This document shows, one piece after another, positions 1 to 64,000 of a DNA stretch of 64,000 nt. Position 1 is the first letter of the stretch, and every line of letters starts with the position of its first letter. The stretch spans positions 1-64,000 of the forward strand of contig NZ_AZAC01000016.1 of NCBI RefSeq assembly GCF_000931935.2, given 5' to 3'. Position numbers and translations under genes: made by a program. This DNA comes from Dethiosulfatarculus sandiegensis. Lineage in GTDB: Bacteria; Desulfobacterota; Desulfarculia; Desulfarculales; Desulfarculaceae. Below the pieces are notes generated by a model. It ran no database searches. It was not told the DNA's origin and worked only from the letters and a program-made list of their open reading frames with translations.

Positions 1-409
1 AAATCAGGTCGGGCGAAACCTGGACTGCGTATAGCTCCTTGAGATGTGACTGGATTTCCCGGACCGTCATGCCTCGGGCATACAAGGAAATGATCTTGTC
101 GTCAAAGCCGTCGAAATGGCGCTGGCCCTTTTTGATCAACTGAGGTTCGAAGCTGCCGTCGCGGTCGCGGGGGACTGACAACTCTATTTCGCCACCGCTT
201 GACTTCACCCGCTTTTTGCCGTGGCCGTTTCGGGTGTTGCCGCTTTTGGCTTCCGGCTTCTTACCTTTCTCGCACCCCAGGTGGTGCGTAAGCTCCGCTC
301 CAAGCGCCTTCTCAACCAGGGCCTTCTTCAGCTCTTGGAATATTCCGTTTTCTCCCAACAGGTCTTCGGGCTTCTCATAGCCCTTGAGCAACTCATCCTT
401 GGTAGCCAT
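1..409 (-). CDS. IS256-family (mutator-type) transposase, N-terminal part
   Basis: The first 136 residues are present, starting MATKDELLKGYEKPEDLL, and the gene runs off the left edge. The segment has the family's N-terminal layout. An acidic helical start is followed by the conserved stretch ending HHLGC (around residues 58-62), then a Gly/Asn/Lys-rich SGNTRNGHGKK segment. After that come the IELSVPRDRDGSFEPQL block and the FDDKIISLYARGMTVREI helix. The DDE catalytic residues would lie in the missing part, so activity cannot be judged. The reading frame is open throughout what is visible. The start is the ATG at 409, just inside the terminal repeat. Confidence 0.93.
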   Translation of the reverse strand, partial: MATKDELLKGYEKPEDLLGENGIFQELKKALVEKALGAELTHHLGCEKGKKPEAKSGNTRNGHGKKRVKSSGGEIELSVPRDRDGSFEPQLIKKGQRHFDGFDDKIISLYARGMTVREIQSHLKELYAVQVSPDLI

Positions 410-455
410 TGTGTGTACTCCTCCGATTAAGGGGTGATTATCTCACAATTGGCTC

Positions 456-482
456 CATACACGAAATTCCTGACACTCCTCC
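456..482. repeat. Terminal inverted repeat of the IS256-family element
   Basis: Read on the minus strand, this stretch contains GTGTCAGGAATTTCGTGTA, the form typical of IS256-group ends. It lies about 45 bp upstream of the transposase start. The partner repeat is outside the window, so the exact outer base is uncertain by one or two positions. Confidence 0.7.
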
Positions 483-518
483 ATAAACGGCCCTTTGGCT
501 TGGAAAAACCAGTCGGTT

Positions 519-1514
519 CTACTTGACTTCTCTGACCTTCTGCAAAAGGGCGGTCTGCTTGGCTTCCTTGGCCAGTTCGTCCTGCAGGGGAGCGAACAGC
601 TTGATAAAGGCAGCCTTGTCAACATCGTTGACCTTCACGCCGTGTTTTTCCACCAGGATCTTCAGCTTGTCGGTGTCAGCCTTGCGGCCGCCGGCGGTAA
701 TCATTTTGCCGGCCTCTGCGGCCACTTCTTCCACCAGCTTCTGGAGGTCCTTGGGCAGCCTCTTGTAGGAGACCATGCTCATGGAGATATGGGAGACCAT
801 GAACTGGTGCTGGGTCTTGCTGTGGTAAGGGGCCACTTCGTAGTAACGGCTGCCAAAGTAACCGCTGATTGAACTCTCAAAGCAGTTCACAACGCCGGTC
901 TGCATGGCGGAGTAGATTTCTTTCCAGGGAAGAGGGCTGGGCAGTGCGCCGGTGGCGGCCCAGATCTTGCTGACGATGGGGTTGCCGGGAACCCTCATTT
1001 TCATGCCGCTCATGTCTTCGGGTTTGACAATGGGCTTTAAGTTGTTGGAGCAGTTGCGCACGCCGCCGCCGCCCAGGGCCATAAGCTTCAGGTTCAGCTT
1101 GCGGTCCTGATAAGACTTGGCAATGTACTTGAACACGGGGCTGTTCACGTCGGTGGCCTTGTAGAATTTGTCATAGTCGGCGAAGAGGTAGGGCAGGCTG
1201 AAAAGCTGGAACTCAGGAACAAAAACCGCGGCCGGAGAGGTGCCGCCGACGACCATGTCGATGGTGCCCATACGCATTTCATCGATGGTGGTCTGGTCGC
1301 TGCCCAGGCTGGAAGAGGCATGCACCGTAAGTTTGATCTGGCCGTTTGATTTCTCGGCCAAAGTTTTGGCCATGAATTTGGCCGCATCGATCCAGGGGTG
1401 AGGAGCGCTCACCACAGTGGCCAAGCGCATTTTATAGGTCTTGGCCATGGCCGGGGCCGCCAGCATACTGAGAGCGAGCACAGCGGCGATAATCACTAGG
1501 GTCGATCTTTTCAT
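519..1514 (-). CDS. dctP: TRAP transporter substrate-binding protein, DctP family
   Basis: Periplasmic solute receptor of a tripartite (TRAP) transporter, 331 residues and normal for DctP. The ATG at 1514 is preferred because it has a GAGG ribosome site just upstream and is followed directly by a clean signal peptide (MKRSTL, hydrophobic core, cleavage after AMA). An upstream in-frame start at 1607 would bury this signal. The DctP core is recognisable from the SSSLGSDQTTIDEMRMGTID block, the LPYLF motif and the MKMRVPGNPI stretch with the substrate-carboxylate arginine. No DctQ or DctM membrane gene is beside it. The leftward neighbour is an IS256 end, so the membrane genes may lie beyond it. 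The ligand is probably an organic or keto acid; it cannot be named. Confidence 0.92.
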   Translation of the reverse strand: MKRSTLVIIAAVLALSMLAAPAMAKTYKMRLATVVSAPHPWIDAAKFMAKTLAEKSNGQIKLTVHASSSLGSDQTTIDEMRMGTIDMVVGGTSPAAVFVPEFQLFSLPYLFADYDKFYKATDVNSPVFKYIAKSYQDRKLNLKLMALGGGGVRNCSNNLKPIVKPEDMSGMKMRVPGNPIVSKIWAATGALPSPLPWKEIYSAMQTGVVNCFESSISGYFGSRYYEVAPYHSKTQHQFMVSHISMSMVSYKRLPKDLQKLVEEVAAEAGKMITAGGRKADTDKLKILVEKHGVKVNDVDKAAFIKLFAPLQDELAKEAKQTALLQKVREVK

Positions 1515-1628
1515 TTTTTTCCTCTTTGGAATTTGGTTTATGCAAAAGAGCCCTTTACCCATGCGGGGATATCTCCCCAAGGGCCACTTCCTTGGTTTTG
1601 CAACCACCTTGGAAAAGTGGTCAGCCTT

Positions 1629-1671
1629 ATAAGAAAATGGCTTTTGCCCCGGTTAAGGGACAAAAGCCATT
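1629..1671 (-). terminator. Rho-independent terminator of the URO-D-like gene
   Basis: An 11-bp perfect stem (1636-1646 with 1661-1671), extended by C/G pairs towards the loop, lies five bases beyond the stop of the 1676-2665 gene. On the minus strand it is followed by TTTTCTT. It separates that gene from dctP, so dctP is probably driven by its own promoter or by read-through. Confidence 0.8.
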
Positions 1672-1675
1672 AAAC

Positions 1676-2665
1676 TTACTTATTTTCCACGGCCATTCTG
1701 GCTGCGTAATAGTTGATTTCCGGAGTCAGGGGAGCCGCCACGCAACCGGGTCCGATCATCAGGCCGGTCCGGCTGGCGTCGGCCACTGCCTCGGCCACAT
1801 GGGCCTGGACCTCGGCCGGAGAGGCCTTGGCCAAGACGCCGTTTTCGTTAATGCCGCCCAACAGGCACTTGTCGGTGAGTTTCCTGGCTTCGCCCAGGCT
1901 CGGGGGCACCCAACGGTCATGCCAGTTCAGGCAATTGGCCGGATAGTTGGCCAAGGTGTCGAACATGACGTTTTCGCCGTGCATGTGGCAGACGTTGAAG
2001 AAGGTATCGTCCTTAAAGGCGTCAAAGAGCATGAGGTCGTATTTTTCACCGAACTCGGCATGGTCTTCAGGGGTCATAAGGTCTGTAGCGGAGCACTGGG
2101 TGGCAAAGAAGAACCCGCTCACGCCGGCTTCAATATTGGCCTTGATGAAGTTGACGCTGGTTTCGGTCAGCGCCTTGAGGGCCTGGTGAAAAAGCTTGGG
2201 ATCTTTCTTCAGATCCTCAAATATTCTGTCGCCGCCTAATTTACGGGCGGTGGTCAGGGGGCTGAAGATGGTCTGGATAAAGGGCACATCGTCACCCACC
2301 AAGTTGTAAACGTGCTGAGCCAGCTGCACCTGCTTGCCGTAGGTTCCGTAGGTGCCGCCCAAGGGCTCGATCTTGCCCCAGTCGGAAATATCCTTGATGC
2401 CGAACTCGTCAATAATGGCGGGATCGTTGGGCTGGCAGAAAAATTTGATTTTCGCGCCGAAGTCCTGGGTGGTGTAAAGGCCAAAGGGCATGAGCTTGAT
2501 AAAGTCAAAGTCATACTCTTTCTGCACTGCCACCTGATGTTCAGCCAGGCTGCGGGGATCTTGGTCCAGATGAGGATAATGGAGCCACACGCTCATGGGA
2601 AGGCGGTCTACTTCCTCTTTATTCAGCGCGGCCTTGACTCGCTCGACCTTGGTCATTTTCTCCAT
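1676..2665 (-). CDS. Uroporphyrinogen decarboxylase (URO-D) superfamily protein
   Basis: 329 residues with the URO-D TIM-barrel signatures: N-terminal TKVERVKAALNKEEVDRLP, a central FFFATQCSATDLMTPEDHAEF stretch and a C-terminal GGIN segment followed by GPGCVAAPLTPEINYYAARM. Members of this branch in anaerobes are usually corrinoid- or coenzyme-dependent methyltransferases, not heme enzymes. A possible zinc site is formed by CHMH in the second half and the cysteine of GPGC. The start at 2665 has GGAG nine bases upstream. The gene lies between an FCD-type regulator upstream and dctP downstream, which suggests a regulated catabolic unit for an imported compound. The reaction itself is not determined. 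True HemE activity is unlikely given the context. Confidence 0.82.
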   Translation of the reverse strand: MEKMTKVERVKAALNKEEVDRLPMSVWLHYPHLDQDPRSLAEHQVAVQKEYDFDFIKLMPFGLYTTQDFGAKIKFFCQPNDPAIIDEFGIKDISDWGKIEPLGGTYGTYGKQVQLAQHVYNLVGDDVPFIQTIFSPLTTARKLGGDRIFEDLKKDPKLFHQALKALTETSVNFIKANIEAGVSGFFFATQCSATDLMTPEDHAEFGEKYDLMLFDAFKDDTFFNVCHMHGENVMFDTLANYPANCLNWHDRWVPPSLGEARKLTDKCLLGGINENGVLAKASPAEVQAHVAEAVADASRTGLMIGPGCVAAPLTPEINYYAARMAVENK

Positions 2666-2770
2666 TGTTGCTTGCTCCGATTTTGAAAAGGTATCTGTAG
2701 TTTTATCGGCAATGCCCCGAGGCTTTCGGCCCGGGACCTTGTCAGCTGTAAAGGCTTATGAAACGGCCTT

Positions 2771-3388
2771 TTAGTTGGCTGCGGTCATCTCGTCCATGGA
2801 GACCTTGATGTGTTCGGTTCCCGCGGCGCGCAGACGAAGCTCGTCCTGTTCTTCAATGGCCTTGATAATCTCAAAGTGCTCAATGAAGAATTTGTCTTTT
2901 TGTATTTGCGCGGGCAGGGTGAGCCAGAATCTTAAATATTGGTGCAGCATATTGGTCAGCTGGGTGTAAAGTTGCTCGTTGTGGGTCTCGGCATAGAGAA
3001 GATTGTGAAACTTGGAATCCATGCGGACAATGTCTTTGTTGACCACCGCATCATCTAAGGTCAAGATTTCTTCTTTTATCCCCTGGAGTTTTTCTTTGCC
3101 CTCCGGACTCATGCGGTACATGGCCCAGATATTGGCCTGGGGTTCAATAACAGCCCTGATCTCGGTTATCTCCCGCATGCGGTTAATGGTCAGGGGGCTG
3201 ACCACAAAATGAGAACCGTGACGCACCACCCAGCCTTCTACTTCCAGCTTATTCAGGGCTATCACCACCGGAGTGCGGCTGACCCCGTATTTTTTAGCCA
3301 GCTCCACCAGGTTTAAGGTGCTCTCAGGCTTTAGATCCAACCAGATGATCTGGTGACGCATATCTGAGAAGATATCAACTGGATTCAT
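2771..3388 (-). CDS. GntR-family transcriptional regulator, FCD (FadR/VanR-like) type
   Basis: 205 residues. The N-terminal winged helix (about residues 8-72) has the GntR recognition pattern LVELAKKYGVSRTPVVIALNKLE. It is followed by an all-helical FCD ligand domain from about 85 onward. FCD metal/ligand residues are visible: RAVIEPQANIWA, MDSKFHNLLYAETHNEQL and EHFEIIKAIEEQD carry the expected Asp/His positions. Such proteins repress catabolic genes until an organic acid binds. It is upstream of, and co-directional with, the URO-D-like gene and dctP and probably controls them. Start at 3388; a ribosome site is weak (GGTGG, 7 bases upstream). Confidence 0.88.
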   Translation of the reverse strand: MNPVDIFSDMRHQIIWLDLKPESTLNLVELAKKYGVSRTPVVIALNKLEVEGWVVRHGSHFVVSPLTINRMREITEIRAVIEPQANIWAMYRMSPEGKEKLQGIKEEILTLDDAVVNKDIVRMDSKFHNLLYAETHNEQLYTQLTNMLHQYLRFWLTLPAQIQKDKFFIEHFEIIKAIEEQDELRLRAAGTEHIKVSMDEMTAAN

Positions 3389-3895
3389 AGCTTAACCACC
3401 TTTGTTCTCCTGGCAAGTCTCACTGACATACCGCATCTGATAAATTCTGAATAACGATTAAATTAATTCGCAAATGCAGAAAATGTGCACTTGCTTAATT
3501 CAGAATGAATTTACAATGCATCCATTGCGTCGTTTTGTCAAGAGACTCGCCGCATAAGATTTGTAAAAAAATGATAAAAATTTCAATCTTAAAAAATATT
3601 AAGTCATTTCCATAGGTTAAAATTAAATAAACCCATGGGAATGATTATATTTATCTGAAGTTTTCTTTCACCTTTTAAGTTGGATTATTTATTCAACACC
3701 TGGCTCTGTTGGGCAATTGTTACAGAAAACCAGGAATTAATATTGAGAAAAAAACCGCAGGCGATCACCCCCTCCCAAAAAACTATTGGGTGCAGACGAA
3801 GTGGTTTCTGAATTTTGTTTGATTTGATAAGAGCCAATTCTATCAAATAAAACTATTTAGTGAAACTAACAGACAGGGGATAGAGTGGACGCCTA
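3389..3895. other. AT-rich intergenic region upstream of the FCD regulator
   Basis: About 500 bp with no supportable gene. It must hold the promoter of the minus-strand regulator. A widely spaced inverted repeat is present: AAATTCTGAAT at 3442-3452 and ATTCAGAAT at 3498-3506. A second exact 8-bp dyad (ATTTGATA at 3822-3829, TATCAAAT at 3841-3848) lies near the other end. Either could be a regulator site; neither has independent support. Confidence 0.4.
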
Positions 3896-3928
3896 CAAAA
3901 AAACCGGGCTGATAAAAATCAACCCGGA
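3896..3928 (-). terminator. Rho-independent terminator of the transporter/HEAT/cNMP gene
   Basis: A hairpin with arms at 3904-3913 and 3918-3927 (CCGGG/CCCGG core) is followed on the minus strand by a run of seven T residues. It lies about 75 bp beyond the stop codon at 4001. Confidence 0.85.
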
Positions 3929-4000
3929 AAAATTTTGCATTCTTAAGAATAAGTCTTTTTATTGATCAGGGCCCATTCCACCAAGTCCTGCTCGGAATAA

Positions 4001-7000
4001 CTATTGGCTGCAGGCCTCCAGCCGTTTGATGGTTCCATGCAGATTGCGGATGCGGCGGCTGAGTTCCTTGCAGATCTGAAGGGCCACCTGGGGAAATTCT
4101 CGCACTGTTTCAGAGAACTCTCTTTTGTGCAGAACCAGAAGGCCCGTGTCCTCCTGGGCCGTGACAGTGGCTGAACGCAACTGGTCCTCGAAAAGGGCCA
4201 TTTCGCCAAAGTATTCCCCGGCCATGGCAGTGTCTATCTCCACCTGCCTGCCGTCGTCAGCCTGTTTTTTGACTGCCACCTTGCCGGAGATGATCAAGAA
4301 CATGGTTTCGCCTTCTTCTCCCTCCACTACTATATTCTGACCTGCCTTGACCCGTTCTTCCTCGGTAATACTGGCAATGGCTGAGAGCTCCTGAATGGTG
4401 AGGCCGCTGAAAATATCCATGCCTTTGAGCAGAAGTATTTTGTCTGAAAGGGTTATGGGCTGCGACATGTCCTTCTCCTTTAGGGGCAATTCCTTATACC
4501 CGGCATCCAATAGTCGTGTGGCCATTTCCCTTACCCTGGGGTTATCCGAATCGGCCAGTTCCTTTATCTTATCTTGGAAGCCAAAGGCGGAAATTTCCCG
4601 GTCTTGTGCAATGACGCATAAAATCAGGTACTGGATGAGCCAGTCATTTTGTTCCAGCAGTTTGTTAAAAACTTGGCCATCGCCTGTACGCGGCATGGCT
4701 ATTTTAAATTGTCTTTTGGCAACTTCGATGCATTCATTTACATTGTGATCTTCCAAAAGCGGCAACATGGCCGTGGAAAGATAGGATCCCACCATTGATT
4801 CCAGGGCCTCCACCGCATTGGAGCGCAGCTTGGCATTGGCCGAACTCAATCCCCTCATTATTATGCGCATCTGGGAGGAGTCTTCTTCCTGAGTGGCCAG
4901 AACCCTGAGGATATTCTCCACCCTGGCTGTTTTTTTGGCCAGAAGGTGGTCTTGTAAAAGACTGATCATGGGGTTTTTCGCTATTTTTGCCAAGGCCTGG
5001 GCATACACCAGATTGAAATAGGCGCGGTTTAAGTTTTCCCTGGCATAGGCCATGATATCCAGGTCGCTGACCTGCATGTTCTCCAAAAGGGAGAAAAGTG
5101 CGCTTCTGATGCCCCGGTTCGGCAGGGTGAGGGACTCTATAAGTATGCCCACATGCTGGGTGGGGGCGTCTTTCAGTTTGCGTTGGGCCAGGCTGCGCAA
5201 CTCTTCCGATTCACCGCCCAGAAGATTTACCATGGTGCGCACGGATTGATCATCCGAAAGAGTGTAGTCGTCCAAAACCTCCAGCGGGACTGTTTGGGGC
5301 TCGGTCTCCAGCCCGGTGCGGATCAATTCCTGCAAGTTGGGAGCCTCAAGACGGTTCAAGGCCATGAAGATGTAGCTTGTCACCTCCTGGTCCTTTTCTT
5401 GTTTCAGCATTTCTCCCAATTTATATAGATATGATTTGTCTCCGGATTCTCCCGCGGCCAGGGCTCCGGCGCATTTTTCCATGCATTCTTCAGAAGCCAG
5501 CCATTTGTTGATCATGGGTCTGTAAGAATCCGGATCATTGGCGTATAGGCCGTGCATGGCCTGGGCCTTGACCCAAACGTCATCTGACTCGGAATATAGT
5601 TTTTTAAGGAAGTCGCCGCTTACTGAAAGCGGCATGCGTGAGGCAGTTCGGGCCAAGGCGGCGTTTAGAGTGGGTTTGTCCGGATCATAAAGCCTATCAA
5701 ACACGCTAATGGCTTGGTCATCGGCTTCCCGGGTCAGCAACTCCAATAGGCCTATTTGAGTGGTCCCGTTTTTCTGGGGAATAATTTCAAGCAGGGTCTG
5801 GTTCAGATCTTCCACCCCCTGCTCCTTCATCATGCGCGCATACCATACACAGGTTTTCCCGGTGGCTCTGCGGCAGGCAGAGGCCAGGGAAACCTGAGCC
5901 CCCTTGTCCTTGAACAACTGGCCTACGTCATCGGCTTCCAGTGACTTGAGATCCACCACCTTGTCCGAGACCAGGCCCAACAGAACATTGGAATAGACCT
6001 TCTTAAGCCATATCGAGGTCATTACCCAGCCTGCACCGCAAATTATGCCGGCTATGGAAAGATATTTGGGATGAAGAATTCCTTCAGCAAGCAGAATAAT
6101 ACCGCTGCCGGTCAAGATGCCGACCCTGACCACCGTGCCCCGTAAAAATGGGCGCACCAATGGCTGCAGCTCCGAGGGGAATAGCCCCAGTAAAATCGCC
6201 CTGGCCGGGTTATTTATGGTCACCTTGAGCACCTGGGTGGAGATGCGCGCGTATATGGCCGAACCCACTCCAAAATTCAGCAAGAAGGATAAGAAGGCGA
6301 GCACATAGTTGGCCGGGTGGAACATGAGCGCCACCGGAAGGCCCCATCTGGAGTAAATTTTGCCCACAAAAAGCAGAATCACCAGGCTGATAATATTCAG
6401 CACACCCCTGAAGTAACCAAAGAAGTTCAGCATTCCGCCTTCCGTGGTAAAGGCTTCGTTAACTGCGTAGTTAAATTGGTAGTTCAGGATGGGGATCATG
6501 ATATTGGGCAGGAGCGTAAGCAATATCAGGATCTTCAAGAGAGTCGACTTCTTGGCCATGGGCAGGATTTTTTTTATCTCCTGCTTGAAGCTGGTCTTTT
6601 TCTTGGCCTTTCTCGCGGTCCTCTCCGGCAAGGCCAGGGTGGGAAAGACTGTGTTCATGCGCCAGACAATGGTCGCGGCCATGCAGGTGCTCACCAGATA
6701 GGCGACCATCAGGTTGTTTAAGTTTATGAGGTCTGCCAGGGCCGGGGTGCCAAAGCTGCCGATTATTCCGCCCAAAACACCGCCTGCGGTGATCAGCGGA
6801 AAAAGACGCTTGGACTGGCGGGTGTTGAAAAGGTCATTGGCCAAAGACCAGAAAATCAGCCCTAAAAGGGCCTCATATTGGGATTTGAGCAGAAACAGGA
6901 CCGGGTAAACAAAATCCAGGCCGGTCCCCACCACAAAGCGCAGGCCGAATACCGATACGCCGCAGAATATAAGCAGATAGCCCAAGAGCCGTGCGCTCGG

Positions 7001-7234
7001 CATTTTGCGCATTACACCTGCGATCATGCCCATTATGACAAAGGTCACGATGGAGTTGGCCGCATAGACTACGGGCAGGTACTCCACGCCAAAGCGTTTC
7101 AGAAAAGTGGTTTCGGCAAAGTTGTTGAGGAGTATGTTCGATGTGCGGATCAGGAACAAAAGGCCCGCTGTCCAGAGGAAAACAGCGATCTCCTGTTTTT
7201 GGATTTTGAGCCATTTGTTTAGAAAAGAATTCAT
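4001..7234 (-). CDS. Fusion protein: ADP/ATP-carrier-like membrane domain, HEAT repeats and C-terminal cNMP-binding domain
   Basis: 1077 residues. Residues about 1-420 are a polytopic membrane domain with roughly 11-12 hydrophobic segments. It resembles nucleotide (Npt/Tlc-type) carriers and MFS proteins, for example in its SKRLFPLITAGGVLGGIIGS stretch. Residues about 430-900 are helical, HEAT-like repeats with recurring short paired helices. Residues about 925-1045 are a cyclic-nucleotide-binding domain. Its phosphate cassette, GEYFGEMALFEDQLRSATV, keeps the Glu, Arg and Ala positions used by true cNMP binders. A short basic helix ends the protein. GGAG sits five bases before the ATG. It stands alone between an intergenic region and the peptide importer. 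The likely role is membrane transport or sensing gated by a nucleotide; the substrate is unknown. Confidence 0.85.
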   Translation of the reverse strand: MNSFLNKWLKIQKQEIAVFLWTAGLLFLIRTSNILLNNFAETTFLKRFGVEYLPVVYAANSIVTFVIMGMIAGVMRKMPSARLLGYLLIFCGVSVFGLRFVVGTGLDFVYPVLFLLKSQYEALLGLIFWSLANDLFNTRQSKRLFPLITAGGVLGGIIGSFGTPALADLINLNNLMVAYLVSTCMAATIVWRMNTVFPTLALPERTARKAKKKTSFKQEIKKILPMAKKSTLLKILILLTLLPNIMIPILNYQFNYAVNEAFTTEGGMLNFFGYFRGVLNIISLVILLFVGKIYSRWGLPVALMFHPANYVLAFLSFLLNFGVGSAIYARISTQVLKVTINNPARAILLGLFPSELQPLVRPFLRGTVVRVGILTGSGIILLAEGILHPKYLSIAGIICGAGWVMTSIWLKKVYSNVLLGLVSDKVVDLKSLEADDVGQLFKDKGAQVSLASACRRATGKTCVWYARMMKEQGVEDLNQTLLEIIPQKNGTTQIGLLELLTREADDQAISVFDRLYDPDKPTLNAALARTASRMPLSVSGDFLKKLYSESDDVWVKAQAMHGLYANDPDSYRPMINKWLASEECMEKCAGALAAGESGDKSYLYKLGEMLKQEKDQEVTSYIFMALNRLEAPNLQELIRTGLETEPQTVPLEVLDDYTLSDDQSVRTMVNLLGGESEELRSLAQRKLKDAPTQHVGILIESLTLPNRGIRSALFSLLENMQVSDLDIMAYARENLNRAYFNLVYAQALAKIAKNPMISLLQDHLLAKKTARVENILRVLATQEEDSSQMRIIMRGLSSANAKLRSNAVEALESMVGSYLSTAMLPLLEDHNVNECIEVAKRQFKIAMPRTGDGQVFNKLLEQNDWLIQYLILCVIAQDREISAFGFQDKIKELADSDNPRVREMATRLLDAGYKELPLKEKDMSQPITLSDKILLLKGMDIFSGLTIQELSAIASITEEERVKAGQNIVVEGEEGETMFLIISGKVAVKKQADDGRQVEIDTAMAGEYFGEMALFEDQLRSATVTAQEDTGLLVLHKREFSETVREFPQVALQICKELSRRIRNLHGTIKRLEACSQ

Positions 7235-7402
7235 TAATACTCCAAATAGCCGATTATATCCATTTGGACTTTATCGCAGACTGCTCAGTAAAGAGCTGGG
7301 CTTTGCCTGCCGGCGAGCTGTTATCGTTGCCTTCTTACGGCTGGTGACTATAGCTTAAATCAATTTGAGCCAGGTATAAAAACACTAAATACCTTGCGCA
7401 GG

Positions 7403-8392
7403 TTATTGGGTGGATGCCAAATAACAGGCCGTATAATGGCCTTCCCTGACCTGACGCCACTCAGGGGCGGCTTTGTCGCATTTGCCCGTCACGGAGCGGA
7501 CGCACCTGCTGAAAAATACGCAGCCTTCAGGAGGCTGGGCCACGGATTTTTCCAAAAGGGTGTTGTGCCGGTACTTGTCCGAAGCCGTTCCGAATTTGGG
7601 CGTGGCGTCCAAAAGGGCCATTGTGTAGGGGTGGCATGGATTTTCAATAACCTCCCTGCAGGGCCCCTGTTCCACTATATTGCCTTTATAAATTACCGCT
7701 ATGCGATCGCAGAGATAACGGGCCGCAGCCAGAGAGTGTGTAATGAATAAAATAGCAGTCTGATATTGTTTTCGCATAGTTAGGAGGATTTCAAAGATCT
7801 GGGCGGAATATGAGGCATCCAGCATTGAAGTTGGTTCATCCGCCACCAGGCAATTGGGCCCCAGGATCATGGCCCTGGCGATGGCCACCCTTTGGCGCTG
7901 ACCACCGCTTAACTGATGGGGAAAACGATAGACAAAGTCCCTGGCCGGGGAAAGACCCACCTGGTCCAAAATTGATACAACCAGGTTTTCCCTTTCATGG
8001 GCATTGCCCATTTTATGAGTGACTAAAGGTTCGGCCACGCTGTCCAGTATGGAGATCTGGGGATTTAAGGACTGGTAGGGGTCTTGAAAAACCATCTGCA
8101 CCATGCGCCGGTATTTCTTGAACTCGGAGGCTGAAACTCCGGTTACTTGGCGGCCTTCCAGAAAAAGGTCGCCTGCGTCCAGGTCTTCCAGCCCCACGAT
8201 CACCCTGCCGCAGGTGGTTTTCCCGCTGCCGGATTCACCCACCAGGCCAAAGATTTCGCCTTTATCAAGATTCAGGTTCACCTGGTTTAAGGCCACCACC
8301 TCGCTTTTGCCCTTGCCGTATTTTCCGCCTTTGGTGCGAAAAATTTTGCTGGCATTTAAAAGCTTTACTATTGTCTGGCTTTCAGGGGGCAT
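7403..8392 (-). CDS. Peptide/nickel-type ABC importer ATPase (DppF/OppF-like)
   Basis: 329 residues. It has Walker A GLVGESGSGKTTCGR, Q-loop FQDPYQSLNP, signature LSGGQRQRVAIARA, and Walker B with ADEPTSMLD. The C-terminal oligopeptide-transporter extension has four cysteines or near-cysteines (VFFSRC, GKCDKAAPEW) typical of OppF/DppF; in some members these carry an Fe-S cluster. It is the last gene of a five-gene minus-strand operon, 16 bp after the paralogous ATPase gene. The two ATPases would form the heterodimer that powers the permease pair. The substrate is a dipeptide, oligopeptide or nickel complex; the sequence does not decide. Confidence 0.93.
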   Translation of the reverse strand: MPPESQTIVKLLNASKIFRTKGGKYGKGKSEVVALNQVNLNLDKGEIFGLVGESGSGKTTCGRVIVGLEDLDAGDLFLEGRQVTGVSASEFKKYRRMVQMVFQDPYQSLNPQISILDSVAEPLVTHKMGNAHERENLVVSILDQVGLSPARDFVYRFPHQLSGGQRQRVAIARAMILGPNCLVADEPTSMLDASYSAQIFEILLTMRKQYQTAILFITHSLAAARYLCDRIAVIYKGNIVEQGPCREVIENPCHPYTMALLDATPKFGTASDKYRHNTLLEKSVAQPPEGCVFFSRCVRSVTGKCDKAAPEWRQVREGHYTACYLASTQ

Positions 8393-8408
8393 GGTCTAAA
8401 AAAACCTC

Positions 8409-9377
8409 TCAATTAAGGATGGGTTGACAATTGTCACAAAGCACGTGGTGCCCCTTTTCCATTTCAAACCAGTCCGGCGGGGACAAGGAACAACTGGCCT
8501 CCGGCTTGGGACAACGGCTGCAAAAACGGCAGCCCGGAATCCGTCCCACCAGGTTGGGCGGTTCTCCGCTGATGGGCATTAAGCGGCTGATTTCCCCGTC
8601 CAAGCGGGGGAAGGAGGCCAGAAGAGCCTTGGTGTAAGGGTGGCCCGGATGTCTGAACACCTGGTCCACCCGGCCTTTTTCCACCAGTTGACCGGCATAC
8701 ATGATGCCGATATGGTCTGATATCTCCGCCACAATGGATATGTCATGGGAGATGAAGATCATGCCCATGTTGAAATCGGTCTGCAGCTTCTTTATCTGCT
8801 TCAAGATCTGATCCTGCACGATCACGTCCAGGGCCGTGCTGGGCTCATCGGCAATGATCAGCTTGGGGCGCAGGGCCAGAGCCATGGCGATTATGGCCCT
8901 TTGCTTCATGCCTCCGGAGTATTGGTGGGGATAGTCGTTGATTCTGCTTCTATCCATGCCCACCAGATCGAAAAGGGCTTTCACCCTGGCCAAGGCTTCC
9001 TCCTTGCCCACCTTTGGTTCATGGGTGGTTATGGCTTCTATGATCTGGTCTCCCACCCGATGCACCGGGTTAAGGGCGTTCATGGCGGCCTGAAAGATCA
9101 TAGCCATTTCTTTCCAGCGCAGTTCCCTGAGTTTTTCCTTGGGCATTTGGGCCAAATCCGCGCCCTCCAAGAGGATTGAACCGCCGGTTATGCTTCCGTT
9201 CGGCGGCAAGAGGCCCATGAGGCCCATGCCTATGGTCGTCTTGCCGCAACCGGATTCACCCACCAGGCCCAGGGTTTCTCCCGCCTTCAGGGAAAAATTC
9301 ACCCCTTCCACCGCCTTGAGCAGACCGGACGAGGTTTTATAGCCAATGCTCAGGTCTTTAACTTCAATCAGGTTCAT
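8409..9377 (-). CDS. Peptide/nickel-type ABC importer ATPase (DppD/OppD-like)
   Basis: 322 residues with Walker [17 protein letters not shown]-loop [18 protein letters not shown], the signature in [16 protein letters not shown] and Walker [12 protein letters not shown]. The C-terminal domain has the Cys-rich OppD/DppD pattern ([15 protein letters not shown]), which suggests a metal or Fe-S site. The Q-loop with Gln-Ala in place of Gln-Asp-Pro is usual for DppD. The start lies one base after the stop of the upstream permease gene, so translation is probably coupled. It pairs with the 7403-8392 ATPase. Confidence 0.93.
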
Positions 9378-9378
9378 A

Positions 9379-10326
9379 TCAGCCTGCCGCCGTCTCTTCC
9401 CGGAGCCTGGGATCCAGGATTTCCTCCATGGCCCTGCCGAGCATGTAAAAGGAAAGGGTGATCAGGGAGATGCAGATGCCGGGCGGTAACAGCCACCAGG
9501 GGGCCTGGAACATGTGGCCTGTTTTCCAGACCCATTGCAGCATCATGCCCCAGCTCACCGTGCCCGGATCTCCGAATCCCAAAAAGGCCAAGGCCGCTTC
9601 TATCACAATGGCCGAGGTGACCCTGAAGGTCATATACAAAAAGGCCAGAGGCAGCACGTTGGGCATGATATGCCGGAAGATGATGCGTAAATGCCCGGCC
9701 CCCGCCACCTTGGCCGCATCGATAAAGGGCCTTTGCTTAAGGCTCAAGGTCTGGGCCCTTATCACCCGGCTTACTCCCGGCCAGCGGAAAAGGGCGATCA
9801 TAAGCACGATGGTCCAGATGTTAAGTTGGCCAAACAGGCTGGAAAGCATGAGCACCACCAAAAGGGTGGGCATGACCATGATCATATCCGCTGCGCGCAT
9901 CAAGAAGGTGTCTGCAAAGCGGCCCATGTATCCCGCCACCATGCCGATGCTCACCCCCAAAAATACGCTCATAAAGGCCGCCGAGATGCCCACCATAAAG
10001 GCAACCCGGGCTCCGGCCAGAAGCTGGCTTAAAATGTCCCTGCCCATGAAATCCGTGCCCAAAGGATGGGTCAGGCTGGGGCCCTGGGCAAAGACCACAT
10101 TGGGGTCCACCCCGGTCATGGGGTTGTACATGGGGTCTATCATCGGCGGGACATAACTGAACAAAGCCATTAAAAAGAACATGGCGAGCAGGGTCAGGCC
10201 TATTCTTCCCAAGAGGTTTTTTCTGAATATCCGCCAATTTTCCCTAAGCCTGGCCCACTGGTCCGCCTTGGCCGGAGATGAGTTCAGGTTGCTTTGGCTG
10301 CCTGGCATTTGCACGACCTTTTCCAT
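9379..10326 (-). CDS. Peptide/nickel-type ABC importer permease (DppC/OppC-like)
   Basis: 315 residues. It has an N-terminal cytoplasmic tail, a first membrane segment (LLGRIGLTLLAMFFLMALF), the OppC N-terminal motif HPLGTDFMGRDILSQLLAGAR, then five further membrane segments. The EAA-type coupling loop is visible at AAKVAGAGHLRIIFRHIMPN. It forms the membrane channel with the DppB-like subunit. The ATG at 10326 has AAAGG eight bases upstream and lies 12 bp after the dppB-like stop. Confidence 0.93.
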   Translation of the reverse strand: MEKVVQMPGSQSNLNSSPAKADQWARLRENWRIFRKNLLGRIGLTLLAMFFLMALFSYVPPMIDPMYNPMTGVDPNVVFAQGPSLTHPLGTDFMGRDILSQLLAGARVAFMVGISAAFMSVFLGVSIGMVAGYMGRFADTFLMRAADMIMVMPTLLVVLMLSSLFGQLNIWTIVLMIALFRWPGVSRVIRAQTLSLKQRPFIDAAKVAGAGHLRIIFRHIMPNVLPLAFLYMTFRVTSAIVIEAALAFLGFGDPGTVSWGMMLQWVWKTGHMFQAPWWLLPPGICISLITLSFYMLGRAMEEILDPRLREETAAG

Positions 10327-10337
10327 GTCTTGGACCT

Positions 10338-11309
10338 TTAGTATCTGATCCTGGGGTCAAGATAGGCATAAAGCACATCGACCACCAGGTTGGAGAACAA
10401 AACCACCGTGGCTATGAGCAGAAATGAAGCCTGGGCAAGTGGATAGTCGTTGTGACTCACCGCAAAGACCAACTCCCTGCCTATGCCCGGCCAACTGAAG
10501 ACCGTTTCCGTGAGGGCTCCGCCGTTAATGGAAAACGCGAGGCTCAAGCCTACACTGGTGACCACCGGCAAATAGGCGTTCGGCGCGGCATGGTGGTTTC
10601 TGATTTTCTTTTCAGTCAGCCCCTTGGCCCGGGCGGTTATGATGTAGTCTTCCTTCAGGGTGTCGAGCATGGAGCTGCGCATCACCAGAAGGTAGCTGCC
10701 GAAATGCATTATAAAGAGGGTAAACAGGGGCAGGGCCATGTGGTGCAGCACATCCAGGCCCTTTTGGAAGAATCCCGAGTCGGGGTTGATCCATATCTCC
10801 GGGGAAATCATGCCGTTTATAGGGAACCAGCTGAGCTTAAAGCCAAAGAACCAGATCATCAGAAGGGCCAGCCAGGGCAGAAAGAGGGTGTGGGTGAAAA
10901 GGCTTATGATGGTAAGGGTGATATCGGTTTTTTTGCCCTTGTGCCAACTGGCGATCTTGCCCCAGGAGATCCCCACCAGGGCGGAGAGGATCACCGAGGT
11001 GGTGAAAAGCAAAATAGTGTTCGGCAGCCTTTGGCCGATAACCCGCATCACCGGCTCGCCATAGTGAAACGAATGCCCCAGGTTGCCGGTGAAGAAGTTT
11101 TTAAGATAGTGGATGTACTGGGTGAAAAGCGGCTCATCCAGTCCCAGTTGGGATATGAGCAGGGCCGCGTCTTCAGGAGTCATGTTCGGGTCCACCATGC
11201 GGGAAATAGGGTCACCGGGCGCCAGGCGGAAGAGAACAAAAAGAACCGTCAGGATCACGAAAAGAATTATCACGATCTGAACGAATCTTTGCACAATGTA
11301 TCTTTTCAT
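10338..11309 (-). CDS. Peptide/nickel-type ABC importer permease (DppB/OppB-like)
   Basis: 323 residues from the ATG at 11309. This start is chosen because it gives the canonical DppB N-terminus MKRYIVQRFVQIVIILFVI; longer in-frame starts add about 44 residues with no family similarity. The typical RLAPGDP motif follows the first membrane segment. The EAA-like loop is TARAKGLTEKKI, and the C-terminus ends VVDVLYAYLDPRIRY, standard for the family. It is the second gene of the importer operon, about 195 bp after the binding-protein gene. That gap often holds a stem-loop or a secondary start, but no clear one is seen here. Confidence 0.92.
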   Translation of the reverse strand: MKRYIVQRFVQIVIILFVILTVLFVLFRLAPGDPISRMVDPNMTPEDAALLISQLGLDEPLFTQYIHYLKNFFTGNLGHSFHYGEPVMRVIGQRLPNTILLFTTSVILSALVGISWGKIASWHKGKKTDITLTIISLFTHTLFLPWLALLMIWFFGFKLSWFPINGMISPEIWINPDSGFFQKGLDVLHHMALPLFTLFIMHFGSYLLVMRSSMLDTLKEDYIITARAKGLTEKKIRNHHAAPNAYLPVVTSVGLSLAFSINGGALTETVFSWPGIGRELVFAVSHNDYPLAQASFLLIATVVLFSNLVVDVLYAYLDPRIRY

Positions 11310-11505
11310 GTCCCATCCATCTTTTTGATCCCGGGTTTCTTTCCGCCCGGCGGGCAGGATGCAAAAACCCCGACATCTGTGGTCGGAAAAACCGCGATTT
11401 AATTTTTGAAAAATCAGACTTCGGTAACTTTTCAAACCCACATAAACTTTTTAGCTTACCCGGTTTTGGGGCTCTTTTTTCCAAAGGCCTTTGCCGGTTC
11501 GTTTT

Positions 11506-13254
11506 CTAGTCGACCGGCCTGACCTCGCACATGGACCAAATATTGCCGATGCCGCCTGTGGTGGAGACCCAACCTTTAAAGTGGTCGGTTCGCACCCCTT
11601 CCACCAAAAGCGGATTATACAAAGGAATATAAGGCACCTGGATCATTAGAATTTCTTGCAGGCGGCAGACCAACTCCCTGCGTTCTTTTTTGTCCATGGC
11701 GCTGTTGGCGGCGATGGCCAGCTTGTCGTATTGCTTGTCTCTGAATCCACTCATGTTCCAGCCTCGTTTTCGGTCCATGCTGGAGTGGAAAAAGCTTCTC
11801 AGATAAGAGGGGTCAAGGCTGAGCCTGCCGTAACCCAAAACAAAACAGTCAAAGTCGTGCCGCCATTTAACCTGTTGAATAAGGGCGGAAAAGGCCATGG
11901 GTCTGGCCACCACCGGCAGACCGGCCTGCCTTAACCATTGCTGGATCATCATTCCGCTCATGGCCCGGTTGGGATCGTAGTCGGCCGGGGGTGTGAGGAT
12001 GGTGAACTCCTTGATTGGAGTCCCGTCCTTATTCAGAAGTGTACTGCCTTCCACAATGTTGCCTTGGCCGTCCACAGGACAGACATTCCAGGAATAACCC
12101 GCCTTGGTGAGTATTTCACAGGCCTTTTTCAGACGTTCTTCCCTGCTGAGGCCTTGACCGTAGACCGGTCCCCGGGGGCAGTAATAGAACAGGTTGCCCG
12201 GCGGAATTACGGAGCTGAGCGGCATGCCGTAGTTCTGCAGAATGCGGTGGATGATAAATTCCTTGTCGATCAAATAGGCAATGGCCTTTCTGAAGGCCAG
12301 GTCGCTAAAGGGTTTTTTACGCAGGTTGAACCCGAAAAAATAAAGTGCGCTTTTTTTACTGATAAAAAATTCAAGGGAGGGATCTTTCTCGATTTCCTTG
12401 AGATAGCCGGGCTGGATGCCGTTCCAGTACATATCCACCGCGCCTTTGCGCAGGGCTAAGATGGCGGCGTCGCTGATTCCGTATACCTTGAATAGAAGCC
12501 CCTTGATATATGGCCCGAGCTTGCGGCCTGCTATTTTCTTACCGCGGCCGAAAAACTGTTCATTATTAACAAGATAAATATAAACACCCTCGCGCCATTC
12601 CTTCAGCTTAAAGGGGCCTGCGCCCAAGGGTATCTTCACTTCGGCCTGTAACAGGCTGGCAAGGGGCTTTTTGGTCTTAAGGGCTTTTTCAGCCACGGGC
12701 TGCCATTGTTTTTTAGCCATTATGGGAGTGGTCATGGTTCTGGAAAGGAACATGGCCTTGGGTTCTTTGAGGGTGAAACGCACGGTATGATCGTCCAGCG
12801 CTTCAATTTTGGTTACAAATTTCCACTTGGAATAAAAACGTGGAATTTTGAATTTCTTTATTAGCTGGGCGGTGAAAACCACATCATGGGCAGTGAAGGG
12901 GCTGCCGTCCGACCAGTTGCATGGTTTTAGTTTTACCAGGTAGGTGCAGTTGGCCTTATCATAAACCGGCATGGATTCGGCCAGCCAGGGGATCAGGTCC
13001 AGGTTTTGGGGTTCATGGGTGTAAAGGGGCTGGTAGATCAGTTTCAGTACGTTGTTGGACCAGATGTCGCTGGCCAGCCATGGGTTCAAGGTTTTGGGCT
13101 CTTCTAATACCCCCACCTTTAACAGGTTGTGATCCCAGGCATTTTTGTCCTTAGCCTGCACCCCTTGTGGTATGAGCAGAAGAAAAAGGGCAAAAACGGT
13201 CGTAATGATCAGTCCGGCCCGTCCGATAAGGCCTTTAGCATGGGGGATGAGCAT
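11506..13254 (-). CDS. Extracellular solute-binding protein family 5 (peptide/nickel-type receptor)
   Basis: 582 residues from the ATG at 13254, which has GGGAG five bases upstream. A TTG at 13272 is an alternative. The signal peptide has a hydrophobic core (LIITTVFALFLLLIP) and probable cleavage after VQA. Family 5 hallmarks follow: VGVLEEPKTLNPWLASDIWS near the mature N-terminus, then WSDGSPFTAHDVVFTAQLI and KPFSDLAFRKAIAYLIDKE. It captures substrate in the periplasm for the downstream permease and ATPases. It is the first gene of the operon. The mature protein is within the usual size range, and no truncation is visible. Confidence 0.92.
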   Translation of the reverse strand: MLIPHAKGLIGRAGLIITTVFALFLLLIPQGVQAKDKNAWDHNLLKVGVLEEPKTLNPWLASDIWSNNVLKLIYQPLYTHEPQNLDLIPWLAESMPVYDKANCTYLVKLKPCNWSDGSPFTAHDVVFTAQLIKKFKIPRFYSKWKFVTKIEALDDHTVRFTLKEPKAMFLSRTMTTPIMAKKQWQPVAEKALKTKKPLASLLQAEVKIPLGAGPFKLKEWREGVYIYLVNNEQFFGRGKKIAGRKLGPYIKGLLFKVYGISDAAILALRKGAVDMYWNGIQPGYLKEIEKDPSLEFFISKKSALYFFGFNLRKKPFSDLAFRKAIAYLIDKEFIIHRILQNYGMPLSSVIPPGNLFYYCPRGPVYGQGLSREERLKKACEILTKAGYSWNVCPVDGQGNIVEGSTLLNKDGTPIKEFTILTPPADYDPNRAMSGMMIQQWLRQAGLPVVARPMAFSALIQQVKWRHDFDCFVLGYGRLSLDPSYLRSFFHSSMDRKRGWNMSGFRDKQYDKLAIAANSAMDKKERRELVCRLQEILMIQVPYIPLYNPLLVEGVRTDHFKGWVSTTGGIGNIWSMCEVRPVD

Positions 13255-13329
13255 CTTTTCTCCCGATGACAACCTTTAAAGGGACTTTTTAAGGACAATC
13301 AGGCCGTGAATCCAGCCTGTATTTAAAAT

Positions 13330-13358
13330 TAAGTACCACACCAAAATAAAGGTGACAA
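13330..13358 (-). promoter_or_regulatory. Possible sigma70-type promoter of the peptide importer operon
   Basis: On the minus strand, TTGTCA (13358-13353) and TACTTA (13335-13330) are separated by 17 bp, about 75 bp before the binding-protein start. Both boxes match the consensus at four of six positions. The rest of the 13255-13681 gap shows nothing else that could be supported. Confidence 0.4.
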
Positions 13359-13681
13359 ATAAAGATATTTGTTTTTTTGTTTTTCCGGTGGCGCTGTTTG
13401 AGTAAAGTATATTATTGATGTCTTTTCCCATATATTACGTCAGAAATTGCCCGGGTCCTGTGTGTTGAAATCTGAATCTCAAAATTTTACATAGCAAAAC
13501 AAAGGTTAAGAAACTTGATAATTGTTTTTGGATTATTCTGCAATGATACTCCGGTAAAGCATATCATCGACATATTTTTAAACACGTTACAGCTAATTAC
13601 TTGATTCCTCAGCGCCTGGAACCGGGTTCTCTAAATCTTACTGAGAATCTTTTTTAAAAGTAAAGGACATAAAGCACGAGC

Positions 13682-13710
13682 TTGACAGTATTGTTTTAGC
13701 CTGCTATGAA
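13682..13710 (+). promoter_or_regulatory. Near-consensus sigma70 promoter of korABDC
   Basis: TTGACA at 13682-13687, a 17-bp spacer, and TATGAA at 13705-13710, with TG one base before the -10 box (extended -10). The start of korA is 65 bp further on. This is the best-matching vegetative promoter seen in the window. It suggests strong constitutive expression of the oxidoreductase. Confidence 0.7.
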
Positions 13711-13775
13711 ATATTCAATGCAAAAAGTGAAATAAATAAATCATAAAATACCCATTCCAGGGAGGCGTAATAATT

Positions 13776-14918
13776 ATGGCCGACAGCCTTATCGTACAGG
13801 GCAATGAGGCCTGTGTTCTGGGAGCCTTGGCCGCCGGTTGCGGCTTTTTTGCCGGTTATCCCATTACCCCGGCCTCGGAGATAGCGGAGTTGATGTCTCG
13901 TGATCTGCCCGGAAGACAAGGGGTTTTTGTACAGATGGAAGACGAGATCGCCTCTATCAGCGCAGTTATAGGGGCCTCGTGGGGGGGCAGATTATCCTTG
14001 ACCGCAACCAGCGGGCCCGGTTTTTCCCTGATGCAGGAGGGGATAGGCTATGCGGCCGAGACTGAAACCCCCTGCGTAATTATTGATGTTCAAAGGGGTG
14101 GCCCCTCCACAGGGCAGCCCACCATTTCCGCTCAGCAGGATATTTATCAGGCCAAGTACGGCAGCCATGGCGATTATGAGGTGATCGTGTTATGCCCTTC
14201 TTCGGTGCAAGAGGCCTTTGATCTGACTTACAAAGCCTTTCACCTTGCAGAGCGATTTCGCACGCCGGTGATTCTGCTTTCAGACGAGATTGTGGGTCAC
14301 ACCAGGGAAAAACTTAAAATTCCGGAAAATTTGGAAACGGTGCAGCGAAAGCCTCCCAAGACGCCTCCGGCCGACTATCAGATGTACAAGCCGGGCCCGG
14401 ACGGACTTTTGGACGGCATGCCCGGCCTGGGGCGGGGATACGACATTTTGGTGGACGGGCAGCTTCATGACGAGACTGGCAACAGAAAGGGCGGGGATAT
14501 CAAAGCCTCGGCCAGGTTGGTTGAAAGGTTGTGTAACAAGATAATCGACCACACCCAAGAACTTACGGATATTGAAGAACGCTCTTTAGATGACGCCGAT
14601 GAAGTCTTTGTGTGCTTTGGCCCGGTGGCCCGCTCCGCTTTACATACAGTGAGTCTGGCCAGGGAACAGGGCCTTAAGGCGGGATGCTTGAAGTTGAGAA
14701 CCCTGTGGCCTTTTCCCGATGAAAAGTTGAGACAACTTTTAAGGGGCGTGAAAAGGGTGTTGGTGCCTGAGATGAATATAGGCAAGCTGTGCCGGGAGGT
14801 GAGAAGGGTGCTGCCGGAGTCTGGGCGGGTTATTTCCCTGCCCAAACTTGGCGGGGATCTGCACACCCCTGATGAGCTGATGAACGCCTTAAGTAAACCT
14901 TTACGGAAAGGTTTTTGA
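13776..14918 (+). CDS. korA: 2-oxoacid:ferredoxin oxidoreductase, alpha subunit (KorA-like)
   Basis: 380 residues. It begins with the alpha-subunit signature GNEACVLGALAAGCGFFAGYPITPASEIAELM, read here in pieces (residues about 8-40), followed by the thiamine-pyrophosphate pyrimidine domain (TATSGPGFSLMQEGIGYAAE). The C-terminal half holds the transketolase-C-like domain (LKLRTLWPFPDEKLRQL, then VPEMNIGKL). The subunit order alpha, beta, ferredoxin, gamma in one operon is that of 2-oxoglutarate-type enzymes. The enzyme oxidatively decarboxylates 2-oxoglutarate (or another 2-oxoacid) to the acyl-CoA and reduces ferredoxin, or runs in reverse during CO2 fixation. A GGGAGG site lies upstream of the ATG. 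Confidence 0.92.
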   Translation: MADSLIVQGNEACVLGALAAGCGFFAGYPITPASEIAELMSRDLPGRQGVFVQMEDEIASISAVIGASWGGRLSLTATSGPGFSLMQEGIGYAAETETPCVIIDVQRGGPSTGQPTISAQQDIYQAKYGSHGDYEVIVLCPSSVQEAFDLTYKAFHLAERFRTPVILLSDEIVGHTREKLKIPENLETVQRKPPKTPPADYQMYKPGPDGLLDGMPGLGRGYDILVDGQLHDETGNRKGGDIKASARLVERLCNKIIDHTQELTDIEERSLDDADEVFVCFGPVARSALHTVSLAREQGLKAGCLKLRTLWPFPDEKLRQLLRGVKRVLVPEMNIGKLCREVRRVLPESGRVISLPKLGGDLHTPDELMNALSKPLRKGF

Positions 14919-14919
14919 T

Positions 14920-15747
14920 ATGCACCCCTTGGCTGAAAAATACTTACGCAAAAGCGCGCTTCCGACCATTTACTGCCCGGGGTGCGGTCACGGAACCGTG
15001 CTTAACGCCTTTGTGCGGGCAATCGATGAACTTGCTATAGGCGATGAGCTGGCCCTGGTGGGCGGCATCGGCTGTTCGGGCTGGACCCCTGTTTTTATAA
15101 AGTCCGATGTGCTGCACACCCTGCATGGACGAGCCCTGGCCATGGCCACGGGCCTTAAATTGGCCCGGCCGGATCGCAAAGTGGTGGTTTTCACCGGAGA
15201 CGGGGATTGCCTGGCCATTGGGGGCAACCATTTCATGCATGCGGCCAGGCGCAACCTAGACCTCACGGTTGTTATGATGAACAACAATATCTATGGCATG
15301 ACCGGAGGTCAGACCGCTCCTTCAACTCCCTATGGGGCCATAACCCAGACCTCGCCCCACGGCAACCCGGAACCGGCCTTTGACGCCTGTGAACTGGCCC
15401 GTTCCTTTGGGGCCTCATTCATTGCCCGCTGGACCAGCGCCCATCCCCTGGGGCTCAAGAAATCCCTTAAACAGGCCATGGTCCACCAGGGGTTTTCCTT
15501 TGTGGAGGTCATGGTGCAATGCCCAACCCAGGCCGGGCGATACATGCACGGAACCTCTGATGCGCTGGAACTCATGCAAATGCTTAAGAAAAAAGCTATT
15601 CCAGTCAAAAAGGCCGATCAAAAAAGCCCCGAGGAGCTAAAAGGCAGGTTTACAGTCGGCAAGTTGCTTGAGAGAAACGGTTTGCCGGAATTCAGCCGCA
15701 CCCAGTACGACCTTATGCAAAGGGCCTCAAAGGAGCCGCGGGCATGA
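14920..15747 (+). CDS. korB: 2-oxoacid:ferredoxin oxidoreductase, beta subunit (KorB-like)
   Basis: 275 residues. The beta subunit carries the thiamine-pyrophosphate and a [4Fe-4S] cluster. YCPGCGHGTV near the N-terminus is the CxxC cluster motif. The GDGDCLAIGGNHFMHAARRN stretch and the NNNIYGMTGGQ motif form the Mg-TPP site, and GTSDALELM lies near the C-terminus. The start follows the korA stop by one base, and its stop overlaps korD by four bases, so translation is tightly coupled. Family length is normal. Confidence 0.93.
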   Translation: MHPLAEKYLRKSALPTIYCPGCGHGTVLNAFVRAIDELAIGDELALVGGIGCSGWTPVFIKSDVLHTLHGRALAMATGLKLARPDRKVVVFTGDGDCLAIGGNHFMHAARRNLDLTVVMMNNNIYGMTGGQTAPSTPYGAITQTSPHGNPEPAFDACELARSFGASFIARWTSAHPLGLKKSLKQAMVHQGFSFVEVMVQCPTQAGRYMHGTSDALELMQMLKKKAIPVKKADQKSPEELKGRFTVGKLLERNGLPEFSRTQYDLMQRASKEPRA

Positions 15748-15953
15748 TCAGTATAGATAAGGATTTCTGTAAGGGATGCGGGCTTTGCATCGGCGTGTGC
15801 CCTGAAGGGGTGCTGAAGCTCTCGGATGAACGTAATCAAAAGGGCTATCTCCTGCCCTTTGCCGAGTGCCCCGAGGCCTGTAATCATTGTCTTTTATGTG
15901 AAAGCGTCTGCCCTGATATGGCGCTTTATGTGGAGAAAGACCATGCGTCATGA
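15744..15953 (+). CDS. korD: Ferredoxin-like delta subunit of the 2-oxoacid oxidoreductase (KorD-like)
   Basis: 69 residues with two [4Fe-4S] motifs. The first is CKGCGLCIGVCPEGVL and the second CNHCLLCESVCPDMAL; an extra cysteine (AECPEAC) precedes the second. It moves electrons from the catalytic subunits to free ferredoxin. The ATG overlaps the korB stop by four bases, and the stop overlaps the korC start by 11 bases. Confidence 0.92.
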   Translation: MISIDKDFCKGCGLCIGVCPEGVLKLSDERNQKGYLLPFAECPEACNHCLLCESVCPDMALYVEKDHAS

Positions 15954-16488
15954 GGTGATGTTCGCCGGATTCGGCGGTCAGGGTGTGATCAAAGCGGCGA
16001 TTCTGCTAACCATTGGAGCGGGGCTGTATGAAGGCAGGGAGGTGGCTCAGACCCAATCCTATGGCCCTGAGGCCAGGGGAGGGGCCTGCCGCAGCCAGGT
16101 GGTTCTTTCGGAGAAGGCCATAGACTATATCAAGCCCCTTTGCATAGATGTACTTAGTGTGATGTCCCAGCCAGCCATGGATATGTACGGCAAGGATATT
16201 GACCCGGACAAGACCCTTGTTGTCTATGACTCCACCCTGGTGACCAACCTGCCGCCTCTGGTAAAAAAAGCCCACCCCATACCGGCTACAAGAGAAGCGG
16301 AGACTAAATTGGGCAAGGCGCTTTTTGCCAACATCATTATGCTCGGCGGTTTTTGCGCCCTTACCTCCATGGTGAGCCTCGATTCCCTGAAAAAGGCGCT
16401 AAAAGGAAACGTTCCTCCCCAGACCCTGGCCAAAAACCAAATGGCTCTTGACCTGGGCTATGAGCTGGCCAAAGGCTTGGCTGCTTGA
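15943..16488 (+). CDS. korC: 2-oxoacid:ferredoxin oxidoreductase, gamma subunit (KorC-like)
   Basis: 181 residues from the ATG at 15943, which has GGAG upstream and gives the canonical N-terminus MRHEVMFAGFGGQGVIKAA. Longer in-frame starts lie inside korD. The gamma signature continues with QTQSYGPEARGGACRSQVVLS. It completes the four-subunit KorABDC complex. It converges on the acyl-CoA dehydrogenase-fold gene with a terminator between them. Confidence 0.93.
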   Translation: MRHEVMFAGFGGQGVIKAAILLTIGAGLYEGREVAQTQSYGPEARGGACRSQVVLSEKAIDYIKPLCIDVLSVMSQPAMDMYGKDIDPDKTLVVYDSTLVTNLPPLVKKAHPIPATREAETKLGKALFANIIMLGGFCALTSMVSLDSLKKALKGNVPPQTLAKNQMALDLGYELAKGLAA

Positions 16489-16512
16489 GATAAATAGGCC
16501 GCTTTCCCTGAG

Positions 16513-16552
16513 AAACCCTTACCAACTTCATAGGTCGGACAAGGGTTTTTAA
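16513..16552 (+). terminator. Terminator after korC
   Basis: AAACCCTT at 16513-16520 pairs with AAGGGTTT at 16541-16548, extended inside by ACC/GGT and followed by T residues on the plus strand. It lies between two convergent genes. Confidence 0.65.
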
Positions 16553-16570
16553 ATCCGGCAGGGTGAGGAT

Positions 16571-17749
16571 TTATCTGAATATGGAGCGGGCCACCTGGGT
16601 GAGTTGGGCCTGGGTGGTGCCGCCGCCTATCTGAAACATCCTTACATCCCTGAGCATGCGCTCCAAAGGCAAATCCCTGGAATAACCAGCCGCGCCGAAC
16701 ATCTGTAAAGATTCACTCACCGCCTCAAAGGCCGCATGGCCGGTAAAGGCCTTGGCCATGGAGGATTCCTTTATCTCGGGCATCATGACATTGTTCGGCA
16801 AATACCTGGCTGTACAGGCTGAGCGGTAGATCAAAAGCCGGGCCGCATCCAGTTTGGTCTGGCCTTCGGCCATGATCCATTGCAGACCCTGGTATTGGGA
16901 GATGGCTTTGCCAAAGGTCTCCCTTTTTTTCATGTAATCGACTGCCAAGTCATGGGCTCCCTGGGCCAGCCCCAGGGCCACTGCGCTGGCTCCGGTGCGT
17001 TGTCCGTTGTAGCCGTACATGAGCTTTTTAAAGCCAGAGTAATTGGGCTTTAGCTCCGGGTCCGGCATCACCACTACATTTTCAAAGGGAACCAGGCAAT
17101 CTTCAAAGATAAGCTCTGTCTCGGGGATGCCCCTGAGACCCATGGCATCTTCCACCCGGCCAAAGCTGAATCCCGGATGCCCTTTATCCACCATTATTCC
17201 GCCGATGCCCTTTTCCGCACCGCTTTCATCGAAAAAACGAACGAAAATCAGGTTGGTTATGGAGATGCCTCCACCGGTTATCCAATGCTTGCGCCCGTTT
17301 ATCATATAGCCGTCTTTGGTCTTTTCTGCACGGGTTTTCAGTTCCGTCAGATTGGTGCCGGCCTGGGGCTCGGTCATGCCGATAGCGGGTTTATCGCCTT
17401 GCTTCAAAATGCGCTTGGCTGTGATTTTTCTTTGCTCTTCCGTGCCATAGGCCATGATGCAGCCCAAGGCCCCCATATTGGATTCAACCAGGATGCGCCC
17501 GGTTACCCCGCAGTATTTGGCAGCGGTCTCAATGGCCACTATGGCATCCAAAAGCGGCCTTTCCGGACCCCCGTATTTGTGGGGAATGGTCATGCCCAAA
17601 AGACCCAGCTCCCTCAGGCGCGATACGTTTTCCCAAGGATATTCATGATTGGCGTCCCAACGGGCCGCCTTGGGCGCGAATTCCTTTTTACCGAGTTCAT
17701 CCACCAGGGCAATGATTTTTTCCTGTTCTTCCGTGAATTCAAAATCCAA
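16571..17749 (-). CDS. Acyl-CoA dehydrogenase-fold flavoprotein, catalytic Glu missing (desulfinase-like)
   Basis: 392 residues with the three acyl-CoA dehydrogenase domains: N-terminal helices (1-120), a beta domain with MTEPQAGTN and WITGGG, and a C-terminal helical FAD domain (RETFGKAISQYQGLQW, MFGAAGYSRDLPLERMLRD). The usual catalytic Glu of the YEGT motif is replaced: the protein reads IGGGT (Gly376). The alternative Glu position of isovaleryl-type enzymes is Gln250 (YNGQRTGA). Arg85 sits in GRILVESNMG. This Arg/Gln/Gly set matches the published 3-sulfinopropionyl-CoA desulfinase (Arg84, Gln246, Gly366), so dehydrogenase activity is doubtful. The start is TTG with AAGGAG eight bases upstream. 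A five-codon out-of-frame ATG ORF overlaps the site. The gene follows an RpiR regulator gene by 24 bp. Confidence 0.85.
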   Translation of the reverse strand: MDFEFTEEQEKIIALVDELGKKEFAPKAARWDANHEYPWENVSRLRELGLLGMTIPHKYGGPERPLLDAIVAIETAAKYCGVTGRILVESNMGALGCIMAYGTEEQRKITAKRILKQGDKPAIGMTEPQAGTNLTELKTRAEKTKDGYMINGRKHWITGGGISITNLIFVRFFDESGAEKGIGGIMVDKGHPGFSFGRVEDAMGLRGIPETELIFEDCLVPFENVVVMPDPELKPNYSGFKKLMYGYNGQRTGASAVALGLAQGAHDLAVDYMKKRETFGKAISQYQGLQWIMAEGQTKLDAARLLIYRSACTARYLPNNVMMPEIKESSMAKAFTGHAAFEAVSESLQMFGAAGYSRDLPLERMLRDVRMFQIGGGTTQAQLTQVARSIFR

Positions 17750-17773
17750 ACTTCATGCTCCTTGGCAAATATC

Positions 17774-18673
17774 TTAGTTTTTTGAGTTTGGGCTAAGGGC
17801 ATAGCGGCTTTTGGTCAGCACTTCCTTTTCGTATAGGGAGAGCGCCTTTTGGGCCCTTTGCGGATTTTGGGCTATTATTTTTTCAACCAGGGCGTTTATC
17901 AGACACATCGGAGCGGTAAGGGAGATAATGGAAAAGTCGCGTTGTCCTGAGAGGTCCAGGAAAAAGGGCAGGTCCGAGTACTGGACAATCTGGGCCAGAG
18001 GATCATTGGTAAAGGTGGCTATTTTAACCTCTTTTAGTTTTGTGCTCACATAGGCGACCGCGTCGTAGACTTCCCGGGAATACAGAAGCAGGTCAAAGAC
18101 AATCAGGAAATCGCCTTTTTTAAGGTTCAGCACCTGCTCCAAAAGGCTGCGTCTTTCCCGGACAACGGGTCTTGAATTAAGCCCCAGGCGGGTAAGCTGA
18201 AAGGCCAGGAATTCCGCTAAAAAAGAGGATATACGCCAGCCCAGACAAAAAACCCTTTTGGCCTGGGATATTTCATCCGCCAACCTTTGAAAACGGCCGG
18301 GGTCAACCCCTTCAATGGTGCGGGTTATGTAGGCCAAATCCAGGTCCTTTACCCTTTCAAGGACGCCGCCGGTCCTGGGCGGTTGCTCCAGGCTGGGTTT
18401 TTGGGCGTATATGGCCCGGCGAATGTATTCCGCCAGGTGTTCGCGCATCTGCTTGTAGCCTTCAAAACCCACTTCCCTGGCAAAGCGGACCAGGGTGGCG
18501 TCTGAGGTGCCGATTTGTTTGGCCAACTCAGATACAGTCAGAAGAGTGGCGGACTCGGGATTTTTCAATACGTAATCAGCAACCAGTTTGTGGGAATCGC
18601 TCAGCTGGTCATACTTTTGTTGTATGGACCTTATGACATCCAGTGTCTCCGGGCTTTTGCCTTTGCCTGACAT
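17774..18673 (-). CDS. MurR/RpiR-family transcriptional regulator
   Basis: 299 residues. The N-terminal HTH_6 domain (about 10-85) includes LTVSELAKQIGTSDATLVRF. The C-terminal SIS domain (about 125-260) includes FCLGWRISSFLAEFLAFQL and GDFLIVFDLLLYSREVYDAV. RpiR proteins usually sense a sugar phosphate, but several act on other catabolic loci. It is the first gene of a two-gene minus-strand unit with the acyl-CoA dehydrogenase-fold protein, and presumably controls it. AAAGGAAAAGGG lies just before the ATG. Confidence 0.9.
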   Translation of the reverse strand: MSGKGKSPETLDVIRSIQQKYDQLSDSHKLVADYVLKNPESATLLTVSELAKQIGTSDATLVRFAREVGFEGYKQMREHLAEYIRRAIYAQKPSLEQPPRTGGVLERVKDLDLAYITRTIEGVDPGRFQRLADEISQAKRVFCLGWRISSFLAEFLAFQLTRLGLNSRPVVRERRSLLEQVLNLKKGDFLIVFDLLLYSREVYDAVAYVSTKLKEVKIATFTNDPLAQIVQYSDLPFFLDLSGQRDFSIISLTAPMCLINALVEKIIAQNPQRAQKALSLYEKEVLTKSRYALSPNSKN

Positions 18674-19057
18674 CCCTTTTCCTTTACGAATAATTTATTT
18701 CTTATATTGTAATAAAACATTCATAGCAGCAGGGCTAAGTAAAGTCAAGCTGAACAGTCAGGAAATTTTTTTGAAATCTGGGGAATTGTCCGCATGATGC
18801 GGACGTAATCCGGGCGAGACGGATTTTGGCAACCAGGTAAAAAAATATTTCACCATTGCATCTGCATTTAAACCATGGGATGACTTGTCTTGACTAAAAG
18901 CTTACATATTGAACTGATTGGCATATTTCATGAATAGTAATTGGCTTTATCCAGTCTTTTCGAATTTATTGGCTTTAGCCCGGTAAAAAATTCCAGACCA
19001 GAGCAGCTGGATTTTTAAAGGGTTGCATGCCGGACCATTCCCCAAGGGAGAGCCCGG
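18674..19057. other. Divergent intergenic region between the RpiR regulator and the hybrid kinase
   Basis: 384 bp with no supportable gene. It must hold both divergent promoters, but no convincing -35/-10 pair or long dyad was found. The stretch nearest the regulator (18685-18720) is AT-rich and a plausible site for its own operator. Confidence 0.4.
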
Positions 19058-22000
19058 GTGAATAGAAAGTCAAGTAAACTGAAAGCCGTATTAAACTCAC
19101 CTTTGTCTGTTGTTTCCCTTTTCGGGTCCCTCATAGGAAACAGGCAAAGCCGCTCCTACCGTATTTTGATATCCGTTTTGTTTGGTGTGCTTGGCTTTTG
19201 GGTCAACATGATTGACCTGGAGCTTCTGAACCACCCTCAGTTTAAAATAAGCATCCTGGGCGGATTGGTTTTCCCCCTGCTTATCGCGTTTGCCTGGGGC
19301 CCTCGCTATGGGCTGCTTGCAGCTCTGGCCGGCGGTTGCCAGAGCATGTGGTGGCTGTGGAGAAGCGATGGATGGGGCCTTTTGTATTCGGTTCCAGTGT
19401 TTTCTCTCTGGGTGTACTGGCATGGCACCTGGGCCGCTAAGCGCAGTAAAAAACAAATGCCTGTCTGGTATGAGTCCGCCTTTGCTGTGGAGATCCCTTT
19501 TCGCCTGTTGGCCGAAGCCGGTTTTTACACCATATTCCGCTGGCTGGTTTCCCTTAACCCGCCGCCTTGGAATCCCGATCTTACCTGGGATTTTGTGCCC
19601 TTCAGCTGGGTGCACACAGTATCCTTAAAACAATTCATAACTGCCTATGTTCTCATTTTAACGGTGCATGTGCTGATGAGCCTGGGTTGGGTCAGGCGTT
19701 TTTTCGGGTTGAAGCTCAAAATAGCCCAAAAAGACACTCATCTGGTCTATTTTGTTGCCTTGCTTCTGGGCCTTTGCGTCTGGTTGCTTGAATCGTTGAC
19801 TGGGTATCTGCTGTTTAACCCCCAAAATAAAACTTTTTGGGAAATAGTGGTGTTGAATCCCGGGCAGCAGGAGCTGGTCATTCGGACCCTTTATGTTTTT
19901 GTTTTTATATTGGGAGGGGCCTTCATTGTCCTTTTGGTGGATCAGCGTGGCTATATAACAGCCAGACTGGAACATAAAAACAGGGTCCTGGCTGCTATCC
20001 GCAAAGTGAATCAGCTGATAACCCAGGAAAAAGATCAATATCTTTTGTTGGATGAAATTTGCCGAGTGCTGACAGAAGCCCAAGGTTATTTCAGCGCCTG
20101 GATCATACTCCTCGAAGACGGATTACCGCTTGCGCCTTTTTACCACTCGGGTTTTGAAACAGGGATTGCCACCCTGTCCGAGAGTTTGAAAAACGGCGAA
20201 ATACCCGCCTGCGCAACAGCTGCATTAAAGAAAAAGGAACCGCACCTGATAGAGCATCCTTTTCTTGATTGTCCGTTTTGTCCCTTAATGTCTGAATATG
20301 TGGGCAGGCCGACTCTGACTTCCAGGCTGATGCATAATGAACAAATCCTTGGCTGGATCAGTGTGTCATTGCCGCCCAGCATCGCCAAAGACGAGTTGGA
20401 ACAGGATTTCTTTCAACAGATTTCATCCGACCTTTCTCTTGCCCTTTACACCTTAAACTCAGATGAAATGCGCCTTTCGGCCGAAAGGGATTATGCGAAT
20501 ATATTGTCCGGCACCAAAGACGCCATTATCGCGACAGACAAAACCGGCATCATAACCCTTTTCAATAAAGGCGCCGAAAAGCTCTTCCAGTGCCCGGCCA
20601 ACGAGACGCTGGGTATTCATATTTCCAGTTTCTGCCCTATATTTCTGCGAAAACAACAAGCCGAGATTTTAGCGGATGTAATGAAAACCGGATCATCGGA
20701 CACCCTGCAAACCCAGCGCCTTACCAAGGCCGGTAGGCTGATTGAGGTGGAAATAAACAACTCCCGGCGTATGGATAATCAGGGAAACGTAATAGGGGTA
20801 AGTTCGATTGTTCGGGATATTTCAGAACGTAAGAAGGCTGAAATAAAGCTAAAAAAGAGCGAAGCCATATATCGGCTTTTGCTTGAAAACCAAAATGATG
20901 TGATTGTCCAGCTTGACCTCAGTCTAAAAGTGCTTTTTGCCAGTCCCCGATATCTGGATACCTTTTTCAAAGACCAGATTGATAATCCCCACAAGGATAT
21001 TTTTGACAAGATTCATGTGGATTATCAAAAGATGGTCAAACAATTCATGGATGCGGTAATTCTACCGCCCTATCAAGAGGAGTGCACCTCAAGGGTTTTG
21101 ACGAGCAAGGGATGGAGGTTTTATTCCTGGTCCATGAAGGCTATTTTCGGGGACCAGGGCCGGGTCAATTCCATTTTGTGTGTGGGCCGGGATGTTCAAG
21201 ATCAGATAAAGGCCGAAAAAGCCTTGCTACAGAGTGAGGCCAAATATAAGGCCATCTTTGAAAATTCCCCATTGGGTATGTTCCGGGCCGGTACGGACGG
21301 AAGATTTATCGAGGTGAATCCGGCCCTGGCGGAAATGTTGGGTTATGATACGCCCGAGCAAGTATTGCTCGATATTACAGATATTTCCAAGCAGGTTCAT
21401 GTTTCCAGCGAAAACCGGGAACCCATAGTAATTGAAAATATGGCAGCAAACGGGGTGACGAATCATTTAAATCGCTATCGTAGAAAAGACGGCAGCGAGT
21501 TCCTGGGAAACCTTTTTTTAAAGACCATTTCCAATGAGGCGGGCGAGGTTTTTTTTCTGGAGGGAATTATAGAAGACATCACGGAACGCAGGGCCATGGA
21601 ACAAGCCTTGCGCAAAAGTGAACATCAGAAAAATCTTATTTTAAACGCAACCGTTGAGCTGGTTGTTTATCACGACTTGAATTGGCATATTGTCTGGGCC
21701 AACCAGGCGGCGGCCGAATCAGTAGGCCTTTCGCCGGAAGACCTTATTGGCCGACGTTGCTATGAGGTGTGGGGAAACGGAAAAACCCTTTGTGAAAACT
21801 GCCCTGTGGAAAAGGCGAGGCAGACCAAAAAACCCCAGCAACGGGAGAGGCAGAGTTCAGAGGGACGTTATTGGCTGGTCAGAGGGTTCCCGGTTTTGGA
21901 TGATAAGGGGGAAGTTCAGGGTCTAGTCGAGTTTACTCAGGATATCACCGAAAAGAAAACAGCGGAGCAATCCCTTACCGAGGCCGAAGACCGTTTTCAT

Positions 22001-23536
22001 CTGGCCTTTGACACCAGCCCTGACGCAGTTAATATCACCCGCCTTAAAGACGGCTTATATGTCAATATAAATCAAGGTTTTACAGATATAATGGGCTACA
22101 GCTCCGAGGATGTCATCGGAAAGACCAGCCTGGAACTGGATATTTGGGTGAATCCAAAGGACCGTGAAGAGCTTATTCGAGGTCTGAAGGAAAACAGGCA
22201 CTACTCAAATCTGGAGACCCGTTTAAGGCGGAAAGACGGCAGCATTACGATTGGCCTCATGTCTGCCAGCATAATCATGATGGGCGGCGAGGAATATATC
22301 CTTTCCATAACTAGGGATATCAGCCCAATGCGTAAAAGTGAGGAAGAAAAGGCCAAATTGGAAGACAGCCTGCGCCAGGCGCAGAAGATGGAGGCCATTG
22401 GCCGCCTGGCCGGAGGGATCGCCCATGACATGAATAATATGATCTCGCCGATAATCGGGTACAGTGAGTTGCTTTTGGAGGATTTGAGCAAAAGGGATTA
22501 TCGCCGGGATTTTGTGGGGCAGGTTTTCGAGGCCGGGCTAAAGGCCAGGGATCTGGTAAGGCAGCTTTTGGCTTTCAGCCGCAAGCAGAATCTGGAGTAC
22601 AAACTTATAAACCTTACCGAGGTGCTGAAAGGTTTTGAAAAACTACTGCGCAAGACCGTAAGGGAAGATATTTCCTTTATTCTGCAGGTTAAAGAGAATG
22701 ACCTGCCTATTAACGCGGATATCGGCCAGATTGAGCAGGTGGTCATGAACCTGGTGGTAAATGCCCAGGACGCCATGCCTGCCGGGGGGCAGATAATAGT
22801 CGAATTGAACCAAGTTGAGTTGGATGAGACCTATGCCTTGGCTCATCGGGGTGTAAAATCCGGGCCTCATGCCATGTTGGCGGTGCGGGATACCGGCCTG
22901 GGAATGGACAACTCAACCAGGCGACAGCTTTTTGAACCTTTCTTTTCCACCAAGGGGGAGCAGGGCACCGGTTTAGGCCTTTCCACGGTTTACGGCATTG
23001 TAAAACAGCACGGGGCCCATATTTGGGTTTACTCAGAGCCCGGACACGGGGCGATCTTTAAAATTTATTTCCCACTTTCCACTGATAAGAATCAGTCTGT
23101 TGAAGTTAAACAGGAGGGAGATTTCAAGTTGGGCGGAAAAGAACGGGTTCTGTTGGTGGAAGATAATCAGGAAGTGCGTAATCTGGCGGAAAATATCCTC
23201 AAACGCCAAGGGTACAACCTCATGGTTGCTGAAAATGGGGTTAAGGCCCTGGAACTTTTCGATTCTTGTCCCGAGGGCTTTGACCTGATGCTTACTGATG
23301 TGGTTATGCCCGAGATGAACGGCAAGGAACTGTATGAGCAGGCCATGGAGCGCCAGCCGGGGTTGAAGGTCATCTACATGTCCGGTTACATGGATGACAT
23401 CATCAGTCGACACGGCATATCAGAAGGGGAAATAAATTTCATCCAAAAACCGTTTGCCGTGCGAAAGCTGGCCGAGGTGGTGCGCAAGGTCTTGAATAAT
23501 GAAAACAGTTCGGCGAGGGGCAATAAGGGGGGATAA
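19058..23536 (+). CDS. Membrane multi-PAS hybrid histidine kinase
   Basis: 1492 residues. About 300 N-terminal residues hold roughly seven membrane segments and no classical signal peptide. A GAF-like domain follows (about 330-470) with a Cys-rich patch (CPFCPLM), then five PAS/PAC units (about 475-1095). Next are a HisKA domain with phospho-acceptor His1123 (IAHDMNNMISPIIGYSEL), an HATPase domain (DTGLGM, GTGLGLSTVYGIV) and a C-terminal receiver with Asp1414 (LMLTDVVMPEMNG). The fourth PAS has a CENCP pair of cysteines. The GTG start has GGGAG upstream. No separate response-regulator gene adjoins, so phosphoryl flow is probably internal or to a distant partner. CheW is encoded 25 bp downstream. 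Confidence 0.9.
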   Translation: MNRKSSKLKAVLNSPLSVVSLFGSLIGNRQSRSYRILISVLFGVLGFWVNMIDLELLNHPQFKISILGGLVFPLLIAFAWGPRYGLLAALAGGCQSMWWLWRSDGWGLLYSVPVFSLWVYWHGTWAAKRSKKQMPVWYESAFAVEIPFRLLAEAGFYTIFRWLVSLNPPPWNPDLTWDFVPFSWVHTVSLKQFITAYVLILTVHVLMSLGWVRRFFGLKLKIAQKDTHLVYFVALLLGLCVWLLESLTGYLLFNPQNKTFWEIVVLNPGQQELVIRTLYVFVFILGGAFIVLLVDQRGYITARLEHKNRVLAAIRKVNQLITQEKDQYLLLDEICRVLTEAQGYFSAWIILLEDGLPLAPFYHSGFETGIATLSESLKNGEIPACATAALKKKEPHLIEHPFLDCPFCPLMSEYVGRPTLTSRLMHNEQILGWISVSLPPSIAKDELEQDFFQQISSDLSLALYTLNSDEMRLSAERDYANILSGTKDAIIATDKTGIITLFNKGAEKLFQCPANETLGIHISSFCPIFLRKQQAEILADVMKTGSSDTLQTQRLTKAGRLIEVEINNSRRMDNQGNVIGVSSIVRDISERKKAEIKLKKSEAIYRLLLENQNDVIVQLDLSLKVLFASPRYLDTFFKDQIDNPHKDIFDKIHVDYQKMVKQFMDAVILPPYQEECTSRVLTSKGWRFYSWSMKAIFGDQGRVNSILCVGRDVQDQIKAEKALLQSEAKYKAIFENSPLGMFRAGTDGRFIEVNPALAEMLGYDTPEQVLLDITDISKQVHVSSENREPIVIENMAANGVTNHLNRYRRKDGSEFLGNLFLKTISNEAGEVFFLEGIIEDITERRAMEQALRKSEHQKNLILNATVELVVYHDLNWHIVWANQAAAESVGLSPEDLIGRRCYEVWGNGKTLCENCPVEKARQTKKPQQRERQSSEGRYWLVRGFPVLDDKGEVQGLVEFTQDITEKKTAEQSLTEAEDRFHLAFDTSPDAVNITRLKDGLYVNINQGFTDIMGYSSEDVIGKTSLELDIWVNPKDREELIRGLKENRHYSNLETRLRRKDGSITIGLMSASIIMMGGEEYILSITRDISPMRKSEEEKAKLEDSLRQAQKMEAIGRLAGGIAHDMNNMISPIIGYSELLLEDLSKRDYRRDFVGQVFEAGLKARDLVRQLLAFSRKQNLEYKLINLTEVLKGFEKLLRKTVREDISFILQVKENDLPINADIGQIEQVVMNLVVNAQDAMPAGGQIIVELNQVELDETYALAHRGVKSGPHAMLAVRDTGLGMDNSTRRQLFEPFFSTKGEQGTGLGLSTVYGIVKQHGAHIWVYSEPGHGAIFKIYFPLSTDKNQSVEVKQEGDFKLGGKERVLLVEDNQEVRNLAENILKRQGYNLMVAENGVKALELFDSCPEGFDLMLTDVVMPEMNGKELYEQAMERQPGLKVIYMSGYMDDIISRHGISEGEINFIQKPFAVRKLAEVVRKVLNNENSSARGNKGG

Positions 23537-23561
23537 AAAATTATTAGGGGAGGGAATTAAT

Positions 23562-24074
23562 ATGAGGACTCAGGTTTCAGAAGATACTCTGGGTGATGTC
23601 CAATTTGCCGCCCAACTCTCCGGGAAATATCTTACCTTTGACCTGATAGAAGAAGAATTCGCCCTTGCGCTGTTACGGGTGAAAGAAATCATCGGCATGA
23701 TGGAAATTACTCCTGTGCCACGCACGCCTGGCTTTATTCTCGGGGTTATTAATTTGCGGGGCAAGGTTATCCCAGTGGTGGATCTGCGCACTAAATTCGG
23801 GCTGGACTATAGAGAACCCGATGACAGGACCTGTGTTGTGGTCGGAGAAGTGATTAAAGGTGATGAAACCATACAAATCGGCATTGTGGTTGATCATGTG
23901 AATGAAGTGGTGGATGTTAAGCCGGAAGATGTTGCCCCTACGCCCTCTTTTGGTATGGCTTTGCAGACGGAATTCATTTTGGGGCTGGCCAAGCTCGGAG
24001 ATAAACTGAAAATAATTTTGGATATAGATAAAGTGCTCACCGCAGAGGAAGTTGCAGGAATAAGAAGTTTTTAA
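23562..24074 (+). CDS. cheW: Chemotaxis coupling protein CheW
   Basis: 170 residues from the ATG at 23562, which has GGGGAGGG upstream. A longer in-frame start at 23499 would overlap the kinase gene and adds no family sequence. The CheW core is plain: FDLIEEEFALALLRVKEIIG, then the VPRTPGFILGVINLRGKVIPV block and the VVDHVNEVVDV strand. It couples chemoreceptors to a CheA kinase. No CheA gene is in the window. It lies directly behind a hybrid kinase gene and 0.9 kb before a chemoreceptor gene, so it may serve that receptor. Confidence 0.93.
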   Translation: MRTQVSEDTLGDVQFAAQLSGKYLTFDLIEEEFALALLRVKEIIGMMEITPVPRTPGFILGVINLRGKVIPVVDLRTKFGLDYREPDDRTCVVVGEVIKGDETIQIGIVVDHVNEVVDVKPEDVAPTPSFGMALQTEFILGLAKLGDKLKIILDIDKVLTAEEVAGIRSF

Positions 24075-24977
24075 TTTTTGTCAAAACACTTTGTTTTGTT
24101 GCCTTTCTTACTTTGCCGGCCGTTTTTGTAAACAGGTCTTTGATTCCAGCGAGCATCCCATTTGTGCTGTCTGGCCAAGAGGAATTCTTTAGTGATACAA
24201 GTAAAAAAAAATTGCTGAATTGGTATGCCCTTTGCCGATCCAATAGATCGCAAGCCTCCCTTGATTAGCATCGGCAGGCGGGGGATGAATATTCAGGATA
24301 CTATAGCGAGAAACTCCACAGGAACAAGGCACCCCTAAGCAAGAGTTACAGCCCGCCATACACGTCTCATAATTGACTAAGCACAAACCGGATCCAACAT
24401 AAATATGACTGGCCTTATCGCCCTTGATTTGGAGGCCAGGCGACCCAGTCAACAATACACACTCCTGTCTTTCTGAATCAAAACCAGTTAGAAATTCCCC
24501 AGTAAAATACTTATAAAACAAGCAATAAAAATAGTGGAAATAACTATTGCCTTCGCCTTCGGTATACACATATCTACTTTTGTTTAATTTTTTTAACTAA
24601 TTTTTCTGCCGATATTTTTGAGTGTTTTTGTGCTTAATTTTAACAATTAATTGAGGGTAAATATTATACGCTTATAAAAGTATTTTGGCAAGAAATACAT
24701 CTAAAATATTTTCTGGTTTTACAAGACCAACTGTCCGAAGAGATTGGACTATTTTAACCTTAAAATAATAGTAATATCATTAGTGGTATTTATAACTATT
24801 TAGATATACAAGCTTTAATAAACTACAAAATATTTTTAAATTTGGTATGAATTTTGATAATGAATAGATCTTACAGGTAATAAAAGACCTTATTATTTTG
24901 CCACTGTTCCTTTTACTGTCATCTTATGCTAATCAAGCACTTGCAAGTTAATTGTAGCCTAGCTATGGAGTCTGCTC
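24075..24977. other. Long AT-rich intergenic region before the chemoreceptor gene
   Basis: About 900 bp with low GC (especially 24570-24960) and no firm gene. A weak hairpin (CAAAACA at 24082-24088, TGTTTTG at 24092-24098) may end the cheW transcript. A minus-strand frame at 24189-24569 (126 codons) has a cluster of cysteines around YETCMAGCNSCLGVPCSCG but no recognised domain and no clear ribosome site. It could be a decayed gene. The composition change suggests a past insertion or deletion here, which is inference. Confidence 0.4.
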
Positions 24978-26894
24978 ATGTTAAAGAATCTTAAATTAGC
25001 GACAAAAATCGGTGTTGGTTTTGGCGTACTTATCATAATTATTCTGGCGCTTGGCAGCTTCAGTCTTTTTGATATGAAGACTGTTGAAAGCGGAACCAAG
25101 GATATGGATGAGAAGTTTATCACCGGCACCGGCATGTTAACTGATCTGGAGCGCTATATACAAAGAACCATGCTGAACATGCGTGGTTATGGAATGAGCA
25201 AAGAACAGAAATATTTAAAACTAGCTAAACAAGACTTGAGTAAGGTTAAGGAATCACTAAATAAACTCCATCAATTTGCTCTCAAATTTCCTGATTTGGC
25301 AAAACTTAAAACAGATATCGAAAAAATGACGGCCCAGGTTAAAATTTATGAATCTATTGTTGGTGATACTGTTCGGGGGGTCGATCTTTTAAAAAAACAC
25401 AGGGGAGAAATGGAGTCATTGGTTGACGTTTACATGCTAAATTGCGACAACTTTTTAGTAAGCCAGATTAAACAAATGAAAGAACAGATTGAGGCAGGCG
25501 CTGCTCAATCTGCTCTTCTAGACCGCTTTAAAAAAATAACTTTAGTAAACGATGTTATCAGCCTTGCCAATGATAGCCATTTTTTGAATGTCAAGGCTCA
25601 GGCGTTCTTGAATCCATCACTTTTGGAAAAAGCTATCAGTGACTTTACTGAAGTAAACTCCAAGCTGGATACATTAAGGGCTCTAACCGTTCACGAGAGT
25701 AATATCAAACAGATAGCGGCAACCAGAGAAGCGGCTGCCCAATATAAAAAGGCCATGACCGAATATTTGAGGAATTGGAAGGAGGTTCTGGCTGTTGGCG
25801 ACAAACGGGACGCTTTGGGGTTGGCGCTTTTAGCCTCCATACAAAGCACCACCCAAGATGGAACCAATTTTTTGCGGCAAATGGGAAAAGCCAATGTAGA
25901 CTCACTGGTTTCTGCTTCAAGAGAGATGATTATGTGGCTTAGCGTAGCAGTTATAATCGGTTTGGTCTTGGCTGTATATCTTACTCTTTCCATTACCCGC
26001 CCTATAAACCGAATCATTATCGGCCTTACCGAAGGTGCGGTTCAGGTCGCCGCAGCAGCGGGACAGGTGAGCAATTCCAGTCAGTCCTTGGCTCAAGGAG
26101 CTTCGGAACAGGCCGCTTCTTTGGAAGAGACCAGCAGTTCGATGGAAGAAATGCACTCCATGACAAGGCAAAATGCCGACAATGCCAAAGAGGCCGATGG
26201 GCTTTCCAGAACAAACAATCGGTTGGTTGAAAGTGCGAATAATGCCATGAACGAGCTTACACGTTCAATGGAGGATATAGCCAAGGCCGGAGAGGAAACC
26301 AGCAAAATCGTCAAAACCATAGATGAAATTTCATTTCAGACTAACCTGTTGGCCTTGAACGCGGCAGTGGAGGCAGCCAGGGCGGGGGAAGCTGGATCCG
26401 GATTTGCCGTGGTGGCTGAAGAAGTTCGAAATCTGGCTCAACGAGCCGCAGCTTCAGCAAAAAATACGGCTGTGTTGATTGAAGAAACAATAAGCAAAAC
26501 ACATCATGGCGCCGATTTGGTTGCAAAGACAAGTGAAGCATTCAGTGAAGCGGCGGCATCCACAGCCAAGGTGGGTGATTTGGTGGCGGAAACCGCTGCG
26601 GCCAGTAATGAACAGGCCCAAGGTATAGACCAGGTCAACAAGGCAATCAGCGAGATGGATGCCGTGACTCAGCAGAATGCGGCCAATGCTGAAGAATCCG
26701 CAGCCGCAGCCGAAGAACTCTCAGCTCAGGCTGAAACCTTACAGTGCTTTGTGAATGACCTGGTGGCCTTGGTGGGTAAAAAGGGGGGAGATTCTTCAAA
26801 ATCAAAGGAATCGGCCCATCCTGTTGAAGAGAAATTGTATTTGGAGGCATCTCCCATGCGGAATCAAAAGGATTCTGAATTTGCGGATTTTTAA
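24978..26894 (+). CDS. Methyl-accepting chemotaxis protein
   Basis: 638 residues. The first membrane segment is at about 11-31, a helical periplasmic sensor domain at about 35-310, and the second membrane segment at about 315-337 ([20 protein letters not shown]). A HAMP-like linker starts [10 protein letters not shown]. The cytoplasmic signalling domain has the invariant hairpin tip [20 protein letters not shown], then [18 protein letters not shown] (about 450-490). There is no C-terminal NWETF-type pentapeptide for CheR/CheB docking. The sensor domain resembles the helical-bundle type and gives no ligand. The start ATG at 24978 fits the membrane topology. Confidence 0.93.
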
Positions 26895-26984
26895 GTCCGA
26901 TCAACCCACTCAAGGGGATTTAGCCTTTTTTTCAAGAGGCGATATGCAAAAAAAAATGTAAAGAGCCATAAGTGAATTTGATAT

Positions 26985-27040
26985 GTGCGATTCATAGGCA
27001 TTCTCTTTACCTTTTTTGAGAGAATCTCTACGAATCGCAC
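26985..27040. repeat. Long imperfect inverted repeat (22-bp arms)
   Basis: Arms at 26985-27006 and 27019-27040 match at all but three or four of 22 positions, around a 12-base loop (TTACCTTTTTTG). It lies 90 bp after the chemoreceptor stop. It is longer than a usual terminator and lacks a T run on either outer side. It could be a structured 3' end, a small mobile-element remnant or a processed RNA. The remaining 27041-27521 holds no supportable gene. Confidence 0.55.
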
Positions 27041-27521
27041 AGGGAAGCGATGATGCCGTACAAATTTCCCAGCCGATTGTTTTTTTGCAAACAGCACCTC
27101 CCTGCTAAAGGCAGGACTGGGTGGCTTAAGTTACACTCGTGGTTTTTTTCAATGATGCCGCATATAAGCATTCAGTCACAGAGCGGCGATTATTTTTCTG
27201 TGAGATAGTGTAAGGTTTGCACTGTTTGTAATGCCTGATGGTTGCAACGGATTTTTAAACGGCCGGGCGATTTCAAGTAGTTAGACACATTATATCCAAC
27301 TGGCTCTGAATCTTATTCAGGTTGGTCTGTAGGACATGCATGAGCTTTTTAGTGCTATCCTTATTAAATATGATTGGGTTGGCGTTTGGTGAGTTGATTT
27401 TTAAGACAGTTTTTCTCTCCCTATGCGGGGTGGACGGCATTTACAGTATGAAAGGGAAATAATTTACCTCGCCTTTTTAAAACCGTTTCAGATATGGGGA
27501 TGTTGAGTAACGCAGCCAGAA

Positions 27522-29978
27522 ATGTTTAGAAAACTTAAATTCATTCAGTGTATTCTTTTTTTTCTCTTCTTGTTTTCAGGTGGGGGAAGTGAACTGTTCT
27601 GTCTCCCTGTAATCCCGGCCAGTGCCTCTGATCACATTATTGCCAGAGGCGACAAAAATATTCCTCCCCATGAGTTTTTAGATGAAACAGGCAAACCCAG
27701 CGGTTTTAACGCAGATATAACGAGAGCTGTAGCCAAGGCGACCGGGCTTAAGGTCAAGTTGGACTACGGAGCTTGGGACCAGGTTCGCAAGCAACTGGAG
27801 AACGGTGAAATTGACCTGCTCACCGGTATGTTTTATTCAAAAGAGCGGGCCCGCCTGGTGGATTTCTCCAGACCCCACCTCATAGCCACCTATGCTGTTT
27901 TTGTCCGCAATGGCTCGGAAATTAAAAATTTTTCGGAAATAAAAGGTCATTATGTTCTGGTTGAGAAAGGTGATTTTGCCGATGATTATCTGACCGGCCA
28001 AAAAATTTACAATAATATTGTCAGAGTGGAAAATCCTGGTCGGGCCTTACGCCTGTTGGCTGCCGGTCAGTATGATTGCGCTGTGTTACCCAGGTTGATA
28101 GGTGTGTATTTTATTGATCATAACGGCCTGGATAATCTTTGTACTGTGGGAGAGCCTATTCTGCCCAGGAAATATTGCTTTGCCGTAAAAAAGGGCGATA
28201 CCAAGCTTTTAGCCAGCCTAAATGAAGGGCTTTCCATAATCAACAACACCGGTGAATATGAACGCATCTATCAGAAATGGTTTGGCGAGGTGGAGCGTAA
28301 AGACAAGGCCAAGGCTGTGCTGAAGACGGCCTTTTGGATTTTAACCCCGGTTTTTATTCTTTTAATCCTGGCCTTGTTGTGGACCAGGTCCCTAAAACAC
28401 CAGGTGTTTTCAAAGACCAGGGAACTGGTAAATGAGCTGGGAGAACGTAAAAAGGCGGAAGAGAGCCTTAAGGAAAGCGAGGAGAAATATCGTCTTTTAG
28501 TCAATAATGCCGCAGAGGCGATTTTTATTCTGCAAGAGGGTAAGATCTGTTTTGCCAACCCCACTTTTATCAGACTTCTAGGTGTTTCTGAGAGCGAATT
28601 ACCCAACATGCCGTTCAGTGATTTTGCGAGTCATGATAAAAAGGATTTAGATTCCGAATTTTTTCCAGAACAGCTGGAGGGTGAAGAGGTTCAATCTGAA
28701 TATCGGTTGGAACTTACAAGCAAAAAGGGGCAATCCGTTTGGCTTGATTTGAATTTGGCTCCCGTCACCTGGCAGGACAAGCCCGCCACCCTTTGCATGG
28801 CCAGGGATATAACCGAGCAGAAAAGCATGGAGGCTCAACTTCGTCATTCTCAGAAAATGGAAGCCATCGGCACCCTGGCTGGAGGGATAGCTCATGATTT
28901 CAATAACATACTGGGAGGCATATTGGGTTATGCCGAACTCGGACTTTTAAGGGAATCTCAACACGAGTCCAATCAAAAAGAACTCGAAGGGGTGATAACC
29001 GCCACCCAAAAGGCCAGTCGGCTGGTCCAGCAGATATTGACCTTCAGCCGCCATATGTCCTCTGATCTGAAGCCGCTTAGTGTGAATGAACAGGTTTTGC
29101 ATTCAGTGGCCCTTTTGGAGCGCACCATTCCCAAGATGATAAGTATAGAGCTTGATTTGGCCCCCGATATTAAGCCTGTAAAGGGGGATGAAAACCAGCT
29201 GGAACAGATGCTGTTGAACTTGGGCGGCAATGCCAAAGACGCCATGCCGGACGGCGGGGTTTTGGGAATCAGCACTTATAATAAATATTTTTCAGAGGAC
29301 CACAGCTCCCTTGGCCTGTCAGCCGGGGATTATGCGGTTATAAAGGTCTCTGATACGGGCCAGGGAATCCAACCTGAAATCATGTCCAAAATATTTGATC
29401 CGTTTTTTACCACCAAGGAAGTGGGCAAGGGAACAGGCTTGGGGCTTTCCTCTGTTTTTGGGGTGGTAAAGGGCCATGGCGGGCAGATTACCTGTTCCAG
29501 CCAAGTCGGCAAGGGGACTGTGTTTGAGATTTTCCTGCCGACCACCAAGGCGATTATAAAACGGCAGGGATCGGATTCCGTTTTCTCCTTTTCTGAAAAG
29601 GAGTCAAGTGGAGCCACTATTTTACTGGTTGACGACGAAGAGCCCTTACGCCAGGTGGGGAGTCAGGTGCTTACTGCCAGGGGATTCAAGGCCTTGACAG
29701 CAGAAAGCGGTGAAAGGGCGCTTGAGATCTATAAAAAACGTTTTGATGAGATAGCTCTGGTTGTTTTGGATGTGGGCATGCCCGGTATGGGGGGACACCA
29801 GTGCCTGGCTGAACTGCTGGCCTTCGATCCAAAGGTCAAGGTGATTATCGCAAGCGGTTATGCCATGCGGGGGAAAGGCAAAGATACTCTGGCCTTGGGG
29901 GCAAGGGGGTATCTGGGCAAACCCTATGGGCAAAATGAGTTGCTAAGGAAAATTAAGGAAATTCTCAAAGAAACCTGA
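27522..29978 (+). CDS. Hybrid histidine kinase with periplasmic solute-binding (SBP_bac_3) sensor domain
   Basis: 818 residues. A signal peptide (hydrophobic ILFFLFLFSGGG) is followed by an amino-acid-binding-protein-like domain (about 38-262) with KPSGFNADITRAVAKATGLK and the GEIDLLTGMFYSKERARLVDF block. A membrane segment is at about 270-290. Then come a PAS domain (about 320-440), HisKA with His458 (IAHDFNNILGGILGYAEL), an HATPase domain (GTGLGLSSVFGVVKGHGG) and a receiver with Asp750 (LVVLDVGMPGMGG). This is an EvgS-like layout: binding of a small periplasmic ligand changes kinase output. No obvious ribosome site precedes the ATG. No response-regulator gene adjoins. Confidence 0.91.
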   Translation: MFRKLKFIQCILFFLFLFSGGGSELFCLPVIPASASDHIIARGDKNIPPHEFLDETGKPSGFNADITRAVAKATGLKVKLDYGAWDQVRKQLENGEIDLLTGMFYSKERARLVDFSRPHLIATYAVFVRNGSEIKNFSEIKGHYVLVEKGDFADDYLTGQKIYNNIVRVENPGRALRLLAAGQYDCAVLPRLIGVYFIDHNGLDNLCTVGEPILPRKYCFAVKKGDTKLLASLNEGLSIINNTGEYERIYQKWFGEVERKDKAKAVLKTAFWILTPVFILLILALLWTRSLKHQVFSKTRELVNELGERKKAEESLKESEEKYRLLVNNAAEAIFILQEGKICFANPTFIRLLGVSESELPNMPFSDFASHDKKDLDSEFFPEQLEGEEVQSEYRLELTSKKGQSVWLDLNLAPVTWQDKPATLCMARDITEQKSMEAQLRHSQKMEAIGTLAGGIAHDFNNILGGILGYAELGLLRESQHESNQKELEGVITATQKASRLVQQILTFSRHMSSDLKPLSVNEQVLHSVALLERTIPKMISIELDLAPDIKPVKGDENQLEQMLLNLGGNAKDAMPDGGVLGISTYNKYFSEDHSSLGLSAGDYAVIKVSDTGQGIQPEIMSKIFDPFFTTKEVGKGTGLGLSSVFGVVKGHGGQITCSSQVGKGTVFEIFLPTTKAIIKRQGSDSVFSFSEKESSGATILLVDDEEPLRQVGSQVLTARGFKALTAESGERALEIYKKRFDEIALVVLDVGMPGMGGHQCLAELLAFDPKVKVIIASGYAMRGKGKDTLALGARGYLGKPYGQNELLRKIKEILKET

Positions 29979-30105
29979 ACAACTCAGCTGATTTTAAGGT
30001 GATTTTATTAATACGGGTTTTATGAAAATAATCGCCTGCTTTATCCCCTGGCGGGAGAAGCCTTTTCCGGAACAGATTCGGGCCTGCCTGCCTTTATCAG
30101 GAATG

Positions 30106-31239
30106 CTAGTCTCCGGCTGCCGCCAGTATGTTGGTAATAGTCTCTACCAGGTCATGCCTTCCTCTGGATTTCAGGTCGTCAATCATTTCCCGCCAATAGA
30201 TATAGCGATTTTTTTCCAATATATCTTCTGCCTTAAGCATATCCGGCGTGATTTTATTTGTAGGGAAGGCCCGGCACTTGTCAAGCGCTCCAATGGCTTC
30301 CAGCTCCGCCATGGTGCGTACGCATTTTTCGCAACGCCCGCAGTTGTATTGGTTCTTGGCATTGGCAAAGCACACCCGCATGTTGTTGAGGCCTGTTTCC
30401 CATTCACTTACCAGCCGCACTTTTTCCAGCCTGCTCATGATCAGGTCCCGGTGCCTGAACAAAAGGCTGTAAGAGGAATATTCCGGGTCGATCATGGGGT
30501 GGGATGCACAAGGATTTAGATTGGGAATATCATAAGAGGAGGCAATGTAAAGCAGGTCAAACCGTTTGTCCAAGGCATGCCCGCATGCCGCCAATACCGC
30601 ACCGAAAAACACCTTTATCCAGAACATGCGGGAGTCGGCCAAATGGCGAATATTGGTTAACATGGGAATAAGGGTAAGCCCCGCGTCAGCCGCCACCTCG
30701 GCCATGGCCGCCTTGGCCCTGTCAAAAACGTGCTGCTTGGCTCCCCACTTTAAGCGTCCGCCAATATCGAAACCGTGGATCAGGATTCCGTCTTTGATAT
30801 AGGCGGGATGATCCGGTGAAAACCGCTGATGGTTGCTATAGAGCGCCGCCAGGGAGTCTATTCCCCCGGAAAGAAAGATTCCCGTTCGTTTGCGTGGGGC
30901 GCCCAGACGCGGCTTAGTTAAGGATTCCACTTCCAAAACAGGGCCTTGCCCGTCTTTGCCGTACCAGTGGGCAAAATGGGCCATAATGGTGTTCAACCCC
31001 TCCAGGAAGTTGGGGCATACGGGATAGTCCATTTTTATACGTTTTTCAGCGTGAAAAATGGCCGGCGGCAGACAGCCCGCCAAAAAGGAGTGAGGATTTG
31101 CGTCCAGGTCCTGGGCGAATTCAGCCGGTGTTTCAAAGAACACGGTAATGGCAGGGCGGTCTGAATCCTCCCATTCAACTTTGGCGCTGGCTTTGGCTGT
31201 TTCCGTGTTAATTTCCAGCTTTAGGTCTCTGATTCGCAT
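30106..31239 (-). CDS. PP-loop ATP pyrophosphatase-like enzyme related to QueC
   Basis: 377 residues from the ATG at 31239 (GGAG seven bases upstream). The PP-loop is FLSGGIDSLAALYS (ATP activation), and a zinc-type NCGRCEKCVRT motif lies in the C-terminal third, both as in 7-cyano-7-deazaguanine synthase. It is about 140 residues longer than QueC, with an extra N-terminal beta-rich region (1-110). The surrounding genes have no preQ0 pathway partners (QueD, QueE, FolE). It therefore probably activates a carboxyl or carbonyl group on another molecule, forming an adenylate that ammonia or a thiol attacks. It stands alone between a kinase gene and a divergent REC-TPR gene. Confidence 0.75.
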   Translation of the reverse strand: MRIRDLKLEINTETAKASAKVEWEDSDRPAITVFFETPAEFAQDLDANPHSFLAGCLPPAIFHAEKRIKMDYPVCPNFLEGLNTIMAHFAHWYGKDGQGPVLEVESLTKPRLGAPRKRTGIFLSGGIDSLAALYSNHQRFSPDHPAYIKDGILIHGFDIGGRLKWGAKQHVFDRAKAAMAEVAADAGLTLIPMLTNIRHLADSRMFWIKVFFGAVLAACGHALDKRFDLLYIASSYDIPNLNPCASHPMIDPEYSSYSLLFRHRDLIMSRLEKVRLVSEWETGLNNMRVCFANAKNQYNCGRCEKCVRTMAELEAIGALDKCRAFPTNKITPDMLKAEDILEKNRYIYWREMIDDLKSRGRHDLVETITNILAAAGD

Positions 31240-31608
31240 ACCCCGGCTCCAATTCGAACAGCGGTTTTTTTGAGAATTGGCGAATATGTTGCCGCTCAAG
31301 GCCCGGCTTGTCAAGTATGGTTGAAAACACCCTGATTTAACGGGTGAATTATTTCCTATTCATCCGGTTGCAAATAACGGACTCAGTGACATTTTACTTG
31401 CCAGATTTGGTTTTGTTAATTTATAGTTACAACACACTTAAGACAAAAGTGAATTGAGAATCATTTAAAAGCATATACGATTTTAAAAATTACCTATAAC
31501 GTCAATTGTGGATATTATTAAAGAACTTTGTTACTTTTTTTAGTATTCAGTGTAAAATATTTTTGGACAAATATTTAGTTTTTATTTTTAAAAAAGATTT
31601 TGGAAAAC
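31240..31608. other. Divergent AT-rich intergenic region
   Basis: 369 bp between the PP-loop gene (minus) and the REC-TPR gene (plus). It is very AT-rich after 31400, and a TAAAAT hexamer lies at 31553-31558. No -35 box, dyad or small gene could be supported. Confidence 0.35.
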
Positions 31609-33387
31609 ATGCGAAATGAAATCAACAATGAATGGTTGATGCAGCGTCTGACCCGATTACAAAGGGTGGCCGACAGACAGGCGAATGTCATTGTTATTGA
31701 AGATATGCCCACCATGCGTCTTTTACTGGTGCAAACAATCAGGCAGATGGGTTTTAAAAATGTTCACAGGGCCGCAAATGGTAAACAGGGCCTGGAGTTG
31801 ATTAAGCAACATCATTGTGATCTGGCCATTGTAGATTGGGTCATGCCTCATATGACTGGGCTGGAATTACTTGAAAAAATTAGAGATTTAGATGATTATT
31901 CTGACATGATCTTTGTTATGGTCACAGCCGAATCTCATGAGGTGAATGTGGTCAGGGGAGTGGAGGAAAGAGTTGATACATATCTTACTAAACCGGTAAA
32001 TATGTATAAACTGACCAGAAGGCTTAACGAGATACTTTTTCGCAGAGAAACCGAATCCAGGTGCGCCTTGCAATTCGCTTCCGGCAGGCAGGAAGCAGCT
32101 TTAAAGAAAATGGGTGCTGTAGCTAAAAAAATGCCCGAAGCCAAGTGGCCTTTGGCTAATCTTGCCAAAATGTATGCCCGCAGCGGGCGTTTTGATATCG
32201 CAGAAAAATATTTCCAGCAAATACTAAAGCGTGATTCTTCTACTACCTATGTTTTAGTTGAATTGGGTAAAATAAAGGAACGAGAAGGGGACACTGAAGC
32301 CGCTCTTAAATATTACCATCGCGCTATATATAGAAATAATCAATTTTTTCGCGCTTACGATGTAATTGCCGAGGCCTTGTTGAGCCAGGGTAATAAGGAA
32401 GACGCCCTGTTGGCCCTGGAGACGGCCATGCAAAACGGAGGCACCGAGAGCGCCGGGCGTCAGGAACTGTTCGCTGATCTACTGTTAGATGAAAACCGAT
32501 TTGAAGAGGCGGAGAGCGCCCTGCGCAAGGCCATGGAATTGAAACCCCAGGTTTATGTTATTCCACGTAAATTTAGAATCGCTAAATGTTGCCTGGCTCA
32601 GGGGAAGGTGGATGAGGGCATAGAGGTTTTGGAAGAGGTGGTGAAAAGCGCCAAACGTGATCAGGCGCAGGAAAGACTGGAAGCCTCACTACTAATAGGT
32701 AAAAGCCACCTGGCCAACGGAGATGTGGAAAAGGCGGTCACCATGTTTGAACGCCTGATAGAACCGCACACCTGGCCGGGTAAATACATGCCCGAAGCCA
32801 AGTACAATCTGTTAAAGACCATAGGCAAGGTTTACCTGCAAACAGGAAATGTTCACCAAGCCTCCAAATATTTTTATGACTCAGTATTACTGAACCTTGA
32901 TGATCAGGAAAATATTAAGGATATAGGCTATTACGCCGATTCTTTGGGCTTCCCCGAGTTGGGGGGGGCTATTGAAGAAAAAATCAGCGACTTGCGGTCC
33001 AGGGTGGAGGCATGCGCCGAAGAGGGCAGGGTGCTGGTTGAAAGAGGAGAATACGACGCCGCTCATAAAGCCTATGACCAGGGGCTCAGGATTGATCCCA
33101 ATTCAGGCAGGCTTTACTTCAACAAGGGTAGACTTTTTCTGCGCATGGACGAGATGGAGCGATGCTTTATCTACATGGAAAGGGCCTTGGAGTTTGGTCT
33201 GGCCAATCGGGATGCGGAGTTGGTGGCCAAGGTGGCTCAGACCTATTTGGAGCAGGATAATTTTCCCCGCACCAGGCGCATTTTAGAGCTGGCCCACGAA
33301 CTGGATCTTGAAGATGAAAGTATTCATAGTGTAGTTGATATGTTACAGGCCAGACAACCGGCGGTGGGCCATGCCTTGACCGGTTAA
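31609..33387 (+). CDS. Response regulator receiver domain fused to TPR repeats
   Basis: 592 residues from the ATG at 31609. A TTG three codons upstream (31600) is an alternative, and the ribosome site is weak. The receiver domain (about 18-140) has the acidic pair VIEDMP, phospho-acceptor Asp76 (IVDWVMPHMTG), the VTAE threonine and the TKP lysine, so it should be phosphorylated. The remainder is a tetratricopeptide array of about ten helical pairs (for example AEKYFQQILKRDSSTTYVLV, KYYHRAIYRNNQFFRAYDVI). There is no DNA-binding or enzymatic output domain, so it probably acts through protein contacts. The phosphodonor could be one of the hybrid kinases upstream. Confidence 0.9.
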   Translation: MRNEINNEWLMQRLTRLQRVADRQANVIVIEDMPTMRLLLVQTIRQMGFKNVHRAANGKQGLELIKQHHCDLAIVDWVMPHMTGLELLEKIRDLDDYSDMIFVMVTAESHEVNVVRGVEERVDTYLTKPVNMYKLTRRLNEILFRRETESRCALQFASGRQEAALKKMGAVAKKMPEAKWPLANLAKMYARSGRFDIAEKYFQQILKRDSSTTYVLVELGKIKEREGDTEAALKYYHRAIYRNNQFFRAYDVIAEALLSQGNKEDALLALETAMQNGGTESAGRQELFADLLLDENRFEEAESALRKAMELKPQVYVIPRKFRIAKCCLAQGKVDEGIEVLEEVVKSAKRDQAQERLEASLLIGKSHLANGDVEKAVTMFERLIEPHTWPGKYMPEAKYNLLKTIGKVYLQTGNVHQASKYFYDSVLLNLDDQENIKDIGYYADSLGFPELGGAIEEKISDLRSRVEACAEEGRVLVERGEYDAAHKAYDQGLRIDPNSGRLYFNKGRLFLRMDEMERCFIYMERALEFGLANRDAELVAKVAQTYLEQDNFPRTRRILELAHELDLEDESIHSVVDMLQARQPAVGHALTG

Positions 33388-33392
33388 TTCCC

Positions 33393-33413
33393 ATAAGGGG
33401 GGCGTCCCCTTAT
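33393..33413. terminator. Bidirectional terminator between convergent genes
   Basis: ATAAGGGG at 33393-33400 and CCCCTTAT at 33406-33413 form a perfect 8-bp stem with a 5-base loop. It lies six bases after the REC-TPR stop and overlaps the stop of the GIY-YIG gene. Confidence 0.6.
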
Positions 33414-33718
33414 TTCGCTTCAGATAAAAATGTCGGTAGGCGGCCGGATTTGACCATTATTTCCTTTTGGATTTTCTTAAGTCCCTTTATCTGCTTTTCA
33501 AGTTTAAGGGCGGCGGGGCGGTCGGGACAGGGGGCCTTGAATACCATTTGGGCAGGCAGCCGGGTCCTGGTGTAGCGGGAGGCTGTGCCTTGGTTGTGTT
33601 GCTTAAGCCTGCGCTCGGGATCATTGGTGATGCCGCAATAAAGAGAATTGTCCTTAAGCCTGAGCAGATAGACCCACCAGCCTGCAATTGAACCGCTTCT
33701 GATTTGCTTTTCTTGCAT
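33410..33718 (-). CDS. GIY-YIG nuclease-superfamily protein (YhbQ/URI type)
   Basis: 102 residues from the ATG at 33718. The start at 33787 would place 23 extra residues inside the ABC-F gene. The domain core is WWVYLLRLKDNSLYCGITND followed by PERRLKQHNQGTASRYT. This has VYLL and YCGI in place of GIY and YIG, the catalytic Arg (ERRLKQH) and a later Glu (LKLEKQIKGL). Small stand-alone proteins of this type are widespread, and most have no known substrate. The gene begins nine bases after the ABC-F stop and probably shares its transcript. Confidence 0.88.
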   Translation of the reverse strand: MQEKQIRSGSIAGWWVYLLRLKDNSLYCGITNDPERRLKQHNQGTASRYTRTRLPAQMVFKAPCPDRPAALKLEKQIKGLKKIQKEIMVKSGRLPTFLSEAK

Positions 33719-33726
33719 CTGCGTGA

Positions 33727-35628
33727 TCACACCCGGCCGTTTTTGGCTTCTTCCGCCGCCTTTTGTATGGATTCCAGCTCTTCCCATCTTTCCAAAAGGC
33801 TTTCCATTTCCCCTTCCAATTCCTCCAGCCTGGTTTTGGCCTTGGCCACCTGGTCTCCTTCCTGGCGATAAAAATCGGGAGCACTCATGGCCTGTTCCAG
33901 GTCTGCCTGCTCTTTTTCCAATCCTTCCAAAAGAGCGGGCAGGTCTTCCAGCTCCCTTTCCTGTTTCCAGGTCAGTTTGGGCTGGGCCTGCTTTATACGC
34001 CTGGGTTTGGTTTTTTTTATGGATGAATTATTTTCTTTTTCCCGGCTTTTGCTTTGGCTAAGCCAGTCATCATAGCCGCCGGCATATTCGGTTACCACTC
34101 CCTTGGAATCAATGACCAGGGTGCTGGTCACCACGTTGTTGATAAAGGCGCGATCGTGGCTGACCAGGAGAACTGTTCCATTATATTCAACTAAAAGTGA
34201 TTCCAGGAGTTCAAGGGTGTCTGTATCCAGGTCATTGGTCGGTTCGTCCAAAACCAGCAGATTGGAGGGCTGGGTGAAGAGCTTGGCCAACAACAGGCGG
34301 TTGCGCTCCCCGCCGGAAAGGGTCTTGACCGGGCTTTGAGCCCTTTGGGCAGAGAAAAGAAAATCCTTCAGATAAGAGATAACGTGTTTTTGTCTGCCGT
34401 TTATGACAATGGTGTCCGCATCCGGATTGATATTTTGGGCCACAGTCTTTTCCTGATCCAGGGTTTGGCGCAACTGGTCAAAATAGGCCGGTTTTATTCT
34501 GGCTCCCCTTTTTATCTCTCCGCTTTGCGGGGTGAGGCTGCCGAGCAGAAGACGTAAGAGCGTGGTCTTGCCGCTGCCGTTGGGACCCACTATGCCGACT
34601 TTATCTCCCCAGAGAATAATGGTCTTCAACTGCTTGATTATCTGCTTTTCGGGCTCATAGCCAAAGCTTATATCTCGGGCCGTCGCCACCAGCTTGCCGG
34701 AGCGCTCGGCTTCTTGGGCCAGCATGCTGACAGAACCGGTGCGTTGCCTTCTCTGGGACCTTTGTTCACGCATCTCCATAAGGGCCCGGACCCTGCCTTC
34801 ATTCCTGGTGCGGCGCGCTTTGAGTCCCTTGCGCAGCCAGGTCTCTTCCTCGACAATTTTGCGATCCTGCCTTGCCCAACGGGCCTGCTCGTTTTCCCGG
34901 GCTTTTTCTTTGCGGTTTATAAAGGTGGGATAGTCGCAGGCCCAGTCGGTCAGCCGTCCTCTGTCCAATTCCACAATGCGGGTGGCAAGGTTTCTTAAGA
35001 ACATGCGGTCGTGGGTGATAAATATAAGCGTTGTGGTCTGTTGAGCCAGATAACTCTCCAGCCAGGTGATGCTTTCAATATCCAAGTGGTTGGTCGGCTC
35101 GTCCAGCATAAGAAGATCCGGGCCTGCAGCCAAGGTTCGGGCCAAAAGGGCCCTTCTTTGATAGCCTCCGGAAAGGGTCTCAAAGCGGGCCTTGGGATCC
35201 AGTTTCAGCTTGGTGAGAATGGATGTGATGTTTTGATGCAGGCTCCAGACCTTGTTCTCGTCCAAGTCTGCCATGATTTTTTGCCGCTCGTCTTCCGCGA
35301 GCAATTCATTTGCGGCGTAACCATGCTGCTCGGTAAGGAAAATACCCAGCTTGCCCAGGCCATGGGCAGCGACCTGGTAGAGGCTGCCGGAAACACCTGT
35401 GGGGTGCTCCTGGGGCAGCAAGGAGACTTTAAGGCCCTGGCGCCGCATGATCTGGCCCTGATCCGGGGGGAAGTCGCCATTTAAGAGATGGAGCAGGGTT
35501 GATTTGCCAACCCCGTTTCTTCCCACCAAGCCCATTTTCTGGCCTTCTTCAATGTGAAAATCCTGCTTGTCCAAAAGGGGCAATCCCCCAAAAGCCATAT
35601 TTATCTGCTGCATGGTCAAAAGGGCCAT
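33727..35628 (-). CDS. ABC-F family ATPase (Uup-like)
   Basis: 633 residues from the ATG at 35628. It has two ABC domains: the first with GLVGRNGVGKSTLLHLL, LSGGYQRRALLARTLAAGPD and MLDEPTNHLD; the second with GIVGPNGSGKTTLLRLL, LSGGERNRLLLAKL and VLDEPTNDLD. The linker is charged and helical. A C-terminal coiled coil (about 540-630) follows, as in Uup. There are no membrane segments. ABC-F proteins act on ribosomes; Uup is linked to ribosome maintenance and to DNA-structure or transposon-excision phenotypes. AAGG lies ten bases upstream of the start. Confidence 0.93.
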   Translation of the reverse strand: MALLTMQQINMAFGGLPLLDKQDFHIEEGQKMGLVGRNGVGKSTLLHLLNGDFPPDQGQIMRRQGLKVSLLPQEHPTGVSGSLYQVAAHGLGKLGIFLTEQHGYAANELLAEDERQKIMADLDENKVWSLHQNITSILTKLKLDPKARFETLSGGYQRRALLARTLAAGPDLLMLDEPTNHLDIESITWLESYLAQQTTTLIFITHDRMFLRNLATRIVELDRGRLTDWACDYPTFINRKEKARENEQARWARQDRKIVEEETWLRKGLKARRTRNEGRVRALMEMREQRSQRRQRTGSVSMLAQEAERSGKLVATARDISFGYEPEKQIIKQLKTIILWGDKVGIVGPNGSGKTTLLRLLLGSLTPQSGEIKRGARIKPAYFDQLRQTLDQEKTVAQNINPDADTIVINGRQKHVISYLKDFLFSAQRAQSPVKTLSGGERNRLLLAKLFTQPSNLLVLDEPTNDLDTDTLELLESLLVEYNGTVLLVSHDRAFINNVVTSTLVIDSKGVVTEYAGGYDDWLSQSKSREKENNSSIKKTKPRRIKQAQPKLTWKQERELEDLPALLEGLEKEQADLEQAMSAPDFYRQEGDQVAKAKTRLEELEGEMESLLERWEELESIQKAAEEAKNGRV

Positions 35629-35929
35629 TGTCAAAATACCTTTACGTTTTATACGGATATACTTTGAGGACATTTTCAGGTTGACAGTCCTCATTTTGGT
35701 TTTTAATATGGTCCAACCTTTTGTATTTGGTTGATTTTACTGCTCAGTTCTACTCAAACCACCTGGGTCGGTTTTGGACCCCGTGCGTAGTCCGGTCGAC
35801 CTGATATATTAACGGTCAATCGCCTGCAAGCCAACTAATGCGGAAGATTCAAGGTTGAAACAAAAACAACCATGCTTGCGGTTTTCGGTTAAAAAGTAAA
35901 ACATAAGAATATATTGCGGAGATAATTAT
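35629..35929. other. Divergent intergenic region, nothing further seen
   Basis: 301 bp between the ABC-F gene (minus) and the FadR-like gene (plus). Both promoters must be here, but no convincing promoter boxes, dyad or small gene were found. Confidence 0.35.
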
Positions 35930-36697
35930 ATGTCCGATAAAGGGCACGGTAAGGCCGTGACCAAAGGCAGCCTGAAAGCGGTTACGAAAAAAAAACTCTT
36001 TGAAGAAATCGTTAGGCAAATAAGGGATCTGATTGATAATGGAGACTTGAAGCCGGGAGATCAGCTGCCGCCCGAGCGTGAATTAGCTGAGATATTCAAG
36101 GTCTCCAGACATTCAGTGCGTGAAGCGATCCGCACCCTGGAAGAGCACGGCGTTTTGAAGAGCAGAAGGGGCAGCGGCACCTTTGTGGTGTTGGGCGAAC
36201 CAGACAATGTGGTGGATTATCTGGCCCAGGCCGTGGTCAGGGAAAAGGATAACTTGGCTGAAATTTTCCAATTCAGGCAAATGGTTGAGCCCCAAATTGC
36301 CGCCTTGGCCGCGCTTAACGCCAGTCCGGAGCATATTGATGAGCTTAGGCGGATACTAAAGCTGCAACAAAAAGAGACCAATATTTCCAAACAGATCCTT
36401 TTGGATAATGAATTCCATATGGCCCTGGCCAAGGCGGCAGGGAATTCGATTCTTTTAAATATTGTGGAAAGGGTGGGCGGAATTCTGGGCCAGTGCCGCA
36501 TGGAGGTTTATCAAAGCCAAAGGCGGTCCAAAATTTCAACCAAAGGTCACGAGGATATATTGGAAGCACTGGAGAGACAAGACAGCAGTTTGTGCGAAAA
36601 GGCCATGTCCGAGCACTTAAAGGATATTATCCGCATAGTGCTCGCCGATCATCTGGATTTTTTTGATAACCCCTTGCCGTTACAAACTAAGAATTAG
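35930..36697 (+). CDS. GntR-family regulator, FadR/FCD type
   Basis: 255 residues. After a short basic leader comes the GntR winged helix (about 22-90) with LPPERELAEIFKVSRHSVRE and AIRTLEEHGVLKSRRGSGTF, then an FCD domain (about 105-235). FCD metal-site residues are visible in DNEFHMALAKAAGNSILL and KGHEDILEALERQD. It converges on the nitrilase gene at 36749, so it is not in its operon; its target could still be that gene. The start is the ATG at 35930, with GGAG eight bases upstream. Confidence 0.9.
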   Translation: MSDKGHGKAVTKGSLKAVTKKKLFEEIVRQIRDLIDNGDLKPGDQLPPERELAEIFKVSRHSVREAIRTLEEHGVLKSRRGSGTFVVLGEPDNVVDYLAQAVVREKDNLAEIFQFRQMVEPQIAALAALNASPEHIDELRRILKLQQKETNISKQILLDNEFHMALAKAAGNSILLNIVERVGGILGQCRMEVYQSQRRSKISTKGHEDILEALERQDSSLCEKAMSEHLKDIIRIVLADHLDFFDNPLPLQTKN

Positions 36698-36748
36698 AAA
36701 CAAATTATGGGAAAAAACGCTGGACGGGGCAGTGCTTGCCGGTTTTGA

Positions 36749-37687
36749 TCAAGTTTTTTCTTTTTCCCATTTTATCGGCATGAGTCTTTGGGAATTTACC
36801 GTAAGTTTCAGAACATCCGGCCTGCTGTAATGCCCCGTGGGATCAAAGTTCTGCCTGGCCTGCCCGACCTTTTCCATATCCAGGTCCGCATAAATAATAC
36901 ATTCCTTGCCTTCTTCCGCGTGGCCCAGGATTTTCCCCTCCGGGCTCACGATAACCGAGCCGCCGGTTCTGTGGAATCCGGGGTTTTTAATCATTTCATC
37001 TTTAAAAGGGAAATTATCGGGAATATCCTTATCATAGAGTAATCCACCGGCAGCCAATACATATACTCTGCCTTCCTGGGCCACAAAGCGGGTGATGTCC
37101 TTGGTGAGCCTTGGGCTTCCCGGCCAAACAGAGACATGCACCTGTTCCCCTTGCGCATAAAGGGCAGTCCTGGCCAGAGGCATCCAGTTTTCCCAGCAGT
37201 TCAACCCGCCTATGCGGATATTTTTGAATTGGTGGACTCTAAGCCCGTTGCCGTCGCCAATCCCCCAGACCAGCCGTTCCTCGTAGGTGGGCATCAGTTT
37301 TCTGTGCATGCTTACAAGTCCCTGGTCAGGATCAATTGCCGCCAGGCTGCAATATACAGTGCCTGTTGAGTTGCTCAGCTCCTGCACTCCCAGGTAAATA
37401 AAAATACCCAGTTGAGCGGCTTTTTGGGCAATGGCCCTGATCTCTGGGCCATCGGCCCGAACAGCGGATGCCAGGTACATGGCATAGGCTTTTTTCTGCA
37501 GGGGGTCATCAAAAACCGCCCCACCGGTGAATTCAACCCAGGCAGGGTAGCCGGATAAAAATGTCTCCCCAAAAACACAGATCTGCGCCTGGTTTTCCGC
37601 TGCTTCCTTCATTAGTGAGATGATTTTGGCTGTGGTTGCCTTGGGGTTAAGCCAAACCGGCGCTGCCTGAACCACTGCGGCTTTCAT
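36749..37687 (-). CDS. Nitrilase (branch 1 carbon-nitrogen hydrolase)
   Basis: 312 residues from the ATG at 37687 (AGGAG upstream). The catalytic triad is Glu41 (FGETFLSGYP), Lys130 (HRKLMPTYEERLVWG) and Cys164 (GGLNCWENWMPL). The CWEN context and VSVWPGSP are those of true nitrilases, which convert R-CN to the acid and ammonia, and not those of amidases. Length is slightly short but complete for the class. It is isolated on the minus strand, between the convergent FadR-like gene and a terminator behind the methyltransferase gene. The substrate could be an aliphatic or aryl nitrile or cyanide; this is not determined. Confidence 0.88.
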   Translation of the reverse strand: MKAAVVQAAPVWLNPKATTAKIISLMKEAAENQAQICVFGETFLSGYPAWVEFTGGAVFDDPLQKKAYAMYLASAVRADGPEIRAIAQKAAQLGIFIYLGVQELSNSTGTVYCSLAAIDPDQGLVSMHRKLMPTYEERLVWGIGDGNGLRVHQFKNIRIGGLNCWENWMPLARTALYAQGEQVHVSVWPGSPRLTKDITRFVAQEGRVYVLAAGGLLYDKDIPDNFPFKDEMIKNPGFHRTGGSVIVSPEGKILGHAEEGKECIIYADLDMEKVGQARQNFDPTGHYSRPDVLKLTVNSQRLMPIKWEKEKT

Positions 37688-37793
37688 GGGGCACTCCTTT
37701 TGGGGACACTGAAAAAAGATGCGAGTGTCTTGCAGTGTATTTTGCAAGCTGTTCGCAGCCAGAGTTTAGTGCATCTGGCTTTATAAAAATACT

Positions 37794-37827
37794 AAAAAAG
37801 GCCCGACAGAAAAATCCTGCAAGGCCT
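37794..37827 (-). terminator. Terminator of the receptor/methyltransferase unit
   Basis: On the minus strand AGGCCTTGCAG (37827-37817) pairs with CTGTCGGGCCT (37809-37799) apart from three mismatches, and is followed by TTTTTT. It is about 85 bp after the methyltransferase stop and just before the nitrilase promoter region. Confidence 0.7.
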
Positions 37828-37910
37828 ATGGCTGGTCGCGAAGATGATGGGTCAAGGGACCCCCTAACTAAAGTGAGGATTAAAAAGGGAGTCCCGACCC
37901 TTTTGTCTGA

Positions 37911-38930
37911 TCAGTCTGTTTTTCTGGCGATATCCATATCCATCCGCACCATGGGAGTCTCTATGGTGCGGCTCACTACTGATGTAAAACCGGCTTCGCG
38001 CATGGCTTCCGCTATTTCCCCCTGGTCGAACATGGTGTCTGTCCCGTTCAAGCCATAGATCAGGTTTTCCAGGATAAACATGGACGGACGGGTCCGTTCA
38101 TGGGTGGCTCCATCGGCAAAGCTTATAAAAACGCCGCCAGGCTTTAAAGCCTTTAAGATTTTTTGCATCATCCGGGGCAGATCGTCGCGCACAAAATTAA
38201 GCGTGGCACTGGCCCAGATCAGATCGTAATCCCGGCCCAAGGGATCAGTGGCGTAGTCACCTCCCATTACGGTTAAGCGCTCTTGCATCTCATATTCGGC
38301 AATAAACTCTTCCGCCATCTCAATCACTGCGGGCTGGTCAAAAATAACGCCTTTCATGCTTGGATGCTCGGCCAATAAGGCAATGGAAAAAATTCCCGAG
38401 CCCCCTCCCAAGTCAAGCATCTTTTGAAAAGAGGAAAAACCCTCTACCTTTGCGACGATGCCTGCAATTCCTCTGGCTATGCCACAACGTTGGTAATTGG
38501 CCATGGTGCGGGCGTACTCCACCCAGATCGACTGATCTCCCATATCCGTTTGCACGGGCAGAGGCCCGTCTTTCACCAATCCGGTCATGTCCTTTATGGC
38601 CGGGGCAGTGAAATTGTTCATCATTAAAAGCATTTCACCTACATAGGCAGGGCTGTTGCTGGTGAGGGATATTTCGGCCTCGGCAGAGTTTTTATACTGC
38701 CCGTTATTTTTTTCAAGCAAGCCCAAAGCGGTGAGTCCATCAAGCGAAAGCCTTGTGTTTGCCTCATGAGAATGAAGCTTTTCTGCTATTTCAGGGGCTG
38801 ATTTCGCGGTGCGGAGATAATCAAAAATAAAGAGTTCAATACCCGTGAGAAGCACCTGCGCCCGCACCCTGCCGTTGATAATCCTGTATGAAGAATGGTC
38901 TCTAAGGTTGATATCCGGGAGCATTTTCAT
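37911..38930 (-). CDS. SAM-dependent methyltransferase with N-terminal dimerisation domain
   Basis: 339 residues. The N-terminal winged-helix dimerisation region (about 15-95) is typical of plant-type and bacterial O-methyltransferases of Methyltransf_2. The SAM site is MLDLGGGSGIFSIALLAEHP (about 188-205), with the acidic ribose residue in VIFDQPAV and GGDY for the adenine contact. No general-base histidine is obvious in the usual place, so the acceptor may not be a phenol. It lies 20 bp after the TonB receptor gene on the same strand, so the two are probably co-transcribed. The function may be modifying the imported ligand; this is inference. Confidence 0.87.
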   Translation of the reverse strand: MKMLPDINLRDHSSYRIINGRVRAQVLLTGIELFIFDYLRTAKSAPEIAEKLHSHEANTRLSLDGLTALGLLEKNNGQYKNSAEAEISLTSNSPAYVGEMLLMMNNFTAPAIKDMTGLVKDGPLPVQTDMGDQSIWVEYARTMANYQRCGIARGIAGIVAKVEGFSSFQKMLDLGGGSGIFSIALLAEHPSMKGVIFDQPAVIEMAEEFIAEYEMQERLTVMGGDYATDPLGRDYDLIWASATLNFVRDDLPRMMQKILKALKPGGVFISFADGATHERTRPSMFILENLIYGLNGTDTMFDQGEIAEAMREAGFTSVVSRTIETPMVRMDMDIARKTD

Positions 38931-38950
38931 TTTGCTTTCACCACATCCTG

Positions 38951-41014
38951 CTAGAACCGGTAAGTCAGTCTCAGGCCGAATTCTGCGGGCTCGCTGTAAA
39001 GGGTGTAGAAGCCATCGAAATACCCATACGAATTGTATTCTTGGTCAAAGACGTTTTTGCCGTAAAGGTAGATATCGAAGTTCTCCATTTCATAACCGAT
39101 TTTCGCGTTTACAATTTCAAAGGCCTCCCTTGAATAGGTGTTGGTCTTGTCAAAATACATTTTTCCGTAACCTATCAGGTCCACTCGTGCAAAAATACCG
39201 CAGGAAGCCCTGTACTGAGCGCCGAGGTTGTAATTGTAATCAGGCGCATATGGGTTTCTGTTGCCTTGGTAGTCGCCCAGGGCGTCTTTGAATTCGTCAA
39301 ATTTAATGTCGCAGTAACCAAAGTTGGCGATCAGGGAGAGCCCTTGGAAGAGTTGCGCCCTCATTTCCAGCTCGCCGCCTGTGGCCGAGGCTTTGCCCGC
39401 ATTGGTCAGGAAGGCTTCATAAGGCGTTACAGATTCATTTACCTGCATGTCTTCTATGTTCATGTAGAAGACAGATGCATTAAGTATGAGCCTTTTGTCT
39501 AAGAGCTCGCTCTTCAGACCAATTTCATAGGACCATAGTTTTTCTTCGTCATATTTGGTGTATTGGGGATCAGTTGCATAGGTGTTGAACCCACCTGAAC
39601 GGTATCCCTTTGAAACGCTGGCATAAGCCATGACATCAGGTGTGAATGAATATTCCAGGGCCAGCTTGGGTGCAAAATCGTCCCAGGAATTGTCGGCCTT
39701 TCTTACTAGTATGTGATCCTCGAACTCTTTGTCCTGTTTTTCATAGCGCAATCCCGCGACCAGGGTCAAACGGGTCAGGATTGGGTAACTTGCCTGGCCA
39801 AAAAAGGCCATTGAGTCCCCATCAAAATCACGGTCGTTTGTCGAAACCATGGAGGGAATAACCGAGTTCAGAGTGGTGTTTACGTCATTGTGGTGATTGT
39901 CGTAATAAAGTCCCACCAGCCATTTCAGCCTGTCGCCGGATGAATTAAGGCGTAGCTCCTGAGAGTAGCTGGTGTATTCATTGGTCTTTGTGGTGTGCAT
40001 AAACTTTACGGGATTAAAGTCATAATCCCATCTGCCTTCATCGTTGTACACCCTTCTAGTGGTAATGGAGGTAAGCTTGAGCGAATTGCCGAAATCATAG
40101 GATATATTAAGTGCATTGGAAACAGACTTTGAGGTGTTCTTTCCCGGATAATCAGAGGCCACTTTTCCGTCTATTGGTGCGGGTAGACCATAGGCAGCCG
40201 CGCCAGCTGCCCCCAAGCCCATAACATTGGCGCCTTCGTCGTACTTCAACGCGGATGAGATCAAAGAGATATCTAAGGCATCCACCGGCACCCAGCGAAG
40301 GTGGAGCTTTCCATACCAATGTTTTTTGTCATTGGCTGGCTCATCAAGGAAGGTGTTGTCAATAAAACCTTCCTTTTCATAGAATTTTCCGGATACACCA
40401 AAGAAAAGCCTGTCTTTTTTTATGGGGCCGCTGAGGTTAAGGGTCAACTGCCTTTTTTGGTCGGTCCCCAATTCCGCGGAAGCTTTGCCCTGAAAATCAT
40501 TTCCAGGCTTTTTGGTTATGATATTAATGACCCCGGTTTCGGTGTTTCTTCCGTACAAGGTTCCCTGAGGCCCCCTAAGCACCTCCACCCTTTCAATGTC
40601 TAGCAATCCGTCTTCAAGGCCAATGGGCGACAAAATGGGTATACCGTCTACAAACAAGCCGTTGGATACAGTGAGGGATTCCACAAAGGCATGTATGCCG
40701 CGCATGGAAGGGGAGTTTGTCCCGCTAACGCCGTTTGCGAAAATCATCAGGTTGGGAACAAAATTGGCCAAATCAAGGACCGATTCCACTCCCATGTCTT
40801 CAATATCTTTTTCCCCAAACACAGACACGCTCATAGGTACTTCTTGGGCCAGTTCCTCGGTTTTTTGAGCTGTGATTGTTACCGATTGTAGTCGATGTTG
40901 TTTGTTGTTTGGTTTTGCATTCTTTTTGCCTTGGGCTGCTGAGAGGGCTATGTTTGCAAAAAGCAAAAGAACTGCCATCGCCAACACCATCAGCGGTTTA
41001 AGTGAATATTTCAT
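38951..41014 (-). CDS. TonB-dependent outer-membrane receptor
   Basis: 687 residues. The signal peptide ends near ALSAAQ, and a TonB-box-like VTITAQK follows at about residue 46. The plug domain (about 55-165) includes SMRGIHAF and the VEVLRGPQGTLYGRNTETG motif. The 22-strand barrel ends with RLTYRF, a terminal Phe recognised by the BAM machinery. It imports a large ligand using TonB energy. Overall layout and length resemble yersiniabactin/pyochelin-type receptors, and the neighbouring AraC gene supports a siderophore-like ligand. The ligand may equally be another metal chelate or organic compound. Confidence 0.92.
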   Translation of the reverse strand: MKYSLKPLMVLAMAVLLLFANIALSAAQGKKNAKPNNKQHRLQSVTITAQKTEELAQEVPMSVSVFGEKDIEDMGVESVLDLANFVPNLMIFANGVSGTNSPSMRGIHAFVESLTVSNGLFVDGIPILSPIGLEDGLLDIERVEVLRGPQGTLYGRNTETGVINIITKKPGNDFQGKASAELGTDQKRQLTLNLSGPIKKDRLFFGVSGKFYEKEGFIDNTFLDEPANDKKHWYGKLHLRWVPVDALDISLISSALKYDEGANVMGLGAAGAAAYGLPAPIDGKVASDYPGKNTSKSVSNALNISYDFGNSLKLTSITTRRVYNDEGRWDYDFNPVKFMHTTKTNEYTSYSQELRLNSSGDRLKWLVGLYYDNHHNDVNTTLNSVIPSMVSTNDRDFDGDSMAFFGQASYPILTRLTLVAGLRYEKQDKEFEDHILVRKADNSWDDFAPKLALEYSFTPDVMAYASVSKGYRSGGFNTYATDPQYTKYDEEKLWSYEIGLKSELLDKRLILNASVFYMNIEDMQVNESVTPYEAFLTNAGKASATGGELEMRAQLFQGLSLIANFGYCDIKFDEFKDALGDYQGNRNPYAPDYNYNLGAQYRASCGIFARVDLIGYGKMYFDKTNTYSREAFEIVNAKIGYEMENFDIYLYGKNVFDQEYNSYGYFDGFYTLYSEPAEFGLRLTYRF

Positions 41015-41171
41015 TTAATCATCCCCTTCTAGTAAAATCTTTTCCGGTTCCGCATATCGCCATAAGGAGCAATGCGCGAAAACAAAAAAAATATGATTAC
41101 GGGGAGTCAATACATCACATGGCTGGTATTGATGCTGGCAATTGGCTCTGTTTTTTTGGCACTATCGTCTG

Positions 41172-42116
41172 TTAATGGTGCAAAGACACTTTTTTGCATT
41201 GACTGGGTGGAAGGCCGAAGTGCTTTTTAAAGGCCTTGGTAAAGTAGCTGGAGCTGGAATATCCCACTTTATAGGCTACTTCGGTAATATTCATTTCACC
41301 TTCAGCCAAGTAATGCATGGCGGCTTCCAAACGATGGCTGCGTAGGTAATCAAAAGGCGTGACCCCATGGACCATGCGAAAACAATGGTGAAGCTTACTG
41401 CGGCACATGCCCACAGATTTGGCCAGTTCATTGAGGTCGGGCGTTTTTTCCAGATCATCGGCCAAAAGTAGTGCGGCATGCCGGACCCGTTCAACATCGT
41501 TGGGTTTGGGAGAGGGAGAGCCCACTCGGCGGTTGTCCTGGTGCACGACCTGCTCCATTACATAGGCCATCAGCTCCAGAGTTTTACTCTCCAAAAAAAG
41601 ATTGCGGGTCATCCCCTGAAAGGGACATCTCAGCACCTGTTGAATGACGTTATGCATTTGGGGTGAAATTAGACCATCATAGCGGCTCAGAGTTTGGTGG
41701 TTACCCTGAAATTTAATAGGCAGTGAGTCGCCGTTTTCCCCTATAAAGGTGCTCAGCTGCTCGTGTTCCAGCATGATGCCCAGTCTCAGCACCCGTTCAG
41801 GAAAAACAACTTCCGAAAAAGAATCATTATCCGGGGAATAATGAAGTGAACTCTGTCCCGGTTGAGCGGTTAGGGCGTCTTTGATGCTGGAGAGATGCGC
41901 CTCAATAAGGCCCGAAAGGCAGAACTCCACCCCCAGCGAATTAAACGGGGGCGCGTATTCCAGAACAGTGGTTTTTCGCAGCCTGTAATCCATGACAACC
42001 AATTGCATGCCGCAATTCAGGCTGAACAGCTTAATGCTTCCATTACCCATCTCTTGTGGAACCTTAATCTGGTGGGCACCCAGGTTTGGCTCCCACTTAA
42101 AAGGAGGAAGTTGCAT
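41172..42116 (-). CDS. AraC-family regulator (PchR-like)
   Basis: 314 residues from the ATG at 42116. A GTG at 42179 with an AAGAG site is an alternative. The N-terminal ligand region is followed by a C-terminal double helix-turn-helix (about 215-310) with LNELAKSVGMCRSKLHHCF and ITEVAYKVGYSSSSYFTKAF. PchR-type regulators sit beside siderophore receptor genes and respond to the imported ligand. Here the gene is 157 bp upstream of, and in the same direction as, the TonB receptor gene and probably activates it. Confidence 0.9.
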   Translation of the reverse strand: MQLPPFKWEPNLGAHQIKVPQEMGNGSIKLFSLNCGMQLVVMDYRLRKTTVLEYAPPFNSLGVEFCLSGLIEAHLSSIKDALTAQPGQSSLHYSPDNDSFSEVVFPERVLRLGIMLEHEQLSTFIGENGDSLPIKFQGNHQTLSRYDGLISPQMHNVIQQVLRCPFQGMTRNLFLESKTLELMAYVMEQVVHQDNRRVGSPSPKPNDVERVRHAALLLADDLEKTPDLNELAKSVGMCRSKLHHCFRMVHGVTPFDYLRSHRLEAAMHYLAEGEMNITEVAYKVGYSSSSYFTKAFKKHFGLPPSQCKKVSLHH

Positions 42117-42511
42117 TTTTATGGCTTGCCTTTTGGTAAATGTTTTTTTGTATCCGCTCTTTGTAAGAGGCAAGAGCACTTTGCTCTTAGGGCCGGAACA
42201 CCACCGGAAAATTAAAAAAGGAAAACGGTTGTTAAAATAATTCTAATTGTTAGGCTTGTCAAACAATATATAGAAACATTGAATATTGATGAAAAGATAA
42301 TGCTATTGAGTAAATCGTACTTTTACTGATTCAGGTTTTGAACTTGGCTGAAGGTTTAGGCGCCTTGGCTTGTTTTAGGCTGTTAATTCAATCGGGTGGT
42401 TTGAAAAGTCGTAAGAACAGGGTCTTGAAAAAGGGGTTCGCACAAACCTCACCTAAAATGGCCTGACAGGAAATCCCATCAGGCCCTGGTTTACAATGTT
42501 TAAATATTGGG
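42117..42511. other. Region upstream of the AraC gene, holding the epimerase terminator
   Basis: About 395 bp. Apart from the hairpin at 42454-42485 and the AraC leader, it holds no supportable gene. No Fur-type 19-bp box was recognised, although the neighbouring receptor makes iron control plausible. Confidence 0.4.
42454..42485 (-). terminator. Terminator of the epimerase gene
   Basis: GGCCTGA (minus strand, 42485-42479) pairs with TCAGGCC (42466-42460), followed by ATTTT. It lies 27 bp past the epimerase stop. Its sequence is similar to the hairpin at 37794-37827. Confidence 0.75.
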
Positions 42512-43444
42512 TCAGGCTTTATTGCGATACCATTGCACAGTCATTTCAAGGCCTTTATCCAAATCAGTCTCTGCCTGCCATCCCAGGGCCTTTTGGGCCA
42601 GGGAGCATTCCAATAAAGACCGTTTGAGATCTCCCTTGCGGGCAGGGCCGAACTGTTCGACCGGCTTGACACCGCAGGCCTTGCCCACGGCCCGCAAAAG
42701 ATCCAGGGTGTGGGTGGCTACTTCGGTGCCCAGGTTCACGGTCTGACCCTGACCCTTTTCCAAAGCGAGCAGATTGGCCCGGGCTGCATCACCCACATAG
42801 AGGTAATCCCTGACCATACCCTTGGGTTGCTCTTCAAAGCGATATACAGTGCAGTCTTTTTTTGCCAAAAGGGCTTCGGTGAAGATGGCCACAACTCCGG
42901 CTTCGGCATGGGGGGCCTGACGGGGGCCGTAGATATTGGCATAACGCAGGACCACATACTCCATGCCATAGTTATCCCGGAAAAAGGGTAAATAGGTCTC
43001 GCCGAGCATTTTGTGAACCGCATAGGGAGATTCGGGCTTGGGCCAGGTCTCCTCTTTAATCGGCAGGACCTCCTGTTCGCCATAAATCGCCCCGCCGGAA
43101 GAGATGAAAATAAACCTGCCAACCCCGGCCTTGGCTGAGGACTGCATCAGGTTCAAGGTGCCCTGGCCGTTTACTTCAAGATCCTGCACCGGATCTTGCA
43201 CAGAAGCCGGTACAGAGACCTGGGCGGCATGGTGGTTGACCACATCGAATTTTTCCAGGGCCATGAATTTTTCCAGGGACCGATCCCTTATATCCATTTC
43301 GATAAATCGGCATCCCGGATTAAGGTTTTCCAGTTTTCCGGTATACAGATTATCCAGCACCACCACGTCATGCCCGGCAGCCAGATAGGCGTCTGTCACA
43401 TGACTGGCAATAAACCCGGCTCCTCCGGTCACCAATATCTTCAT
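42512..43444 (-). CDS. NAD-dependent sugar-nucleotide epimerase/dehydratase (UDP-glucose 4-epimerase-like)
   Basis: 310 residues from the ATG at 43444, with GAGGAAGC just upstream. The N-terminal Rossmann motif is MKILVTGGAGFIASHV. The catalytic SSGGAIYGE serine and the YAVHKMLGE Tyr-Lys pair are present, so it should be active. It acts on UDP- or dTDP-sugars; extended short-chain dehydrogenase length is normal. It has no sugar-transferase neighbours here. A terminator lies downstream. Confidence 0.88.
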   Translation of the reverse strand: MKILVTGGAGFIASHVTDAYLAAGHDVVVLDNLYTGKLENLNPGCRFIEMDIRDRSLEKFMALEKFDVVNHHAAQVSVPASVQDPVQDLEVNGQGTLNLMQSSAKAGVGRFIFISSGGAIYGEQEVLPIKEETWPKPESPYAVHKMLGETYLPFFRDNYGMEYVVLRYANIYGPRQAPHAEAGVVAIFTEALLAKKDCTVYRFEEQPKGMVRDYLYVGDAARANLLALEKGQGQTVNLGTEVATHTLDLLRAVGKACGVKPVEQFGPARKGDLKRSLLECSLAQKALGWQAETDLDKGLEMTVQWYRNKA

Positions 43445-43718
43445 TTGCTTCCTCAACATTAAGAATCTAAAGGTATTGCGTAATTATTCAGGAGGCGGTC
43501 CCCCTTGGAATTATTCTTGTTTACTTGAGAATAATCTGCATTGCCACCCCCATTCTATTCTACGCCTTGGTGTCGGCATACCAAAAACCAGGCTCTCGTG
43601 TATCTAAGATAGCGCCATTAAAACCATGGGAAAAAGTTGTCAGAGCCTGGATTGCTGTGGCATTATGGCCGGGTTCACGCAGACTACTCCCTTAAACGTC
43701 CTGATCAAGGAGGCTGTG

Positions 43719-44444
43719 ATGCGCATTCTGGCCCTGAACGGAAGCCCCACCATGAAAAGGGGCATGACCAATATTCTCCTTGATTTTTTCCTCAAGGGTG
43801 CAGAAGACCAAGGCGCTCTGGTGGAAAAGGTGTTTTTGCAGAAAAAAAAGATAGCTCCCTGCCTGGGGTGTTATTCCTGCTGGGTGAAAACAAAAGGGGT
43901 TTGCGTGCATAAAGACGATGCACCCGATCTTTTGCGGAAAATGCGCAAGGCGGATTACCTCATCCTGGCCACTCCGGTTTATCTTGACGGCATGACCGCC
44001 CAGATGAAGGCCTTTATGGATCGCAGCATTCCTCTTTTTAAACCACAGTTTGAAATAAAAAACGGCCACTGCCGACATCAAAGGCGTTACGAAAAAATGC
44101 CGGAGGTGGTGCTCTTGAGTGTCGCCGGTTTTCAGGAAATGGATAATTTCCAGGGCCTGGTCAAGCATGTGGAGCTTATTTGCCGGAATTGGCAGACAAG
44201 ATTTGTGGGCGGCCTGTTGCGCCCCACCAGTTATCTGCTTTCCATGGAAGAACTGTTCCCCAAGACAGTTGGCATTATTAAAGGAGCGGCCCAAAGGGCG
44301 GGGCAGGATCTGGTTAGGAAGGGTTCATTTGATAAAGAGGATCTGGACGCGGTGGCAATGAACCAATTTAGCGCCGAACAGCTTGTGCGTCAGACCAACA
44401 AGTATTGGGAGCGCTGTATAGAGGCCGGACGCTGGCCCCTGTAG
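43719..44444 (+). CDS. Flavodoxin-fold FMN reductase, iron-sulfur flavoprotein type
   Basis: 241 residues from the ATG at 43719 (AAGGAGG upstream). The FMN phosphate loop is LNGSPTMKRGMTN near the N-terminus. A PCLGCYSCWVKTKGVC cysteine cluster (four Cys) is typical of iron-sulfur flavoproteins or NADPH-dependent FMN reductases with a small cluster. ILATPVYLDGMTAQMKAFMDR is the second flavin contact. Two-electron or one-electron redox chemistry with ferredoxin is likely in an anaerobe. The gene is single, and the upstream DNA has no clear promoter. Confidence 0.85.
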   Translation: MRILALNGSPTMKRGMTNILLDFFLKGAEDQGALVEKVFLQKKKIAPCLGCYSCWVKTKGVCVHKDDAPDLLRKMRKADYLILATPVYLDGMTAQMKAFMDRSIPLFKPQFEIKNGHCRHQRRYEKMPEVVLLSVAGFQEMDNFQGLVKHVELICRNWQTRFVGGLLRPTSYLLSMEELFPKTVGIIKGAAQRAGQDLVRKGSFDKEDLDAVAMNQFSAEQLVRQTNKYWERCIEAGRWPL

Positions 44445-44635
44445 ACTATTTTTTGCCTTATCCCTAAATAAGTTAAATCTCCCGTCCCTTTTACAGCTCA
44501 AAAGGGCAGGCGCTGTTGTGCACTTACCTCCAGCCTTTTCTTACGCTGTTCATATTTCGCAAAAATAGTCAAGCATCCCCAAAAAGGCGGAGCTATAGTT
44601 GGGATCAGGTTATTAACTCATCAGGGGTATAGCAC

Positions 44636-45541
44636 ATGAGGGATGCGACTAAAAGAGACTATGCCGCAAGGATGTTGCGGGTTCTCATCCATATCCAGGA
44701 AAATTTGGAAGAAGATCCGGACCTGGATGAGCTGGCCCGGGTCGCCTGTTTTTCCCCTTTTCATTTCCACCGGATTTTCAAGGGCATGGTGGGAGAAACC
44801 GTGAGGCAGCATGTGCGGCGTCTGCGCCTGGAAAGGGCTGCATTTTATTTAAGGCGCACACCTGATTTTTCCGTAACTGAAATAGCCTTTCAGGCGGGCT
44901 ATGAAACCCTGGAGTCATTCAGCCGCGCTTTTTATGGAATGTTCAAGATAACACCTTCCCGTTGGCGCGCCTGGCGGGGCGCGATTTTTCCCAGATATAT
45001 CCCAGCCGAACTTTATTACAACCCGCTGGGTCATTTAACGGGTTTTGAACCTATTTTATATAAGGGAGATGAAATGGATGCCAAAATCATGAAGATACCG
45101 GCCAGACGGGTTGCTTTTGTAAGGCATGTGGGGCCTTACCATAAATGCCAGCCTGCCTGGGAAAAACTCTGCAAATGGGCCGAATCCAAAGGTTTCCTGA
45201 CCCCGGAAACCTTGTTTATCGGTCTTAGTCACGATGATCCCGAGATAACCCCTATTGAAAAATTGCGCTATGACGCCTGCATAACCGTGGGACTGGAAAT
45301 TGCGCCCGAAGAAGAGATAGGAGTGCAGGAAATACCGGAAGGAGACTATGCGCTATATCTGCAGACCGGTCCCCTGGAGTTGATTCCCGAGGGATTCGGC
45401 AGGTTGGTCGGCAAATGGCTGCCAACCCAGGGCAGGGAGATCAAGCCCGGGCCTTGCGTTGAGGTTTATCTTGATGATCCCGACCAGGTGCCGCCCAAGG
45501 ACCTGCGTATTGAATTGCAGGTTCCCCTGGAGCCTAAATAG
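44636..45541 (+). CDS. AraC-family regulator with C-terminal GyrI-like effector domain
   Basis: 301 residues. The N-terminal double HTH (about 15-115) has LDELARVACFSPFHFHRIF and VTEIAFQAGYETLESFSRAF. The C-terminal GyrI-like/SOUL-type small-molecule-binding domain (about 150-300) includes MKIPARRVAFVRHVGPYHKC and GDYALYLQTGP. Rob/SoxS-type multidrug regulators have this layout. No efflux genes adjoin. The ATG follows a weak ribosome site. Confidence 0.9.
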   Translation: MRDATKRDYAARMLRVLIHIQENLEEDPDLDELARVACFSPFHFHRIFKGMVGETVRQHVRRLRLERAAFYLRRTPDFSVTEIAFQAGYETLESFSRAFYGMFKITPSRWRAWRGAIFPRYIPAELYYNPLGHLTGFEPILYKGDEMDAKIMKIPARRVAFVRHVGPYHKCQPAWEKLCKWAESKGFLTPETLFIGLSHDDPEITPIEKLRYDACITVGLEIAPEEEIGVQEIPEGDYALYLQTGPLELIPEGFGRLVGKWLPTQGREIKPGPCVEVYLDDPDQVPPKDLRIELQVPLEPK

Positions 45542-45556
45542 GGTTTAAAATTATTG

Positions 45557-45590
45557 TATAGGATCGGGCAGGTGGCTGTCCGATCCTATA
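45557..45590 (+). terminator. Hairpin after the AraC-GyrI gene
   Basis: TATAGGATCGG at 45557-45567 pairs perfectly with CCGATCCTATA at 45580-45590 (11 bp, 12-base loop), 16 bp after the stop codon. There is no T run on the plus side, so it may act as an RNA 3' end or an imperfect terminator. Confidence 0.5.
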
Positions 45591-45656
45591 ATTCGTCTGT
45601 TACAAGGTCCTTATTGATAAAATACTTTAGATTTTCTTCAGGGGCAGGAGGCGCTT

Positions 45657-46406
45657 ATGTCGCCTGACACTAAGGAACTGGTTGCCAAGGCTTTGGATTT
45701 GGGAGCCTTTGCCGCGGGGGTGGTCTCTGTTGAGGATATGCTTGAGACTTCGTCTTCACAATATGTAAGGGAAAAGGCCCTGGCCGATCTGGATTTAGGC
45801 AGTGTGGGGCCTGATAAAAAGGCTGCTCCCCATTGGCGGAATAAAGCTCTGTCTCTTTTAATCCTGGCTGTGGCTCATCCCAAAGACGAGCCACAGCTGG
45901 ATTATTGGGAAGAGGGTGTCAGAGGGGGCACCAGGGGTAATAAGATATTGATCACCATTAATCAAAAGCTCGGTCAGTGGCTTATGGGGTTTGGTATTAA
46001 TTCCTTTGATGTTCCTTATTATCCGGAAAAGGGCGGCCTTTACCTTAAGGACGCAGCCGTTTTGGCTGGTTTGGGGGTGATTGGTTTAAACAATCTGCTT
46101 CTGATCCCCGGCCTGGGAGCGGCTCACCGTTTGCGCGCCTTGGCTTTGAAATCTGAATTCGTCACGAGCCCTGCCACTGATTACAATCCCTGTCCCGGTT
46201 GTCCTGCCCCCTGCCTCAAAGCCTGTCCTGAAAAGGCCTTTACCCGGAAGGCAGGAGACAGCTCACACAGTGGACCCCAAAGCGGATACAAAAGAGAGCT
46301 GTGCCATTTACAAATGCAAAAGAACATTAAAAAAAACAGTGGTAAAGGCAAGGCCATAAGGTTTTGCCGCAGATGTGAAGAGGCCTGCCCGGAGGCAAAG
46401 GTGTAG
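45657..46406 (+). CDS. Fe-S protein related to epoxyqueuosine reductase (QueG-like)
   Basis: 249 residues, GGAGG before the ATG. The C-terminal half carries two clusters. The first is CPGCPAPCLKACPEKAF (about residues 180-196); the second is FCRRCEEACPEAKV, ending at the C-terminus. The central GLGVIGLNNLLLIPGLGAAH stretch resembles QueG's cobalamin-side segment. It is about 100 residues shorter than QueG and lacks the HEAT-like tail, so queuosine function is doubtful. It could be a stand-alone electron-transfer protein. It converges on the 3D-domain gene. Confidence 0.78.
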   Translation: MSPDTKELVAKALDLGAFAAGVVSVEDMLETSSSQYVREKALADLDLGSVGPDKKAAPHWRNKALSLLILAVAHPKDEPQLDYWEEGVRGGTRGNKILITINQKLGQWLMGFGINSFDVPYYPEKGGLYLKDAAVLAGLGVIGLNNLLLIPGLGAAHRLRALALKSEFVTSPATDYNPCPGCPAPCLKACPEKAFTRKAGDSSHSGPQSGYKRELCHLQMQKNIKKNSGKGKAIRFCRRCEEACPEAKV

Positions 46407-46426
46407 GGTTGAGAGGGGACCACGCT

Positions 46427-46939
46427 TTATTGACGCAGGAATACGACGTCTTTTGATTCCTTGAATCCGGGTGCTCCGATGGGAATCATGAGATCCACCC
46501 GATCGTCCCAAAAACGGGCGCTCATGAGATCCTGGACCACATAAAGCCCCCTTTGGGGCACAACTGCCAGGTCTCCCCATTTCAGGTTCAGGCGTTTTTT
46601 GAGAAAACGGCTCACGGCCATGGTCCGGCCGGGCCGGGAAGGGGCTCCGCTGGCTGTAACCCAGGGGGTTTCGTCGCATTGTTCCTTAACAGGGTGATAA
46701 GCAGTGATCGTCACCTTGGCAAAAGCGCTCGAGTCTCTTAAAAGAGCCAGTTTTTTACCAACCTGGTTAAGCTTGCCGGAAACATACCTTATGCTGTTGG
46801 TCAATCTTGCCTGGTTGAGGCGTAACATCTCTATCTGGTCACCAGCCGGTGAAGCAAAAAATATGGCTGCCACTGTCAGGGCCGCTGGGAAAAACCTGCG
46901 GCTCAAACTGGGCGGTATTGTCTCTGCCTTGCCTGTCAT
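46427..46939 (-). CDS. 3D-domain (MltA/RlpA-like barrel) protein, probably exported
   Basis: 170 residues. The 3D domain (about 75-165) shows the three diagnostic aspartates in WGDLAVVP, YVVQDLMSARF and DDRVDLMIP, with the ITAYHPVKEQ start. Such domains cleave peptidoglycan in lytic transglycosylases or resuscitation-factor-like proteins. A hydrophobic N-terminal segment (FFPAALTVAAIFFASPAG) suggests a signal or membrane anchor. It stands alone, converging on the QueG-like gene. Confidence 0.83.
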   Translation of the reverse strand: MTGKAETIPPSLSRRFFPAALTVAAIFFASPAGDQIEMLRLNQARLTNSIRYVSGKLNQVGKKLALLRDSSAFAKVTITAYHPVKEQCDETPWVTASGAPSRPGRTMAVSRFLKKRLNLKWGDLAVVPQRGLYVVQDLMSARFWDDRVDLMIPIGAPGFKESKDVVFLRQ

Positions 46940-47570
46940 CTGGTCACCTCGCCGTTATAAACTACGGCTGACCCAAGCCGTCGAAAGCTGGCTTTAGTTA
47001 AAACCCGCCCTTGCTTTTCGGCGGCTTATGTCCCCCCCTTAGCCAGCACACCCGGTTTAACTTCTCAAGGATTGTGGCTAAGGAGAAGACCCGGGCATCT
47101 TTTCATATTGTAACCCAATACCGGGAAAATAAGTCTGCCAAGCGTTAGAAGCCCGACAAGATTGATCGGGTCTCGGGGCCATGTTAAAACTGATAGCCAT
47201 TTTCGTGCCAGGCAAGTCAAGGTTTCGCCTGTGCGGGATTAGTTTCTTCAATTCAGTAGGTTTGAGTTTTAAAAAGGTTACACTTTCTTGCTTTTGAATT
47301 CAGACTTTGCCCAGTGTATTAGATAACTTAAAATTTTAGTTGGAGTTTGTCGGCTTAAATTGTATCCTTGCGTCTCAAAAGTTCATTTTCCGTAAGGAAA
47401 AGGCAAGGTTCTGCTTGAGCTTATTAAGACTTAATGAATATTTCCTAAATATCGTCAGAATAATGATATTTAAAGTGTAAATCTTGCTTGCTTGGCTGTG
47501 CAGAAAAGGGCAATCATTAACTAAGGGGGATAACAAGAAAAAGTTAATTCCAAGCCAAGGAGCAGCATGC
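46940..47570. other. Intergenic region upstream of the CBS gene
   Basis: About 630 bp without a supportable gene. It has a small dyad CCCGA/TCGGG near 47153-47170 and an AT-rich stretch from 47330 to 47490. A candidate small frame within 47375-47605 (minus) lacks a domain and a ribosome site and was not accepted. Confidence 0.35.
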
Positions 47571-48164
47571 GTGCAGGTTAAAGACCGTATGACCAAGAAC
47601 CCCATTAGCGTTTCGTCCTTGGTATCTGTTGATCAGGCATTGGGGATAATGCGTAAAAACGTGATCAGGCATTTGCCAGTGCTGGAAGAGGGCGAACTAA
47701 AGGGGATGGTCACAGACGTGCAGCTGAGCACCGCCTGGTTTCCTTCTCTGCTTGATGACCTGGTGGTGGCTGATGTGATGACCGCAAATCCACTGGTTAT
47801 TGACGCTGAAGATTCAGTGTATGAGGCGGCGCGTTTACTTTATCATCATAAAATGACCGGTCTGCTGGTGACTCAGGGAAATCGCCTGGTGGGAATACTG
47901 ACACTCGCCGATATACTACAATTGTTTGTGGATCTTTTGGGGCTTTTTGAGGATAGTGTCAGGCTGGATCTGTCTTTTGATCCCCAGAACGTTTCTTGGG
48001 AAGATGTTCATCATCTGCTGGTCGAGGTTGGGGTGGAAGTGATCAGTGTGGCCCTTGTATCAAGCGAGCAGGGGAAGAGAGTATACTCCGTGCGCTTGCC
48101 TGATACTGATTTGCAACCTGTAAAACAGGCGCTAAGGCGAATCGGAATTTCCATATTAAAATAA
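47571..48164 (+). CDS. CBS-domain protein (AcuB-like)
   Basis: 197 residues from the GTG at 47571, which has AAGGAG eight bases upstream. An ATG at 47567 is out of frame and stops after four codons. Two CBS motifs follow: VKDRMTKNPISVSSLVSVDQ and VADVMTANPLVIDAEDSVYE, together forming one Bateman module that binds adenosyl ligands. A C-terminal ACT-like segment (about 130-197) with VEVGVEVISVALVSSEQGKR is as in AcuB-type proteins. The next gene (LarE) begins ten bases after the stop, so they probably form an operon. Ligand and target are not known. Confidence 0.88.
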   Translation: MQVKDRMTKNPISVSSLVSVDQALGIMRKNVIRHLPVLEEGELKGMVTDVQLSTAWFPSLLDDLVVADVMTANPLVIDAEDSVYEAARLLYHHKMTGLLVTQGNRLVGILTLADILQLFVDLLGLFEDSVRLDLSFDPQNVSWEDVHHLLVEVGVEVISVALVSSEQGKRVYSVRLPDTDLQPVKQALRRIGISILK

Positions 48165-48174
48165 GAGGATTGCA

Positions 48175-49002
48175 TTGTCGTTGACCAGGGAAGCGGATCA
48201 GGAACTTAAAGCTAAATGGCAAAAACTGATAACAGGCTTAAAAGCCAGGCAAAGGGTTTTGGTCTCCTTTTCCGGGGGGGCTGATTCTTCAGTATTGCTC
48301 GCCGCAGCCAAAGAGGCGCTCGGAAAAAACGCCCAGGCCCTGATTTTCAGCGGGGCCTTCACCCCCCAATGGGAGATGGATGACGCCCGCAAGGTGGCTG
48401 ATGAACTGGGCGTAAAGCTTTGGGAGGTGGACGCCCAAGAACTCGGCGACCCTGATATTCAAGCCAATCCCAATGACAGGTGTTATTTTTGCAAACGCCT
48501 GCGTTTAAAATATCTTTTGAATTTTGCACGAGAAAAAGACCTGGGTGTGGTCTTGGAAGGCAGTCAGGCCGATGATGCCTTTGAAAGGCGGCCGGGGAAA
48601 AAGGCCTTGGACGAGCTGGGCGGGGTAACCCCCTTGGCTGATGCGGGTATTGGCAAGGAAGATATCCGTATTCTGGGGAGATCCCTGGGCCTGGCCACGG
48701 CTGATGCGCCTTCCGGGGCCTGCCTGGCTTCCAGGGTGCCTGCAGGCACCCCCTTAAACCCTGAGCTGCTTAAGCGCATCGCCGAGGCTGAGCACGGGCT
48801 CAGGAAGATTTTGGGATACGGTCAGATACGGGTCAGGGATCATTTTCCCATTGCCCGGCTGGAGTTTAATCCAGATATAATGGCACGGGTTATGCAAAAA
48901 GGCATACGTCAAGAGGTTGTTACGGCTGTTCTGGAAGCAGGCTATTCATATGCCTGCCTGGACCTGAAAGGTTACCGAAACGGCGGAGCGGATACGAAGT
49001 GA
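48175..49002 (+). CDS. larE: LarE-type ATP-dependent sulfur transferase (PP-loop)
   Basis: 275 residues, TTG start with AGAGGA six bases upstream. The PP-loop is SGGADS (33-38). The sulfur-donor position is Cys183 in PSGACLASRVPAG. Cys103 and Cys106 in NDRCYFCK give three cysteines in all, which in Thermotoga-type LarE bind a [4Fe-4S] cluster and allow catalytic rather than sacrificial sulfur transfer. LarE builds the nickel-pincer nucleotide of lactate racemase with LarB and LarC. No larA, larB or larC is present here, so the target may be different or encoded elsewhere. It follows the CBS gene by ten bases. Confidence 0.88.
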   Translation: MSLTREADQELKAKWQKLITGLKARQRVLVSFSGGADSSVLLAAAKEALGKNAQALIFSGAFTPQWEMDDARKVADELGVKLWEVDAQELGDPDIQANPNDRCYFCKRLRLKYLLNFAREKDLGVVLEGSQADDAFERRPGKKALDELGGVTPLADAGIGKEDIRILGRSLGLATADAPSGACLASRVPAGTPLNPELLKRIAEAEHGLRKILGYGQIRVRDHFPIARLEFNPDIMARVMQKGIRQEVVTAVLEAGYSYACLDLKGYRNGGADTK

Positions 49003-49040
49003 TAAACCCTTAAAGGGTGATTTTGGGAAAGGGGAGAGAG

Positions 49041-49958
49041 ATGAGACTGTTTGGAAAGAAGATGCTGACGGCGGGCTTGGCCTTATGCCTGGGCATGGCC
49101 TGGGCGACAGGGGCCGGCGCTGCCGAGAATCCTTTTTTACTTAAGAAGATTCCTTTTAAGAGCGCGATCATTGATTATAAAATGAGTGGCTCCAGTAACG
49201 GCGCTGCCAAGCTTTACTTAAAGGGTGATCTCAGAGCCAAGCATACGGACGCGGTTACCAAGGTCTTTGGCATGACCAACAAGGAAAAAAAGATCGATAT
49301 CACCAAGACCAAGACCGTCATCCATGTGGATTTGATCAAAAAAGAGGCGACCGAGACGGGCAACCCCATGTATTACATGGCCCAGGAATACGATAAGTTG
49401 AACCCTGCCGAGCAGAAAACCGTTCGTAAAAATGCGGAGCATATGGGGGCAAGCATTGCTTCCGGTCTAACCGGAGGCGGCAAACCGGAGGTTAAAAAGG
49501 GCACTTATAAAGGCAAGCCTGTTGATATCGTGACGGTTATGGGCTTCACCAGCTACAGCTGGACCAAGGCGGCCATACCGCTTAAGGTTACAGGCTCCAT
49601 CATGGGGGTTTCTATCAACGAAGAGGCCACAAACATCAAGACCAACGTCTCAATGCCCGGCAATGCCTTTAAAGTCCCCGGCGGCATTAAGGTTCGCTTT
49701 GACAAACAGGCCGACCAAAAGATGCGCGAAATGGCGCGTAACTGGATCGACATGCTGAAAGACCCTGAATTCGGCAAAAACGGCCAGGCCGGAGCAGCAG
49801 GTGGGCTGGGCGCACTGTTCAATCCCTCCGCCGCTAAAAACCGGGATCCTGAATCCCAGTCTGAGGCCGAGACTTCCGACCAAGGTGGCGATGACGCCGA
49901 CGAGACCCTTAAGCAGGGCATGAAGATGCTCAAAGGAATCTTCGGCTCTTCCGATTAA
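49041..49958 (+). CDS. Uncharacterised exported protein, Gly/acidic C-terminus
   Basis: 305 residues from the ATG at 49041 (GGGGAGAGAG upstream). The signal peptide runs to about residue 27 (GAGAA cleavage). The mature protein has beta-rich repeats such as IIDYKMSGSSNGAAKLYLKG and TVIHVDLIKK, then GGIKVRFDKQADQKM, and a low-complexity acidic tail rich in Glu/Ser/Asp. No catalytic motif was recognised. The layout resembles DUF4412-like secreted proteins. It lies 38 bp after larE and has a strong terminator behind it, so it may be the last gene of the larE transcript. Confidence 0.72.
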   Translation: MRLFGKKMLTAGLALCLGMAWATGAGAAENPFLLKKIPFKSAIIDYKMSGSSNGAAKLYLKGDLRAKHTDAVTKVFGMTNKEKKIDITKTKTVIHVDLIKKEATETGNPMYYMAQEYDKLNPAEQKTVRKNAEHMGASIASGLTGGGKPEVKKGTYKGKPVDIVTVMGFTSYSWTKAAIPLKVTGSIMGVSINEEATNIKTNVSMPGNAFKVPGGIKVRFDKQADQKMREMARNWIDMLKDPEFGKNGQAGAAGGLGALFNPSAAKNRDPESQSEAETSDQGGDDADETLKQGMKMLKGIFGSSD

Positions 49959-49965
49959 TGATGCA

Positions 49966-50004
49966 AAACGGCCTGTCAACCTGCCTTGAGTTGACAGGCC
50001 GTTT
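49966..50004 (+). terminator. Strong hairpin terminator after the exported protein
   Basis: A perfect 15-bp stem (49966-49980 with 49990-50004, CGGCCTGTCAA core) with a 9-base loop, starting eight bases after the stop. The 3' arm itself ends in TTT. Confidence 0.8.
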
Positions 50005-50167
50005 GAACCTACCCGCCATCTTTCTTTCAAGTAAAAGAATTGCCAGCCAAAATCAGGTTGTTTACAATTACAGTAAGGCTCTGTTCAAAAGCGTTTTTGG
50101 TTTTCCGAAGACCGCCTGAGATCAAGAGGCCTTGCATTTTTTGTTTGCAAGCAAAGGAGCTGGTTCC

Positions 50168-50632
50168 ATGACTTCACTGCAGGAAGGAATCTATCTGGAG
50201 GAAAAAAAAGGCCGCATAGGCACGGGCCACACCTCTTCCAATGTCACTTACAAAAATTATTACGCAGTGAGGCTTTCCGGAGAAATGGCCGAACTCTTTC
50301 TGCTGGATGATCAACTCTCCCTTACAGGATTAAAAGAGAAGGCCAATCAGCAGTCGGTATTGCAGCGCATGACCTTCAAGCCTGAACATCAGGTTCATTT
50401 TGAGTCTTTAAGGGCGGCTATGGGACCAGGAGCCAATCCTTCGCCTGTTCCCCAGAAAAGGGACGCAGCCAAAGTGCCTCAAACCAAACCCCAGGCAGGG
50501 CTGCCTCAGACCAAACCGGAAGCAGCCGCTCCTCAGGTTAAACAGCCTGCCAAGGCCCCGGCCAAACAAAGCCGGCAAGACCCCTGGTGGGAGGCCACCA
50601 GCAAAGGGGCAAAAGACTTGCTGAAAAAATAG
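50168..50632 (+). CDS. Uncharacterised small protein with Pro/Lys/Gln repeat tail
   Basis: 154 residues from the ATG at 50168 (AAGGAG upstream). The first half is soluble and polar (EGIYLEEKKGRIGTGHTSSN). The second half (about 98-138) has a degenerate repeat, PQTKPQAGLPQTKPEAAAPQ then VKQPAKAPAKQ, and a final WW pair (PWWEATSKGAKDLLKK). The tail could be a spacer or a nucleic-acid- or cell-envelope-binding segment. No domain was recognised. It is separated from its neighbour by a terminator, so it should have its own promoter. Confidence 0.65.
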   Translation: MTSLQEGIYLEEKKGRIGTGHTSSNVTYKNYYAVRLSGEMAELFLLDDQLSLTGLKEKANQQSVLQRMTFKPEHQVHFESLRAAMGPGANPSPVPQKRDAAKVPQTKPQAGLPQTKPEAAAPQVKQPAKAPAKQSRQDPWWEATSKGAKDLLKK

Positions 50633-50809
50633 TCGCAATACCCGTTTGCCCAATTTGTTCGCGGCCAATCGACCAGTCGGGAAAAAAGGGGCGGACCAGG
50701 TAAAAACCTGGTCTGCTTTTATTTGCTGATAAAATACTCTTGGGCTTTGTCAACTGATTAGAATCACACGCCTTATGAAAAGTCTACAATTCGACGGACC
50801 CTCTCCCCC

Positions 50810-50914
50810 GGGGTCCCCAAAATCTCCGATTTTAGGGGTGTTCATTCGGGGTCCCCAAAATCTCCGATTTTAGGGGTGTTCATTCGGGGTCCCCAAAATC
50901 TCCGATTTTAGGGG
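50810..50914. repeat. Three tandem 38-bp hairpin repeats
   Basis: Two full units (50810-50847, 50848-50885) and a 29-bp partial (50886-50914) repeat exactly. Each unit has GGGGTCCCCAAAATC, TCC and GATTTTAGGGG, which form a 10-bp stem with one bulged A and a 3-base loop, followed by TGTTCATTC. The spacer between hairpins is nine bases and identical, so this is not a CRISPR array. Confidence 0.85.
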
Positions 50915-51366
50915 CGCCACTCCTTTTTTATTCTCTTTTCATGGATGTATCCGTTAAATCCATATTTATGAATCGGTTTAAAATTAGATGGAGCTGATTT
51001 TGCTGTAAGGTTTGGTATGTATATGTTAAATAGAATCCACTAAGGGAAACTGCATTTCAATCCCTGGTTACGGGCGCTCTATCCTGTCTAAATATTTTTA
51101 AAAAAACAGGTACTTAAAGATGCGGGGAAAAAGCTGTAAAACCAGATTTATATTCCGTGAATCGAGCCGCAAGGGCTTGCAGGGTTATCTCCGACCTTTG
51201 TAGAATGCTCCTTAGAATAAACTGCCTCAGAACATGTCAGAGAAAGAGTCCTTGGCAAGACCAGGGAACCTGTTTCCCGGCATCGTTTTAAGACAGCTTT
51301 TCTTTTGTGGAAGACATGGCCCCATACGGGCCGTTATTGCTTGCACCCTAATGAGATCATCCGGTT
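50915..51366. other. Intergenic region between the repeats and the RND operon
   Basis: About 450 bp holding the promoter of the efflux operon. No clear -35/-10 pair, operator or small gene was found. A short frame at 51234-51452 overlaps the adaptor gene out of frame and looks spurious. Confidence 0.4.
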
Positions 51367-52566
51367 ATGAAAAACAAAGCCAAGCTTATTTTCATTATGA
51401 TCCTGGCCCTGTTGGTGGCAGCGGTCCTTGTACGGGTCTATTACAGTCATAAAGAGGGGGGCAGAGGCGCACGTAGAGACGGGTCCACCCAGGCTGCCCC
51501 GGTGAAGGCGGCCTTGATAAAAAGAGGGGACATGGAGTTTAGGCGCACCTTTAGCGGAACCTTGGAGGCATCGGCCGAGTTTGTGCTGGCTCCCAAGGTA
51601 AGCGGCAGGGTGGAAAGGCTCTTTGTTGACCTGGCTGACAGTGTCAAGCGGGGCCAGACTGTGGCTGAGCTAGACGATGATGAATACATACAGGCTGTCA
51701 AGCAGGCCAAAGCCGACCTCTCCGTGGCCCGGGCAAATTTATCCAAGGCAACCAAGGCGCTGGAGATAGCCAATCGGGAGTTCGAAAGGGTAAGCACCTT
51801 ACGCAAAAGGGGGGTTTCTTCTGATTCACAGCTCGACGAGGCCAAGGCAAACCAGTTGGCCAACCAGGCGGCCTTTGAGGTGGCCAAGGCCCAGCTCATT
51901 CGGGCCGAGGCAACCCTGGAGACCACCAGAATCAAACTGAGCTATACCAAAGTTACGGCGGATTGGTATGGAGGTGACAGGCAAAGGGTGGTTGCCGAGC
52001 GCTTTGTGGACGAGGGCCAGACTGTGGCCGCCAATTCCCCGCTTTTGTCGATCGTTGAGTTAAGCCCCATAAGCGGGGTTATTTTCGTGGCGGAAAAGGA
52101 TTATGCCAATTTAAGGACGGGTCAGAAAGTGTTTTTGAAAACAGACGCTTATCCCGGACTTGAGTTTACCGGCCAGATAGACCGTATTGCTCCGGTATTT
52201 AAGGAAACCTCCCGCCAGGCCAGGGTGGAGCTTGTTATCCCCAACCTTAAAAGGCGCTTGAAACCGGGGATGTTCATAAGGGCCACCGTGGTCTTACGGA
52301 AAATAACCGATGCCGTGATGGTTCCGGCGCTTGCCGTAACCAAACGGAGCGGTGAAAGCGGTGTGTTTTTGGTTGATGAAAAAAACTTGAAAGCCGTTTG
52401 GAGGCCGGTGAAAACCGGCATACACCAGGATGGCCAGGTTCAGGTTCTGGATGATGATCTCTCGGGCAGGGTAGTCACCCTGGGCCAGCAGCTCTTGGCT
52501 GACGGTTCCAAAATTACCATGCCGGAGGACCAAAAAAATCATTCAACCCAAAACGTCAAGAGGTAA
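51367..52566 (+). CDS. RND efflux periplasmic adaptor (membrane fusion) protein
   Basis: 399 residues. An N-terminal membrane anchor ([20 protein letters not shown]) is followed by the lipoyl half-motif [20 protein letters not shown], a long alpha-hairpin (about 105-180, rich in Ala/Lys/Glu), the second lipoyl half and a beta-barrel domain ([18 protein letters not shown]). It joins the inner-membrane pump to the outer-membrane channel. It is the first gene of a three-gene operon; its last base is the first base of the pump gene's ATG. Confidence 0.93.
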
Positions 52567-55500
52567 TGACAGTGAACCTACCCCGCGCCAGTGTTCGGCG
52601 CCCTGTTTTTACCACCATGGTTACCCTTATGGTTGTGATCATAGGCGCCTTTTCCCTGAGCAGACTCCAGATCGATCTTTTGCCCAACATCGAGCTGCCC
52701 ACCCTGACCATCCAGACCAATTATGAAGGGGCCAGCCCCGAGGTTATGGAGCGGCTGGTCACCCAGATTTTAGAAGAGATCGTGGCCACCGTTCCGGGGG
52801 TGGAGGAGATCGGCTCCCAGTCTTCGGAAGGCAAAAGCAGGATCACGGTCAGCTTTTCCTGGGGCACGGATATAGATACGGCTGCCATGGATGTGCGTTC
52901 CGTGCTGGAAGACGAGATCAATGAACTGCCCGATGACATTGTCAGGCCGCGCATAAGAAAATTCGACATAAACAGCTTTCCTATTGTGATTTTGGGAATC
53001 TCCAGCAAACTGGACCCGATTGAACTGACTGAAATAATCGAAAATCAGCTCAGGTTCAGGTTTTCCCGGGTTCCGGGTGTGGCCCAGGTTGATGTTTGGG
53101 GAGGGTTTAACCGTGAGGTGAGGGTTCAGCTTGATCCGGACCGCATCAAGGCCCTGGGGCTTCCCTTGTCCCAGATTTTGGCGGCCATTGAAAACGCCAA
53201 TCTGGACCTGCCCACCGGTGAGATTGAACAGGGCCGCTACGAGGTAACCTTAAGGGCGCCGGCCGAATACACCAGCCTGGATCAGATCAGGCAGACCGTG
53301 GTTGCCAAAAGCGCAGGCGCCGCGGTCACCTTGAGCCAGGTGGCCCAGGTCGATGACACTTATGAAAAATTGAACCGCATCATACGGGTCAACGGAGTTC
53401 CGGGGGTCAGGGTTGCCATTCGCAAGCAGGCCGAGGCAAATACAGTCGAGGTGTCACGCCACATACTGGAGGAGATTAAACGGGTCAACACGGAATTTCC
53501 CCAGGTAAAGGTTGTTCCGGTGAGCAACCAGGGCAACTTCATAGAACGCTCCATCTCCAATGTGGCCCGGTCCGTGCTCTATGGCGGTGGATTGGCTGTA
53601 TTGGTTCTACTTTTGTTTTTGAGAGATCTTCGCTCCACCCTGGTGATTTCTCTGGCCATGCCGATCTCCATCATTGCCACCTTTGCCCTGATCTATTTTG
53701 GCGGGTTCACCTTGAACCTCATGTCCCTGGGAGGCCTGGCCCTGGGGGTGGGCATGATGGTGGACAGTTCGGTGGTGGTTTTGGAAAACACCTTCAGGCG
53801 CTGCCAGGAAGAGGGCGAGGCCCCTGAGGAGGCGGCGGCCACCGGCACCACCGAGGTGGGAATGGCTATCATAGCCAGCACCCTGACCACTCTGGTGATT
53901 TTTCTGCCCCTGGTTTTTGTGCGCGGAGTGACCGGGGTTTTGTTTTCTGAACTGGCCTATGTGATTATTTTTTCTCTGATCTGTTCCCTTATGGTTTCCT
54001 TCAGCCTGGTGCCGATGCTTGCCTCCAAACTGCTCAAGGCGCCGGGGGAATGCCTGCCCGCCAGATCCGGGCTGAACGCCCGGATCATGAAATGGGCTGA
54101 AAACGCCTTTAACCGGATGGATAGCGGATATCGGGATTTTTTGCAAAAAGCCCTCACCCATCCCTGGTACACGGTTTTCGCGGCAGCCGCCTGTCTGGGG
54201 CTTAGCCTGCTGTTGCTGCCCTATATTGACACTGAGTTCATGCCTCCGAGTGATGAGGGCGAGGTAAGGGTCGTAGGCGAAATGGAGGTTGGCAGCCGTC
54301 TGGATCTGGTGGACCGGCAGTCCAGGATCATGGAAAAGATCATATACCCGGCCGTGCCGGAACTTGAATCCAGTGTGGTAAGCGTAGGCCCAGGCTGGCG
54401 GCGCGCAGTCGCCTCCAGTCAGAGCCAGATAAACCTTTCCCTTAAACCTTTGGCCGAGCGTGAGCGCTCCAATACTGAGATCGCGGCGGATTTGCGTCGC
54501 CGCCTGGGCGGCAAGGTGGCGGGCATGACCATCCGCACCAGGGCTCCACAGGGCCAGTTTCTGCTTGAGCGGCTCTTGGGTGGGGACGAAGGCCTGCAAT
54601 TGGAGGTCAGGGGATATGATTTAGACATCCTGGAGGCCCTGGCCAACCAGGTGGCCAAACTCCTGACCAAGGTTCCCGGAGTTACCGATGTAACTGTCAG
54701 CCAGCAGCCGGGCAAACCCCAGGAAAAGATCATAGTGGAGCGGGACAAGGTGGCTGACATGGGCCTTAGCGTGCGGGATGTGACCCAGGCCCTTGAGATT
54801 GCCGTGGCCGGGGCCAAGGCCGGTGAATACCGCACCGGTGGCAACTCCTACCGCATATTGGTGCAGCTCAAGGATGTGGAAAAGCGCCCTCTGGAAGAAA
54901 TCCTGGGGCTCACTCTCACCACCAGGACCGGCGACCAGGTTTCCTTGAACAATTTAGTTCACACGGACCAGGGCAGGGGGCCGGTTCTGATAGAGCGCAA
55001 GGACCAGCAGCGCATAGCCTTTGTGGAGGCCAATGTGGCCGGTCGGCCCATGGGTGCTGTGGCCGGCGATGTGGAAGAGCTGCTTAACACCATTCCCCGG
55101 CCGGTGGGGTATGAACTGGCTGTTACGGGCAATCTTGAGGAACAGAACAAGGCCTTTAACGAATTGATCGTATCTTTGATCCTGGCCCTGGTGCTGGTTT
55201 ACATGGTGTTGGCCTGCCAGTATGAGTCTCTGCGCGACCCCCTGGTGGTCATGTTCTCCGTGCCCCTGGCTGCGGTGGGGGTTTTGGTTATTTTATTCCT
55301 GACCAAGACCACCCTGAATTTGCAATCATATATAGGCTGCATCATGCTGGGTGGTATTGTGGTTAATAACGCCATCCTTTTGGTTGACCAGGCAGGCCAA
55401 CTGAAAAGGCGGGGCATGGCTGTGGTGGAGGCAGTGGCCGAGGCCGGGCGTCGTCGTTTGCGCCCCATTTTAATGACCACCCTGACCACGATTCTGGCGC

Positions 55501-55661
55501 TTTTGCCCCTTGCCTTTGGCGTGGGCGAGGGGGCCGATGCCCAGGCCCCCCTGGCCAGGGCAGTGGTAGGCGGCTTGACCGGTTCAACCCTTATAACCCT
55601 GGTCTTGATCCCGGCGGTTTATTGCCTGTTTCATCCAGATTCAAAAAAGCCCCGGAGTTGA
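52566..55661 (+). CDS. RND efflux inner-membrane transporter (HAE1/AcrB-type)
   Basis: 1031 residues with twelve membrane segments in two halves. The first segment is [17 protein letters not shown], and the porter domain has the usual [13 protein letters not shown] start. The TM4 motif [20 protein letters not shown] carries an Asp of the proton relay. The second half repeats the fold ([13 protein letters not shown], then [15 protein letters not shown]). It expels drugs, detergents or metabolites by proton exchange. The stop overlaps a possible start region of the channel gene by design of the operon. Confidence 0.94.
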
Positions 55662-55663
55662 AA

Positions 55664-57280
55664 TTGCGTTTACTGATTTCCATATATCGTTTTTTACCGG
55701 TTTTACTGTTGTTTTTAGGTCTTGCCGGGTGCCTTAAGCCCGGCGGCTGGCCTGTGGACCAGGCTGAATATGATAAGCGCTTTCCCCAAGATGACTATCT
55801 GAGCTTACAGGTCCCGGCCGAGTTGAAGCCCGAGCAAGCCCAGGCTCCATCTTTTAAGGTGAATGAAAAAGGGCAGACTTTGCTTTCCTTGGAACAGGCG
55901 GCCTATGCAGCCTTGAGAGGAAACCAAGAGCTTACGGTCCGGCAGTTCGCGCCTGTGCAAGCCGGAGCCTTTGAAAAGATAGAACGGGGTGTTTTTTCGC
56001 CTGAACTTTTTGCGGATTTTTCCTATGGCCTGGAAAAGGCCGATAAATTCAAAACCTCATCCAGAACCTGGAAAAACGAAGAAACCACGGAAACCCTGGC
56101 TACAGCCGGGGTGCGCAGGCGTTTTGCAAGCGGCACAAATGTGGAGATAAGCGCGGAAGGGGATAGGACCTCCTCCAGCCTGGACCCGGATGAGAGCGAG
56201 GCCCGGTTGGGCTTGAGCATTACCCAGTCTTTGTTAAGGGGCCTGGGGCCGGTGGTGAACCTGGTGGCTGTGCGTCAGGCCGAACTTAAGACCAGGGCCA
56301 GTCTGTATGAATTAAGGGGCTTTACCGAAGCCACCCTGGCCCAGGCTGAGATCGCCTATTGGGAGTTTGTGCAGGCCGAAAGGGAAATAGCCATTTTCAA
56401 GCGCTCCCTGGAAGTGGCCCAGCAGCAGCTTTTGGAGATCGAGCAGAGGATAGAGGTGGGCATGCTGCCCCAGGTGGAGGCTGCCGCGGCCAGGGCGGAA
56501 GTGGCCAGACGCGAACAGGCCACCATTGAGGCGGAGAGCAACCTGGAAGACAGAAGGCTGAGGCTTTTGCGCATTATCAACCCCGGCGGCGGCCTGGGGC
56601 TTAAACTCGTCAGCACCAGCCGGCCGGACCTCACCCCAAGGTCGATAAAAGATATCAAGGCCCGAGCAGCCCTGGCCCGCAAGTCCAGGCCGGATCTGAA
56701 TGAAGCCAGGCTTAGGCTAAAGGAAAACCGCCTGCAGACCATAGCAACCAAAAACGGCCTCCTGCCGAGGCTTGATCTGTTTGTCAGCCTGGGCAAGACA
56801 GGATATGCCCAGTCTTTATCCAATTCGTTTTCAGACTTGGACGGCTCCAATTATGATGCCGTGGCCGGGGTGAAGCTCAGTCATTACCTGGATAACCTTT
56901 CGGCCGAGGGTCGTCACACCGCTGCCCTGGCCTCGGCCAGGCAGGCCCGGGCGGCTCTTGACAACCTTAATCAACAGGTGGAGCTGGATGTGAGGCTGGC
57001 CCTGAACCAGGTTGAAAGGGCCAGGCGCCAGATCTTTGCCACCCGTCTGACCAGGGAGCTACAGGAAAAAACGGTTTTTGCGGAGATAGAACGCTTTGAC
57101 GTGGGCAAGAGCACCTCGCTTTTGGTGGCCCAGGCCCAGCGGGATCTTTTGGCCAGCCAGATAAACGAAGTTCAGGCCATTGTTTATTATCGTATTGGTT
57201 TGGTGAGGCTTTATCTGGCAGAGGGCAGCCTGTTGCAAAGACGCGGCGTTTCCGTGGCCGCTAAACCGTCGCTTTGGTAG
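55664..57280 (+). CDS. TolC-family outer-membrane channel lipoprotein
   Basis: 538 residues from the TTG at 55664, which has GGAG six bases upstream. A TTG at 55622 lies inside the pump gene. The N-terminus is a lipoprotein signal with lipobox LAGC (Cys21-24 region), so the mature protein is lipidated. Two TolC-type repeats follow, with long helices (LYELRGFTEATLAQAEIAYWE and LDNLNQQVELDVRLALNQVE are each part of one). It forms the outer-membrane exit duct of the pump. It converges on a small ATL gene. Confidence 0.91.
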   Translation: MRLLISIYRFLPVLLLFLGLAGCLKPGGWPVDQAEYDKRFPQDDYLSLQVPAELKPEQAQAPSFKVNEKGQTLLSLEQAAYAALRGNQELTVRQFAPVQAGAFEKIERGVFSPELFADFSYGLEKADKFKTSSRTWKNEETTETLATAGVRRRFASGTNVEISAEGDRTSSSLDPDESEARLGLSITQSLLRGLGPVVNLVAVRQAELKTRASLYELRGFTEATLAQAEIAYWEFVQAEREIAIFKRSLEVAQQQLLEIEQRIEVGMLPQVEAAAARAEVARREQATIEAESNLEDRRLRLLRIINPGGGLGLKLVSTSRPDLTPRSIKDIKARAALARKSRPDLNEARLRLKENRLQTIATKNGLLPRLDLFVSLGKTGYAQSLSNSFSDLDGSNYDAVAGVKLSHYLDNLSAEGRHTAALASARQARAALDNLNQQVELDVRLALNQVERARRQIFATRLTRELQEKTVFAEIERFDVGKSTSLLVAQAQRDLLASQINEVQAIVYYRIGLVRLYLAEGSLLQRRGVSVAAKPSLW

Positions 57281-57290
57281 GTGAGGTTCT

Positions 57291-57629
57291 CTAAATCAGG
57301 CCGCCGATGGGATTCCACAAATACTCCTCCAGGTCAACATTGCCCTTTAAATCAAGGTAAATCCCTTCCGCCTCAAGCAGGGCCTTTTGGCGTTCGTAAC
57401 CCTGGTCTTTCAAGGCTATGCGGCCCTGTTTGTTGATGACCCTGTGCCAGGGCAGGCCCCTTTTGCGGGAAGATGAATGGAGCACTCTCGCCACTTGCCT
57501 GGCAGCACGGGGATTGCCGGCCCTTTCCGCTATTCCGCCATAGGTCGCCACCTTGCCCGGCGGGATTTCCCTGATGATATCGATCACCCGTTCCGTAAAG
57601 GTTTTTTGCTGCATTGCCTGAGTATTCAT
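57291..57629 (-). CDS. Alkyltransferase-like (ATL) DNA-repair protein
   Basis: 112 residues. It matches the MGMT C-terminal domain (IPPGKVATYGGIAERAGNPR, ARQVARVLHSS) but the active-site motif reads PWHRV in place of PCHRV. The reactive cysteine is thus Trp, which is the hallmark of ATL proteins. They bind O6-alkylguanine and hand it to nucleotide-excision repair instead of removing the alkyl group. It is a single gene, unrelated to the efflux operon beside it. Confidence 0.9.
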   Translation of the reverse strand: MNTQAMQQKTFTERVIDIIREIPPGKVATYGGIAERAGNPRAARQVARVLHSSSRKRGLPWHRVINKQGRIALKDQGYERQKALLEAEGIYLDLKGNVDLEEYLWNPIGGLI

Positions 57630-57777
57630 GCCTCAAGTGGTTATCAGCCGCGGTTCACCCGCAGCTTCTTTTTCACATAGCTGTCCTGTTTTCTAGTTTG
57701 GGTGGGCAAAACTTCACCTGTGTCCTGTTCAGTACCAGGTAAATAAGGCTTTTTATCGGGGCGCCAATCGGCTCAAA

Positions 57778-57814
57778 GGAGTCGGGCCTTTTTACAGGCC
57801 GGCAAACAGGCTCC
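57778..57814 (-). terminator. Possible terminator after the corrinoid protein gene
   Basis: Nested arms GGAG/CTCC (57778-57781 and 57811-57814) and GGCC pairs in between lie 15 bp past the stop codon on the minus strand. The T-rich outer side is short (CTCCTTT). Support is moderate. Confidence 0.45.
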
Positions 57815-57828
57815 TGTTTTCAAAACCG

Positions 57829-58503
57829 TCAGACAGCGGGATTGGTATGCACTATTTTCTGACAAATCTTCAGGCCTTCGGCGGCATCCCTGGCCCAGAG
57901 GGATACGCCCACATATTCAGCCAGGCGTGCGTCCAGGCAGGTGCCGCCCACCACAATCCGATTTTTCGCAAAAGGGAACTCGTCAGCCAAGACTTTCACC
58001 GCGTCCTTTAAATATTCCACACTGGTGGTGAGCACGCAGCTTATGCATATGGCGTCCGGTTTCAGTTCCCTGGCCTTTTGCAAAAAATTCACGACCGGTA
58101 CATCCACTCCCAGATCTATGACCTCAAAGCCGTTGCAGTTAAGCAAAAGGGCGAAAAGGTTCTTGCCAAGGTCATGGATGTCGCCCTCTATGGTGCCTAT
58201 AAGGACGCGTCCTTTGTTGTTCGGATGCCCGGGCTTTAAATAGGGGCGTAATATCTCCGTGGCCGACCGCATTATCTCTCCCGCCATTATCAATGCGGCT
58301 ATGAAATAGACTCCTGTTTCAAACTTGGTTCCGACGCGCCGCATACCTTCCATGAAGCAAGCCAGGAGATCCCTATGGTCAACTCCTTCGGCCAGCATAC
58401 TTTTCAGCTCGGCCAGGCTTTCCTCTTCCTTTAGCTGCACGATCAGGTCAAGCAGTCGCTTCAGCCGCAAGTCCAAGGCGCCTTGTTCTGTACGATCAGT
58501 CAT
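57829..58503 (-). CDS. Corrinoid (cobalamin-binding) methyl carrier protein
   Basis: 224 residues from the ATG at 58503. An N-terminal helical cap domain (about 1-90) is followed by a B12-binding Rossmann domain with GDIHDLGKNLFALLLN, whose DxHxxG motif gives the cobalt-ligand histidine. Further on are VIDLGVDVP and VGGTCLDARLAEYVG. Such proteins carry a methyl group between a substrate methyltransferase and a folate methyltransferase. The start overlaps the stop of the GntR gene by eight bases, so the two are translationally coupled. It is a paralogue of the 61091-61735 protein. Confidence 0.92.
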   Translation of the reverse strand: MTDRTEQGALDLRLKRLLDLIVQLKEEESLAELKSMLAEGVDHRDLLACFMEGMRRVGTKFETGVYFIAALIMAGEIMRSATEILRPYLKPGHPNNKGRVLIGTIEGDIHDLGKNLFALLLNCNGFEVIDLGVDVPVVNFLQKARELKPDAICISCVLTTSVEYLKDAVKVLADEFPFAKNRIVVGGTCLDARLAEYVGVSLWARDAAEGLKICQKIVHTNPAV

Positions 58504-59308
58504 CCCAGATACCAACCTTGCTAATTAATGGCATTTTTTCATGGCTTATCAAGAACCAGCCAAAAGCGGTGGGCTGATCATCAAAATTATAAAATAAATG
58601 ATCCAGTTTAAATACCGGCTCTCCCTGCTTCAGCTCCAAAAGCCGGGCCTCGCGCGGCTCCAAAAGAGTGGGAGTAAGACGCAAGGATCCGCGTTTGAAA
58701 TTGGAATATCCTTCTTGAAAAATGAGCCCGGTCAATACCACCGTATCCAACATGGCCTCCACTGTGGGCGATGTGGGATCAAAGGTGGTAAAGGAAACGT
58801 GCAGGGTGAAAGGCTCGTTTTGGTGTGAGATGATCCTCTCCACCATGATAACCGAATCTTTGGCCTGTAACCCCAGAACTTCTTTTTCCGGGCCGGCCCC
58901 CTTTTTCACCTCAGCCTTTACAATGCGCACTTGAAGATTATCCTGATCACCAAACACACGGGCAAAGGACTCCAGGTCAAAATTGCTGGTGCCTACGTCC
59001 ACCTTGCGCACATATGTGCCGCTGCCCTGCACCCTGCGCACCAGGTTGTTTTCTTCCAGGACACTCACTGCCTGGCGGGCGGTCATGGCGCTGACTCCGT
59101 ATGCCTTGGCCAGGGTTGCCTCTGCCGGCAGGCGAGAACCCGGGGGGTATTCGCCCCTTGAAATGCCTGACCTTAAAAAATCGGCCAATTGAGCGTAGGC
59201 CGGCATGGGCGAGGCTTTGTCAATGGCCTCTTTGACCTCCAGCAGGGGGCGTCTCGGGCCTTTGTCCGGATTTTGCCGTTTCTTTATGTTTGCCTTCAAG
59301 TTGGACAC
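58496..59308 (-). CDS. GntR-family regulator, HutC/UTRA type
   Basis: 270 residues from the GTG at 59308 (GAGG ten bases upstream). A TTG at 59317 or a downstream Met are alternatives. The winged helix (about 40-100) has LPAEATLAKAYGVSAMTARQ. The UTRA ligand domain (about 115-265) has VMVERIISHQNEPFTLHVS-type strands. UTRA regulators bind a small effector and release the operator. It is transcribed away from the DUF1638/methyltransferase operon, from a shared intergenic region with two 13-bp direct repeats, and probably controls both sides. Confidence 0.88.
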   Translation of the reverse strand: MSNLKANIKKRQNPDKGPRRPLLEVKEAIDKASPMPAYAQLADFLRSGISRGEYPPGSRLPAEATLAKAYGVSAMTARQAVSVLEENNLVRRVQGSGTYVRKVDVGTSNFDLESFARVFGDQDNLQVRIVKAEVKKGAGPEKEVLGLQAKDSVIMVERIISHQNEPFTLHVSFTTFDPTSPTVEAMLDTVVLTGLIFQEGYSNFKRGSLRLTPTLLEPREARLLELKQGEPVFKLDHLFYNFDDQPTAFGWFLISHEKMPLISKVGIWDD

Positions 59309-59520
59309 TCTGCACAAACCTCATGAATATCAGTACTAATGCCACACCCAACTGATCAGAGGTTGGCGCATGGGGTCGCTCTGGTTATGAAAAATAATTC
59401 ACCAGGTAATATATACGAAATCATCCCGCCTTTAAACCTTTGTTTTCCAATGGCTTATCAACTGCAAATCCAGATGCTGCCGTAATAAATAATTTTTGGA
59501 TGCGGCGTTATTTTAGAATT

Positions 59521-59557
59521 ACTCTATAAGACTCTTGTAAAATCACTCTATAAGACT
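59521..59557. promoter_or_regulatory. Two identical 13-bp direct repeats, probable GntR operator
   Basis: ACTCTATAAGACT occurs at 59521-59533 and 59545-59557, 24 bp apart start to start. The inner TCTATAAGA is a near-palindrome. The second copy sits between the -35 and -10 boxes of the plus promoter, and the first is just upstream of the -35. The rest of the 59318-59597 region has no other dyad. Confidence 0.6.
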
Positions 59558-59562
59558 ATAAT
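59535..59562 (+). promoter_or_regulatory. Promoter of the DUF1638/methyltransferase operon
   Basis: TTGTAA (59535-59540), 16-bp spacer, TATAAT (59557-59562). A start site near 59569 would leave a leader of about 30 bases before the GTG at 59598. Repression by a protein on the overlapping direct repeats is straightforward. Confidence 0.6.
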
Positions 59563-59597
59563 ACTCTAAAACCGATTAGACTTGGGAGATAAATTAC

Positions 59598-60245
59598 GTG
59601 CCTTTCCCCAATAAAGTCATCACCTGTAGAGCGTTGGCCCCGTTGGTCAAGGAACTGCTGGGAACAGATGAGCCCTTGACTGTGTTGGATATCGCCTTGC
59701 ATTTGCAGCCGGAACGGCTGCGCCAAAGCATAGGAGAGGAGGTGGCCCGCCTGGAACGTAATGGTGAAACCATACTGTTGGCTTATGGTTTATGCGGCCG
59801 AGCCCTGGAAGGGGTGGTGGCAAAAAAGAGCACCCTGGTTTTATCCAAGGTTGATGATTGCGTTGGAATGTTACTGGGCTCCCGCCAGAGGCACCGGCAG
59901 GTTCTACATGAAAATCCAGGCACCTATTTCCTGGAATCGCACTGGCTCGACACAGAGCTGAATATCTTCGATCAACTCAAAAAAGATTTAAAACGCTTCC
60001 CCAAAGAACGGCAACAGCAGCTGCTTAAAGTGGCCTTGAAACATTACAACCGGCTTGCTTTGCTCACCGGCAAAGATCAATCCATCGAGCCCTTAAAGCG
60101 TTGCCGTCAACTGGCCAAAAAACACGACATGACCTTCTGTTGCCTGCCCAAAGATTTGAAACTATTGGACAAACTTTTACATGGACCGTGGGATGGACCT
60201 GAATTCATAGTGGCCCCCCCCGGTATCCCCATCCCTATGTTTTAG
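59598..60245 (+). CDS. DUF1638-family protein of the corrinoid locus
   Basis: 215 residues, GTG start with GGGAG upstream. It matches the DUF1638 pattern: VLDIALHLQPERLRQSIGEE, ILLAYGLCGRALEGV and the DDCVGMLLGSR box with conserved Asp/Cys residues. DUF1638 genes are frequent beside corrinoid methyltransferases and cobalamin-dependent enzymes. The Cys and Asp residues may bind a metal or corrinoid. Its exact role is not known. It is the first gene of the plus-strand operon. Confidence 0.85.
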   Translation: MPFPNKVITCRALAPLVKELLGTDEPLTVLDIALHLQPERLRQSIGEEVARLERNGETILLAYGLCGRALEGVVAKKSTLVLSKVDDCVGMLLGSRQRHRQVLHENPGTYFLESHWLDTELNIFDQLKKDLKRFPKERQQQLLKVALKHYNRLALLTGKDQSIEPLKRCRQLAKKHDMTFCCLPKDLKLLDKLLHGPWDGPEFIVAPPGIPIPMF

Positions 60246-60263
60246 TGAAAGTGAGGGAATTTT

Positions 60264-61073
60264 ATGATTATTATCGGTGAAAAAATCAACGGCACCCGTA
60301 AAAAGGTGGGTGCCGCCATCAGGGAGCGTGACGCCGAACATATAAAACAACTTGCCCTCAATCAGGTGGAAGCGGGCAGCGACTATCTAGATGTGAACGC
60401 CGGCACCTCCCCCAGCCGTGAGCCCGAGGACATGGCCTGGCTGGTGGAGTGCATCCAATCGGTAACCGACTGCCCGCTTTGTCTGGACAGCGCCAATCCC
60501 GAGGCCCTGAAGACTGGTCTCGACCTCGTAAAGAAAACTCCTATCATAAATTCGGTCAGCGGGGAAAAGTCCCGTATCGAGGGTGTATTGCCTTTAGCCC
60601 TTGAATATAAAACCGGACTGATTCTACTGGCCCTGGACGACGAGGTGGGCATTGCCGATAATGCCGAGGGTCGCCTCAAGATTGTCCATCGCCTGGTGGG
60701 TTTGGCCAAGGACGGAGGCCTGCGGGAAGACCAACTTTATGTCGATCCGCTGGTGACTGCTATCAGCACCGGCGATCAAAACGCCCTGATTACCTTTGAC
60801 AGCATAAAAAGTGTGCATGAGGCCTATCCCAAAGCACACGTAACCTGCGGCCTCAGCAACATTTCCTTTGGCATGCCCTTGCGTTCATTGATCAATCAAA
60901 CTTTTATGGCCATGTGCATTCAAATGGGGCTGGACAGCGCCATTATCGACCCCAACAACAGCGACCTTATCGGCGTGATGCTGGCGGCGGAAATGCTCAC
61001 GGGAAGAGATAAGTTCTGCCAAAAATTCAGCCGGGCCTACCGGTCCGGGAAAATCACAAAAGAGCAAAAATAA
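60264..61073 (+). CDS. Methyltetrahydrofolate:corrinoid methyltransferase (pterin-binding family)
   Basis: 269 residues. The DHPS-like TIM barrel of the MeTr/AcsE group is seen in IIGEKINGTRKKVGAAIRER, DYLDVNAGTSPS and the pterin-site LCLDSANPEALKTGL. Further motifs are IINSVSGE and VDPLVTAIST. This protein moves a methyl group between tetrahydrofolate and the corrinoid carriers. It is co-transcribed with the next two genes (18 bp or less between them). Confidence 0.92.
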   Translation: MIIIGEKINGTRKKVGAAIRERDAEHIKQLALNQVEAGSDYLDVNAGTSPSREPEDMAWLVECIQSVTDCPLCLDSANPEALKTGLDLVKKTPIINSVSGEKSRIEGVLPLALEYKTGLILLALDDEVGIADNAEGRLKIVHRLVGLAKDGGLREDQLYVDPLVTAISTGDQNALITFDSIKSVHEAYPKAHVTCGLSNISFGMPLRSLINQTFMAMCIQMGLDSAIIDPNNSDLIGVMLAAEMLTGRDKFCQKFSRAYRSGKITKEQK

Positions 61074-61090
61074 ACTATTTGGAGGTTAAA

Positions 61091-61735
61091 ATGGCTGATC
61101 TACAGGAACTCTATACTGCGATTGTAGAAATGCAGGAAGAAACCGCCATGGAGTTAACCAACACCCTTCTTGATGAGGGCGTTCCGGCCATGGATATCTT
61201 CAACCGCTATCAGGACGCTCTGGGGGAAGTTGGCCAGCGATTTGAAAAACAACTTTACTTCATCCCCGAGTTGATCATGTCAGGCGAAATGATGAAAGCA
61301 GCGGCCGATATTCTCAAGCCTTACCTGGCCAAGGAAAGAACAACGGGAAACGGCGGGGAAAAGTTGGGCAAGGTGGTTATGGCCACCGTTCAAGGAGACA
61401 TCCACGACATAGGCAAGAATATCGCCACCATGATGCTGGAACTGAACGGCCTTGATGTGAAAGACCTTGGGGTCGATGTGCCCACTGAAAAGATCATAGA
61501 AGAGGCCAAGGCTTTTGGCGCGGATGTAATTGGCTTGAGCGGCCTGTTGACCCTGGCTTTTGACCCCATGAAGTCTGTGGTGGATAAGCTGAAAGACGAG
61601 GGACTCAGGGATGATATCAAGGTGCTCATCGGCGGCGGTCAGATGGACGAACAGGTGCTTAGTTATGTGGGAGCCGACGCCTATGTGACAGATGCCGTGG
61701 AAGGTGTCAGCCGAGTCAAGGGATGGGTCAGTTAA
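61091..61735 (+). CDS. Corrinoid (cobalamin-binding) methyl carrier protein
   Basis: 214 residues from the ATG at 61091 (TTGGAGG upstream). The cap domain has TAIVEMQEETAMELTNTLLD. The B12 motif is GDIHDIGKNIATMMLELNG (DxHxxG), followed by DLGVDVP and IGGGQMDEQVLSYVGADAY. It is the partner of the MeTr encoded just upstream and of the URO-D methyltransferase encoded downstream. It is distinct from, though related to, the 57829-58503 protein. Confidence 0.93.
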   Translation: MADLQELYTAIVEMQEETAMELTNTLLDEGVPAMDIFNRYQDALGEVGQRFEKQLYFIPELIMSGEMMKAAADILKPYLAKERTTGNGGEKLGKVVMATVQGDIHDIGKNIATMMLELNGLDVKDLGVDVPTEKIIEEAKAFGADVIGLSGLLTLAFDPMKSVVDKLKDEGLRDDIKVLIGGGQMDEQVLSYVGADAYVTDAVEGVSRVKGWVS

Positions 61736-61774
61736 TCGCCTTCAAATCAAAATAAAAATTTCCCGGAGGGAATC

Positions 61775-63109
61775 ATGATTAAAGGATTTGAAAAGCTCTC
61801 GGTTATAGAGAGGCAGGACGCTTTTCTGGAGCAATGGGCCTCGGGTGAGGGTATAGAGTTTACCAGCGAGGAAAACAGGGCCGCTTATAAAGAGCGCGCC
61901 GGGCTGGTGGCCGCTGCCTTGAAAATAGATCAAGACATCAAGCGCGTGCCGATCATGCCCTTGACCACCTTTGCCCCCACCATGTTGAAGGGGATTTCCG
62001 GGCGTCAGGCCATGTATGATCCCGATGCCGCCGGCCAGGCGTATCTGGATTTTTGCACCACCTATCAACCCGACACTGCAGGCGCGGCGCCCATGTTGGG
62101 CTATGGCCCGGCCCTGGACACCTTGAAATACCACCTGTACAAATGGCCGGGCAATGGAGTGGCCGAGCATCTTTCCTACCAGTTCCACGAAAAGGAATAC
62201 ATGAAGGCGGATGAGTTTGATCATCTGATCAACGATCCCACGGATTTCTGGCTCCGTTCCTGGATGCCAAAGACCATGGGAGCCCTGGCTCCCCTGGCCG
62301 AGATTCCGCCGGTTTATGGCAGCATGGAGCTGCCCATGCTGGGCTCCTGGCTGATTGCGCTTGGAACCCCACCGGTGCAGGAAGCTTTCGAGACTCTCCT
62401 CAAGGCAGGCCGGCAGTATTTTGAATGGATCAATTGCCTGGGCGGGTATTTGGCCCAGATTCTGGCTGCCGGGTTCCCCTTTGGGGCAGGCGGCGCCACC
62501 AAGGCTCCTTTTGACACCTTAAGCGATTCCTTCCGAGGCACCACTCCCCTGATGATGGACATGTACCGCCGCCCCGAAAAGGTTTTGGAGGCAGTGGAGC
62601 GTCTGGTGCCTGCCATGATCAAGACCGGTGTGGATGGGGCCGTGGCAAGCGGAAATCCCCTGGTGTTCATCCCCTTGCACAAAGGCGCCGATGGCTTCAT
62701 GTCTGACGAGCAGTTCCAGAAGTTCTATTGGCCCACCTTAAAGGCCGTTATGTACGGCTTGGCCAAGGCTGGATGTGTGCCCGCCTGCTTTGTGGAGGGA
62801 GCCTATAACCAGCGTCTGGACTACCTGGCTGAAACAGCCGATATACGCTCCATGTACCTGTTCGATAGGACAGATATGGTAGAGGCCCGCAAAAAATTGG
62901 GCGGCAAGGTGTGTATTGCCGGTGGTTTCCCGATCTCTTTGATTCTTACCGGAACCCCGGAACAGGTCAAGGAAGGGACTAAAAAGCTCATTGACGATGC
63001 TGCCGGAGATAAGGGCTACATGCTCAGCATAGGTTGCGCCATGGATGAAGCCAAGCACGACACTATGTTGGCCTTTGTCGAGGCTGGTAAGGAATACGGT
63101 CAATACTAG
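61775..63109 (+). CDS. URO-D-family methyltransferase, probable substrate:corrinoid enzyme
   Basis: 444 residues, GGAGG before the ATG. It is longer than true HemE (about 350) and matches the branch of the family seen in anaerobic demethylation loci. The barrel core has KGISGRQAMYDPD and the substrate loop FIPLHKGADGFMSDEQFQKF. Late in the barrel, ACFVEGAYNQRLDYL carries Glu at a position where MtaA-type zinc enzymes have His or Cys. GGFPISLILTG and SIGCAMDEAKHDTM close the C-terminus. In position and family it should methylate the corrinoid protein from an unknown methyl donor (an O-methyl aromatic, an amine or a sulfur compound). Confidence 0.88.
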   Translation: MIKGFEKLSVIERQDAFLEQWASGEGIEFTSEENRAAYKERAGLVAAALKIDQDIKRVPIMPLTTFAPTMLKGISGRQAMYDPDAAGQAYLDFCTTYQPDTAGAAPMLGYGPALDTLKYHLYKWPGNGVAEHLSYQFHEKEYMKADEFDHLINDPTDFWLRSWMPKTMGALAPLAEIPPVYGSMELPMLGSWLIALGTPPVQEAFETLLKAGRQYFEWINCLGGYLAQILAAGFPFGAGGATKAPFDTLSDSFRGTTPLMMDMYRRPEKVLEAVERLVPAMIKTGVDGAVASGNPLVFIPLHKGADGFMSDEQFQKFYWPTLKAVMYGLAKAGCVPACFVEGAYNQRLDYLAETADIRSMYLFDRTDMVEARKKLGGKVCIAGGFPISLILTGTPEQVKEGTKKLIDDAAGDKGYMLSIGCAMDEAKHDTMLAFVEAGKEYGQY

Positions 63110-63441
63110 CGGGAGATTGGTTAGATCCCTTAAGCGGAACAAAGGTGGCTCCTCAAAACCCTTGATTGTTGTTGGGGAGCCACGAACACCTAACCAATGG
63201 ATACATAGAAAAAGAACTATTTAAAACGGATATTGGACAGGGGAATGGTCAACCCGGACAGAGGCATACCGTCATTACTCCATGAAAGAAGTAATGTAGT
63301 CATCGGGAGTGTGTGCCTTTTGGGGGGCTGATTACGGGCCTTCGTCTCAACCTGAGGATGAAAAAGAGATCTTATAGCCTTATTTACCAGCCAAATCTCA
63401 GTAGGCTTGTCACCACAAATGACAAGAAAAGGGGTGATACT
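63110..63441. other. Intergenic region with a hairpin, upstream of the outer-membrane protein
   Basis: About 330 bp. GTGGCTCC at 63145-63152 pairs with GGAGCCAC at 63176-63183, about 35 bp after the URO-D gene stop, and may end that transcript, although no T run follows. No other gene or operator was recognised. Confidence 0.5.
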
Positions 63442-64000
63442 ATGTTGCGGCGTGTTAAAGGGCTTGTCACTATCACATTAGCCATCGGATTTTTCTTTTA
63501 CTGCACCAGCACGGCCATGGCTTTTGGTCACTATACTCCAGGTTCTCTTGGCCTTAATGCAGCCAGCCTGCCGCCTCCGGGTTTTCACTACACCATGTAC
63601 AATCTGATGTACACCGCCGACACCATGCTCGACGATAATGGTAATGATCTTGATCTGGACCTTGATCTCACCGTTTTCGCAAATGTTCACCAGTTCACCT
63701 ACATGACTGATTATAAGATTTTGGGAGCTGACTTTGGTTTTGATGTTTTGATTCCACTGGTTTACACCAGCATGGAAATGAAACGCCAGGGTGTGGATGA
63801 AGACAGCTTTAGCCTGGGTGATATATGCGTTGAGCCTTTTGTATTTGCCTGGCATACACCAAGGTGGGATGTGGCCTTGGCGTTTGGTTTCTACGCGCCC
63901 ACCGGCGAAAGTGATGAACCCTCATCACCAGGCGCCGGATACTGGAGCTTCATGGAGACCCTGGGAGCCACTTATTACTTTGATGAAGCCAGGACCTGGA
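63442..64000 (+). CDS. Outer-membrane transporter-like protein (SphA / phenol-pathway MetA type), N-terminal part
   Basis: 186 residues are present, and the gene runs off the right edge. A signal peptide (VTITLAIGFFFYCTSTAMAF) is followed by alternating beta segments with aromatic girdles: DLDLDLTVFANVHQFTYMTD, LIPLVYTSMEMKRQG and VALAFGFYAPTGESDEPSSP. The PTGES turn is a mark of the SphA-like family of transporters found in aromatic-degrading bacteria. The ATG at 63442 has GGGG upstream. Its position behind the corrinoid locus hints that it imports the methylated substrate; this is inference. Confidence 0.8.
   Translation, partial: MLRRVKGLVTITLAIGFFFYCTSTAMAFGHYTPGSLGLNAASLPPPGFHYTMYNLMYTADTMLDDNGNDLDLDLDLTVFANVHQFTYMTDYKILGADFGFDVLIPLVYTSMEMKRQGVDEDSFSLGDICVEPFVFAWHTPRWDVALAFGFYAPTGESDEPSSPGAGYWSFMETLGATYYFDEARTW

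Follow-up and report, generated by a model that had tools for sequence, protein, structure and literature searches.

Organization of the locus

The window, by which we mean the whole stretch of 64,000 nucleotides of Dethiosulfatarculus sandiegensis DNA that was analysed, carries on its minus strand an open reading frame with boundaries exactly at 16571 and 17749. Its TTG start sits behind AAGGAG and matches the residue at which relatives have ATG; on the plus strand of the same segment, the same frame is interrupted by stops. The gene and its neighbours are arranged as follows.

13776-14918, plus strand: 2-oxoacid:acceptor oxidoreductase alpha subunit, convergent with the desulfinase-like gene
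14920-15747, plus strand: 2-oxoacid:ferredoxin oxidoreductase beta subunit
15744-15953, plus strand: small two-cluster ferredoxin (delta) subunit, recognised in the translation (CxxCxxCxxxC); its frame overlaps the listed gamma open reading frame
15943-16488, plus strand: oxidoreductase gamma subunit, likely start MRHEV (the listed open reading frame begins at 15826)
16571-17749, minus strand: desulfinase-like protein of the acyl-CoA dehydrogenase fold, 392 aa, TTG start, with Arg85, Gln250 and Gly376
17774-18673, minus strand: RpiR/MurR-type regulator (HTH_6 and SIS domains), ending 24 bp upstream of the desulfinase-like gene

The protein matched all three Pfam domains of the acyl-CoA dehydrogenase superfamily (PF02771, PF02770 and PF00441; N-terminal, middle and C-terminal, respectively), and its predicted model superposed on the desulfinase structure 5af7 with a Foldseek TM score of 0.85. 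The original prediction of an acyl-CoA dehydrogenase-fold protein at this place was thus borne out. It had also described a preceding RpiR regulator and the absence of any other fatty-acid gene nearby: the regulator does lie upstream on the same strand, possibly on one transcript with the desulfinase-like gene, and the neighbours inspected include no further fatty-acid gene. Missing from that description was the complete oxidoreductase (13776-16488), which converges on the desulfinase-like gene, with 82 bp between the end of the gamma subunit gene and the 3' end of the latter. Elsewhere in the window, 4001-7234 encodes a 1077-aa protein in which a TLC ATP/ADP-transporter-like region is combined with HEAT repeats and a cyclic-nucleotide-binding domain.

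Relationship to the 3-sulfinopropionyl-CoA desulfinases

Among PDB sequences, the best match of the window protein was the desulfinase of Advenella mimigardefordensis (Acd/AcdA, EC 3.13.1.4; PDB 5af7) with 340 bits, the next match reaching 235 bits; a profile of its clade, defined below, gave 389 bits for the desulfinase and 287 bits for the next entry. The top three Foldseek matches of the predicted model were all 5af7 or 5ahs, at 44% identity. This AlphaFold model (mean pLDDT 72, built from only 8 sequences) is adequate for the fold and poor at residues 157-160, 200-209 and 376-382, and it was used for fold comparison only. Identity to annotated desulfinases is 44-47%, and the NCBIfam desulfinase model (NF042439) assigned the window protein 464 bits, with the next family at 303 bits. 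The curated cut-off of that model is 600 bits, which was reached neither by the window protein nor by two of its relatives (480 and 491 bits).

A maximum-likelihood tree was calculated from 38 proteins, including nine clade members and seven desulfinases; the benzylmalonyl-CoA dehydrogenase IaaF was not among them. The window protein and eight relatives from Desulfobacterota formed one clade (support 100/100), the seven desulfinases formed another (100/100), and the two were sisters with a joint support of 100/99, the window protein not being nested inside the desulfinases. The nearest well-supported outgroup in the sample was L023-L026, isovaleryl-type acyl-CoA dehydrogenases that share small residues at 375-376 with the window protein, but differ from it in that position 250 is still occupied by the catalytic Glu and Arg85 is absent. 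These proteins (about 40-42% identity) were considered as further members of the clade and rejected on account of the same two residues. Since the outgroup has Glu at 250, the base was probably lost and the Arg gained before the clade and the desulfinases split, in which case desulfinase chemistry was probably inherited by the clade.

The clade is rare. Among the 395 genomes sampled from the phylum, a high-identity clade gene was present in the window's own genome only; in the class of genome G438, the gene was found in 6 of 390 genomes. The genome collection contained eight contigs with a match to the clade gene, one of which is a short fragment. The relative in G018, from the same family as the window's organism, is 73% identical to the window protein. 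Because scores of 464-491 bits stay under the cut-off of 600 and the activity is only predicted, we file the clade as a putative sister variant of the known desulfinase.

The residues expected to carry catalysis were compared in an alignment of 37 proteins (8 clade members, 7 desulfinases and 22 other acyl-CoA dehydrogenases), with 5af7, the butyryl-CoA dehydrogenase 4l1f and the medium-chain enzyme (MCAD) 1ukw as reference structures. Column 376 holds the Glu of the MCAD and butyryl-CoA enzymes, and column 250, the position of MCAD Thr255, is the base site of the isovaleryl-type enzymes; that the two positions form a pair is confirmed by the PDB title of 1egd, 'T255E, E376G mutant'. The window protein has Gln250 and Gly376, the latter within the motif I-GGG-T (G375-G376-G377), and these residues are kept across the clade. 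A Glu or Asp at either position, which had been named as the observation that would speak against a base-less enzyme, was thus not encountered in the alignment with the three structures. Arg85, Gln250 and Gly376 align exactly with Arg84, Gln246 and Gly366 of the Advenella desulfinase, in agreement with the earlier reading of both Glu positions as replaced and Arg85 as kept, the numbering of which was also correct.

The full Arg/Gln/Gly set was found in all aligned clade members (8/8), in all desulfinases (7/7) and in none of the 22 other acyl-CoA dehydrogenases, not one of which has either Arg85 or Gln250. The ninth clade member (L112, genome G568) has Arg, Gln and Gly at the corresponding places in its sequence, which brings the total for the two groups to 16/16. 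Among further positions common to both clades and rare elsewhere are Y247, V88, K120, P121 and I123. The clade nevertheless differs from the desulfinases at column 124, with Gly or Ala where 7/7 desulfinases have Cys, and in a short insertion of its own around residues 317-321. The designation desulfinase-like is consistent with the closest PDB sequence, the fold matches, the sister position in the tree and the residue set, and we regard it as well supported by these comparisons, if not proven.

Gene neighbourhoods of the clade and of aerobic desulfinases

A class III CoA-transferase gene adjoins the clade gene in seven of the nine loci (G018, G438, G439, G440, G441, G442 and G568), so that most relatives share this link with the desulfinase systems. 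In G018 the clade gene stands in a run with the transferase and a Liv/Urt-type ABC transporter, and TAXI-type TRAP transporters occur near the clade gene in three of the seven transferase loci. PrpR-like regulators are found nearby in four loci; a sigma-54 promoter, which they brought to mind, was discarded, as no -24/-12 match was present within 700 bp upstream of the clade genes. Genes for succinate dehydrogenase/fumarate reductase-like subunits B and A lie directly upstream of the desulfinase-like gene of G440, on the same strand (L113:4302-6735; L019:5430-7917).

The pairing of desulfinase and CoA-transferase is known from Advenella, Variovorax, Mesorhizobium, Paraburkholderia and Diaphorobacter. 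Among the loci of aerobic plasmid desulfinases that we read, three have it, two contain a cysteine-dioxygenase gene and one a sulfate-exporter family gene; two roseobacter desulfinase loci had no adjacent transferase within the stretch shown. In Advenella and Variovorax, CoA activation by SucCD or Act is followed by sulfite release by Acd (PMC6370202, PMC5373536). The clade CoA-transferases are 38-43% identical to the desulfinase-linked ones, compared to 41-43% for other Desulfobacterota transferases. These values show no more than a general resemblance, and orthology between the two sets was not supported. Beside a CoA-transferase on plasmid p1 of Paracoccus sp. SCSIO 75233, two acyl-CoA dehydrogenase genes are adjacent (L030:6986-8140 and 5805-6980), of which one has Thr and Gly in place of the two bases (250 and 376, respectively) and no Arg85, and the other keeps Glu at 250; they are possibly an active/inactive pair.

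Metabolic setting and proposed reaction

Unlike the known desulfinases, the clade is found in Desulfobacterota, and mostly together with dsrA, which scored above the cut-off in seven of eight clade genomes, the window's included. In the window's genome, dsrA is followed by a second, dsrB-like match. Methylmalonyl-CoA mutase is present in 9/9 clade genomes, again including that of the window, which also has a succinate-CoA ligase. The cysteine-dioxygenase family, which includes 3-mercaptopropionate dioxygenase, gave no match in 8/8 clade genomes (mostly drafts, in which absence means not found), and the known source of 3-sulfinopropionate is thus missing from these genomes. The idea that sulfite from organosulfur compounds feeds respiration gains context from dsrAB, methylmalonyl-CoA mutase and succinate-CoA ligase, and the window's organism could use both sulfite and propionyl-CoA.

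By analogy with the Advenella enzyme, the window protein most likely acts on 3-sulfinopropionyl-CoA or a closely similar compound and sets sulfite free. We infer that it would bind FAD and a short acyl-CoA with a sulfinate at the chain end, most likely 3-sulfinopropionyl-CoA; with the sulfinate held by Arg85, cleavage of the C-S bond would give propionyl-CoA and sulfite and involve neither dehydrogenation nor a net redox change. The role of the Arg draws on a result with an R84K variant of the Advenella desulfinase, reportedly part of a 2015 structure paper, in which the enzyme, with the same residues, is also said to have been measured without dehydrogenase activity. PMC8360864 describes an attack of the Advenella enzyme on the sulfino group, which leaves as sulfite, and states that this enzyme does not carry out a redox reaction. 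DsrAB of the same cell could then reduce the sulfite, and the propionyl-CoA would feed into the methylmalonyl-CoA route. For activation to the thioester, most relatives would rely on the dedicated class III CoA-transferase encoded beside the clade gene, and some loci also have carboxylate transporters. The thioester in the window's organism might come from the general succinate-CoA ligase, since a ligase of this type activates 3-sulfinopropionate in Advenella (PMC6370202, PMC5373536), or from the neighbouring 2-oxoacid:ferredoxin oxidoreductase. Taken as a whole, desulfinase-type cleavage of what is likely 3-sulfinopropionyl-CoA, with sulfite passed to DsrAB, is the reading that we consider probable.

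The pathway of the characterized 3-sulfinopropionyl-CoA desulfinases is aerobic and relies on a dioxygenase to make their substrate. In the literature searched, the coverage of which was incomplete, we found no report of such an enzyme in a sulfate reducer. If the proposed reaction is correct, a sister clade in sulfate and sulfite reducers would add C-S bond cleavage to the ways in which anaerobes obtain sulfite from organosulfur compounds. Since the window's bacterium has the genes to respire sulfite, the same small sulfur compound could supply it with both food and electron acceptor.

Alternative explanations

What else could a base-less protein of this fold be doing? The alternative that fares best, although we think it unlikely, retains the scaffold and the kind of chemistry and changes the substrate, either to another sulfinate or sulfonate thioester or to one undergoing vinylogous decarboxylation (for example, of glutaconyl-CoA to crotonyl-CoA), its carboxylate being bound by Arg85. 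The missing dioxygenase would be in line with this, as would the deviation of column 124 from all desulfinases and the adjacent CoA-transferases, whose best model is a succinate-glutarate CoA-transferase (347-363 bits, far under its cut-off of 750). On the other hand, Arg85, Gln250, Gly376 and the residues around them are kept in common with the desulfinases, and the glutaryl-CoA dehydrogenase model gives the window protein only 202 bits, compared to 464 for the desulfinase model. For the window copy in particular, which has the longest branch of its clade and no transferase beside it, the substrate may have shifted.

The strongest candidate for a different reaction, to which we give a smaller chance still, is that of a decarboxylating acyl-CoA dehydrogenase without a base, of the type of IaaF. 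In this mechanism, the enolate arises from a malonyl-type thioester by CO2 loss, which makes a base unnecessary, and a hydride then passes to FAD. Like the window protein, IaaF occurs in anaerobes and has no Glu in its C-terminal motif, which reads GGG where the window protein has I-GGG-T; sulfate reducers are reported to possess iaaF-containing iaa operons, and a phenylsuccinyl-CoA transferase takes part in the IaaF pathway (PMC8360864). PMC11659651 assigns this transferase to family III. The GGG motif is not specific to IaaF, however, being found also in the annotated desulfinases L027, L029 and L031. Furthermore, IaaF is an isolated branch apart from the desulfinase in the published tree (PMC8360864), whereas the window protein groups with the desulfinases (44-47% identity, support 100/99). 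IaaF is also tied to indoleacetate operons (PMC8360864); no such operon was seen at the clade loci, where neither a methylmalonyl-CoA-mutase-like iaaGH nor any other iaa-type gene was present among the neighbours examined.

A catalytically silent relative whose function is confined to the binding of CoA esters, for instance in partnership with the RpiR regulator, appears very unlikely as a description of the window protein: although its long branch and the regulator gene in place of a CoA-transferase might suggest it, the candidate active-site residues and surrounding motifs are all intact, and relatives with intact motifs sit beside transporters and CoA-transferase. Least credible of all is an ordinary acyl-CoA dehydrogenase using some other base, as the full set of domains would allow, since no clade member has an acidic residue at either of the known base positions and the Advenella enzyme with the same residues catalyses no redox reaction (PMC8360864).

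The 2-oxoacid:ferredoxin oxidoreductase beside the gene

If, as we favour, the window protein is a desulfinase, the origin of its thioester deserves attention, as the window copy differs from the known desulfinases in adjoining an RpiR regulator and a 2-oxoacid oxidoreductase rather than a transferase. No close copy of the clade CoA-transferase was found in the window's genome, and G437 has only a 37% relative located elsewhere in the genome. In both of these genomes, which have no adjacent transferase, the desulfinase-like gene adjoins the same oxidoreductase subfamily. In G437 (L015) the oxidoreductase lies upstream on the same strand, about 260 bp from the desulfinase-like gene, which is preceded by a partial beta-subunit homologue beside a scaffold gap; a run of N in this chromosome contig of a metagenome-assembled genome (L015:6186-6286), next to the truncated beta gene, marks the gap. 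The gamma subunits of the window and L015 are 58% identical, compared to at most 45% with gamma subunits found outside the subfamily; in L015, too, it is the gamma gene that borders on the desulfinase-like gene. Since the subfamily occurs in only 9 of the 395 phylum genomes, two adjacencies to the desulfinase-like gene are unlikely to be due to chance, and the neighbouring oxidoreductase is a possible source of the acyl-CoA substrate.

It is tempting to speculate that this oxidoreductase, and not a CoA-transferase, supplies the desulfinase of the window's lineage with substrate, although we hold the scenario to be improbable. Oxidative decarboxylation of the sulfinyl analogue of 2-oxoglutarate, 2-oxo-4-sulfinobutyrate (one conceivable origin being homocysteine sulfinate), would yield 3-sulfinopropionyl-CoA, from which the desulfinase would release sulfite for DsrAB. 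Such a route would be oxygen-independent, and would provide reduced ferredoxin, propionyl-CoA and electron acceptor from one molecule. With the spacing of about 260 bp in G437 and varied neighbours elsewhere, the oxidoreductase link stays a lead. A common pathway around the subfamily was rejected, because its neighbours change from genome to genome: a Tct-type transporter, succinate-CoA ligase and GlcD in L078/L079, and gamma-glutamyltranspeptidase, PdxA or others elsewhere. The link to the desulfinase is therefore carried by the two adjacencies only. In L079 (2709-16195) and L078 (G012, G010), a conserved cluster around the 2-oxoacid oxidoreductase comprises a fumarase-type hydratase, a GntR regulator, the Tct-type transporter (a putative assignment), the succinate-CoA ligase, the GlcD-type oxidase and an enolase-superfamily gene, which suggests the catabolism of some hydroxy-dicarboxylate.
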